From: Mesaphorura yosii
Taxonomy: Eukaryota; Arthropoda; Collembola; Poduromorpha; Tullbergiidae
Assembly: GCA_009869945.1 (NCBI GenBank)
Contig: WIXG01000072.1
Span: forward strand, 186,001 to 250,000
Direction: 5' to 3'
DNA: 64,000 bases
Of the stretch, positions 1 through 64,000 are shown in pieces. A program made the position numbers and the translations under genes. Each line of letters starts with the position of its first letter. The stretch's first letter is position 1. The notes under the pieces were generated by a model. It was not told the origin of the DNA. It ran no database searches and saw only the letters and a program-made list of their open reading frames with translations.

Positions 1-3000
1 ACCAACCGAGGAATTAATGGCATAATCTCACTTGTGTATTAGTAATTATTGCTCATGATTTCCGATCTTGTGATCTTGAAATATTTTATAGGGTTCATTT
101 CTCCACCGAACGAAAGCGTCAGAGTGATTTCTGCACACTCACGCTCATGATTATCATCACGTACGAAGGGTGAATTTTTACTCTCGTGCTACGTTATCTC
201 AGCGTCATCTTTGCTAATTTCATCTCTTAGAATTCAATACGTAATTGTGACATGCAACTAAAATTACGTACGTGTGAAAACGCTTGCTGTGTGGAAGGCG
301 AGAAAACGGAATGATGTCAGAACAGCGTGTAAAATAATTCGCGATTGCATGCAAGCATTCTAGCAACGAGGCGACTGAAGCTGTGAGACGTGTGAAAGAG
401 TTTGAGGTATGAGACTGAGATGCGAATCGACGTAAGAAAGCAAGAGGTACTCGGCAGGAGCAGAAGACGGTCCATTTTTCCAATTATGAGTTGAAGTTCG
501 TTCACCTGCTAAGAACTCAGGCATTTTAACAGAGGAATCCCAGACTGAACACAATGCAGCACTGAGCCAATGCGAGGTGAGTTAAATGGAAAAGGGAATG
601 AGAAAATTAAAATCCCATCAGAACAAGCGAGTAGAATAACTGGCACCGGTGTACACTGACACGGCATGGCATCTCACAGCGCACAAAGCGAAATGTATAA
701 TGAACCACGTCTGAATAACCAGCAGCAACAGGAATTCAGGGAAGAAAAGACGTGGTGTGCAGAAACAGCACTTAATACTCGCAGAAGTGTTGCATCGAAT
801 CAACTTTACTACCCCCAATCAACTTTCTGGGTTGTCTGACGCGTCTTTCTCTCTTTCACTTGCAGAACAACAACACGATTACTGTGCAAAATCCTGCGGG
901 ATTAAATGCCAAAAGTCGTTTTCATGAAACGGGATTTCATTTCCTTTCAACAAGATTCTGTACACATATGGTAGTGGTTCATGATGAAAACGAAATAGGA
1001 ATGAAACCTAAAAAACAAGTCCAAACGACCTGCGTTGCTTCGGGATAAAAATCTGCGGCGGCACAGGAAAGAAGCAATCGTCTTGATAGTGAAGATAACG
1101 CAGAAAAGTATTGACGTGATTTAGTCAACGATATCCACTCTCAGCCTTCATTCCGCGCTGGCAGAAGGTTAAATTATGTCAAGCATTGGGTTAGACTTAT
1201 GGTAATGTACAGTTAATAAAATCAGACACAGAAATCTATTTTCCATAAATAAATATAAAAATGATACGCACATTTTCATCCATTGTGGTTCTGGAATCGT
1301 CGATAAACGCCTCGGAAACAGTCTTGATTACATAATCACAGAGCTGGCAGACTCGCTGGCTACTTAGATTCCAAGAATTCTGACCGCGGTGCAGATTGAT
1401 TTATTCAACGCATAAAGCAACATGCATCAGAAAATCTAAATCAACATATGGCTGAAGTCTTCGAGAAGCGACGGCCTGGGCGACTATATGTCCAAGCAAG
1501 AAAGCGAATTATGAAAATCATTGTTGTTGTAAATGACTGGCTATTCTCCATCCTGAAGTGTTAATTACACCGGCTTCTTGATAAAAAGCAAGATGGCCAC
1601 GCAAATACGAGCAGCTTCAGCAACCGCTATAAATATTGAGGGTGAATGAACTGGGTTATGCGTAGTAAGTTAATGGCGACTCCGAATCTGTTGCCGCAAC
1701 GCAGCTGAATGAAATAAATAAGCGCATTATTCTTTCGCCATTCTTCGGAATGGATGGCAGGATGATAAGAGCGACAGCCGTACAAAAGAACCAAACGAAG
1801 CATTGCAATACGAACTTCACGTTTCTCATTATCCGTCAAAATGCATAAAAAACAGCCTCCACCTTCTCGTGCAAGGCAAAGACGACGGAACAGGGATTTG
1901 CAAAAATCAGCCAACTACGACGCTTTCTTGCCCACCCGAGCCAGAGAAAGGCGAAAGGGGGTGAAGAAGAACTTTCCTTGCGAACAACGGGGTTCGTACA
2001 TCAAAACATGTAACAACTGGTTGCATCCATCCACTATTCGCCTTACATTATCATCTGGGCGAATATACAGCAACATGTACCACTGCACTTGAAATGGCCA
2101 AGCAAAGCAGTCGGTGCCGCAACAATGGTACACATTCCAACCAACGTTATGTGATGCTGTAATCACTCCGCCTTCACTCTCTCGTGCTATGATCCAGCAA
2201 CTAGCAACCAACACGGCGACAGTAGCCAAGACAAGGCACAAGCCGTAAGCTTCACACAAGTACTCGCATTCAGATGTGTGGGCATATTTTCTTAAACCCA
2301 GTGCTTCTCACGAGTCCAGATTTGGCCTGAGTCGGACTCGAGATGGACCGAGTCAAGAAAGGCCGGAGTCGGACTCGTTCCAATGCTAATATATTACAGA
2401 GGTCGGAATCAGACTCAAACAAGTCCGGACTACAACTGGAGCCGACTCCGACCTTTTCGGAGTCGGACTCGAAATTCACCGAAACCAGAAAAGCTGGACT
2501 CGGAGTCGGTTCCGGAATCATGAGAAGCACTACTTAAGCCTAAGCCGTACCACAGCTTTGGCTGCGGGATTAAAACCTGTTCTCGCTCAACAATGGAGGA
2601 TAAAAAAAACTCGTAATAATGCCGCACCTCAGGCTTGCACTTAAAAGACTTTCGGATGACTACATAACGAATAATTACGATTCCTCGGCTCGGATAATTA
2701 CAGCGCGATAAAATTATGCTTTTCTTGTGTGAGTTTATTACAAAATGATTTTAATGGCCCAGCTGATTGGCAACGGCAACGTGTGTTTAACTACCGCATT
2801 CAAATTCCGGCTTTTGTACAATACCCTTTTATGGCCAAATTTATCGCGTTTCGTGCGAATTAATATGGAATTCCGAATAAAAGAACAACTTTGATTTCAA
2901 GAAGTCAATGCAAGCAAATCGTGCATTTGCCTCCAAATATCCAGGAAGGGACTGAACTGTTTTGAGAAGCATGGGGAGACCCAAAATAAGAAAAAAGAAA

Positions 3001-6000
3001 CCGTTAGCCCTTAAAAATCTATTAATAATTGGTTCGCTGCTGGATGGACGACCGAAAGCTTATCACAACATAACTTGAACCCTTTCCCACCAAATAAAGC
3101 TGGTTCGATTTTCTTGTCTTACCCTTTTCGTTGTTATTATCGTCTCGAAACTGTATTATATTAATAACCAGGTTCAACGACCAACTGCTCAAGAAATAAG
3201 CCTCTGAATTTTGAAAAAAGCGTTCAGCGACCAATCTCTTGTCACAAGAATCATATTCTATTCACTGCACGCATTTCTGACATTTTCCTTCATGATGGTC
3301 AGTTCACGGCTCAAGACCGGGCCCAGAAAGGGTTGAGAAGAGTGCATTTGTTGGGGCAAAAAATGTCATCGTAATCATAAAACAATTCTGCTCGGGTTCC
3401 TGTCATTTCGGACGGAGTCCAGATTTTAAGAAATAAACCAAAACCCTACAAGAGGTTGTAAACCCGAGCCTTCCTTTAGCAGCCCATTTTTATAAATTGT
3501 AATTGTCGTACTTTGTTTTGAATTGCACCATCCTAAATCATAATACTCGCTCCTTTTTAACAATAAGCTCTGCTTCGATTTTATTTTTTTATGGAAAGCG
3601 ACATTTACTTGGAACGGATCGCTCAATTCATTGTTCCCTGACTGCCTGTCTCTTTTCTTCGTTGCACCAATCAAGTAGTAAAATTGCTTCGCATGCTAAC
3701 TGAGCAAGTATGCAAAGCTCAAAGTCAATTGGAGAACTATCGAAGCGTAGCATTGCCAGATTGCGGTATTAATTTGCCAGTGGTTGTGATGATGCAGTGG
3801 CAGTGCAAGATGACAATGGATACTGTATAACAATAAATTATTAGCCACGGACTCATTCGAGTCATGAATTGTTACAGCTCCTGCTGGAGGTGAGTCGCGT
3901 GCAAAAAATGTACCTAATGCTCCTCGATCTGGTCTGGCACAGAGGTGTGCGGAATGGTTCGAGCCACGTATCACTGATTATAAGTAATCTTCATTTTTTA
4001 CATTTCCATTGGACAAGCCGTAAGCAATGCTTGGTTGCTGGTGCCACAACTGTAAGCTAATGACGACTGTAAACACAATCACCAGAAGCACACGTCGTTG
4101 GTCGTTGAAGTCAAGCAATGGAGTATGACATGATCTAAGCCTTTCTTAATTGTTAACCTTGTAGGGAACGAACGGATGCCTGAGTCCAAAAACGCTATTA
4201 AGAAAACGCTGGCATTTTTTGTTGCCATTTCGTACGGAGTGGAATGACTACTTTGCGCAGTTATTCCATTATGGCTGGAATTACACCTTTTTGCGTTGAA
4301 TTATTATAATGCCATTTCTGTCTTCGGCAGCAACACCTGAGCAGCATGACTAAAGTTACTCCCCGAAGGTCAAGTGCAGTTTTTGTAATAACTGCTTCTC
4401 CGTGTCCCATGCGACTGGCTTTGATTTTGTCCGCTTGTGTGTCAATGATGTCATACTCTCATTTCGTGTGGACAGTAATGATAAAGTACAAAATGAGTCA
4501 CTTGACTAAAGTCGTAGCTCCTCAACATTCATTAATCGTGATCCCTCCGTCTGAGGGAGGATGAATGTAGCTAATTACATGACAGTTTGCTCCAATCTGA
4601 AACGATCTCTTGCAATGCACTCTGCTTGCGTCCATAATTCATTGCCGACCCTAGAAAGCAGCAGACTTAGATCCGGAGATTGAAACCACACAAAAAGGAT
4701 TTAATTGCTTCTGAGCTTATGATTGGTTCCTACTTTTGAGCTGGAGCCTGAAAGTCTTTCTACTACCTCACATTCTGCCCCGCTATCTCGCTATCGTCTC
4801 TTTGTACAAGATGATTAATAATTCAGTTTACATCATTTCACTGCCGGAGCCATTTATAAAACTGCTCTGCCTCAACCCGCACGGAGATAAAGGAGGGAGA
4901 GATAAAGAAAGGATGATGAGATAAAGTGTGCCTTCGATTTCTAAGAAATCGTTCTTGTTTTTTACGAGGGTACGCCGTCCCAATAAAAGATTACATTAAC
5001 TGCACAAGCCGAGGGTCAGTTTGAAGAAGAAGCGCAGTGCGGAGATAAACTGAAAGGAAATTAAATTCTTGTAGAAAAAGTGAGGTAGGGAATGGATGGA
5101 AATGCATCAAAATTCTGAATAATAAACTGGGACGAGGCAAGAATCGAAATTAAAGAGGCGAGATACCACAAGGCACCAGATGGTCTCTTGCCTCTCAGCT
5201 CTACCCTTTTCGTTTACTCGGGCTGTCAGGTTGCCCCTCGAATGGCCATCACCCGTGCAAGAAATCTTGGAAAGACAATTGAATAGATGAAAATAGATAC
5301 CGTTTCATCTCCCGGGATCTCGGGTACAGCATTTCGATTCTCAACGGCACTTTGAGCAGGTAAAGCTAAAGCTGTAGAAATGGACAATCTGACCTTGGCC
5401 GATGCTCCTGCACACAATTCCCCAATGCTGGGCCTCTCATTTAAAGCATTAGAATACGAATGTGGATTTGATGGAAAGGGGAAAATACATTTGCATAATT
5501 TTATGGGCATATTCGTTTCCATACAATGTAAAAAACGATGTACGAGTGTGCAATTCAATCTGGCTCTAATCAGCAAGCAGTGCTTTTAAGACTATCTTCC
5601 GACTGCACTCACAAAGCTGGAAACGGTTTCAATTCTCCTTCTTGCCAATACTGCAATGCAACAATGATATCAGCTAAATGCCTCCTTCTCTTTTCTTGTC
5701 TGTCTTGAATGATGCAGCAAAAAAGAAAGGGTTTGTCATTAATGAAAACGTTACAATGCCGCTGTGAACATTCCGCACGCAGCTCCATAATTACCAAGAA
5801 AGTCGAGAGTTCGTTTTTTGTAGCTCATAACAGTGATTGTGGAACCTCCTTCTCGAGCGACGCAAGAACACGCTCTTGGCATTTCTTCCACACACCACTC
5901 CCTCATCTCCTTCTCATGCTCTGCTCGGCTCTTGCGGCTGAAGAGTGGCGCAGAAACAATCGTGATGGCCAGCTTCTGCTCTGTTGACTGGCAAATATTA

Positions 6001-9000
6001 ATTGTACTTTATTTTATGACCCTAGACTATTGGAGTAAAGCCAACACAATATTGCATTCAGACATTTTTCCGGTTGGGAGGGCAGCAATCGCTGCTCCAG
6101 CATCCTGCACTGACTATGACAATAATTAGTTTCAAGGTTGCTGAGGAAAGAGAAACAGTGCTATGCGAAGAACCGTAGCATTTGACAAGGGCATTCGATA
6201 TGGTGCACAAAAAGTTTGCATGTCTCCAGTACAGCACGCCACACTACGATGTGACGCGACGGACACAGGTAGACAGCTGAATTCAATGGAGAGCATGATG
6301 ACCGTGCATCGAGGGAACTAGCGCACTGAAGATTCAGCAGCATGCAGGTAAGGTAACTGGTCCCAGTCCAGTTTTAAATGAACAGGAAAGGAAGGGGAAG
6401 GGCTCCTGTTAGGATTCCAAAGGAAAGTGAAATGCACGACTCAAATGAATTGAAGGATGAATCTCCGTACCCTGCACGTACGTGCTGTAACTGTTAAAAA
6501 ATCGAAAGTCTGACTCTACACATTAACTCTTTTGATTTCTGGCCTCACACTATCTCTCGTGCTCATCTCACTCCGTTATTGGATTCAACTCCATAAAACC
6601 ATGACATAACTCGTTTTCAACTGCTCTGCGACCGTACAAGGCAACAATAGAACCTACGCTGTGCTGTGGACCAGTGTATAAAACCAGCATTGTTGTGCTG
6701 AGGTTGAAAGAGACGAGAAGAGTGAAATGATTGCTTGGGATTATTCCAAAAGTATGTGTTTTGCCCGAGGCACCTGCTGAACCGGGTACCCGTGACCGTT
6801 AGTGCGATAAAAAATTACATATTCATCCACAGCACAGGCCATCATTACTCAGTCAGTGCCAGCACCAAGTCTTGGCTGCAGCCGAGCATGCAGAAAGCAG
6901 CAGAAGCATAAAGGAACACATGCACACATCGCAGAATGAAGCCTCATTTGCTACCAAGCGTAGAAAAAGAATGAGCAGAATTAGCACGGGTGAATGAGAA
7001 TGAAATTCATAACATTATTCCAGCCAAGCCAAATGTTTCTTCTGGCCTTGGAGATACGGTAACGCTACTGCTGCTATTATGATGACAAACACGCTCAAAA
7101 CAAAAACGACGCGTCTCAAATGCTGCGAATTATCAAATGATCGTCTTATCTCGCAGACAGAAATTACATGTTCATATTACAACACAACAAAAACTGCATT
7201 ATTTAATTCGGCAGTGCGTTATGTAAAAATCGTGCAACATCCTTTTTTGGTTTCGTAAACACAAAGCCTCTCCTCCCACAAGAGTAAAATTATTTATGAA
7301 AGAAGCGTCCCGTAATGAATTTGCCATCAGCATGTTCAATATTTTGTTCAATGCAGTACAAGAGAATAAATTTAGCTGCGAGGTGTCCGTTTTGTTTGTC
7401 GATGGACTGATTGCGTTCAGTATTCAATTTCCTGCATTTGCTCTCCTGGGAAAACATCTTTGCTCGATTTTATCCGTGCGCATATCTTTTCCCTTCTTTC
7501 TTCACCTTCGGCTCAGTTTTCGCTTTTCTTCATTTTTTAACGTTTCATATATCTATTAAAATAAGAAGCACTTCAAAATACACGAATCATCATTTCCAAT
7601 TCGAACCTTTCAAATCTTCCTTAATGCATTTCACAGGTCTAAGAAATGCAAACCAGATCTCTTTTTATCCTCATCCCCAAAGCACAGGCAATTCCCACGC
7701 ATCGAATAAACTGTACTAATAATAAGTGGACCTTTTCTGCAGGTAGGCTCTAGGCTGCCGACCGTTTTGTATCTCGGTGGCTCAAGGAGCAGGCCCCTGC
7801 TTCGTGTTCCTCATAATTTGCCTTTTAATTCTCCAAAAATAACAATTTCTTAGGAAAACCAAGGAAACTCCACTGCTGAGCACGGTAAACGAGATTTCAG
7901 GTAGAAAATATCTTGCAGATGTTCAACTTTTTTCAAAATCCTGCACCTTGGCATATTATTGTCATCGCCCAGTCGGGCCCGCTCTCGTCATACCAATTTT
8001 CTTCTACATCTTGCGTCGTCGTCGCATTGATTAACATGTATTCAGTAGAGTGGGTAGCTGCACTAAGCAACTGACAGCCACTTGGTCGTTCGCTCGCAGG
8101 AAGATTTAAATTAAGGTTTACTATTTTGGAAGTTGTTCATTTCCGTCTCTTTCTCACAAACGGAATTATTTATCAATACAAATACACCTTAAAAGCACAT
8201 ACTCGGCTCGTACATGGCTATCAGTACCGGCCCAAGAAGGTAAGCAAATAAAAATAATGGGACATGGGTCCTGGCACTGTGGGAACGGTTTCCTCAGCTG
8301 TGGTACTTCTCTTCCAGTCCTCCAGCCACTTGGTAGAACCACTTACACATTAACGAAGAGCCAAATGTAACCCGATGACTCCAGCAGACGCAATCAACGC
8401 GCAAAAAAGACATCAAACTTCCGGGCGAGTCCTCCACCTTCTCGAAACCAAACGAAAACCGTTATTCTGAATTTCAATACAGCACTCGCACAGAGATTGT
8501 GTTCTATCACCCTTTTGTATTTGCACTTCATTTACTCCTCCGCATCCATGTCGTGTATGTACGCCTTCATAATCCTGCCACAGACTCCAGCCCATTCATT
8601 CACAGACATCTACATGCGACGCGGACGACTCGTGACGCGATTGCGGCAATTAAGTCTCATGGTGAATACAATTTTATTGAGTCCAGTTCCTAACGCCCTT
8701 CAGACAGGTTTTATTCCGAGAATCTACGACGAAACTCGTTTGTCGTTCCCACTAATTCGCATATTTAATAGAAGTCGACTAGACCAAGATTTACTGTGCA
8801 CGCGGCTCCCTCCTCCGTAAAGGACAGTTCTCCAGTTCCAGAATGTCGTGCGAATAATTTGTACATGTAACATGGCGAGAACGGACCAACAGTCTCGAGT
8901 ACGAATCGCACACTCGCAATGTGCCAAATGTTGTCTGACTGCTTTGTGACAATGACCATGATTCTTCGATTCTGCACACAATGCCTACATTATGACGGCC

Positions 9001-11162
9001 CATCTCGTCAATAGAAATTAACTTGAAGCCAATAACTTAACTACCAACTGCGAAATCTACATGCATGCTACCTGCTAACTGTCTGCCAGGCAGAGAAGCG
9101 GCTCAAAGTACATTTGGGAAGACATTTTATCACAGTGGCGAAGTTTCATCTTTACAGTTAAGTTCTAATTAGTTTAAGTTGACGTGGAAGAAAATCATTA
9201 AAAATAGTCATTACAAAGTAATGCGAACGAAAGCACATCTCAAACTACGTGACTGAAAATTGCCGCATTTTGTGTATGGTCCGTCACGTAGAGAATAGAT
9301 GTAGTGGAGTAAATTTTGCAAAGTTCTAAGCTGTAGGGGTAAGGAGAACGGGTTGAAGCTCTATATTTCTCCGATCATAATACATACAAAAAATTTCAAA
9401 TCAACCTTCACTTTAACCCAAGCACTCCGACGTTTTGGGCTGTGGATTCCAGTTGTATTCGCCCTCTACTCGAAGCACACTAGTGCTGCGTGCATTATGG
9501 CATTAGAAGGGCGGGGGTCAAAGGGTTAGACCTATGGCGGAATGATCGAGTGACTAATAGCAGCACTTAAAACTTGGACAAGATCATTGTGTGTGAGTCG
9601 GCGGTGTTGGATATAGTACGTAGAACTTTCGCCAATCAAATCACAACGCAAAGCTTACTAGATCAATTTTCGATGATTTAGCACCGCTCAGCGTCGCCTC
9701 AGGCTACTCCGAATGCCGAACACATAAGCACATGTGCTAATAAAGGCGACTGGCGTGAGGTGTGGAGTACGGTGGAAAATGTAAGTAAAAATGCAAAGTG
9801 CAAGAAAAAGAGATAAACAAGGGTGTACGGTTATGAGTCCTACTGGTTCGTTTTGTCCTGCACTGTAGTAAACCACGGTGTCGTGTCGATGAATGACGAC
9901 AGCCGAACATCGTAATCATTTTTTTGTTGTTTTGAAATAGAAAACAACCTGCCTGGGTTTCTGCCCGTCTCTTTCAGCTGAACATAAAATGCAATAAGAT
10001 GAAGTGTCCCTTCCAAGGGTCAAAATGCAGAGGAAAGCACTGTTGCAGTGCAGAGGAGTGCCCTTTACGCCGTCATTGTCAACACAAATCAATTTGGGAA
10101 ATTTATTACTTATTCAAGCCTGGAATGGAAAGACTTATTTTCCCCACTGACCGATGTTTTACAACAGCCAAAACAAAACACGGCTGGCCCAGGCCCAATT
10201 TTTGAGTCTGTACCCATTCAATTGCCGGCATTCAATAAAAATGGCACTGGACGACAACGACAGGGCCACGTCGGCGTAGATGGAAACGTCAATAGCAACC
10301 GCGAGTGCAAAAAGCTGACAGAGCACAGGCTGCACGGGGTTTGGACATTGCGAAACGGCAATTGGTAAGGAGGTGGGGATGGTGATTCATAGTCACAAAA
10401 ATGAAGAACACAGATTTACAATCTTGCTTCCTTCTAATCTCGCGTGGACCCTCTCGCGTAAATTCCCCAGTGTCCTTACTTTCCTCATACTAAATCTCGG
10501 GCATAATCAACTTGTTGGTTGAATTAGAAATTTCGAGAGACGAATTTAAATAAAGCTTTGTTCATTCAACATGTATTTGCATAACTGTACGCCGTAAGTG
10601 GCTGCTAGAATAGAATCAAGGTTGCGCTTTGGCTATGACGATGATTCATCGAGACTCACCCGTATTGCCAATGAACCTTTACTACATTGCTTTCGTCGCA
10701 ATTCCAATTCAAATTATTTTTTTGAATTCTTAGAAATTCACGCGTCGGCCAGACACTCAGTTGTCTTTAAGTTCCTGAATGCAAATACCAGCCGCGTCAT
10801 AAAATTTGAAGAATGCATGGTGCCGATGGTGCGTACATAACAAGAATTGGAATAGGTCAAATGTTCATTGTGTATGGTAAATCGACATGCATGCCATTAA
10901 AAAGAGATTGTAAAATTGAAGTTCAATGTCAATGAATTTGCGTGGTTTCGAGGCCCTCTGCATAATAATGTAACCTTACGCAAGATTATGAAATTGGAGG
11001 GTGTGCAAACCGTCTGCCCTTCGACGCGTTTTGATTGACTTCAATTTACCACCATTAAAAGGAATAAAAAAATTGACCTTATGCATAATACAAATTGCGA
11101 ATGCGAGTCCATGGACTCACTTTGTTTTCATGCAGATGGATGAACTAAACTCGGAAGCTAAC
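1..11162 (-). other. Probable ovo intron; no coding exon recognised
   Basis: The ovo exon at 11163-11484 ends in a splice donor and reads leftwards, so this stretch is most simply the first intron of ovo. I looked for the four C2H2 zinc fingers that end ovo proteins and for Ser/Gln-rich ovo exons on the minus strand and found none, so they should lie left of the window. Open frames here reach about 115 codons, roughly what chance gives at this base composition, and none resembles a family I know. The one clear structure is the minisatellite at 2311-2515. Confidence 0.5.
2311..2515. repeat. Degenerate GAGTCGGACTCG minisatellite
   Basis: The near-palindromic 12-mer GAGTCGGACTCG occurs exactly at 2329-2340, 2366-2377 and 2460-2471. 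Between and around these copies are diverged versions such as ggtcggaatcagactc (2401-2416), gccgactccgacc (2441-2453) and ggactcggagtcgg (2496-2509). The array is irregularly spaced and lies in the presumed ovo intron. On the minus strand it can be read as Ser-Asp/Glu repeats, but nothing shows that it is translated. Confidence 0.75.
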
Positions 11163-11484
11163 CTTTGTGAACCACAAGCGAGAGTGGTTCCTCGTCTTCC
11201 GACGAGGCAGACGCCGAAGATGGTCCACTTTTGATCAACGAAGATGCTTTCTCGGGCTCCTTCTGCTTGTCCAGCCCGTTGAAGATTCCATTCGGAAGTT
11301 TAAGTGAGAGCGGTTGCTGTAACTGCTGGAGTTGCTGCTGGATGGACGGAGACGAGAGTTTCTCGTTCGCACTCTCGATGCTGTCCACATCGTCCAAGGA
11401 CTGTGGAGAACTGTGCTTGGAAGTTTCCAACAACCGTTGCTGCTGCTGCAACAGCCGATTCTTGATGAGAAAGATCTTGGGCAT
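11163..11484 (-). CDS. ovo: ovo/shavenbaby, N-terminal coding exon (partial gene)
   Basis: Ovo/Shavenbaby is a C2H2 zinc-finger transcription factor that controls epidermal differentiation and germline development in insects. The exon starts at ATG 11484 and encodes 107 residues plus one base, then reaches a donor (AAAG|GTTAGC, exon end 11163, phase 1). The start MPKIFLIKNRL followed by QQQQRLLE matches what I recall of the Drosophila Shavenbaby-specific N-terminus. The rest is low complexity: Gln runs near residues 14 and 50, many Ser, and two PLSL motifs (QQPLSLKLP and EEPLSLVVH), the second just before the splice site. The zinc fingers are not in the window and must lie to the left. The start is chosen because the motif begins exactly at this ATG. 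I identified it by memory of the motif, not by a search; a different protein sharing this start is unlikely. Confidence 0.85.
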
Positions 11485-11845
11485 TTTGCAAACATGCGCA
11501 CAATGGCGAGCTGCTAGCCGGGTGAAATGCGACTCTCTTCTGCGTCCACTCGCCTTACAAGTGAGCTCTCACGTTCATACGCGAGTCTGTTTACTTTTCT
11601 CAATGAATTCAAACTTGCAGTGGGGCGAGTCCACACCTCTCCTCAGTCCAGAAGTCTAGAATAAATTCGGTCGAGTCCTTCAATTCGGGAGTCGAAAGTC
11701 ACTTTCACTGGAGGGGTCACAGGCAACGTCGGAGCACGTTGATGAATCACAGTTACACAGTACTGTTATAAAACTTGTTGCGACAACGAAGGAGAGTGGT
11801 CGACAGTGTTGTATGTGCGTCCAGTATCAAGGATGAACTGAACAG
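11485..11845 (-). promoter_or_regulatory. Likely ovo 5' leader and start region, possibly divergent
   Basis: On the minus strand this stretch leads directly into the ovo ATG and should contain its 5' leader. A TCAGT initiator-like motif lies at 11841-11837 (minus), which would give a leader of about 355 bases. On the plus strand the same stretch has a perfect TATAAAA at 11767-11773, a CAGT at 11804-11807 about 37 bases further on, and a good splice donor (AACAG|GTAAGG) with the exon ending at 11845. Together these could form a short first exon running away from ovo. Both readings are inference from short motifs. Confidence 0.35.
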
Positions 11846-11847
11846 GT

Positions 11848-14800
11848 AAGGGATTCATGGCCAAGGCTAACTGTTATTGCCGCAGCAAGCAAGTACACGT
11901 AAGCCTACTGCTGCGATAAATAAAAAATACAAAATACGTTCATAGCAGTTACTTGTTGCTAAACACCCCCTCACTGCTTGCTAAGCCGTACCGAGACGTC
12001 TCAACTCCGTATCAGCAACAGCAGAGTGACGCTACTCCAAAGCACAACACAGCGACTTGCTCTGCTAGCTGTGAATGCCCGTGGCAGAAGTCCCAACAAT
12101 CACGACGCATCTTCACCACCTTTCCCATACATTTCATTCTACCATGGCCATAATAACGAAGCAACGCCATGAAAGGTACTCTCTTATTCTTAGTCAGCCA
12201 AACAAACTGGCCAAAAGGAACCGTAATACAAAATGCCAAGCCGTAATCTTAGCGCAGGTAGTTGGCGGGTCCTTCCATCACTACGCAGCGTATTTGATGG
12301 TTCGCAGTGTACACCCACCAAACTGAAAAGGGACGTGGTAGGATTTTTCATCGGCTTGAACGTGAAAACACTGAAGCTTGACTGGGCTTAGGAAATGCTT
12401 TTTAAAAAAAAATCAAGATCAAATTAAAAACGAAATTCAAAGTACAGTTCGTTGGCCCACTGATTACGTAAAAATACAATAGTGGGTTTTGCCCACCGTC
12501 CATCGCAGTCCTGCGTAGAACGAAATCAACAAAGATCAGGGGTCAAAATGTTGCTGGATTATGACTATTGCCTGCAGCTCTTCTGCGATAGCTTGTCTTG
12601 TGGAATTCTGTAGAAAAACATTGCGCTAATGAATGCAGACGCAGAGTTTGGAGTTTTTGGAATGCGCGAACGAATTTAGCACGTAATATTTTAGCAAGTG
12701 TGGGATTCAATTAGTGGAATAACGGTAGTACGCAGCTTCGGCATTGCATGGGCGGCAAACTATCCAAGTACGTATGCTTATGAGTCTGTTGCAGATTCTG
12801 TCACTACGAAGCCTATTGAGCTCTGAAATTAAGTCGACAGATCCTCCCATTAGCGTGCAGACTGGTCTGTGCATTAAAATGAAAATCAACAATGCCCACC
12901 GCATCTGGATGCTTCATGCCTCCTTGTTTTGCTCCAATCACTCATTATAGAAGCATGTTTGCTCACTTCTGAGCCTCCGCCGTCACTCTTTCGTTCGTGC
13001 ATTGTTGCTCAGCCGAATCGCGTTTTTTTCGCAAAAGTACGGTTTTTTAAATTTCATCTGAATGAGAATGGGGGTTTGAAGCGGATGAAAAAGTACAAGT
13101 TGTGTATGTTTCGAGCATTGCGAAAGGCGAAATTGCACTCGTAAAATGAGGGATGCCGTATTCATTTCGATTTTCACAGGAAGGTCAATGCCTTTCATGT
13201 AGATGATGAGGATGAGCCCAGCAATAATACATTGCATAATAAAAAGATTCCTTCTCATTTTTTCTGATGAGAGCGGACGCGTGACGATTAAACTCCGTTA
13301 TCAAGTTTTGTTCCACTCTCATCATCACAATAATTTATAACGCGTATCTTCCAACTCAGCCTCATCTTCACTCAGCATCACAACAATGCTCTGCTCTTTC
13401 ATTCGCACATGCGCACGAAGAAGGCGAAGAGTGTGGGAGCGGAGAGGAACGATGCGACTGGCACGAACCCGCCTGATGAAATAATAGTCGCCTCCTCAAG
13501 CATGAAGCAGTAAAGCACACGAGCCGGAATTTCATCCTCATCAATTCTTCAATCTCATCGTGAAATTGCTCGACTCGACGCTTCCTCGCAATTCCTTTCA
13601 CGGCAACAAGTCGCGAAAATTAATAATTATCGGTGCATGTCTCGTCAGATGCTGGTAGTCACATTCTCTTTCGCACTCCGAACTGTAATTCCTTCGATTT
13701 CATTTGGACGGCTTGAATAAAACTGCTGTGGCAGTGACATACTGGCTTCCGACACCGTTACCTGGCTCAGATAAGGGTTGATGGCGATTTCATGACCACG
13801 CGAGTTTTGTGCATACGCGATACGCAGTTACAGCAAACACTTGTACGATTACGTCAGGCTAAAAACGTATGGATTAACGGAACGTAGACATGCGCATGAT
13901 ACACAATGGCTGGCATTTCTGGATATTTCAACCACCACATCCAAGAAATTCCGAAAATCTCGTGCCTACGAAGGCCAACAAGCGTCCGTTATAATCCAAT
14001 AATCTGAAACAACCGATTATGGAATCCAATTCCAAGAAAGCTGCTCGAGTTGGATTTTTTATCCGGTGTCCGTTTGCTAGCTGGGCATGTGACTTGTGCA
14101 GTTTGAAGAAGCACGGAAGGTGCATTGCACTTTGAGTCCCCAATTTTACTGCTCACTCACAAGCGTCAAAGGTCCTTTCAAATTCTATTTCCAGTCTACT
14201 TTTGGTATTTTTATTTTCCGCCATCAAGGGACTCGACCTTTCGTCAACCCTTTTTTCTTCGTACCGTGCACTCTAATTTTAAATGTGACAAAAATCTACC
14301 ATTCCTTAGGCTTTTGTCTGGTGAACTCTGTGAACTTTTTTCTCAAGAAAATGTCATGCATGCATGCCAAGAAATAACCCTTTTCAAAATTGTTCAGGTA
14401 TTTTTCCTTTATTATCGAACAATGAACGGCTGACTTGATGGACCTGAACCTTCTCAACAGAGCGCTCATTTTCTTCTGACAATGAAGAGGCAATGTAACT
14501 ATATGCATACTCCCATTAAACATATCATACGTGAAACCACCAAATATCACTGCAATGATTTGTATGCTTGGAATTTGCAAATATGGAATATTTGCAAGCT
14601 GGACAGCAGAATACAACAATTCATTTGCTGATATGATAACTTCTAAAGTTAATTCACATTGTCGAGTGGAATGACAAAGTTGCAAGACACAAAGTTAATG
14701 ATTATGGATTTACGAAATCAGTAACGGTTCTGATTTCTGAAGCACAGTACCTGTGGATGTGCGCACTTAAAGAAAGCAGTACCATTAAGGCCCAAAGTCA

Positions 14801-17800
14801 CACATATGGCTTGGCAAAGCGAAGGGACGGTCGTCGTTCATTCTCTTAAACCCATTAAAGGCAGACATAATTTACAAAATGCTTTGCCCACCAGCGATAA
14901 CGATTGAGGAATAATGCCCAATTTATTATTAGCCAAGGTCAAAGAACTCTGTTCTGGAGGGTCTAGTGGACCAGACTTGGCCGCCAGAGACTCATCAGAG
15001 CGGAGCCGAGGCTACGATTCTTGCAGGGAAACCGCTCCAAAGGTCTGTTTTTCTTAAGCTGGGGCCCAGAACTTTGTGCAAGTTTCACTTTCCTTAAGCG
15101 CATGAACATTTGTGCGAGACAGGAATCTTTGTAGGAGACTGGATTGTCATTCAGACCCACGGATGAAGCTGTAGACCCTGCAAATGCAATAAATGCTTCC
15201 TTGTAAATGAAAGTCACAGCCAACTATGCCATAAACGACGTTTATCATAAATACCTGAGTCATTTACCTGGTCTCAAATTGCTTTCTTCCTCTTAAGGTC
15301 CAATGTTTATAATTATATTGCACAGGCGCATTACAAGTGCGAGACTCAATCTGGTCTCTGACTCTGGTCAAATTGCTTTGAGATGAGAATTTTATGGTAG
15401 CGAAAAATAGCTGTCACTTTCTTTCATTTGGCTCAGCGGCTAATAAAGTTTTATGGTTTTCACTCGTCAAAATACGAAATTTTAAAAAATGTTTTTCGAG
15501 ATTCCCAATTCCGATTGCACCTTAAAAAATCGAAGGTGATTCTTAATTGCTGACGATTCAAAGTACGAAGCGTATTATCTTCTACCTTCCGTTCCCTCTT
15601 TTTAAAATGTTATCACACGCCGTTTATGGGTACCAGTTCAACTGTTCAACAGGAACCAGTGGTCAGGTAAATTCGTTACTCGGCCTGACGTGTAAGCTTC
15701 CAATTGTGTGGTCCATTTCCTGACTCCGCTTAGATTATGCTCATAAAGTTCATCTGCAATAAACGACAGCATAACTTTACCTTTCCAACGCATTGGTTTA
15801 GCACAATCAGTTTTATAGCGTCATCCTTCAATGGCAAGTGACTACCTTTGACAAGAAAAGAGTCGCCGTTATTTGCATTGTTACAAGACTTTCAATTTCG
15901 TCAATATTCAAGCATGGAAAACTGCAACGAGACCTTACCTGAAGCGTATTCAGGTTTACGACGCGCTTGGATTACTTTGATCTCGGGCGGATAGAATCGC
16001 TCTTGAACTTTACCACATCGAAGTGCTTCCTAAAATGCTCCAAATGTCGCTGTCTTCATGTTGTAAAAAAATTGAAATAGAATAATGTGTTACTCGAGGA
16101 AATTTTTTGTTTGTGACCGTGAAACATATGACACGATTGGTTTGTGAGTCTGTCTCTACGGTGCGTCCGCCAAAAACTTAAGCAGGGCGACCAATCGCAA
16201 ATTGCAACAAATTACTCGAAACCGAGAGGTCTCGCGTATCAAAGCAGCAGGCTTCCTCTTCCCGAAGTAAATTGGAGGGATGAAGAGGCCGTCAAACATC
16301 ACAGGGCAAGACCGAATCCTTCACATCTGAATCAATTCCATAAAAATGAGGCTGGGTTAAAATTAAACGCCAAAATTGGCGACTCATCACAATAAACCAG
16401 CAGAGAATTAATTTCTGCAAATGAAATGTTTCCGACCCGATGCAATTCGACACGCATGGTGCGAAAGGATGAGAGGAAAGGGATTCGAGTGAGTTCATTT
16501 GCACGAAAGGATAAAAAACGAGAACTGACGGATGAGGAAAGCGAATGTCGGGCCCCAATGAAACGTGCAATTTGCCATGTCTAATTATTGCACATGAAAT
16601 GAAATTTGCGGTGTTAACCGGAATGCAAATGCAAGATACGAGATGATCACGGAGAGTAATCTCCACCTCGTCTCACCTTACCCTTATTTGTTCAAATGGA
16701 AAATGCTTACGCAGAGAGGATTTAAATCGTGGATGGCCATGACTGGGATAGATTTTGTAGTTTATTATTACATCGAGTGGACTCATCGCATTGTCGCATT
16801 CACGAATGAATGCTTCAGGCTGTTATGCAAGCTTCAGTAAAAAAGCGCAGATTCTCAATATGCTAATCGTATTTCGCACTGCAGGATTACAATGGACGGA
16901 TTCGCACTAGCACTCTTGTGCTGCTTGGACGAGCGGATTGCATTGGGCTGCCTTTTCGGAGCATTGCATGCATTGCGAAGAGCGCTGCTGGCTGAGGCTG
17001 CCAGTGTGGAGCTGTTCATGACCACAAGGCGTAACCGGGCAATGACCCTCAATTTCTGCAGCTCTTCTTCAAATTCAGAAAAATGTGTTTCGACTTCCTG
17101 GTTTCGCGTTATTATGGCAGGCAGGCTGAGAAGCGTTCTGTGATTGAGTATTATTATTGTGGCACCAATGCGGAAGAGGATCCCGTTGCTTTTCTTCTTC
17201 CACACCCGAAACGCGCTGTAGAAATAAAATTACGAACCGTGCTCAGAACGACGTTCATGTAAAGCACCACACGCACGTACTTCCAAATGCCAAATAATAT
17301 TATTGTTCCACTCATTACGGTGAGCCGAGCCATCCGTAGCGTCGCATCCCGAGGATGCTGTGCGCACCAGAAACCAGTTGCGACGTTGCGTATGGACACG
17401 GACGACAGTAGGATGAACAAACACGACGCAATGATGTGCACATTGTGTTCGTGTGTGATATTAACCCGCATTTATTATCCAATGAAAGAAACACGCAGAA
17501 TTTTCCATTCTCTTGAAAATCCATTCGAACTCGTCGTTTGCTTATTTGCGTTCATTATTATTCACGTATCATGATTGTTGTGAGGTGAGTTAGTCGGAAC
17601 TCTTTTGTCTTACACAATTCCGTCCTGCAACGAAGTGTTCTCTGGCATGAAGTTCAAGTGCTAAAAAGACAAATGGAAGATCACGATTTTTTACAATCTT
17701 TAAAACGATGGAAAAATGAACAAAACAATAAACAAGCGTTGCGATTATTATTATGCACGAAGAAACGTTAGAAGAAAGTCTGCTGCTTTGGGCCCATGCA

Positions 17801-19128
17801 ATGAGAAATCCTATGAACGACGTATTTTACAGCGGTTGCAGTTTACTGCACGACAGAATTATTACGTGTCATTGGAGTGCATCGTTCGCGAGCACAAAAA
17901 GAAAGGGAATGCCAAATTCGCTTGAATCTACCGTTGTCATTGTCAGTTTTATTACCGTCTTGAGACAGAGGCTTGCATGTCGCTTAAAACACAACCATAA
18001 ATGTCTAGCTTTGACTTTCATCGTACCGGTTTCGCACATTAATGCTTTCGGCTTTATACAGAAGGAAATTGCAAGCGCCACTGCACAGCAGCCGTGCAAC
18101 TCAATTCATGTTTGCAGCGATCATGAGTGCTGCACATACATTCAACCAATTATCTGTAATCAGTCACACGGCAATCGAAATTTCGTCAATTTTGACATGC
18201 ATAGTTACGTACGTGTTATTCATTGCAAGAGAAATGAGGAAATTCGCGATGTAAAAGAATCGGTGTGTTCAATGGTGCAAAGATATTCAACCGAAAGTTA
18301 ATGCTTAGCACAAAATATGACCTAAAACGAAGGACATTTCTTGTGTTTATATTTTAAGAAGTTTCTAATTTTAAAAAGTAAATCCCGCCAACACTGCATA
18401 TTCTCGAGTTAAGCGTTTAATTAAAGATGTGGCATTGACAATTCCCTGGCACGTAGAAAGAATAAAAATGAACGACACCTTTGAGAAAAATGTGGGAAGT
18501 TTCTGCATAATTTGTCACCTACACGCTAATTGAATGTTTTCATGCATTTTAAGGTATGGACTTTTTGCAAATTTCCATATGGAGCCTCTCCGTGCATACT
18601 TTGCCAAATTTATTCTATCGTCACTGCACGAATCGCCTAGCTTGAAGGAACATTTTTAAACCTGAAATAATAACTTGATTTGACTGCTAATTTACAAATG
18701 CTCAATTTAGGTGCAATATTGTCATTAAGTTTTATTCTTCGCTGATCGTAAAAACACGCTTTCCAAGAACCGAAGCACTCTTGGCTCTACAACCAAACTT
18801 GATAAACCACCAGCTGCTTCAACGCCTCTTGAATAATGCTCAACGCCGCATCGCGACTGCGAATTGAACTGCCTCAAGCCTGAGTTGCTGTGCGATCTCG
18901 TGTGTGTATCTTTGCTGTCGAGTTTCTAACCTGTATGAGGCTGACGAGATGTCTCAACACTCACAATCGTCCCTCTCGCACTTGTGGCTAGTTCCAGTCT
19001 CACTTTCGTAATGCTGAGTGAATTTAATGTTTTTTTTTCTGCCCTGAACCAGGCGTATATTTATTTAACTCCAACGTTGTTTACGAGCATATTATCTGAA
19101 TCCGTGTCTGAGTAGTTCTCGGTTGTCG
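11848..19128. other. No gene recognised
   Basis: About 7.3 kb without a recognised gene. The minus strand at 16895-17471 has frames with hydrophobic stretches and possible splice sites, and the plus strand at 17753-18301 has the longest open frame in the window (182 codons). Neither resembles a family I know, and ordinary chance frames of similar length occur throughout the window. Confidence 0.4.
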
Positions 19129-19780
19129 GTCAAGTTGGCGAATTTCTAACCTAACTGGAAAATTTTCCCAGATAGGTTGCAAATTGCAAAAAACCAACGT
19201 AGCGAATTCGCCACTCTGACTGCGAGTACTTTGCACCAAGCCGAATGCCTGAGGGTCTTCCTCAGCTCAGACTGCTCAGCTTCGGTCGCAGTTTGGTATT
19301 TATTTTGTCACTCAGCCGTTTTTCTCAATGGAAATTTGGAATGCCTTCGAAAGAGTAAAGGACGGATTCCCCAGAACGCCCAGCTTCGTTGAAGGTTTTC
19401 ACAGCCGCCTGAACAAGGGCATTAAAGCTAAGAGACCACACATGTGAAAGTTCCTATTTTCGCTAAGACGTGTTCAAAACAAAACTGATGTTAGTATCTT
19501 CGGTCTGGCTACAACAGAGCCAAATAAGAAAGTATAGGTGACTTAACTATGAACTCCTTAACTTATGTACGGAGTGCAAGTCAAAATTTAACTACATGCG
19601 TTTTAAGAAATGAATCAGCCAGCTCCTCTTATCCTGGTTTCAAAAAATAATTTTTGTCGATTTGTCCATTCGCCGTTTTGACACGAACAAAAAGTTTACA
19701 ACAAATTGATTCGCCATTTTGGTTCTTTCCTAAGAATTGTCGTTCGCCAAAGCAGTGGCGAATAAATTCGCCAACTTGAC
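19129..19780. mobile_element. Candidate MITE-like element with 17-bp inverted ends
   Basis: A 17-base sequence at 19129-19145 (GTCAAGTTGGCGAATTT) is repeated without mismatch in inverted orientation at 19764-19780. The 6-mer TTCGCC or its complement GGCGAA recurs inside: in both ends and at about 19207, 19669, 19710, 19743 and 19757, clustered toward the right end. Short inverted ends plus subterminal repeats of the same motif are typical of non-autonomous DNA transposons, hAT-like ones in particular. I see no transposase-like frame and no clear target-site duplication (flanks ...ttgtcg and atggaa...), so this is a candidate. It could also be a chance inverted repeat in a motif-rich stretch. 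Confidence 0.4.
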
Positions 19781-21339
19781 ATGGAATCTAATTCTCTTTG
19801 GGGCCGAAAAAATAAAGACGTGAGTGAGCATTGCCGAGTCACTTGACTGTGGAATGTTTTCGCAATTTCATCTGGTTTGAGTCAAATCAATCCGTGAATT
19901 CTCGGGTAGATAATTAAGCTCAAAGAAACTGAGTTCCCAGAATACTATACTTGGATACCCGAGAAGACGCAAATAAATTGTTTCCCATTCGGGCTACATT
20001 CGAAATGTCTTTCGGAATATTGTCGGACTTTGTTGAGGTTGTAAATCTCATTCTTCGATTCAATAAAATCTCAAATTATGTGGAAAGCAGAGTGTAAATA
20101 ATGTCCTTCCTATTTATAGTCTTTCATGTTCGTAGAAGCAAGCTATTTTGAGTTCTGAGTAGGAAAGAGCATCTGGCTGTGGCGTGCCGTGCCTGGATAA
20201 CCGAAAGTAGACAGAAGACTGTAGCGAGTTTGAAAGCAGGAACAAAAGCATCAATGAAGGGGATTTTCGGGTGTGCGGGTGGCATGGCAGTGCGTGCGTA
20301 AGCAAAGGAGTTTGCAGTGTGCGAATTTTGTGCGTCTGCTGCATGTGAAGTCAGAGCGAATTAGGTCAGGGGGACAACCGATGGACTATAGCGAAAGTGG
20401 GAAAATAGAATGAGACACAACGTGCGTAAATGCTTCGAAGTACTTTTATAGCCTTGCATGCACAAATAATAATATCCTCGGTCATACTGTGGCAGTTTTG
20501 CGTCCTTCCATTCATGAGACAGCTCTCTTCACGACCGACCACTTCGGCTGGTGCCGTGGGCACGACAAGACCCTTCCTGGAATCCATTCTGTCCAGTTTT
20601 GTGTTTTGTGAATTCGCAAATTTCCTCTTTTTTACATTCTAATTTATTTCTTATAATTTCATTGGCCGACCGGGATCAAGGTGGCGATGAGATCTAAGAA
20701 TGATAACTCAAGACGCAGATTTCACCGGAGATTCAATTTGCGCTTATTTGGATTGGATATCTCTTTTAAGCTCTACAGATGAGAGGTCTGAACAAATTGA
20801 AATTGTTATGATACATCTTCATAGAGGGGACGGCGTCGTTTGTCTGGGCGGCCTGGCTGGAGAAACTCGGAAAGAGTGCGAATGTTGCGCGCAATCGTTG
20901 TTTCATTTCTGCAGGCCGTAAGATGCTTTGGGCCGTGCGTATGTTTGTGCGTAAGACGAGGCACAAGAAAACAGTGAAAGAGTTCTGAACTTTAGGAAAA
21001 GGTCTCTGAACGAGAAAAGCATGAATGAGTTGTGCTTGGTGTGCGTGGCTTGGTGGAATTGGGCTATGAGAAAGTAAAAGTTTGAAAAGAGGAACCAGAG
21101 TATAAGTGTGTGCTGTAGTGCAGAGCCAAGGAGCACGGCACGTGGCGAACCGTCAATCAATTCCTACTGACGTCATTCTCAGCCCCATTCACGGATTCGT
21201 TTTCATTCACAAAATGCTCATTCAAAATCAAACCCGGGTTCAGTTTCTCTCCGAGAACACGAACAGAATTATCCTCATTCTCAACGCAACTTCTTCCGAG
21301 TGCGAACGCGCACGCACTTCGCTCCGACGTGTGTTAAGA

Positions 21340-21629
21340 TTTTGACAGCACAGCACTTAAGATCTGGCAACAAAAAGTCTGAGCCGCGTACTGTCTTCAT
21401 TCAATTACAAAAGTGAATACTGTTGAGACAAGACGAGCGTCCTGCGCGTGCGTCAGCCCCGGTTGATACGAATTGATAGGACAGTCTCGAGTTTCTCGAA
21501 AACATTAGCTGTGACCAGGTGATGACAGGCAGCGAGAAAGGCACATTTAGGCCTCATCAAACTCTACGTGGCAGCCGTCGTACATAGTGCACGCGTCAAT
21601 CAGCGAGTCATCGGACGTCAGAATTCCAG
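21340..21629 (+). other. Possible orphan 5' non-coding exon
   Basis: A strong splice donor (TTCCAG|GTAAGA, exon end 21629) follows about 290 bases rich in CpG and short of long open frames, which is typical of arthropod 5' leaders. No TATA box is seen. If real it would be a first exon of a plus-strand gene spliced to something downstream; ferritin is unlikely because it has its own TATA box. The call rests only on the donor and composition. Confidence 0.2.
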
Positions 21630-21631
21630 GT

Positions 21632-24600
21632 AAGAAAACAAGTTCATTTGCAAAAACCTATTGTCCATGAGTCCCGGAGGCTCAAATTTTAGAAACTCAT
21701 TAGATCCTGGAACATTCCTGACCATTGACGCACCCATGACATACCGAATTAATGGCCGATTCTTTAAGCAGAGTATTCATATCACAGATCAGCCAAGACC
21801 CGTCAAAGTGAAAACAAAAATGGATTGTTAATCTGCTTTTGTGAAGTACAGCGAAGAATAATCGCACAAGTTTTCACCTGAAACGCTGATGTATCCTGAT
21901 TTGCTTTGCTCATTTAATGCTATAGTAACTCAAAAATGCAGAACGGAGTCATCAGCGTCAAAACCTTTCCACAACTTTTGTCGAAACAAACAACGTCCTC
22001 ATCCCTTTGAATACCATCAGCTTACCCATCACCTGTCAATGTTTGCCTCTGAAATCCAGTCTGCCTTGAAGCTACCAGATGTTGACGAAGAAATCTGATA
22101 CGCTTGGATGCTGCTGTGTACAATTTAAGATCTTAGAAAACTCGCACTCCTATAATCATGGAAAATGACGGGGAAAGCAGAATTCGCGCAGCAGTCGCCC
22201 AAGAAATCCGTTCACTACCTGTCTATCTTGAGGCAAGCAACATTCGTTGGTCGGTGTCGCAAGAGAGAAGCCACAATTTTATTTTTGCGACCCTAATGCA
22301 AGTTGTTTCATAAACCAAGGTGCGAGGCAAACGATCTCCTCATCGTGTGCCTTGGTATTCCGAAATAATGGCGGCTTCTCGAAAACGTGACATCGTCATA
22401 GCCTTCTTTTGATAAAGTGACTCGCCGGTCTCATTCCTCCGTTGATTCGTTGTCCCTCTGCCTGGAAGAGATACCCACTCCGTTGTTCAGGCGAGTAAAG
22501 GTAAGAATTTTGACAATTACAGTCCGAGGATCCGAGTCTCGGATAGAAACCATTTGCCTAACAAGAAAGGCTAAGCAGAGGCTAGCCATAGTTAAACCGA
22601 AAGTGTTCAATTAACTATTAGATACACGGTCGTTTTCGCCTTGCCGCTAGATTAAGGGTGGAAATTTCCGTTGCACTTGAGTACTGTTCCTGAAATCTGT
22701 TTCCAATGATTTTTCAGCGTTGACAGACCAGTTACCCGTTGCCAGGCAATTATTTCCCCGTATTGTTTTTTCATGTTTTCGTGATGAGGACGATAACAAG
22801 ATTTTAGGCCTCGATTGATTTTCTCAATGCTGAGTTAAGGATTAGTAAGTGTCAAATTGCTGCTAAATCGGCCTTGATGAGGCATTATTAGTAGCAACGC
22901 AAAATTGACAAGATAGAAATAATAATCCTGATAATAACATGCCTCGGCGGGACAAAATCGGCCAAGAGGCCGTCGTCTTAATGCACAATTCGATATGGAC
23001 ATTTCATGGTCAGGTCTTGTTGTTGTCAATTAAGAGCCGTTTTTGATTTCCACTTCAACAAAAATTATAAACAATCGTTTGGCCCGAATTCACGTCAATC
23101 GTGACCTCAAAGGAATCATTTTTATTGATAGGCCTGACGATATTAAAAATAGACATTTTTCTGATGCATCGTTAAGTGGCGCACGTAGGCCTGTTGACTT
23201 GAGGGAGGAGAGGGTACCATAAAAGAGTGATCAATCTGAAATGTCCTAAAGGGCGAATCTGGCACTTGACGCTTGACAGTGATGTGCACCTGTAAAGTTC
23301 AGCTACGAACGCCACGCGCAACAAAATAATTTGTTGGTGCTTCTATTTTTATATTTAAAAACGTTCGTTTATTAAAAAGTTATTGCATGAAGTTAAGACA
23401 TTTGGGGCTGAGACGAGGGCAATCATGTGTAGGCACTTCAATGTCAGAGTTCAAACAGGAGCCATGTCAAAAGCCCTCAACGATTGGCGTGTTTTCCAGC
23501 TACAAAAGTTCAATCTCGTTAATTTTGCGGACGGGTTTGTTTCGTTGTGCGTAGTTTGTGCCTGAGTTTAGTCTCATTAATTGGATTGAAAGAAAATGTC
23601 AACAAAATAGACAGATCAATACACACTACAACACCTCACCCTAAAAGTTTTAAAAGACAATCAAAAATAAAGTGAAATGGTTCAAGCCTAAAGTTGAACC
23701 ATTTCCAGAGGATTAGAAGGCCTCATAACAAGCCAGGCCATCAAGTCGGGAACGAAAAACTCGGACCACTTAACCCGAGGCGAATTAGATAAGTTGAGCT
23801 CTAGTGCTGCCCTATTGTGAACGCTAATTTCCACGAAGAAATCTTTCCCGATGTCCAATTTCGCTTGTTATCTTTGAATAAAAGTTACAACTAATAGGCG
23901 GAAAATGATTTGTTATTCGGACGAACTTTCGCTTCCTTCGCCTACTATAAGTGAGATCTGATTAGGCCTGTTCACCGGAAAGCTGTGAAAAATTGAAATG
24001 CCAGCAAAGTTCTGGACAAACCTATTTAAATAAAAGGGCACAAAGTTGTCGGGTCACATCACAGCAACAAAGGAATCGGCATAAATGGCAAAAGAAAGTG
24101 TTGTCACAAATTCGTTTCATTCATGACAGGACCCGATCTTTCGTACAACAAGCTGTAACTGGATCCAGCGACTCGTGACTTGCGACGAAAGGTGAAAGTC
24201 AAGCATCAGAATTCAGAACTGTGTGCGAGCGCGAGCTTTCACTTTCGTCATCGTTACGTGACAAAGATCTAATCAAACATCATTTCAGCTTGTTTTCATG
24301 CACACGGTGCGCTCTGGTCATGTGGTGACGACTGTGACTGTGATGATGATGTAACGACGAGTCTTAGTTGATTTCGCGTGAGGTTGGCGTGTGCCACACG
24401 CTCCTTTATTTATGTGCCACTTGGGCTATGACGCAACAAATCCCAATCTCCACCACCTGGCTACCCAAGAGAGCAGACTCTGAAAATAGATCTGGGTTCT
24501 ATTAATAGATTTAGCCTATATTGCGTTATAGGTCTCTGGCGTGCTGCTCCTTAACCACGTGTTGTGGTGAATACAGCACGGCTTGTCACACGTCTGCAGT

Positions 24601-27600
24601 TTGCCTCGTGTTGCTTGGAACTCGAAAACAGCCTAAAGTAAGTTTGTTGTGATGTTTGTGACATTTGATTGGCAATTTCTTGTGGTACGCCTCGAACGAC
24701 TTTGGGCTATAAATACGAATGGTCGATCAATGCATTTTAAGCGGCAAGGAAAGGTCGAGAGTAAAGAGCACTACTTTGAGACTGATGAGATATCGGTAGT
24801 TAAGGCGTCGAGGAGCCACAAAGAGAGGAGTAAAGAGTGGAATCTATAATTTTGTCCTTGGCAGTCGTAATCGGAGATTGACCCAGATTTGCTGCATTCG
24901 GCGGAGGTTCTTGAAAGTGTTATATTTAAGAGGTTTTCTTCTTGAAGGTGGAGTGGAGCGAGTTTCCTGTGCTCTGTTGCAGGCAATGACGTATGTTGCG
25001 CTGAGAAATAGCGTCATGTGGGAATGTCGATGACGTGTGAGTTGAGGGTGGAGGATACAAAACGGAGCATACCGATCTTCGTAGGTTCATCGACCGGCTG
25101 GGGCACGTGGAGTATGCGTTCAAACCCAAGACCTTGTGTCTTTGATCCGACTGACCCAGTTTCATTCGGAGCGAGCAGAATTGGCAACAAAACTCGTAAA
25201 ATACCAAAGGAAAGCTTCCACACGAAAAGCACATTCCTTTTCCTGCTTACGCAGTTCTGGCTCTACTTTCCTCGGCCCGCCTCCACAAAGTGCGTACGCA
25301 CTCTAATTCCTCCGTGCGTGCATTCGCTCATCCTGACACTTCTTGCATTACTGTCTAGAGCCCGAGCCGATCGGCTGCTTTTGTGCTCGCATTAAGGGTT
25401 TAGACTGAACTCGTGTAACAAGTGCGGCGATACACGGCAGCAGGAAAGATCGCACCAGGATGAGACATGCGAGTTGCTATTCTCCGCCACGCTTTGCATC
25501 AAAACAGTAATATTATTATGCCATACCGTCTCTGAATACTCAACACATGACGAGTGACGTCAATGTACATCCACTTCTTTAAAACGAAAATGATTGTTTT
25601 ATCATCTTGAAAACAAATTATTGGTTATTGTCCAGTTCGAACCTTTCCTACCCACTCGTTGCTCTAATAAATAGACCAACCAGACCAACTACACATTTTT
25701 AATGCAAGTACAAAGAACAAATGCGCGCATGCGAAATTATTTGCGCTCAAATTGAGTTTATACGTATTCCAAAGTTCAAAGGTTCCTGAATTCATCAATT
25801 CTATTTTAGCAGTTTTGATACGGATCGAGTCGTAATTACTAATATGAACAGCTTGTGCTGACGCTTGGCCGTACCCATTGACATGTACTTATCACGAAAT
25901 TTGTGAATGAACTTCTCTTGTTCTACTGATAGGGACGACTCGAGCGATTTCCTAAGAGGAGAGTGGATATAGACGAATACAGCCACAATCTAGCGTCTAG
26001 CATTATGAGGTATAAGAAGTATACTAAAGGTGTAGCACACGCTCAGTAAAGTGCGTTTGCCAAATTGGGGGTTCTTACGATTCCCTCACAAACTCTCCAC
26101 GCACCCACTTCATGGATGGCAAAGTTCGATCGTATTCATGGCATGCCATGCTGCTTATAGAACACGAACGGCAGTGAACACGCATGGGGCTTGCTTTCAC
26201 TCAAAACAAACGCATGTGCCGTGTTTACGCACAAACATCGCAACCCGGCTGCAGAAAACCAAGAGAGGCAAGATGATCGAATGGATTCCATTCAATGCTT
26301 CTTTCACTTTCAGGTTTCGAGGTTTTACTATCATAAAGTCAGTCGAGTCCAGCGGATGTACAGCGTTTCTAAAGCACACATGAGGCACAAGGCATGAGGT
26401 CTCTATAACCAAACGAAATTCAGACGGAATAAGGTTTTCATCGTCTTCGCTTTACGACTGTAGTTTGCTAATTTTAAAGTTCTCATTAAACCATACAAAC
26501 ATGATTATAATTTGAACCCTCGCATTTACTTTCCACTCAGTTGGTTAAATTTTCGTGTTAAGCAAACGAGCGGTGATAGTAAAATGAATTACGACGGTTT
26601 TGCATGACAGATGTTTTTCTTTTTATTTGCAGGATATGATTAGACAAGTCACAAACGAGACGGGAAAGGAAGGCATAGAAACTGGAAACTCGTGTTTAAT
26701 CAACTTTGGATTTAAATTACACCTCAGAAGAATTGCACCTTACACACAAAAGGAAGGGCAGAACCTAGAGACCTAATCTGTCGCTCCCTAAAATGCTGTT
26801 TACTGCTGCTTTAACGCTTTGCGCCCATTTAATTTCACGTTGATTCTGTACATTTCATAGGCGACCTGGGCACGGAGGTCTAGTGCAAATGAGGGCCTCT
26901 TGAGAACGCACCACCTTTATATACATTAATTAATGTTTGCGGGGCAGTTTGTGTCGTCGTTCTCCCGACCTGTCTCGCCAATTGTCACTTCACATTTCAG
27001 TTGAAGACGGACGTCGGACATCACAGGTCTCCGCCGTGCTGCGCATCTGGAAACCGAATTGACGAAGCGAATTCACGATGCTCACCAAAATATCATTGTG
27101 CATCGCGTTGCCCATAACAGCTGCTGGACACTGCTCAAGATTAAGTTTTACTCTTGTGCGTGTGACAATAGCTATTTTGGCGCAACGACACTCAACGCAC
27201 ATGATATTGCCTTTGTCCACTGGACAACAGGACAACTCCGGGAAATGACTCATGGTTTTGGTTTGGATTAGTAATCAGTCGTTCATTCATTTTCTGAATG
27301 AAACGTGCTCAGCTCTGACAGATCTCGCCTCCTGGCCTGAGAGAAGCGACTTGTTGCCTCGTTATGGCGGGTGCAATTTTAAGGACGAAACTCCACTTTG
27401 TCTATCCCTAATTGCTCTATTTGGATGTCGCAGCTAACAGAAAACAGAAAGGCCACGAACTAATTCTGCCACAGTGATAATGCAAGTTTTATTCATTCAT
27501 GAAAAATGTTTCACATAAGACGATGTACGCACGAAATATTCATTCGACCACCTTGACCTAGTTTGGGACCTTTCTCCGCTCTTTCTGTTTTCTCTCGTCA

Positions 27601-30550
27601 GTCTAATACTGAATCAATACAGTAAACACAACCAGCTGAAACTCATTGAGCTGAACAGTGTCTGAGCCAGACCCGCTATGCGAGTTCATGACTAAGTTAC
27701 ACATTAAAATCTATTTTTAGCCGATAGAAGGCCTTCCTAGCCTGCTTCGCGTTCAAACCGTCAACTTTTCATGCACTTTTCCAATTGTTGCTTCTATATC
27801 TGGCGCGGCGAAAGATACAGAGGAGAAAGAAAAACAGCGCAAACAAAAATGACGCCAGAAAACTCAGCATTAAAAGTCGTGATTTGTACGATCACAACTT
27901 CATATTGCTCACAACCCATAAATATCCATTCGTTCGCTTTTCAAGCAGTAAAACTTTCATGACCCGATTACGAAAGGGAGAAATGCAAGACGGAGGACAA
28001 TTTTGCAAGCACCATTCACGACTCCATCGAACTTTGCATGGATAAAACTGTACAAACTACGGAAGCAGATTTGTGGCTTCCTCTAACAAAAGAATTGCGG
28101 AAAGTTGTAGCTGCAATTTTGCGAACTTGGCAATGTCGAATTTACACGCTTGATCCACGGTTTAGAAGGTTTAAAGGGACGAGGTCAGTTTTGCCTGACT
28201 CGGCGTAACTTTCTTTTTTGCAAGTGTCAACAGCAAATCTAATATAAATTATACATAATAATCATACATAAATTGGCAAACTGAATTTCTTGTTAAATAT
28301 TGGATACAGAGGAAACCTCATGCAGCACAGTTGAGGTTTAACGAGTCTCACATACGTATCCCCAACTGATTGGATTTTACAGTTGTCCATAAAAAGCCCA
28401 ACTCAATAATGACCAAATAAGGCAGAATGAGAGCCGGCAATTTCCAGTAAACCAACAGTAAGTAATAAATCAACCATACCGAGACTGGAAATCAAGGCCA
28501 CTGGACCAGCAAAGGATGTTCTCACAGGTCAAATGTTAGGTGTTGCGGACGTGGGTCGCCGCACGTAGCTGCGTTGAGACAACCGTAAACTCTCTGAAGG
28601 AACGAGCTCATACATACATATTCTCATACACGTGCTCTTGCCGCACTCTTTCGTAGCAAATTCTCATCAAAACCTCAATAATTTCTTAGTGCATGGCCAT
28701 TGGTTCATTGCTTGAGCTTGTGCTTAGGAACAAAGACTGCGTGATTAAATCCACGGTTGGAGAATGGGCAGCCAAGTAGGCATTCAAAGGTACAAATGCC
28801 AAGTGCGCAATGCACCATGGAGGAACTGACTCTTGACCAACAAGACCCTTGTTTGCACCTCTTGACATTGGTCGCAGGCTAACTGGCAGATATTTAAGAT
28901 GCGCCAATCTCTGAGTCTCAGCGTTTCAGACTCCGACCTCCTGTCACTTCATCCATTGACCTCCAGATTGGCTGTGATGAATGGCAAACCTTGAACCTCT
29001 CCAAGTGATATCGAATAGAAATTGGCCATCTGTTTAAGACAGGCTCCAACAGAACAAAGTTCGACAATGCGCTGAGAAGCGACAGAAATAAAATTGTGGA
29101 CATTTCTATACTATTGCTATTGCCACTGTCAGGCAGTAGGAAGGCATTGCAGGGAACGCGAAAATTATCCTTATTCTAAAGGCAGTAACATGCCAATTTT
29201 CTTGTGTCCAAACCCGTACCGCTTATTAAAGCAAAACCATTTCTTCTGTAGTGGCCTCAAGCAATGCTTCATAGGTTTTTTTTCAGTTAAGATTTGGAGG
29301 CAAGCTTGAACATGCATTGAAGCTGCCTCGACCACAGGGTTAGCGTTAATCACTAGATCTTTGGCTACAAATTTGACACCTTTGGTCAGATAGGCCTGAA
29401 ACTTTGCACACATATGTATTTTTACTCAGGTTATCCGACCATGTATCTCATATACCCCCAGCGCCTCCAGATTTTGGTGCAGGTTATCCTACTATATTAA
29501 TATGGCACCGTGCAGAATCCTTATTCTAGAGGGAGTAATGCAGGGACAAAGCTGCTCATTTCCGTATCAATGATGGGTTATGTTATGCTACCCAATATAA
29601 CCAAACACTCCAGAATCCCATCCTAATTAGGACGATTAAAAGAAAGCAAACTTGACAAGACACCGACAGACTTCGATTGTCGGGCACCTGCCAGAGATCA
29701 AACCCAATGGGCTTTAGCCCAGCCCTAGCTTTGCTAGTAAAATCTTAAACGCCAAAGTTAATGTCACACCTGATGCGCCCATTTCACTATGAAAACTACA
29801 TAAATTTTGTTTCTGCTGTACCCAGCATGCTCAAATCAACAAAATCAGTCCAATTAACCTTGTCACTGTCACTCGTTTGTCATCTGACTGCTGATAAATG
29901 ATCGCGCTTTAATTGGACAAATTCATACATTACGTAAGTCAAAGCTCTGTACATGAATTTGCTCATTTCGCGAAAAGCCTAATCGCTTCCGCGTTTGCAA
30001 ATATCATGGTCATAATCATTCGAATAACGCAACATCGTTTGGAACGTGACATGACTGTTAAAATAATGAATGTAAATCCAACTTTCATGTAATCTGGACA
30101 AATGCTCACAAATATAAACCGCGACGTAACGACCCTTACTGACATTATCAAGTGGCTAGTCAACGGGCATCAAATCATTGCCAAATTCTCCGCAACAAAT
30201 CAAAGAAAGGCATAAATTTTGAGATTCACACTATCACGTACACAAACGAAACGATGGTTCGTGGTTTCACGCACGTACGCATTTAAGCAACCAATGCACC
30301 GATTTCTTTCCATGGCAGAGTTCCAGTTACGTGATGGGAGCTCATGTAAACCAATCCTAATTTTAACTGGAATTTCATCATTAGTTAGCCAACGCTACTG
30401 GAAAGGACGCTATTGCACGACGAGTTGATGCACTCCACCTCGTGAAACTTCTAGCAATTTCCACACGGGAGTAGCAAAAGTTTCTCGGCAGACGCCGGGT
30501 TCCCGCATGCTGGAAATGTACCTAAAGTTTTGAGACGTAATAGCGCTTGT
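21632..30550. other. No gene recognised
   Basis: About 9 kb upstream of ferritin with no convincing exon, tRNA or structured element. A loosely repeated passage is present at 29160-29560: ATCCTTATTCTA with similar flanks at 29167 and 29517 (20 of 24 bases alike), and CAGGTTATCC at 29427 and 29480. This may be a decayed repeat. Confidence 0.4.
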
Positions 30551-30554
30551 AAAT

Positions 30555-30581
30555 AAACGCAGTCCGCAGTGGACTACGTTT
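30555..30581 (+). other. Perfect-arm hairpin upstream of ferritin TATA box
   Basis: AAACG, unpaired C, AGTCC, loop GCAGT, GGACT, unpaired A, CGTTT: two 5-bp stems separated by a C·A mismatch. The unpaired 5' C, the exact 5-bp upper stem and a loop containing CAGT recall an iron-responsive element, but the loop is one base off the CAGTGN consensus. The hairpin lies about 200 bases upstream of the TATA box, so it would be in the mRNA only if an upstream start is used. It may instead be a DNA-level palindrome for a transcription factor. Confidence 0.4.
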
Positions 30582-30778
30582 CTTCGTCTTTGGTTTCCGA
30601 CGTTTCTGTGTAGAAAGTGTATTTCGGGTAGGCGCGAGAGAGTTTTGCTGTTGTAGTCGGAAAGATGGAAATGTACAAACTCCGTGTGTAAAGTAAGGCT
30701 TACGAGCCGTGGTGGTCGTGGTACATCTGACTCGCATTGCTGCTGGATTCGTACAGTCATTTTCATATCATACGAAAT

Positions 30779-30785
30779 TATAAAA
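30779..30785 (+). promoter_or_regulatory. TATA box of ferritin gene
   Basis: A consensus TATAAAA. Transcription would start about 30 bases downstream, near 30809, just ahead of the hairpin at 30813-30850. The next downstream coding exon is the ferritin ATG exon. Confidence 0.65.
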
Positions 30786-30812
30786 TGCGACTCAATCTTG
30801 GCTGGAGCATTA

Positions 30813-30850
30813 CTGTTGTTTTGAGTCACCAGTGAGTGGACAGGCAACAG
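30813..30850 (+). promoter_or_regulatory. IRE-like hairpin in predicted ferritin 5' UTR
   Basis: Iron-responsive elements are 5' UTR hairpins that bind IRP and repress ferritin translation when iron is scarce. Here the hexaloop CAGTGA (30830-30835) is closed by CAC/GTG plus a T·G pair. The lower stem CTGTTG (30813-30818) pairs perfectly with CAACAG (30845-30850), with further G-C, T-A and T·G pairs between. The position is right for the class: it starts a few bases after the expected start site. Against the consensus, the unpaired base five positions before the loop is A (30824) rather than C, the fifth upper pair is G·A, and an alternative pairing with a bulged G on the 3' side is possible. 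It is therefore IRE-like, not canonical. It is followed by a possible 5' UTR intron (donor CAA|GTATAA after 30891, acceptor CAACAG at 31044). Confidence 0.6.
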
Positions 30851-31110
30851 AATCGCGCATTGTGAGATCAACATTTTATTCACTTCAGCAAGTATAATTT
30901 TAATCGTTTCTTCTTAATTCACACGTCGAAGGACTTAAGTTACCAGAATTCGTCACAAAGTCGGTACTTCAACGTAGACAAGTACTCAGTTTCCTTTAAG
31001 ACGAGCGACTGATCTAATTCTCTGGTTTTCTCATTTGTCAACAGGCAATAGACACAAACTGCTAAACTCTGCTTCGGCTTATCAATCGTTCAATCAACTA
31101 ATCAATCCAA

Positions 31111-33236
31111 ATGGCTACAACTACTGGAAACGGTTCAATTTGTCGTCAAAATTACCACGAGGAATGCGAAGGCTACGTCAACAAGCAAATAAACATGGAA
31201 TTGTACGCAAGCTACGTCTACATGTCGATGGTGAGCCTCATTTTGTAAAATATCACTTCGTTTTACGTCTGCATATAATTGCGCTCCTTCCACTTTTCAT
31301 TTAACTGCTTGTACGTTCAGCGGTCCGGCGCTAATCTAATTTTCGTAATTTTTGGCTCGTATCTTACGAAATTGGGCTTTGATTCATTAAGTCGGCAGTT
31401 GCTTCAGTGGAGGCATGATAGGATGATAGGTCACTCAGGTCATCACTTCACTCCTCAAACGCAATTTTAGCATCTCATCAATCTCGTGATCGTCTGACAT
31501 GCAGCACAGATAGTTGTATTTTTACATTCAAGGCAGCGAAGCAGACTGCAGTCTGGAGCCAAAACTTTTCCATGCAGTGCATGTGTATCTATGCATTCAA
31601 AGAAAAATGTGCATGAATCTTTGGTACCACAAGTTACGTTGCTGCGTAGCGAGGACTCATTGCCAATGCGCAACATTCGACGGGACAAAGAAAGATCGAA
31701 GTCCAAACCTTGAAAGCAAAGTACAGCACGGACATCAGAAATTAATTCTGAAATTACAAAATCTGTAACCCTTGAAGATTTTCAGTTTTTATTCGTGGTA
31801 TTTTGAGGGAGGTTATCTTCTTCTCCTTCCTGTACGTGCGAGGCAAGGCTTTTGCCTTTGAACATTGCCCAGTCACCAAGGTCACGGTACAAACATGCAA
31901 GAGCGGTGGCTGAAGAAGGCGCCGTGCCACTTGTGTTGACTTCAGTCGGCAGAAAATATGAGTTCCAAGGGGTCTACATGAAAGAACTTGAGAGCGTCCG
32001 ACACATACATGAGAATATCACGTGATGAAAAATACATAATGACAATTCCAAGCACGCGTACGATCGGAGTTGTACCGAACAATTCCACGACGGCATTATG
32101 GATAGTCGTGCATCGTGCTTGGATAAAGAAAAACGCTGGGATGTTTTGGAACGGAGAAATAAAGCTACATGGGAGACTTTTAGTACCTTTATTTCATCTC
32201 CAGGTGTATGAATATTGACCCAAGTACCAAAGTATGGCGCCCAATAGTCATTTTCACGCATTGGTTGCTCTTTGTGCTGGACAGATACGAATTTATTATC
32301 TTGTTTGTTGTCGGCAGTGGAGGATTTGCCAATTCGCTAGCGAACATGTCCATTTGCCAATGAATTTATCTCTCCTGTTGCATAATCCGTCTACTGTCTG
32401 CCTTTTCATGTCCCACACAATTCACACAAATTAGACCAACTGTGACACGTATCCTGAACCCTAAATAATATTTTCTAGTGCTTGCGTATTCACGACCTGA
32501 GTGGAGGCAGCATAATAAAATAGTGAGCAGCCTGAAATGTCCTTGATCCATTTAATTGTTCAATTCATGGCACGAATTTCATGCGGTTATACTTTAGTTA
32601 GTCAAGCGGTACGCTCGGGTGATCAATGTTTTTCGGGAGAGTCAATGATTACAGAATGCATGCATGAAACCACAAACTGAAACCTTAATACTTTTATTTT
32701 ACACAATTCTTCTAATGCCTGTCCTTTTTCCAGGCTGCATACTTCGATCGTGACGACGTTGCTTTTCCAGGCATCCACAAATTCTTCAAGAAGTCTTCTG
32801 AAGAGGAACGTGAACACGCCGAGAAATTCATCCGCTACCAGAACAAGCGTGGTGGCCGTGTTGTTCTTCAGCCAATTTCGAAACCAACGCGAGATGATTG
32901 GGGCAGCCCACTCGAAGCTTTCACAGCTGCTTTGGAACTCGAGAAAACTGTTAACCAGGTGAGCTAATAAACAATGAGTGAGAATGAGTATGACTTTTGG
33001 CTTTGCAACATGGTTAATGCAATGCACTGAATAAAATTTAGACTCTGCTGGATCTTCATGGCGTTGGGTCTCGCAATGGCGATCCGCACATCTGCGACTT
33101 CTTGGAAACTGAGTTCTTGGAGGAGCAAGTCAAGTCGATCAATGAGCTGTCTGTGTTCCTGACTAAGTTGAAGCGTGTTGGCAAGGGATTGGGAGAGTAC
33201 ACGTTCGACAAGGAACTTGAGGAGGGTGACTCCTAA
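31111..33236 (+). CDS. FTH: Ferritin heavy chain, cytosolic type (complete)
   Basis: Ferritin H subunits form a 24-subunit shell, oxidise Fe(II) and store it as mineral. Coding exons are 31111-31230, 32734-32958 and 33042-33236, all phase 0, with GT-AG introns of 1503 and 83 bp, giving 179 residues, the usual size. All ferroxidase-centre residues are present (human number in brackets): E30 (E27), Y37 (Y34), E65 (E62), H68 (H65), E110 (E107) and Q144 (Q141). The stretch DPHICDFLE holds the three-fold channel acids D134 and E137. Further hallmarks are [23 protein letters not shown] and GLGEY near the end. There is no signal peptide, so the product should be cytosolic, unlike the secreted insect ferritins. 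The start is the first ATG after the 3' splice site at 31044 and aligns with family N-termini. A TATA box and an IRE-like hairpin lie upstream, so translational control by iron is likely. Confidence 0.97.
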
Positions 33237-33418
33237 ACTGTTTCGGGTGATTTATAATGTACTCGAGCAGATACGTGCAAATATAGAAACTACCTTTAGA
33301 AAAGTATTTGGCAATTAAAAAGAATTATAGAATCATGCACTTTAAATCAATTTCTGAAATGACTACTACATGCTGATGATAATCAACCGTTCTTGTACTT
33401 AAATATTTGATCCAACGT

Positions 33419-33424
33419 AATAAA
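33419..33424 (+). terminator. Poly(A) signal of ferritin
   Basis: AATAAA lies 183 bases after the ferritin stop codon and is the first canonical signal downstream, giving a 3' UTR of about 200 bases. Confidence 0.65.
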
Positions 33425-35504
33425 TTCCGACAACTTTAGTAAAATGTACATAATGGCAGAATACACTTGACTTGAGGATCGTTATTGACTGTCACATTTC
33501 ACTATCACCGAAATTCCAGGATCTTACGCTCTTCATCTTCATCGCTTGGAAAACGTACCTCAAAAAATGGAAACTCCGTCAGCAGATGGCGAAAGAAGGA
33601 TGCCGGAAGAACTCAATGAAACTGGTAGATGATTCATTTGGGATTTCGTTCAATGCATTCATTCTGAAACGTCGAACTATTTTACCCTTCGTTGATTGTC
33701 ATTGATACAGTTTTGTTCTCTTTGTGGTCGATTAAATCATGTAACAAATCATGATAAGACGCTTGTGTTGAATCTACATTTCTAGTTTTACTGCAACTAA
33801 ATAGCTTCGTTCGTAGGACCCACAAAAAACTTAAATAACACACGTAGGCGTAGCATGACTATCGCTAGCACTATTCTTCACCGGCTCTTCCAATATCATC
33901 TGAGGAATTATTTGTTTGCTATATTCTTATTTTATTATTTTTATCGCGGTGGAAAGTCATGGATATTTGTTCAACTTCAGACAATACAGGATGCGCGTCT
34001 CATCGTCAAGGACTTGTCTGCCCGTATGTTGACTAGTTGCTTCCTCGCCTCAAATCCCATCACAGATCGACAAAGCTGTAAACGAAAGCGGACTGTCACG
34101 TATAGTGAGAATGCATCTTCCCTTATTTATTCTTGTTATTGCCCGGTGAATGGAAGTGAAAGTAAGAAGGCAGGCGCAACAAATGCGTGACGCTTAATTA
34201 AGTAAAAGAAAGGAAAGAATTTACTGCAACATCGTGAGCGTAAGTGACTTTAGCATTCGAAGTAAAAGGCGAAAAGAGGAAGCGAGCGAATAGCCTTTTC
34301 GTGAAAGAATCCTTTTGTATAATTGTACACAATTTTTCTGGGGAGCTTTACTTGTCATATCGCAGAAGAAAGCAAAAAAATGAAGGAAAGGAAGAGAAAA
34401 AACTTAATTATGTATGTCAATAATATTTTAATTAAAAATTTCGCTGTACGACGCCGTGTTTAGTTGTAATGTGCTGAGGAGGGCGAGAGGAAGGGGTAAA
34501 GAGAAAAAACTTTCATCATTAATGCATAATGGCAGTATGAAGTTAATAATAATAAGTAACGTCACGTTCATTAAGATGACATAAATATTTCATCGCGATC
34601 TAAAAGAACTCTTTAGTTTATTTACTGCACTCGTACCACTCTTCCTCCTCCATGTCGTGCCGCCGAAACATGATTTCTCCCGCTCCTCAGACGGGTTAGA
34701 AGCAAAGAGCTGAAAAAATCACAAAATTTCACTTCCTTCTTCATTTCCTGGTGAATTTTCCCCAAGCGGTCTATTCACATTTAATTAACACCACTGCCGA
34801 CTTCCAGCCACGCTGTGCATTAGAATATTAATACGAGATTGAAAAAATAATCATTCCTTGCTCACTGTAAAAATTCTTGTCTTGTTCTAATAAAACGTGT
34901 GATTCGTTCATAATGTAATGATGGCAGATGATGCTACCTCCCAATTTGCGCTGCTGCACCTCTGAAAGTCATGCAACTTGCATTCTGTAATTATCTCTTG
35001 CCTTATGAATTGTGTCCCAGAGTCACTTCTTCTTCGACTCAAGAGACGTGCTTGAGATTTGAGTTAAAGACTTGTTTGACCAATGCATCTCAACTCGTTT
35101 ACAGATTTGGGTGATTTAGGTTTAATTTTTCACGCTGAGATTCACTTCGTTGTGCACACAAATCCACTTGCCCATGTAATTTGGGAATTTCATAGCGCTT
35201 AATTCTGATAAATTCTCCGTATCCAATGTCCAAAGCAAGTACATTACCTGAAGTTGAACTGAAGTCTGTGAGCTGACCACTCAACCTGTGCTGACACGTA
35301 GTTTCGACGGGAGACCTGTTCTCCGTGGGCACGGCTAAACGGATGAGAGTGTGGGCAGAATTTTGACAGATTTCATGACACTGTAAGAACAAAGCTGGAG
35401 AAAGCAGCACCGCTTCCTTTTAGTAGTGTCTCATCTCAGCGTGCCGTGCCGTGTCTGCTGCGCGCGTTCTTCGTGTGCGTTGTGCATTACGCGCGTTTGT
35501 TCTC

Positions 35505-35561
35505 AGTCGGCCGGCTACTTTGATTAAGAATGATCCAAGTTGGAGAAGCGGCTGGCTGTCG
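35505..35561 (+). promoter_or_regulatory. Possible promoter and first exon (initiator plus donor)
   Basis: A CpG-rich patch (about 35430-35520, with several CGCG and GCCG words) leads into TCAGTC at 35503-35508, the arthropod initiator consensus. It is followed 57 bases later by a splice donor (CTGTCG|GTGAGC, exon end 35561). An ATG at 35530 opens 10 codons that end in phase 2, which does not match the phase 1 needed by the LMO-A exon. It would therefore be an upstream frame, or this exon serves another transcript. Confidence 0.3.
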
Positions 35562-37959
35562 GTGAGCACACACTGATATCAAATGAGGAGACCTCGGAGA
35601 ATTTTAATTAGTTTTGTGTCATTTTCAAACCTGAACCATCTGCCGAGGTGATTATTATTATAAACTTAGCAATCTCCATTCCCCTCATTTATATACAAAA
35701 TCCAAACCTCAGTAATTACAAATAAATTCTCTAATTAATGCAAAACTCTTGTCTCTCTTCAGTGGCACAGAGACTTCTGCCGAGCTCAGTCGCTGAACAA
35801 GAATGGGCACTTTCTCTCCGCACTACACAACAAATGGGTGCGGAGCGTCAGCGAGAGAACAAAAAGCAGGAGACGAAACTTTAGCACCTAATTAAAACAA
35901 GAAAATTTACCCCTTTAGAGTTGTAACTTTCCTGAGACGTTTTCCATATTAATAAGTTGGCTTCAACAATACCGCACCTCAATTATTGAGAAATCTGCCT
36001 CGGATGGCACCCGCACCATCGGCACAGTCATTTTCCATCTCACCAACCCCAAGTTCAACAACGTCACCCGTCGCTCCGTGCTCGGGACGAGCAACGCATG
36101 GGCTAAATTCATTAGCCTGTCTCTTTAATCTTTTATAATGTGTACAAGTCGACAATGACAGCAATGGTCCGTGAAGGAAGAAGAAAGTTTGGAAAAGAAT
36201 GAACAACTTCGAACGAATCAACAAAATGCAAACTAGACGCAGCAGAGCCAGCGGAATGCTGATATCTGAAAGCAGCAGTTGTCTCTTGAATCAACATGTC
36301 CTCTCTGCTGATGTCTTATGCAAATTTATTTTTCCTCGATCAAAGCGTCACAGTCACAGTTGCCGTCTTGCATAAATTGAGTCATTAACTGGCCAACTCA
36401 GAAAGACAGCCAGAAATTCATGCCAGCGCAAATTGTGAACTCAATTTTCTAAACATTTGACTTGGAACTGGCTTGCAAGCTGACTGCTTTGCAGTGCAAT
36501 ATTCTAGCGTAGCACGAAGAATACAACCTCAAAGATAATGACTTGCCAGTGTAACTTGTATCAGTCCAAATTCTCAAAATATACACTTGTGGCTAACTAT
36601 TACAGCAAAAACACACACGGAGCCGAATCTCCAAAGCATACAAACTAACGACTCTCACTTGTCGACTTGCACTTGTGTGCATTTAATTCAAAGTGCGTAA
36701 TTCCCGAATTGGGAAATTCCCTTAACACTGGGCGAAGGCCTTCGGCTCGGTGGTTTGTATAATTCTACAATACTCCTCTCTGTCACTGCCGTTGTAATCC
36801 AGAATTCGTCGAGCATACGAAAGCTAAAAACAAAAGCCTAGTTACGTGATCGAGGAAAGCAGGCAAGGTGCATGTGAAATGGAGAACAGCACAACCAAAG
36901 CCCGGATGTCAGGCTCGTCTGGTGACACGTTTAATTTATTTTTCAAAACACAATTTCGCTTTGTTTGTTGACCTGTCCGGCAATGACGATAATGCATAAA
37001 CTTGATCTTTCTACTCAATGAATGCCGTGTGTGACCTCACGATAAACAAACCTGTAGAAGCTAGTCTCGTCTCAAATTTACCTGGGCTGTAGACAATGGA
37101 TCCCGAATTCTTGCATTTTCATGTCAGAATTCCGAACCAAGAAAATCGAAAGCTCACGCTGTGGGAGTCGAATTTTCAATATCATTTTAAATGATTGCAA
37201 GTATTCGAAGTAATCTCCAACCTCCATTTACCGCCAACACAATTTTTATTCAATTTCAATTCTTACTATGAGACACGTTTGAGATTTAGAAGGCCGGAAC
37301 GACACTTACAGAATGCGAAATCCGATTGACAACATTGAGTGATTTGAGGCGCGAAACTGACTGTTACTGCTGAAGGCTGAGTTGACATGAAACGAGAGAA
37401 TGACATCTTGGCCATACAAAACAAGCAGACAGAGATTTCAATTCGTTTTGTTTTGAATTGTGTTCATTTTTTACCGTTGTTTGTTACTCTTTGGAATATT
37501 TATTCTGCGATTATGATTGGCATCAAAAGAATATTTTTCCAGCTTCTGTGTGCTAAAACACAGAACATCCATTCACTTTGCAACGCAGTCAAGTGCGTCG
37601 TTGCATTCATCCTGGTGCCAAATAATGGAACCGTTTTTCTCGTTTCACCTCGTGCACATGTTTGTGCTGTGCTGCTTGGAAAAGAACAGGCAGGGAGAAA
37701 GAATGAAGGACCCTTTTGATCCTAATGAAAACAGTGGTTATAAGTAGAGAGCATGGCTCCTGGCTTGCTTCTGGCAGCCGTGAAGGGAGAATGCCACGCA
37801 CGCAGGCGTTGCATGCGGGGAGAAATGCTTTCTATTTAGTCTCACAGAAGAATCCGAAATTGTATCAGTTGGCAAAACACGTCACAGGGGTTCACATTCA
37901 CAGGCAGCTCCGAGCTCAGAGGGAGTCTGCTGTGGAAGGATCAATTAAATGCTCCTCAA

Positions 37960-38115
37960 CTTAAACCGGTGCAGTTGTGAAAGCGTAACGTAAGAGTGCA
38001 GGTGAAAATAGTTGCTTGGTGTGTGCAAAAGTGACCGAAGACCCTTCAACTACAATTATGTAATTACACATTCTGAGAGAAAAGTCGCCGTCAAGTCAAA
38101 GTGTCGACATCGAAG
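37960..38115 (+). other. Possible LMO-A 5' non-coding exon
   Basis: A good splice donor (CGAAG|GTAAGC, exon end 38115) ends a stretch without long frames, 4.5 kb upstream of and on the same strand as the first LMO-A coding exon. The left limit is arbitrary. It may equally belong to no gene. Confidence 0.2.
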
Positions 38116-41100
38116 GTAAGCATTCGAAGTACGGCCAAAGGGAGGAGGCAGTAAGCAGGCAGCGCAAATTACCTAAGCAGTTAAAAGTACGAGATTGGGA
38201 AAAACTACAAGTTAGCGTGTGTTTCCTAAATGAGACACTTTACCACGCATTCTCTCATTCAGATCTGTGTGCCCGTGTGTCCCTTCACTGTCGAGCCTTG
38301 AGTTCATTGTACACCATCAATTATTGTTTGTAGTACCACGCGCAAGTTAGTGAAACATCGCGTGTCTTTTGAGGCTTGTTTCATAAAGCATTTTTGAAGA
38401 TGATACAAGTAAGACATCTAAATTTGAATGAGATGATACGAAAAGAAGCAGCATCTCGGGACCAGAGAAGGAGAGGGGAAAGTGAGGCAGAATACTTTTC
38501 AAATCCAATCTAATAATGGATTCTCGTGGCGTCTAGCACTGATTGCAGTCATTAGCGGCCAATTCTCTTTTCTCATTTTGATTATTTTACTACACCCTTA
38601 ACTCTCCTTAGCTCGGTCGACTGTAACAAGCGAAGGTAATCAAATCGCTCCACCGTCGAAACTTTGCCATCGCCTGTTTTTCCTCATTCTCGTCCAATCT
38701 CTTTGCATCTTATAGTTAAAATGAGAATCCTTCTCGCTCCTACTTTTACCACCAACTTTACAACGGTACGTTTATTTTTGCATGAAATCTTGACAAAATC
38801 CGGCAAGCACTCGCCCAATCCGTGCACGACAATCAGGACTTGGTTTCACTAATCAAGTCATGTGCCGCTTTTCCTCACTCTCCTGTCTCCTTTCAAACAG
38901 TTCCGACGCCAGTGTTACTCGTGTCGCTTCATCGTTTCTGGATGAAAGAAGTAAATGACTGCTCCTCACTCTAATTCTCAATCAGGCTAAAGCCTCATGA
39001 TTTCCCTTTAGATCTATTATGTCTATAATATCACCGTACAACATCGGAATTCTCTTGTCGCTTTCTTCTTCTCGGTTTGCGGTGAAGCAAAGTACAAATT
39101 ATTCGGCGCATCACGCATTGGCTCCCAAGCACAACACAGGTTAGTAATTTGAACAAATGCAAGCCTGTCCACGGTCTGCGTGAGAAGCTGGTTGTGATTG
39201 CGTTGGTGCACACGAAGTCCCTTTCTTCATTTCTGTCACAATAATTGTCCAGAAGAAGATTCGGCCTAACAAGTCGAGAATCAATCATCCGTGAAAGGAG
39301 AAGGTCATAAAATAAAGTTTAGCAGAAATCAGTGAACTGTGTATGACCAAGCGAGGGAGATAATAAAAGTCGGAGAAATAAAAATCAATTCCCGGGCATT
39401 GAAACATGTCCGTGACAAACTTTACGACGCAATTCCGTTTTGCTACACTGTCCAGTCGAATGTGTCATCTTCTTTTGAGTCAGTTTGTACCTGTGCCAAA
39501 AGTGACGACGCCAAACTCTTTCTTCGGGTGCTAATTCATTTTGTCAGAACTTGACGTGTTGTCTCTCAGCAACGAGTAAGGAGCCTAGACAAGAAGACAA
39601 GCGTCGGGCGGCATGTTCCATTATAAAGATGGAGCAAAGTGCGCACAAGATGTGAAATTGAGTGACATATGCACGGTTCCTGTGTTGTCCAGTCTATTCT
39701 TATTTCCAACAACTCTGCACAATTTTAATGATGGGCCGTCGTTGATATGGATATTTTAATGATTGTCAATTTCTCGTTGCTCACGGCCCCCTGGCAGATT
39801 TTATTTACAAAGTAATGACGACGGAGAGGGACAGTTAGGAAAATGTATCTCGTTAGACGGAATCTTTTTCAAAGGACAAAATAAGCCGAATCCTTTTCAA
39901 TTTCCCGTGAAAGTCATACATAATAATAAAAAGGACTTTTACCGGACGCGCTGTCCGTTATCATTATAATATTATTGGATTGACCAACACATTCGCGTCA
40001 GACGTACAGTTTTGCTCTGCTTTGTTGTCGTCTCAGCTTCACGAGCACAACGCAAGCATATTCATGCTTCATAAAAACAGGCAGTAATGATGGTGATGGA
40101 GACCGGACTTCTTTATTATCAAATATCAAGCATCATTACTCTATTATTAAAGTCAAGCGCAAACAAGATCTTCTCCACATTAAACAGTATCGTAGTGATG
40201 TGCGGAGAAATCTGATCGCGCGTTACTTGTTTGTGAGTCAACGACGACAATTATTTGGACACTCATTATGCAGAGCTTCAAATTTGTCAAATATCCCTCC
40301 GACTTCGATAACTCTATTTTCAACCCTGTCAGCAAAATACGCACTCAGTTCGTGTTTTTGTTGATTTTAGTCTTCGTCTTTTTTCTCGTTTCAGTAAATC
40401 ATTAAATTTAAATCCATTGTCAGATTCGAGACGTGTAATGCCCTGCCAGTCAATTAGAATGACCTTTGCCATTACAATATGACGTAATCACGTAACGTCT
40501 TCCTAAGCTAAGTTGTGATACGCAAGCAGCAATAATTACATTATGAGAATATATTTTGAAAAGTATTAAGCGAATTACGGTGAGAGACAAAGAAAGTATT
40601 TGCTGCCACTCAAAGACGTAAAACGAAAGTAGAGATTAAATTAGGCTTGCCATTTACGAGCGAAGAATGATACGCTCTAAAATATTTACGGTACTTAGTA
40701 AGGCAATAACGTTTGGGGCGACTGCGGGGAAATTCTTGGATGATGGAGTGAGAGAAATTCTTCATCTTCCACTTGTGCATTGTCTCGTCCTTCTCCGCTG
40801 TTAAACCCCCCCGCAAGATTCTCAACTATCACAAACTTTTCCGTTTAGTTATACATTCTATGAATGAAATTTTCTTAATTATGATTTCCTTTTTCTGAAA
40901 GAATAATTTATCTTAGTATGTATGTTACTACACTGCCGACGGCAATTTTCATTCATTGGTTTCCCAAGATTTTTTTTACTCCCCGTGAAAATGGCACAAA
41001 ACCAAACAAGAAAAGAATGGCTCGAGAAAGTTACAACTTTGAATTATTTTAGCTATAATGTGCTTACGCATCAAGGATTCAAACATTTGAAGAGGCCCTG

Positions 41101-42609
41101 CCTTTTAATTAATGAGATGCCGGGTGCTTCTCTGCTTGGCGCTCAGCTTGGCATTCCTGACCAATCGAACTTTTAAATGGAATTTATGCCTTTAGCGAAG
41201 CCGAGTCCTTCGCATCGATAACCTTAATCGATTAATTCTGTGTGACATGCCCAACCGCTTTACTTAACCATAACCTAATATTGAGGGGGAAAAGCACACG
41301 AAGATGCAAGATGTTTACTGATTTGTCAGATTATGTAAAAATCTTACTCTGGCGAAGGAATTCTTTCACGTAGTCAGAGGAAGGATTCAGTCGAACTCTT
41401 TGGGCTGAGTTAAGATATTGACGCGGTGGTGAAATAAAATAAAATGAGAGCTGCTGAATTTGTCTAAAAGTAAAATAAAATCAGAAATATACTGCCATAG
41501 GTAGGATAAGCGGTACTTTGTGCGCGGTCATTCCGGTGGTGAATTGGTTTTTTGCTTTCTTTATCACAGGGTTCTGGGAAAGAAGAGCGACGTGTAAGTT
41601 TGTGGATAAATCCAAGTCGTGTCGTGTATGCTGACTCCAACGTGTGCAAATCTTTGTGTCACGTCGACTCAATTATGATTTTATCGCAGAAGAAATAGAT
41701 GGGCAAGTTACTTCTTCCTTTTCCGAATTTTCTTGTATCCCACTTCCAGCCGGTTCTTCTCCAGCAAGTCTCAATCTCAACATGATACAAAAAATAACCG
41801 AGAAAATATTGCACTGAGCAAAATTTGGTCTTCTTCGTGGCAAAGTATTCATACAACAGGCGACGTTTCTGCATGTTCTGGAATTCCAGGACCACTTCGA
41901 TTATATTTTTCTTTTAAGCGACAAAAATCAACAATTTTTAACGCTATTCAACACCACAAGAAATGGTAAAAGATCTAGCAATACCTTTTCCTTTTTCTCA
42001 GGCACTCTCTTCTGCGCAGCAGATAACAATCTCTATTGTATACAGAAAATGGCATTTTCTGAAAACCTTCAAAAAGCAGCTAACTGAAATTTCCAATTTC
42101 TTTTCTAAATCGATTATTCCTCACCAAACTATGTTGTTGTCAACCTAAGATTGGCCATTTCTTCTATATAATTTCCCATTCTATTCAGAAAGTAATATAA
42201 TCTCGACAAGACGGTGGTAAGAAATTGACTACCCACAATTCTGCTTCGGCTCTCTGAATGACCGCACTCTAAGCTGGCTGCTAGTCCGATAGACAAAACC
42301 TGTTACCACAGGCGTAAATTGCATTTTGCCATGCAGAAGAGCGGCTAGAGCCAGTATTTCGTCGGACCATTTCAGTGCCATTTCTATTTAAATATCCTCG
42401 GCGTCCAAGAGTTGACCGAACTTACTTGACGCATATCCCAAGCACATGATACATGTTCTCACGATAAGGCGCACGTGCGAAATCGGAATGGAGACATAAG
42501 TCCGGTGGTGTCATTATTCCGAAGCGACAAAGTAACTTGCGCCGCGTTATCAACACTCGCATTCTTTCCATTACCACATTCATCTTTCTTTTCAGCAGAG
42601 CCCATAAAA

Positions 42610-45600
42610 ATGATGAACCTCAAATCGGAGACCCAGAACCCTGACATGCCCAAAGAATGTGCCGGTTGTGGGAAGAAGATTACTGACAGGTTCGTTCAAT
42701 CATACTTTCAAAGCGCTTCCTCTCCTCCGTAAACGAGATAAGTTTGCTATTAGTGTAACCGCTTTTCGTATTCATAAACACCATCAAAATAATAAAGTAC
42801 ATTTATTTCGGCCTTTGCCTGTCACTTACCTCCAGTAATGCGATTTGCAATCCGCTGGTCAGAGTCACAACGGTCAGATACTGGCTCACACCGCTTCTTT
42901 TACAACTTTTTCAGATTCCTCCTCAAGGCCCTGGAAATGTACTGGCACGAAGATTGTCTCAAGTGTGGGTGTTGTGATTGCCGGCTCGGCGAAGTCGGCT
43001 CGACTTGTTATACGAAGGCTAATTTAATTCTATGTAAACGAGATTACCTTCGCCTGTTTGGCAGCACAGGATATTGTGCCGCCTGCTCCAAAGTCATCCC
43101 CGCCTTTGAGATGGTGATGCGGGCCAGAAATAACGTTTATCACCTGGAATGTTTCGCCTGTCAGCAGTGCAATCACAGGTAGGCAACAGTTTCCACCTCT
43201 CGTCGATTCTGTAAAAAAAATTGGACAACTCAGGCTCAGTCAAACAAATCTCGGCATGATTCGATAAGTGAGGAATTCATTTTGATTTGATTAAAGCCGC
43301 ATTCAAAGCAGAATCTTGTTTATTGCCTAACCGGTTTCCTACTCCTAATCCTTCTCTCGCCCCGCTCTTTCCTTACCATGGAGCGAATTTCACCTCAAAT
43401 ATACATTTATGCCACCACTGAAAGTAAGGCAACCACAAAAATATTTCAATTTCGTTTGTAAAAAGTACGGACATACGCATTTATAACTGGTCTTAGCGTG
43501 GTGCAATTGGAACAGAAGAAAGGAAAGCGGCGCAGTCACCGTCATGTGGAAATTAAAATCAAAATTTAATTTTTATCATTTAATAAATCACGTGCAAAGG
43601 GAGTTCCATGCACGCGTTCATGCACACCGCCATATTATTACACGCGGCTCCTTTCCCGGTTTTCTATCTCTCCAACAAATCTCTGCAATGTGTGCCACTG
43701 TGCGGGATTAAAACCCAACGCAACCCGACGCTTGCGTCACCCCAACTCGTACCTCTGGTGCTCGCATGAGCCGGTCTTGTTAATATTGTTGGTTTTTAAA
43801 CGAAACGACGTTCTCTCATTCCAATGGCAAAAAATGCACATACAAAGCTGGAAAACCGTGTCATTTCGCATTATTGCTGGCGCGAGCTGATTTGGTCACG
43901 ACGATAGTTGAGCTGGTTTATCCTTAATTATAAAGGGTGCTCGCATTTGCTCACAAGTTGGTAAGGGAAAAGGAAGGAATAATCCGCAAAAGTCAAGGCG
44001 ATAGGAAACTGTCAGTTGTACGCGTGAGAAGGGCAGGGGTTCAGAAGCTCCTACTGTCTGCACTTTGCGACGGCGAGTATCACGTTAATGTACGCGCTGA
44101 GCTCACTTTCGGCCGGCAGAGCTCGTCAACTGCAGAAACCTCATCATTTTACCACCCTCGGCAATTGTAAAACAATTTCAAAGTTATTAATTTTGACATT
44201 AAAAATGTGTAAAGTTTGGTTAAGTTGTAAATTGTTATATTACAGTTTATTACTTCCACCGCACTCATTCACTCCCAGCCAGCCACATGATCGTCGCGTT
44301 CAAAAATTAATTTCCACGAGTTAAGGCAAGGCCGCCTGCTTTGCCTCCATGACCGCAACGCATCGCAACAAGAGCAGTAAACATTTTAAGAAACTAATTA
44401 AAGAACTTCAATAGTCCATATTATGCAGGTCGCCAAAGTTTAAGGGTTAGAAGCAATAATAAATGGTCTTTTATTATTCGAATGAAATGCGAACGAAATT
44501 TCAGAACACCGAATAATAATTCTGCATTTATGGTACGCGTTCAAAAGGCAAGGGCGCTACATGGTCGAGCTGCTCGATCACCTTATTGCGTGGCTACCTC
44601 GCTTGAGAATTTCCTACCGCTCCGTCTTTGCTCGACATGGATTAGTGAGCGAGCAGAGCAACGTGACTGCTGAGTGAGTTAACCCGTGAAATGGAACTGG
44701 AGAGGGGAGTCTCTCGATCACAATAACAATAAGTGACAATTTGGTCGCTGTACACCTTTTCCAGCTGAACTCTGACTCGCAGTGGCTCGTGCGTTGTATT
44801 TTCTGAAAACAAACTATGTACAATTTCACCATAACATTCATTAAACACGAACAACCGTCCCCGTTTTATTCCATCATTTGTACTGCCACATTGTTTGTAC
44901 ATTTTTGACTCACTCTGTTTATGTCGTCCATGCGTGTACAACCTGCCCAAGTGGTAAAGTTCAGGTGACAGGTTCTCTGGATGCATATAATACACCCTAC
45001 ACATAATAATAGTAATCACGGGCCTTTCCTCATGCAACGACAATTTCACTCGCCCTTTTCTTCGCTCACCAGGCAATGTGCATTGTGGCCTACTCGTGCA
45101 ACGCTAAAAATCGAATCATGCATCACGAGAAGACTAATTTATTGCCGGTCGGTATTGTGGCTCGGCTTGGGCCAAGTTATCGAATCTCAGTCAATGACCT
45201 GCGACTGCAACTTTTAATTCCTGAACCATGGACTTACAAATTCTAACCTGCAGCAATAGATAACTGGTCCTGACCAGCTCTGGAAAGCTGGCACTTAATC
45301 ACTAATCCATGCTTTGCTTTGTTTTAGGTTTTGTGTGGGCGATCGGTTCTACTTGTGTGACAATCGAGTGCTCTGTGAGTACGACTACGAAGAGCGAATG
45401 GTATTTGCCAATATGAACGTTGTTCAAGGCTTGAAGCAGCAGCAAAGGTCGCAGAATCTCCATATGCCAGTAAGTGTCGTAGGTGTTGGTCATTCCCGCT
45501 TTCTAATTACATGGGAAAGCGGCGAGAAAGCAAACTACCGCTTTTGGAGCAATTTGGCTAGAAACTTTTCTTTCATTGTTCCGGCTGCACTTCTGAGTCA

Positions 45601-46842
45601 TAAAGTGAGGAAGTTTTAAAAATAAAGGGAGAAGACGAGAAAGAGAAAAATGGGTTTGGAATGAAATGAATACACAAAGAAAGTTTAATTTTCTGGTCAA
45701 TTGTACAAAAGTTAAGTTCTTTTGCCCGCTTGACTTTCCAGCTCTCTGACTACCAATAACAATGACACATTATAACAGCCTGTGTGTGTATACGAGGGTC
45801 AATTCATAAGTAATGCACATTTTCAAAACGCCGTATTTTTAATTGTGTGAAAAATCAGGACCGGGAATCCTTATCGATGTTTAGGCTAAGAATTGAAGTT
45901 TATCGCCTGAAACGGGCCGGTTTCTGCTCATCAACAGTTGCAAGGGAGCCTTGACGAAAGAAACACCCAGTTAAAAACGGAGTAATTTAACGTGTTGAAA
46001 AGTCGATAAATCGAAAAGTTCAAAAGCGAATTTCTCCGTGAGTTCTTCACGGATTTTAGAGCGGTCTTCGGAAACGTCACCCACACTTAGTACTGTTCAG
46101 AAATAGGCGGACAGGTTCGCAGACGACGATACAAAATTAGGCAGAGCGCGAAGACTGGAAAAATGATAATATCTCGGATCAAATATTTCTGGAAGGGATG
46201 TGCGGTAACTCGTGAAACATGCGCCAAAATATTGGACAAATTGAATAGAGTGATCGGAAGAAATCGTGTAAAATATGCGAAAGACGAGTTTTTGCCCGTT
46301 GCGAAAATTTTCGGACAGGTAACTGTCCTTAACCGAGAATGAACTTCGGTTCTCCCAAATCGCTACCATTATGTAGCCCTAATCTCGCACTACTCGAACA
46401 CCCCTTGCCTGACCCCAAACCGACGCGACTTATTGAGCACCAGAACGTTAAAGCCGCCAAGGGATCGAAAATGGAGGTGTCCGACGGCATCTCAACTCAT
46501 TCTACCATAAGTGAGTCTCTGGCTTGCCTCGTAATTTGGAAATGTGTATTAGGGCTCAAGGAGGTTATGTTGAAAATTAAATGATAAATCCTCAAGTCGT
46601 TGTCAAGTTATGATTAAAAACGCATTTTTCATTATATTTGAATTAACCCTCGTACTTTGCAGATCACACAAAGCAATTCGCAGTTGGTCGATTCTCGATC
46701 CGGCGGACTGGTTGGCGGCGATGGGAGCTGCGGTGGTGGTGGAGGACTGCACAGCCTGAATGGCGGTAGTGGGAGCCTGTCTGACGTGCGTAACTCACAT
46801 CAAACGATCAGCAGAAGTAATGGAGCCATTACATCAGATTAA
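42610..46842 (+). CDS. Bx: LIM-only protein (LMO/Beadex), copy A
   Basis: LMO proteins have two LIM zinc-binding domains and no DNA-binding domain. They bind LDB/Chip and bHLH or GATA partners in the nucleus and titrate LIM-homeodomain complexes. Coding exons are 42610-42689, 42915-43178, 45328-45469 and 46663-46842 (221 residues), all with GT-AG introns in matching phase (2, 2, 0). LIM1 ligands are C17, C20, H38, C41, C44, C47, C67, D70; LIM2 ligands are C81, C84, H103, C106, C109, C112, C131, D134. [20 protein letters not shown] and [17 protein letters not shown] are typical of the LMO1/LMO3/Beadex branch rather than LMO4. The tail after LIM2 (EERMVFANM, then a Gly/Ser-rich 59-residue last exon) is not conserved. 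ATG 42610 is the first in the exon, but the frame stays open to the splice site at 42595, so an upstream exon could extend the N-terminus. The last intron holds a mariner remnant. Confidence 0.94.
45621..45626 (+). terminator. Possible intronic poly(A) signal in LMO-A
   Basis: If the donor at 45470 is not used, the LMO-A frame continues 49 codons to TAA at 45617-45619, and AATAAA follows one base later. This could make a shorter-tailed isoform ending before the mariner remnant. The 49-codon extension resembles nothing I know, and an AATAAA by chance in AT-rich intron sequence is common. Confidence 0.2.
45791..46654 (+). mobile_element. Decayed mariner element in last LMO-A intron
   Basis: The inverted ends begin CGAGGGTCAATTCATAAGTA (45793 on) and finish at 46652; the outer 23 bases of each end match at 19 positions. 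Each end is flanked by TA (45791-45792 and 46653-46654), the target-site duplication of the Tc1/mariner superfamily. The body is 860 bases, against about 1.3 kb for intact mariners, so it is internally shortened. Plus-strand frame 46100-46338 reads like the middle of a mariner transposase: a GKM near 46156, then [17 protein letters not shown], comparable to the family's TVNAETYCETLRRL region. SPNLAL at about 46375-46392 sits where YSPDLAPSD is expected. The N-terminal half is not recognisable, so it is not autonomous. The right end stops 8 bp before the 3' splice site of the last LMO-A exon. Confidence 0.82.
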
Positions 46843-47104
46843 CGTCTATTTGCTGAGTCCAGTTGTTAGAACATTTTAAGTTTCATGTCACTTGTTCGCT
46901 CTCTCAAGACTCTCACTTGACCCAAAACTTCATTACTGCAGTAATCATAGACTGCTTCCAGACCATAAGCACAGAATACTCACTCGTTCCCTTTATCTGG
47001 AACCGAGCCGTGCAACTCAGAACGTATTCATCGGGCATAAACAATCCGAAATAATCTCACGAGGCAAGTGTGCATGCACACACGGACTCATAGCGCACCA
47101 CTCC

Positions 47105-47110
47105 AATAAA
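47105..47110 (+). terminator. Poly(A) signal of LMO-A
   Basis: AATAAA about 262 bases after the LMO-A stop codon, on the same strand; it is the first canonical signal after the last exon. Confidence 0.6.
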
Positions 47111-47129
47111 ACACAATGTCCACAATCTG

Positions 47130-50100
47130 TACGTTGACCATAATGTCGAAATGTAATCGTCTCCCAAGCTAATAGTACTGCAACCGTAAGTTAAGCTGAG
47201 CAGTACGGACGCAGGCAGGCTGTAGAAATAAGGAAGTTCGCGACGTGTGCGTGTGAGCCATGCAGCACAGCAGCAACAGAGACGAATTGTGAGCGTAGCA
47301 ACTCGAACCGTTTTGTGAAGAATGAGAGCAGTAAGAAATAATTGTATGGTTGTTTCTTGGTGTATTATTCCTCCATTCGCCAGAGTCGGCCACCGCTTTC
47401 CTGGCCACCGTTTATAGATTATATATTTTTCGAGATTCTAATCTGTTTTCACTTCTTCCCCTTAATGTGTTTGTGTGCACGATTGGAATTGGTATGCGGA
47501 AATGAATTCATCGCTTCGTTTCTTCCTCCTCAGCACACCCGTCCGTCTCACCCTCCCCGCCGCTTCCTTCCATCCAGCTAAACCACTAAATTAGTTTTCT
47601 CTGTTTCGTTCCTGGGAGTGTAGCAGCTAATTAAATTCGCAATATTAATGTTATCACTCCGCTCGGTAATGCTTTATGGAAGGCGCAACACTTCAGTGCA
47701 CGTGAATGATCATATCACTTAATTACAACTGCTCACAGCCAAACACAACTTCATTGATTCGCCCAGCGCACAAAGCACGTCCTTTCTAATGCGACCAGAG
47801 AACGCGGACTCCCGTGCACAGGCACAGAGTGAAAGCACGGCACGGGTGAAAGTAGATTATTTATTTGAAAAGTTTGTGGCCAAATCATTTGGGATGTCCA
47901 TTTGTGTTTTGATTTCATTCTTAACTGCCCGTTCAAACTTGGAAATCTCCTCAACTTCATTTCACGAACAACTTTACTCTGGGCGAAAGATACAATGGGC
48001 AAATTTTTCCAAAATTCGCCGAACAGCCGAGAAATTTATTGTCGAGGGATAGAAATTTTAAATCTTGCTTTCTTTGTCGTTTCTCTTTCTCTTTACCATT
48101 TCTTGCCTTTCATCCAATCTCTTTTGGTATTCCACACCCAAGTGAACGAGTACAAGAGGAAACTTTTCTTTTCGGATTGGATTATGAATATTTGAAGAGA
48201 TGGGCACAAAGCGGTGGTCAGTCATGACCCATAAGAATAACACCCTTCACTTAACACTTTCGGAAATGCAGTACGAATTTAGAACACAACATGCACGGCA
48301 TCGTAATACATTTGTAAAAGTTGGCGTTTCGTATGCAAGGTTTCATCTGCCTCAGTGCCAAGCGTCAGAGCACAGCACGGACTTTTTCTAAGAAGATATA
48401 TCGTGCTTGTTCCAAACTGCTTTTACTTTACCTCTTTACTGCTGCCGTGCTCTGCTTGCATGCCTGATTTCCTCGTCCAACTCCTGGCAGAAAGACAGAT
48501 ATGATATTCATGAGAAATTTCGGACGCACTTTTCCTCCATTCTCTTACTCTCGGAATTTATTACACCGAGGGGAAATTGAAGTTGAAGTTACAAAATATT
48601 ATATTTGAATTCCCATTACAAATAAATACTTTCACTCGTCCTCGCAATAATAATGATAATCATATCGCATTGCTCTGCTTAACGTTGCTGTGCATGACGC
48701 GGCTTAGATTCAGGTGAACTCGAAGAAATTTAGGGTATTTTTATGCTCGGAGAGATATAAGCTTACAACTCACGGGTGCCATCGTGCCAGTGTCTCAATT
48801 CTACTGTCCCAGTCCGTGCAGAAGCTGTGTCGTACTCGGTTTCAGGGTTGGACTGAAAAAGCTACGGCACTTTATTCTCTATTCAGACGCATTCGGTGGT
48901 GGATGAATGAAGTTCGACTGAGGGCGAGAAGAAAAAAGAAAAGCGGTGGTGGTGTAAAGTACTTGACTGAGTGATATATGATGTGAGACTCGTCTAAATA
49001 GAATCAGTTATTAATGGTTGACTGAGTATAAAATAGGTATCACGTCGCGGAAACCAAAAAATTCTGCGGAAAGCGGTGTGGTGTAATATGCCGCTTTCAT
49101 ATTACGCCGGTTGAGTTTACGCCACGGCCATGCGTGTTAAATAAAGTCGAAAAGACTCATTATTTGATTTTGAAGAATGAAAAATGAGCAATGAATTCTT
49201 TCTCTTCTCATTCAGCCACAATGAATCGCTCTGTTGCTGTGACCGCGCGGTATAAATGTCATTATCATTATTCTATAAATTATTTCGGCGCTGAATGGAA
49301 CGAATAAAACCGCATTCACTCGGCGTCAGCTATTCGACTAGACTAACTTTAATGGTGGGTAAGGGAGCCGTATTCCCATCAGGTTGTTGTTGACATTAAT
49401 ACCACGTATGATACACACGCCGCTGTTATGACTGTATGTGTGATAGATAAGACATGTGAGATCGTAAAATTAATGGTAGCCTAACCATGTAACTGCGCGG
49501 TGGAGTAAAGTAGCGATAGCGAGTCTGTAGTAGCAATTATATAGTACCTAAACGACTAGTCATCGCTTTGATTCACAACATTACATTTGTTCTGGATGAT
49601 TAAGCCCATCTCCTTCGTACCCGCATTCACATGCATGCTAAACTGTAATTGTAGCACGTACATTAGTAGTACGACGGGGTAGAGCACGGGACTAGTTACA
49701 GTTATTCTGGGAGACAAGCGAATACCAAACAAAATCTGGAATCTCATTGCTAGTGAAATAAAAATGGAGAGCATTGAATAAACTAGAATACTGAGACACG
49801 AATGCGCCCTTGCACTACGCCTGCAAATATTCGGAGGGTTGCTTTGCTTGCTGGCTTGAATGCTGGACTCATGGATTCCTATTATGATTGATTGATTGAT
49901 GGCGAACCGAGCACGCTTGGCATTTGAATACTTCACTTGTGAAAAATGAGACGGGCCGCAAAGGCGAGTGCATGAAAGAAAGATGAAGCATGATCATGAC
50001 ATGACAGCATTCGGATCTGCATTTTTCATAGCTTTCCTGGTCCGTGTGGATTATGCGAGGGATTTGTGGAGGAAGGAACGTGTCAAAGTGCCGTGGCTGA

Positions 50101-53100
50101 AGGATCGAAAACGAGTCGCTCGTGTTAAACGCTTAATGTGTTCGTCTTTGCCTCCGCGGAGCTTAGCTCGTGCATTACTATTGACATCAATTCTGAGATT
50201 TTGAATTTCGTTGCCTTTTCCTTCATAAATTGGCATTACATCAACTGAGAAAGCCATACCGACGCCGTTGTAGCACCTTCCCGTGCGTCATGCTTGTGAA
50301 TGTGCCGATCGTGTGGATTAAAGCGTCTGGTATAATGAAATTGACTCGGATTGTGCGTCATGTAGCAAGTGGGCAGAAGGAAGGAAGCCAAAGGTATGGA
50401 CGTTTGATGGCACGGAATTACGGATGGACGTAATGGAGGTTGTTATAATAATAATGTTGAGTAGTATAAATGAACATCACACTAACTGCCAAAAAGATAA
50501 GAGAGAAAGCATATAATGAAAGGGGTTTTCTAATAAAAATGACCGCACACAAGATTTCTTTCCCGATAGCGGCGACCGAGTCAGTTTGATGGGGAAATTG
50601 AGCGAGCTGGGGTATTTTTTGAAGCATTCAATCATAAAAGGACCAAAGTCATTCTATTCTCCGCAAAACTTTATCTTTGACTTCACATTTGAAATTCTAT
50701 CATGGACGTAATAATTCATGAGCAACTTTTGCGGTTTCCTTCTCCGACCCAGACGAGTTGCCTGCCTGCCCTGGCCACTATTTTTCTATTTTATTTGCGA
50801 GGGTATAAAAACATCCGAAGAAGAAATAAAAATGAGCGTCTTTCCAAGTATTTTCGTCTTCGGTCACCGACAACCAGCAGCGTATTACCTTCCACTTTGT
50901 TCCTTCTTTTAAGTACTTTCCCCCAAAGTACTGGATTTACAAAATGACCAATGGACTCCAAATGATAAAGACAGAAACAATCTGACTCTATTACTCCAAC
51001 TTTTTATGGATTTGAAATTCTTTATATGGACAATAAAGATAGATGAAAGACGGCCAGCCCCAGCCCTATCTTGTCCATACCAGGAATCAACCAAAGCCTT
51101 ATTAAAGAGTCGCATTTCGGACGCACTATCAATGTTGTGTCCATTTTCCATTCAAATTGTCCGTGTTTGCATGAAGCGCTCGTGCACTTCAAATAAGCCC
51201 AAGCAATATCATCGGGCCGAAGGAATTGTGACCAAATGACTTCTTCGGATTTTATTGTTATGGCACATTCATTCGCTTGCGTTGTCAATGGCTTTGTGAC
51301 GACGAGATTTAAGCCAGCAGGGCAAGTTTCTCTTCCGAGATATTCTGGGGACAAAGTGTGAGAATCGGGAGCTGGAATGACTAATTATACTCTGCCCGTT
51401 GTCACTGTCTGCTTGATGTCTTTGTGTTGAGTGTTGATTTGATTTGCAGTAATGAATCGATTCATATCGCTTTCTTGGGACGGCAATGTAAGGACGACAT
51501 TTTATACAAATGACGTTGTTTTAATTAGAATGGGCACGGGAAATAATTGGTTTTGGTATTATGCTCCCACCGAGCACAGCTGAGTGAGTGCTGCATGATG
51601 TAGAGAAGATTTCGGGCTTGTACAGCCTAGCACCTCATAACGCGCGTCTCGTCTGGCGCCTGCTGGAGTTGGTCACACGAGGAGGAGCGGCAAGACAAGA
51701 GCTTAACCGTAATCCCTAATTTTGCAATTATAGTAATTATACGCGGAATTGGAAAGTGGGTAGATTAAGTGGGATGAAGAAATAAATGGAATCTGCTCTC
51801 TGCACAGCCACGCTGAGGTTTAATCAGAGTGAGTGAAGATTATGCGTTTATGCCCCGGACAAATGAACAACAAAAACAAGGACAACGCCGTGCGATGCTC
51901 ATTTCCGCGCTCACGAGCCGTAATGGTGAACTAAATGGAATGTGAAAGCGAGGCTAAATGGGTGGCGGTATTCGGGATGAATGAGCGACGACGATGCGAT
52001 GGGCGAGTCGGCGAGAGAGCACAGTCAGCTTCTTTGCCTCCACCGATAAGATCATAATAAGAACGAAGCAAAGTATTACATTACCAAGTTAACTGGGTAC
52101 ACAATACACACGATGATGAGGATGATTTACACGGAATGAATACAAGCTCGCCAGCGCTTGTGACTCGCCCGTTCTGCGAGGCTTGAGCGAGAAGATGAAG
52201 TAGGGAAAGGAACTTCCCTTGTGGTTACCTAAAATGTGGTCGCAGCGAAAGACTCTTTCACTTTTTATCTGATATCACTCATGATGCCATATTATTATCC
52301 CGCACTTGTACTGCTCGATGCTCGAACAGCACGTCACCCAGAGCCTCGCTCTTCACAATTGCTCCTCCAAGCAGGTTCCTCATTGTAACAGCCTTTTCAA
52401 CTGGATATTAGATTAACTTTATAATTCGCTCAAGATGAATAGCTTTCCTGCCAAATATGAATTTCATAAATCGCTCGTCCCTTCCCACAAACTTCATACC
52501 TCATCGCATCCTTCGCTCGGCTCAGCTGCACCTCCGCCTTCAATTATTTCACTTCATCACAGTCTGCAGACTGAAAGTGTATAGCGGGCGCTAATGCAGA
52601 GTTGTGTACTAAACAATTTAAATACGTCTTGATACTTGATTTCGTGCTCCGAATGTCGTGAATGCGTTTCATTTGCAGTTTCAGAGCATTCACTATCCAT
52701 ATCGGCATCGTGTCGCGCACGATACCGAATGGCAAAAGGTTAACTGCACGAAAGAAATCTCGTCATTTTCCGCCTGATCAGTCACTCTCAGATGCTCTCC
52801 AAATGTACCAGTGCGACTTTGGAGATGCGAATCCGTCTTTTGCATTTTGATTTCATTTTTATGCGTGCATTACGTCTGTTGTTACGACTGCTTAAACGTT
52901 TGTGTATAAATATTTAAATGTGGCCATTCCGTCAAGTGGGACATTGGTATGATAATGCCGTGCTCCTCTGCACATTCAAATGATTACTATTATTATGTGA
53001 CGACTTAAGAAAGGTCACCACAATGAGATAACGTTCGCCGTGGCTTGTTTCACGTTTCGAGAGGACGCGGCAGAGAGACAAACGGAGGTGAATGGTAACG

Positions 53101-56100
53101 GCGAAGTGGCTCCGGTCTCTTAGTATTGAAATCACGCAAAGCGCAGTAAAAGACTTTTGAATGTGAGTTTAAATTGGATCTATCTCTCCTGCATACAAGC
53201 AAGGATTTGTGTCGGTGGAACTCTTTTGTACTTTCACCGTGTTTGATTCCGTCGTTTCCTTCCGCCGCCGTGCTTTACAATGTATCTGCTCGTGTTATGT
53301 TATATGAAATTGCATTCATAAGGCATTTCGTTGCTCGCATACACAAACAGCTATCCCATTACATCTCCCACTCAAGTCTCTTCGGTCTCGCTCCTCATAA
53401 TAATAAAGTACACATCAAAAATCGCATAAGCAAAACAACTTGCACTCACTTAATGCCGACTTGGGCCTCTCAATCCCGTTCATTCTTTCCACCTCCAAAT
53501 TTCAGACAGGACAGGAACAAGGCAACAACTCATTTCTCTTCACTAATGAACAAGTCACAAAGCCCACAACTTTCTCCCTTCTCAAAGCTGAAGCAAAAGA
53601 ACTTCAGCAGCCGCACGCGCGAGGAGAAAGAAGAGAATTGGCACTGAGTGGATCAAAGTGTCAATTGTGCTGTCTTGGTGAGAGAATAACGAGACTACGA
53701 CTAATTCTTCTTGTTTATTTACAGCCGACATTCCGTAAAGATGTTACCGCGAGTACGACACGAGCAGTCGACTCTCATCTGACGCTACTTCCTGGCCATA
53801 TTTTACGGGCCAAACCTCCCACACCCAAACTCCATAAACTCTGGCTGTGAGTGAGTCGGGATTTGCGACTGAGACCCATTTTAAGACTTCAGCTTCTGCA
53901 TCCACAAACAATAAACACACGGCGCACGAAAAATATACGATCCTGAATTTGCATGATTTATGACAACCAAATGGGCATTTGCCCGAGAGTCTTCCAGACG
54001 CTCGACAGTTGCACGACGGAGCCTCGCATTCTTTTACAAAATTTAATGGTACGCATTACAGTCGTTCTGTTTCCTCATCATCGTTATTTCACTTCCCCTC
54101 GCAACTCTAATCATTATTGTTTTGTGGCTAATGTTGTTTTGTGGCGGCAGAAGGTAACTGGCAAGGTTTGATGGTTGGCAACGGTGGACTCCTTGGCCTT
54201 GTTTTTTATTTCATTTTCTCGAGATCAAGATGAATAGACAACAGACTCCCCATTGACTCTTATATCAACTTGTTAGCCTGCTTCTGTGCCGGGATCAACG
54301 CGAAGTCAAGTTGGATTGACTCAGCGTAATGTATTTTCCTCCCAACCTGACTCCATTATATAATTTATGTTAGTAGGTAGGATAACCGAGTTTACTGAGT
54401 TTGTTCCTTGAAGAGGGAGAATACCGTCGAACGCATTAGGATCATTAGGATGCTGGTTTTAAAGGAAAATTGTGGAAAAAAGACATTAGAATCCGTGACA
54501 GGAGAAAAGCAAGCGTTCAATATGGAGAAAGTAATGTACTGTGAGACGTGATATTCAAACGGAAGCGAGCACGTTTGAAAGGAATTACTTAAATGAGCAC
54601 TACTCATGTAAAGCCGGCAAATCGTACGGCAGGATGACTCTAAACAAAGTCCATCATCTCGGGTTATGACGTTTTGCAGTTGCCGCTAACCAAAAGACGG
54701 AAATGTCTCTTCAACAACAAGGACGGGTCTTTAGTCTTTGCCAAGCTATCACTCGTAGCAGTAGCATTTGTGCAGAGCAAAAGTCCATCAACGACTGGCG
54801 AATGCCATCGTGTATGAATGAATTCAGCAGTTTAAGCTCGCTAGCTTATCCCACATAATTGAAAGTGGCTCGTGGAGAGGATCGGAAACGACGACACGAG
54901 GAAAGGGAAACGAAAGTTTTATCATTACTTGCATGAGTTTCATTATTAGATTCATTGTATACACTTCGGTTCGATTATGATTTTTCTCCTTTTGTTACTA
55001 CGCTCATTTTCAGTTTGACTCGACTTTCTCATGTGACATTTTCATTTCAATAATACGGCAATGGGTAATCGAGCGTAAACATCACTAACTACCATCATGC
55101 ATTCATTGGCTTACGCGCTCTATTGAGCGCGGCCAAAGCACTGCACTGCCAAGTGAGGCAATCATTACTGACTTAACTGCGCACTGCCTGCTCGGCTTGC
55201 CACCACAGGTCCGCCGTGCCTTGACAGGCCGTGGTTCGGCTCTAGATAGAAAGAAGAGATAGAATCATGGTAGTACTCAAATCAGACTCATTCTTCCCAT
55301 ATTTTGACATTTTCACCCAGTCTAATCAAATCAAAACTTAACTCGCTCCTGCTCGTGTTATCTCTTCACCTCGTCTTGCCTCGCCTCTCCAACCAACCAA
55401 CAATTTTACATTCGCCAACATTTCCCTTCCAAAAAATATTCGTTTCCTCCACAAATTACATTTCCCTCCATCCCACACCATCATTACTCGGGTACGAGCC
55501 CGCTGACAGCCGCTCCGTCATGCAGAATGTGCTCAGGCTGAGTGAGGCATGGAAAATGTCTATTCATTAAATTAAACGCAGATTTCTGTCGTTCGTCCTT
55601 AACGCTGCGCTTCCTCAGCACAAAACCAATTAAAATTGAGTTACGAGACGGGCAATCAGCGGAGGAAATCCGCATTCCTTCAATGTAGATTTTTTCGCAC
55701 GCTCAATTTATTGCTTGAGATTGGCAAACCCTCGTACAAATATTGCTGAGTCAGCTACTACTGTGATAATGAGACCGTGACGCAGATGCTGCAATTTGAC
55801 AGCATAATTCCCAATTACTTTCTTGGCATCAATTATGAAACGAAGATGGCTGAAGTGGCGTGGTTGAATTGAATGCTTGAAGTGGCTGGGAAGAATCGCG
55901 CAATAATTCCTTCCAAACACGGCGTTAAAGAGTGTGTGTGTCGATGTGACTATTATTGCCTGCACTCGCAGTCTTCTGAGAACTGCGAGCCATACCTTCA
56001 TGGTCACGGAAGCAGCAGAGTGAAAGTAGTCGAAGATTGCGAGGGTCGAGACGAGCAAGGCAGCTGAAAAAGGTAATCGGGTTTTAACTGAATTTATTGG

Positions 56101-59100
56101 ATCATTGGAGAACACGATATTAAGACGAATTAGACGCTGAATGGATGCTGGTTCGGAAAGAGAAAGTAAATGGGAAAGGAATAATTCTTCTTTGCTCCAA
56201 CTCCCAATCTATATTTTATACACTCAAATATTAGCACACAACCAGCTTCAATTTTGCTCTCGTCTTGCCACTTGCATGTACAAACCCGTTTTCTCCACGG
56301 GATGAGGAAAAGAAAGTCTGAAACTCGCCTCTTTTTAGAAAGCACGAGTAACGGCTGACCATTTAGGTAATGAGAAAGAATTCAATCAAGTAAATGCGCA
56401 CACTTTCGTGTATTATCAACTAGAAAAGGCACAGCTCAGTTTCTTGCTCCTGTTTCTATTTTGCACTCGACTCCGCCATTCCGATTGCTCGCCAGACTAC
56501 CAAAGTTTGCTCTCCAATTTGACTAAAAGCTGTAAAATTATAGTTTTTGATACTTCTTCATCAAACTGTACTCGATTCTAATACTAAACTACACTTGTAA
56601 GGCCGTTTCACTTAAGTCTAGCACAAGAGGAAGTAGTTGGCAGGCAATTCCGACCAACACGTTCGCTACTATTTTATTCCAACCAAACATATATTACCCA
56701 CCCACCATTCCGTGCCGAGTCTCCACATTCAGACAGCTTCAACACGCAATTTATATCATCAAAATAATCAGCATCATCATTTCTTCCCACTTTCCTCCAC
56801 AGTCAACCGCAGCATGCACTCGCCTGAAAATTATGATTCCGGAGTGAAATTGGATATGACCCGTTTCTCAACCCATTTTATGGTCATCATAAACTGACTC
56901 TGTTATAATTAATGGCGCAGATCTATAATTAACTAGCGAGCTGGCGGAATTTCAACCGAAACAATGAGCCACGCGATCTCTGAATTGGAAGAAATGCGTG
57001 TTTAATCGCTAGGCTTAGCTATTTGGGCGAAGAAAGTGGCTATTCGGCAAGCAAGAGTTAGAAACGCAATGTGATGATTTCGTTTTGATGGTTTGCATTC
57101 ATTCTCGTCTATTTGCATTGAAGGACGCAACGGCATTTGAAAAATTTGATTAGTACTCTGGTATTGGTTCTGCAGAGCTTACTCCGGCACCAAAACGTAC
57201 AACGTACAGATGCCCATTAGTAGCAGAGGATCAACAAACTTATCATCCGCCATTAATTAGATGCCGTTGCTTACCAGCTGCCGGTACGTTCAGCTTTGAC
57301 TGCCGGGAAGAGTTCCAAACACTTTTCCCGAGAAACGCTTTCGGAAACTCGTGCTTGAACTGAGACTCGCCTCGCGAGAAGGTGCGACTTTGGCTGCTTT
57401 CGCTTGTAGCAGGTGCGAATTATGGCACTTTGGATCCTACGAAGGATTATCTGCGAATTCTGGTTGAAGTGGTTGGAAAGTTTCCATATACCCGTTTTAT
57501 AGTTAGTTGATTCTTTGCTTAAGAATAAATTCACATTACACATGCAGATAAATACCGGGTGCTCGACCAACAAGAAATATGAGCCTCGCGCGCAGTCTGC
57601 TCTCCTGTGCACGGCTTGAAATCACTGCCTCAAGTACCGGCAGAGAGATCTTCACGAAGCAGCCTCACCTTTACAATTCTATCATAAAACACATGCTGCT
57701 GATGTTGAATTACAATAGTTCCCGAACTTTTCCAGAGCTGCAGGGACTTTACTAATGCATACTGCTCGGTGTTTGCCGCGAGGTGGAAATTATTATTCAA
57801 ACCGTAACACCTTACAGCCAGGGCAAAGCACGCCATGCCACGCGGGCACAGATGAAAAATACCGCGACAGACAGAGACAGAGTCTATCGAATGTCACCCA
57901 TTACAAATCTGATAACTTAAAAATGCGACGCATTTTGACATTCGCTTCTTGTCGTTGTCAAACGGGCTTCGGTAACACTGTCGATTGAAATCAAGAGTTC
58001 AAGAAGGCTGACGTCATTGTCGTCGTAGAGGCGGTGTCATTTACGCCGAGGTTGATTTCTAAAGCGTCGATTCCAAAGATGTGACTGTAACCGACACAAC
58101 ATCCAGCGTCGCATCATTTTGTTTCGATGTGAATTCTGAAACCTAAAATATGACAGGTCGGCATTGTGAATCGGTTATTAGGTTTGGAATTCAGAATTCA
58201 AACATCTTCACATCCAGCCAAACTCTCCCCAGAGACGACGAATCAAATCTGAACTTAGGTACATTCGATGCCAAGTGGCGACGAATAAATGAGCGTTCTG
58301 ACCCACCAAAAAATAAATACAGAATCCTGTGAAGTGTGTCGTACACGCTCTTGAGAATTGCGGAATTGACAAATAAAAAGAGCACCGTGCTTCAGTTAAC
58401 TGAAAGCGAGCTGACTTGTGCTGCGTCGGACGCACAACGTGCAGCAAGCACAAAGCAAAGCTCCACGTTTGGCGAGTATTCAATAAACAAAAGGGGATCT
58501 GTGCGCACGAGCCGGCCGAGACCGGTGAGATGAGATATGGACCGAAATGATATGAGGAAAGGGAATACAAACCACTTTTGCACAACAAAGGAACTATAAA
58601 AATGGTGGTACTCCTTTTCAAACTTGATTATACGATTTTAATATCCATTTATGGTTGTGCGGTACGGCACTTTGAGGAGCAGAGCCTGTCAAAACCGCGC
58701 GTTCCACGTTATTTGGTACTTATTGCCACGAGCTATGATACTTTGACGTCGCTCCGCGGCAGGCCAGGCATTATTGTTATAAATGGATAAATCGGTCCTT
58801 CAGCTTCCGAATTACGCTGAATTATTGGCTCGTGTTGCGCTGTGCTCTCAAAATGCAGTTGAGGATGAGCCGCCGATGCGATTCGGGTGAGGGATCGAAT
58901 TCATTTCGACTCGCGTGTCAATATCACGAGTTGAGTTTAAATCTTTTTTAAAAAAAACCCAGTTGAATACTTCCTATTTTTATGCTCACTGACAAGCATG
59001 CGTGAGTTAAAATGGTCAAAATAATTCGATTTAAGGGAGCCTGGCTCCGCTCGAGTGCGAGTGTGGGAAAATGAGACAACATTCTCCCGAAGAATCAAGC

Positions 59101-62100
59101 AAGTCAATGCTGAGCCAAGCCCTGCCGCTTGTACATTACGTGAAATCCGTCTCATTTAATCACAGTGTGCTGTGTCGTGTTTGCGCACTGACTGCGAAAG
59201 AACGGTCTACTGCCAGACGTGGTTCAAGTTGAAATTTTGATGAATAAGCGCGACTGTTTTCAATTAGTCACAATAATTGCAACTGATTCTATTCATTTTA
59301 TGGTTCTCTGTGAGTGTGTCTCCGTTAGCATCCCGAAAGGCCGGCGAGAATGACACAAATCCTTTTCAACGAAGCAGAACTCTTTCCTGTTGGCTCGAGA
59401 AGCCAATATTCTAATTAACTGTAGATGTTGCCTGTCTTAAATGACCCCAATTGCAAACAAGAGCAATGAAGGAAACTTTCTGGCTGCTGGTGAAGGTCTC
59501 GTGAACGGGCAAATGACTACAAAACCTTGATGAAAGACTTACCAAACCGCGGTGTCGGATTAGATAATGAGTTGAGGACGTAATTATTCCAAGTTTGAAT
59601 CCCACAAAAAGAAATTTTGGTCATAAATGCGCAATCAGAAAGTTAAGTGAGCCAAATCATAAAATTTGAGAAGAAAGGAAAGAAAAGTTTTTACAATTTA
59701 AAATATGAAATAGAATTATTCCGCAAAGGAGAAGTTGGAATAAAAGTGTCATTACTCAATGTCTAATTGTGTTAGTCTCCAAGGACGGAGACAAAGGAAC
59801 GACGACAAATGGCAGCAGAAAAATATATTCAAGTTGGAAGCTCATTTCTTCGCACTTGCCTCGATGATCACTTTCCAAGAAGCAACTTTTCAAATTTCGT
59901 TTCTTCTCTCCTCTCTTTTATTCGACCATTTCCACTCCTCAGCGGCTGCCTGCAGGCTTATTTCGTGCTCATTATCATTGCAATTTGCCAAAATCTCATT
60001 TGCAGAGGAATAATGGAACAAACAAGGCAGAACTTTAACTGATGCTAACTTTTGGTGTACCTTTGGAGCAGATTACCGTATCACAGCGCCGCAAGCCTCG
60101 AGTAATCTGCACGTAATGCCAGCCAAAGTCTAAATAAAGTGTTCTGGCCAGTTTGAAGTTTGCGAGACTTTGTGCCGCCAATAAACTCATTGCGGACACA
60201 AGCTCAGCTCAGACAGGAGAGACTCGACTTGGCTGTGCTGTTCGGACTGGAGCCGGATAAGTAATCGCATAGTTTGCCAAGTTGAAGTTTGTCTTTCCTC
60301 TTTCGGCGTGTCTGGTTTAGATTGCAAATGAGATGATTGAGCCCGAGTGATGTATGGTGGATTTGAGAGGATTCAAACGGAAAAGTTGGAGCTGCAGCAA
60401 AGATTCGAGGAAGCGTTGGGATCATATAACGCGGAGAAGCAAGGAGAGTTTGGGCTGAGCCGGAGGCACGCTTCTAAAATGAGAAATCCTGCTTAATGTT
60501 TCCCCAAATGATCATTACATTTTCCCAACTCATCAAACCCATTACAACTTCATTACAAGCAATTGCCTATCAACCTCCTGCGCTGCGCTCGCTGCTGGAA
60601 AAAACTTTGCATTCTTTCTCTTGTCCTTGTTATCTCGCACTAACTTTTCTTTCTCCTCCCTTGGCCTGCGTTGTCGTAACCGAAAGCACTCCTTCTTCCA
60701 ATTGTCTCAACCTTCTAATTTCAATTCCTTAACAGCTTCCTGCTTTAACTTTTACAGGCATTAAAGCCACTTTCGCTGAAACCACGTAACGGGGCCACTC
60801 ATTTGCGAACCCACCGAAAACCTTACGACGTCCCTCTTTTCTGCACAAGCTCCAACAATTTTCAATAGGATGAGATCAATTATACATTGCTTGCTGCTTT
60901 ATCCGCCACTTTTTAATTATGTCCAATTATTCGAATCAGAGCATGCAAATTAAAATTTCACGATCCATAAAATCGACTCAGTGATGTGATCGTGATAGGA
61001 AACTAGCTCTACAATATTTCTTAAGTGAGACGCAAGCAGAATGTGAAACGCCATCACGATTCAGAATGTAAATATTGCCATTAAAATGCATTTCATTAAA
61101 TTTGTGAACCGGGAAGATTTTTGTCTCTTGTTTCGTCGTGATTCCGAAGGAATGAATCATATGCAAGCGGGTAGCCAGCCATAATTTATGTCCCAGACTC
61201 CATATGGCGTCTGCCTGTGCTGCTCGGATTCTGAAAAATGAAGTTTCGAGTGGAAAATAAATAACATCGAGCGAATGCAAGTTAATGTAATAAGTCACGA
61301 GGAATAAGTCTCTGCACGATTTATAACTCAATTTTCCAAGGCCTACTTATAAATTTATTTTCAAAGTACGGAGAACTGAGATGACGAATGGAAACGATAA
61401 AATAATAACCGTACACTCTTCGCGTACGATTCTTAATTAGAGCGACGAAGACAGTTGAACTGTACAGCCAAGAGGTTCATTTTACCATAATTAAAAGGAC
61501 TCAGATTTTTATTAGCCTGTTATTCAAACTCAATAAAACACTTAAACTCTACACACTTTGTTGGCAATTTATTTCTAGCAGCGCAGCACACTCGTGCAAG
61601 CTGTATGCTTATTGTTTACGTATGGCTTCATGTTACGCTGATTAGTTCATTGTCATTTCTTGACAGTCTACACTGGGCGTATGAGTACAATAATATAGTA
61701 AATAGTACGCATAAATATAAACGATTGTTAATTAAACAAAAAGTGGTAACTTTTTCTGCCGTCAACGCCTGCACAATGAAAACAATCGTGGCCTTGCGTG
61801 CGGCAATTTATTACATTTTAATAAAGTTGACAGTCGTTTAGCAGTTTACACCTTGACTAGCCACATCTTGGAGTCGAGATACATGGCAAAAAGTAAATCA
61901 TTAAATGAATCATTCAGTTCGATTTTCGATATGGTAATCAGAGTTTGGGTGCGATTACTGTAACAATACTAAACGCAGTTGGGAACAGATTGCTTAGCAA
62001 ACGATTGCCTAAGTAGCATTAACAATAATTATACGTATGTTCATTATGCAGCACTTGACGCTTACGTATTTCGTTTGGTAAATCATGGTCATTGAATACA

Positions 62101-62440
62101 GTATCCCGAGATCATCAGCTTAGGATCCAGAACTACGACTTAATTATGATACAGGTAGTATATTACTTACAAGTACGTATAACGAAGATCGTACAAGTGT
62201 CATTACGGAACATGTTTACAGAACAAGTGATACTCGCTTAACAGTAAGGAAACTCACAAATTGGCGTATCGCAGTAATTAAAAATACTTTTCTTGTGTCT
62301 CCATTTCCATACGTATTAGGAGGTATCGTACGTAAAGGACATTTTCTTCGTATACAATTATCTGGTATTCATTAGTGCTTTGTAAACCTTGTGCCACATT
62401 TGTGGAAGAGTTCATTGACTCAGCATCACTGACTAATTAC
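47130..62440. other. 15-kb interval between the LMO genes; no gene recognised
   Basis: The two LMO genes converge on this interval. I find no coding exon with a recognisable domain on either strand; isolated splice-like sites (for example acceptors before 52680 and 53725) do not connect into a frame I can support. A short (TGAT)n run lies at 49886-49900. On the minus strand ATTAAA (62450-62445) and AATAAA (61812-61807) could be poly(A) signals for LMO-B, 103 and 741 bases past its stop codon. Enhancers for the LMO genes could lie here, but no sequence evidence shows this. Confidence 0.45.
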
Positions 62441-62552
62441 GGGGTTTAATTAAAGTTTTCAATGGAACATTGTTCGTGGAGCTAGCAATTTATCGTTCCA
62501 GAGATCAAACTCATAATCATAAGGTATCAATTCAATCGCATTTCGTCTTCTC

Positions 62553-63425
62553 CTAGGGCCCTTCGACAATTCCAGAGTCAGGGCTGGTTGAGATATTGTC
62601 ATCCGCCGCATTGCTGCTGCTTCCACTCAAGACTGAGGCGCTGATGGGATTCATGTGGTGGTGGGCTTGATTGTGCTGCAGCTGCGTGGCGTACATTCGC
62701 TGGTACTCGTCGTAGCTCACTGGGGCAGGATACCTCGCAGCGTAATTAGGATTCGGTCTCGCGTTGCCCCACGCATTCATTATGTGGCCATTTTCTGGGC
62801 TATGGAGGGCTGATGATGATGATGGTGATGACCCATTGACGAGGGGCTCAGCGACTGCAGCTTTGCGGACAGGGAAGGGCTGGTGGCCTTTCTCAGCGTG
62901 CTGTTGGTGGGGCTGACGCTCTCCGTCAGCGACTCCTGGTTGCTGTAACGAAACAGAAGAGGACTTGTAGCTTATTGGACATTCGCAAGTAGCTGTAACA
63001 ATTTATTATTAATTGTGGTATTAAACTAAAATTAGGTAGTAAAAATCATAAAGTACAAGTATTCAAAGTATACCTGGAAATTTGTGACTTGCCTTCTTAG
63101 CAGGGCGAGGTTGGGGCTGTATGCCATATTTGCGAAAACCATTCTTTCTTCATAATCGTAGACGCACAAAATCTTATTTTCACACAAGTAGAACCGATCG
63201 CCAACGCAGAACCTGCCATCAGAGACAAAATTAAGATTGCCATTGATAATTCCACTCGGCCACACATAAGAAGCTTGAGACAACTGTGATTAACTGTACC
63301 TGTGATTGCACTGTTGGCACGCAAAGCATTCGAGGTGGTACACATTGTTTCTGGCTCGCATGACCATCTCAAACGCTGGAATGACTTTCGAGCAGGCCGC
63401 ACAGTAGCCCGTGTTGCCGAATAAT
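62553..63425 (-). CDS. Bx: LIM-only protein (LMO/Beadex), copy B, 3' part
   Basis: This is a second LMO gene, tail to tail with copy A; its start and LIM1 lie beyond 64000. Exon 63425-63300 encodes LFGNTG then [18 protein letters not shown] and the first half of LIM2, identical to copy A from CAACSK to CNHR. Exon 63212 onward encodes [16 protein letters not shown], ending LIM2 with the D of VYDYE, then [20 protein letters not shown]. It has two possible donors: GC type AAG|GCAAGT (end 63093, phase 2) and GT type CAG|GTATAC (end 63074, phase 0). The last exon also has two acceptors (starts 62943 and 62935). GC donor plus first acceptor gives an open frame of 129 codons, including [19 protein letters not shown], to TAG at 62553. 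GT donor plus second acceptor gives [16 protein letters not shown] and stops at 62780. Role as for copy A: a nuclear adaptor for LDB/Chip complexes. Confidence 0.93.
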
Positions 63426-64000
63426 CTTAACAAAAGAAAAGACGAGTTGAAGAAAGCATTTCGCTGGTGAGAAACGAGTTTTCGCTTAGTTTGCACAATA
63501 AAGAACAAGTTAATGAAGCCTCGTTGTACTGCGAAGGATGCTGTTGTTGTTTCAGAGCGGAGAAAGAGGAGAGAAGCGCAGGAGGAGAGATGAGCGATAC
63601 GAAGGTGAAAGTGGTTTCGAGTTGGGAGCCGCGCAGAAAAACTAATTAGTGAAATAGGTCGTTTAAGTTAAAACCGTGCGCAATCGAGCTGCGGATTCGA
63701 GTAAATAGAAGACGGTGCGAAGGTCTTCGACGCGGAGGGAGGCTGGCGTAGTAAAGTAAGTGAAAAAGAGCTGCGGAGCTCTCGCACATTGCAGCATTAT
63801 AGACTATTATTTATAATATGTATAATGTAAAACTCTTAAATTGAAGTCCCTCTGAATTTGGGTTTCCCTCACAAAAACCAATTCAGATTTACATAAAGTA
63901 ATTGCTGAATTGCTACACATTGAATCCATTCGCCTTTGCTTTCTCTTTCAGCTCTTTATTCACATCGTGTTTTTGACATTGAGTTATTGTACTTGTGAGT
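63426..64000 (-). other. Start of an LMO-B intron running off the window
   Basis: The 3' splice site TTGTTAAG|A lies at 63426-63427, preceded on the minus strand by a pyrimidine-rich stretch. No upstream LMO exon (LIM1, FLLKAL or WHEDCLKC) is found to 64000. Copy A has no intron at the matching codon, where YLRLFG is contiguous. Confidence 0.7.

Follow-up and report, generated by a model that had tools for sequence, protein, structure and literature searches.

The window, the whole 64,000-nucleotide stretch of DNA analysed here, holds two paralogous genes, LMO-A (42646-47110, plus strand) and LMO-B (62553-64000, minus strand). They are arranged tail to tail, their stop codons some 15.7 kb apart, and LMO-B continues past the end of the window. 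The upstream exons of LMO-A, which encode two LIM domains, run from the model ATG (42646..45469, plus strand), with the edge of the first exon and the exon borders set by eye. The 209-residue LMO-A model matches PF00412 in two stretches (E 3e-27) and, with the start and borders so chosen, contains LIM only and no homeodomain or other domain. As modelled, LMO-A is an arthropod-like LMO (LIM-only) gene.

The last intron of LMO-A (45470..46662, plus strand) spans 1193 nt in phase 0, with a GTAAGT donor and an AG acceptor. The donor reads CCA followed by GTAAGT, has its final exon base at 45469, and scores above 30 of 47 reference donors from the same genome. Behind the intron, the coding part of the last exon (46663..46842, plus strand) gives a 59-aa Gly/Ser-rich tail plus stop, and an AATAAA that may be a poly(A) signal follows 263 nt past the stop codon (47105..47110, plus strand). 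Most of the intron is a transposable element flanked by TA (45791..46654, plus strand); without it, the rejoined flanks would form an intron of 331 nt. Only 8 native bases separate the element from the last exon.

The paralogue offers an element-free counterpart of this arrangement. The LIM stretches of LMO-B are 89, 90 and 69% identical to those of LMO-A, and its last intron (62943..63073, minus strand) is 131 nt long, in phase 0 and free of any element. Both last introns follow the peptide MVFANM at nearly the same distance (17 codons in LMO-B, 18 in LMO-A), and both are in phase 0. The last donor of LMO-B is weak, with only 3 of the 47 reference donors lower. Beyond its intron lies the coding part of a last exon (62553..62942, minus strand) that encodes a tail of 129 aa plus stop; LMO-B, as annotated, is thereby an example of this intron leading into a tail exon with no element present. 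The simplest reading is that the two last introns go back to one common ancestor intron older than the element. Position and phase are what carry this proposed homology, because the tails share no detectable sequence: BLASTP of the LMO-A tail (59 aa) against the LMO-B tail (129 aa) gave no match, just as had been remarked of the Gly/Ser-rich tail in the original prediction. The two tails would so have diverged or been replaced.

The element and its family

The arms of the element (45791-45815 and 46630-46654) are inverted repeats of 25 nt that are 84% complementary, with TA at each outer end. We found its family at nine loci of the 93-Mb assembly, the window locus counted; this number is a lower bound, as only the best candidates were scored. 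Both ends were found at six of the nine. In all six of these copies the right end reads CCCTCGTA, while the flanks beyond it differ; the left end reads TACGAGGG in five and TAGGAGGG in one (C381). A TA stands at the outer ends of all six, as a target-site duplication would leave it, and the other five copies have terminal inverted repeats like those of the window copy. Six copies with matching ends and differing flanks fix the boundary of the element at 46654 exactly. The geometry first noticed at this site, with the right end plus TA stopping at 46654, the acceptor AG at 46661-46662 and a gap of 8 bp, is therefore confirmed.

The mariner label given to the element on first reading fares less evenly: the TA and the inverted ends agree with it, but no Pfam transposase was recognised in the 23 of 44 translated pieces (at least 40 aa, from four copies) that were scanned. 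The scan covered 10 of 10 pieces from the window copy, 7 of 11 from C14, 3 of 10 from C381 and 3 of 13 from C219, and returned three weak matches below the cut-off, none of them to a transposase. Matches to the transposase family PF01359 number 15 in the rest of the genome, with none on the contig of the window. Classed by its ends, the window element is a decayed member of the Tc1/mariner type, and we call it non-autonomous because the scanned pieces yielded no Pfam transposase. Its nearest relative is the C14 copy, which is identical at 763 of 854 positions (10.7% divergence).

An Rfam search of the window returned nothing at gathering scores. Elsewhere in the assembly, TTAGG, the arthropod telomere repeat, gave 38 overlapping matches (at most one mismatch) against none for the control, on high-numbered contigs such as C900, C1051 and C1114. 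The telomere repeat of tardigrades was absent, and a COX1 search gave no match; taken together, TTAGG and the LMO sequence suggest an arthropod genome.

The acceptor with and without the element

We scored acceptors with a matrix built from 47 introns in myosin genes of the same genome. These introns came from 88 of 93 myosin matches, which gave 60 adjacent pairs and 50 pairs with a candidate intron; three introns were discarded for weak donors. Their borders were picked by score, which biases the reference acceptors to strong cores; two of the 47 end in neither CAG nor TAG, and a few may be wrong. A stricter set of the 30 introns of best-fitting length gave the same order of results. The myosins of this genome are otherwise split by many, mostly short introns; in one (G000:C369:3292-5373, minus strand) the head is found in a single match, within an intronless open frame of 1862 aa.

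The empty site was reconstructed in silico by joining 45790 to 46653, and the result ends in TGTGTGTGTATACTTTGCAG. It scores 6.93 bits, above 31 of the 47 reference acceptors. The present acceptor scores 8.07 bits, above 40 of them. Under the stricter 30-intron set each of the two states lies above 25 of the 30 references. The gain from empty to present site is thus 1.1 bits with the 47-intron matrix and 0.5 bits with the 30-intron matrix. Of the 7344 AGs on both strands of the window, 88 equal or exceed the present acceptor in score and 233 equal or exceed the empty site.

Most of the present score is native. The core CTTTGCAG (46655..46662, plus strand; AG at 46661-46662) lies outside the element ends as fixed by the other copies, and positions -8 to +1 contribute 8.36 bits. 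The part made of element plus TA (-20 to -9) contributes -0.28 bits with the 47-intron set and +0.66 with the 30-intron set. Random genomic 12-mers ending in TA do at least as well as the element end in 1176 of 3424 cases by the first matrix and in 657 of 3424 by the second. The stretch from -20 to -9 scores low in both states: only 9 of the 47 references fall below the present site there, and only 3 below the empty site. This division agrees with the reference acceptors, in which most of the information sits in the final 8 intron bases and the base that opens the exon, all of them native at LMO-A, and the upstream tract carries on average 1.41 of 8.50 bits (30-intron set).

The element did not make the acceptor, because the native core holds 8.36 bits, the element part is close to zero and the empty site already reaches 6.93 bits; any improvement is small. 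We also considered whether ends of this family have a special capacity to make acceptors. When the right end of the window copy was grafted onto reference acceptors (68 TA sites upstream of the 47), a fraction of 0.69 did not drop below the references' lower quartile, and with random genomic ends (13600 trials) the fraction was 0.71, so that no such capacity was seen. The 3' flank occurs at one place only in the assembly, and neither an element-free allele nor a second copy of it was found there.

Among the other family members, an AG 6 nt past one end of the C14 copy (L019:3574-3580) scores 7.04 bits; no clear coding exon was visible by eye, and we put this AG down to chance. A minus-strand frame further on from that copy resembles a GPCR-type receptor. 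At the four remaining copies with both ends no adjacent AG exceeds 2.08 bits, and next to the left end of the element in the window the highest score is 4.05.

Within LMO-A, the acceptor score and the 59-codon frame point towards the last exon without proving it. The length of the frame alone is weak evidence for an exon, because an open frame of at least 59 codons also follows 24 of the 236 window AGs that score at least 6.9 bits. The present acceptor is the top-scoring AG of the last intron, counted from 40 nt past the donor. A TGA within the element (46639..46641, plus strand) stands in the frame of the last exon, and an acceptor further upstream in that frame loses the tail; the tail can therefore be reached only from the AG at 46662 or from one downstream. 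An in-frame AG 21 nt downstream of the acceptor scores 4.13 bits, with 14 of the 47 references lower.

The older part of the intron has readings of its own. An AG at 45741 scores 7.16 bits, slightly above the 6.93 of the empty site, and yields a tail of 5 aa. Reading on unspliced from 45470 to 45619 gives an open extension of 49 aa, a possible alternative C-terminus.

The branch region

The insertion severed a native 3' part of the intron (45742..45790, plus strand; its end is TGTGTGTGTA) from the AG, and the native branch region and upstream tract now lie more than 860 nt away from it. The element contains 48 of the 72 AGs of the intron, all of them between any native branch point and the acceptor. 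Since no more than 8 native bases remain, any branch point close by would have to be in transposon sequence; and if the site is used, the distance of more than 860 nt and the 48 intervening AGs make the element the most likely place for it.

The right inverted end plus TA (46630..46654, plus strand) contains TTAAC at 46643-46647. Its candidate branch A, at 46646, stands at -17, and we regard this motif as the best branch-point candidate, possible though unproven; a further candidate, TTCAT, occurs at -32. In the reference introns the density of YTRAY peaks at -30 to -19 (0.030 per position) and is raised at -18 to -12 (0.021), compared with 0.0084 for the whole window. No YTNAY occurs in the last 50 bases of the rejoined site, against two at the present one; 10 of the 47 references also have none at -50 to -12.

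TTAAC is not a trait of the family. Among the 12 ends of the six copies with both ends it occurs once, at the right end of the window copy. The same 12 ends show TTGAC three times (the left end of the window element among them), CTGAC once and TTTAC once, and some form of YTNAY stands at this place in 6 of the 12. It is conceivable, and we offer it tentatively as rather less probable than not, that the intron has come to rely on a branch point composed of transposon sequence and that a change after the insertion improved the captive TTAAC. If this were true, a gene for a developmental regulator would have its last intron hanging on the end of a transposon.

Origin of the predicted junction

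The original prediction had left two courses open: the insertion might have built the acceptor and helped to create a new C-terminus, or it might have separated an acceptor already in place from the tract that first served it, and taken over from that tract. The first is not supported, in view of the intron apparently shared with LMO-B, the 6.93 bits of the empty site and the little that the element end adds. The second fits the rejoined flanks. It had also been claimed that the tract next to the acceptor is mostly transposon; of the 20 bases concerned, 12 (46643-46654) belong to the element with its TA and the other 8 are native. Replacement of the tract is right in that the upstream tract has been displaced, but the tract counts for less than was supposed, since the information lies mostly in the native last 8 bases. 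If the site is still in use, it is the branch point that the insertion must have supplanted.

We consider it likely that an old GT-AG intron shared with LMO-B received the element later, beside an intact acceptor, and that the insertion was tolerated. On this account the intron was common to both paralogues before the element arrived. A non-autonomous element of the Tc1/mariner type would then have entered at a TA that lay 8 bases ahead of the end of the acceptor core, so that the intron grew from 331 nt to its present 1193 nt and the native branch region and tract came to lie over 860 nt upstream of the AG. Use of this AG in splicing could continue because the intact core, CTTTGCAG followed by A, carries most of the acceptor information and the end of the element happens to be acceptable, if not good, as upstream sequence. 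If the site is used now, the branch point would most likely fall within the element, with TTAAC as the best candidate.

Had the insertion instead created the acceptor and the Gly/Ser-rich C-terminus, with no exon joined here earlier, the lack of a match between the LMO-A and LMO-B tails would be expected, and so would a present site that stands 1.1 bits (47-intron set) or 0.5 bits (30-intron set) above the empty one and has two YTNAY motifs where the empty site has none in its last 50 bases; the length of the tail frame, moreover, is within chance (24 of 236 AGs). We nevertheless judge this course very improbable. The AG, the core and the exon all lie outside an element that ends at 46654, the empty site has 6.93 bits, the element part of the present site contributes -0.28, or +0.66 in the stricter set, and LMO-B has an intron at the same place and in the same phase together with a tail exon of its own.

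A less improbable alternative, though still an unlikely one, is that the insertion damaged splicing, so that the intron is retained or the AG at 45741 is used and the tail exon is lost or rare. Both outcomes would leave a readable end, an extension of 49 aa or a tail of 5 aa behind an AG of 7.16 bits. In its upstream part the present site falls short of 38 of the 47 references, TTAAC at -17 is closer to the AG than the densest motif zone (-30 to -19), and PMC3088655 considers it very likely that a mammalian insertion no more than 20 bp from an acceptor does harm. Against this, no other AG of the intron, counted from 40 nt past the donor, outscores the present acceptor (8.07 against 7.16 bits). 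The element differs by 10.7% from its nearest copy and so need not be fresh, although that split may predate the insertion here. Finally, a misplacement of the element by the assembly is hard to credit: the locus is seen on one contig only, yet the TA...TA ends and the clean rejoined site are what a real insertion predicts, and the sequence of the window copy differs from the other copies compared. The reading to which we return below is thus that of an old intron with a later, tolerated insertion.

Discussion

Elements of this kind have been met in spliced transcripts before. Rushforth and Anderson reportedly described in 1996 that Tc1 is spliced out of C. elegans pre-mRNAs through cryptic sites at or near the element. 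LMO-A resembles those cases in that a Tc1/mariner-type element within a gene would be removed by splicing. The Tc1 cases involve cryptic sites, whereas the LMO-A element lies inside an existing intron that keeps its own donor and acceptor.

Three published cases touch on other sides of the locus. In human and mouse, elements near splice acceptors are described as depleted and often harmful (PMC3088655, 2011). An element within 20 bp of a splice acceptor is what LMO-A has in common with that work; the elements it describes belong to three retroelement families of human and mouse, whereas here a DNA element in an arthropod-like genome has apparently been tolerated. In new primate transcripts of BLOC1S2, MIR and AluSp are predicted to carry the branch point, according to the relevant account in PMC6822395. 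There, as here, transposon sequence is proposed as a branch point by prediction; the BLOC1S2 elements are described as also supplying splice sites and a new exon (PMC6822395), whereas the donor, acceptor and exon of LMO-A are native. The Beadex alleles of Drosophila, as presented in PMC529317, are natural transposons in the 3' UTR of Lmo that stabilise the transcript. They share with our case a transposon in the 3' part of an LMO gene, and they differ in that the Beadex insertions lie in the 3' UTR and the LMO-A element in the last intron (PMC529317). A search of the literature for a like case found none, which is no proof of absence.

The locus looks like a tolerated insertion, mostly ordinary, and not like a place where a new protein end was born; it is no demonstration of how a new exon or C-terminus originates. 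What sets it apart lies in the branch region, for the end of a transposon has probably had to serve in that role for an old intron. If the junction is used, the case would show how little of an acceptor an insertion must spare, namely 8 bases. With its element-free paralogue in the same window, LMO-A also comes with a yardstick for asking whether the end of a transposon can serve an old intron as its branch point.
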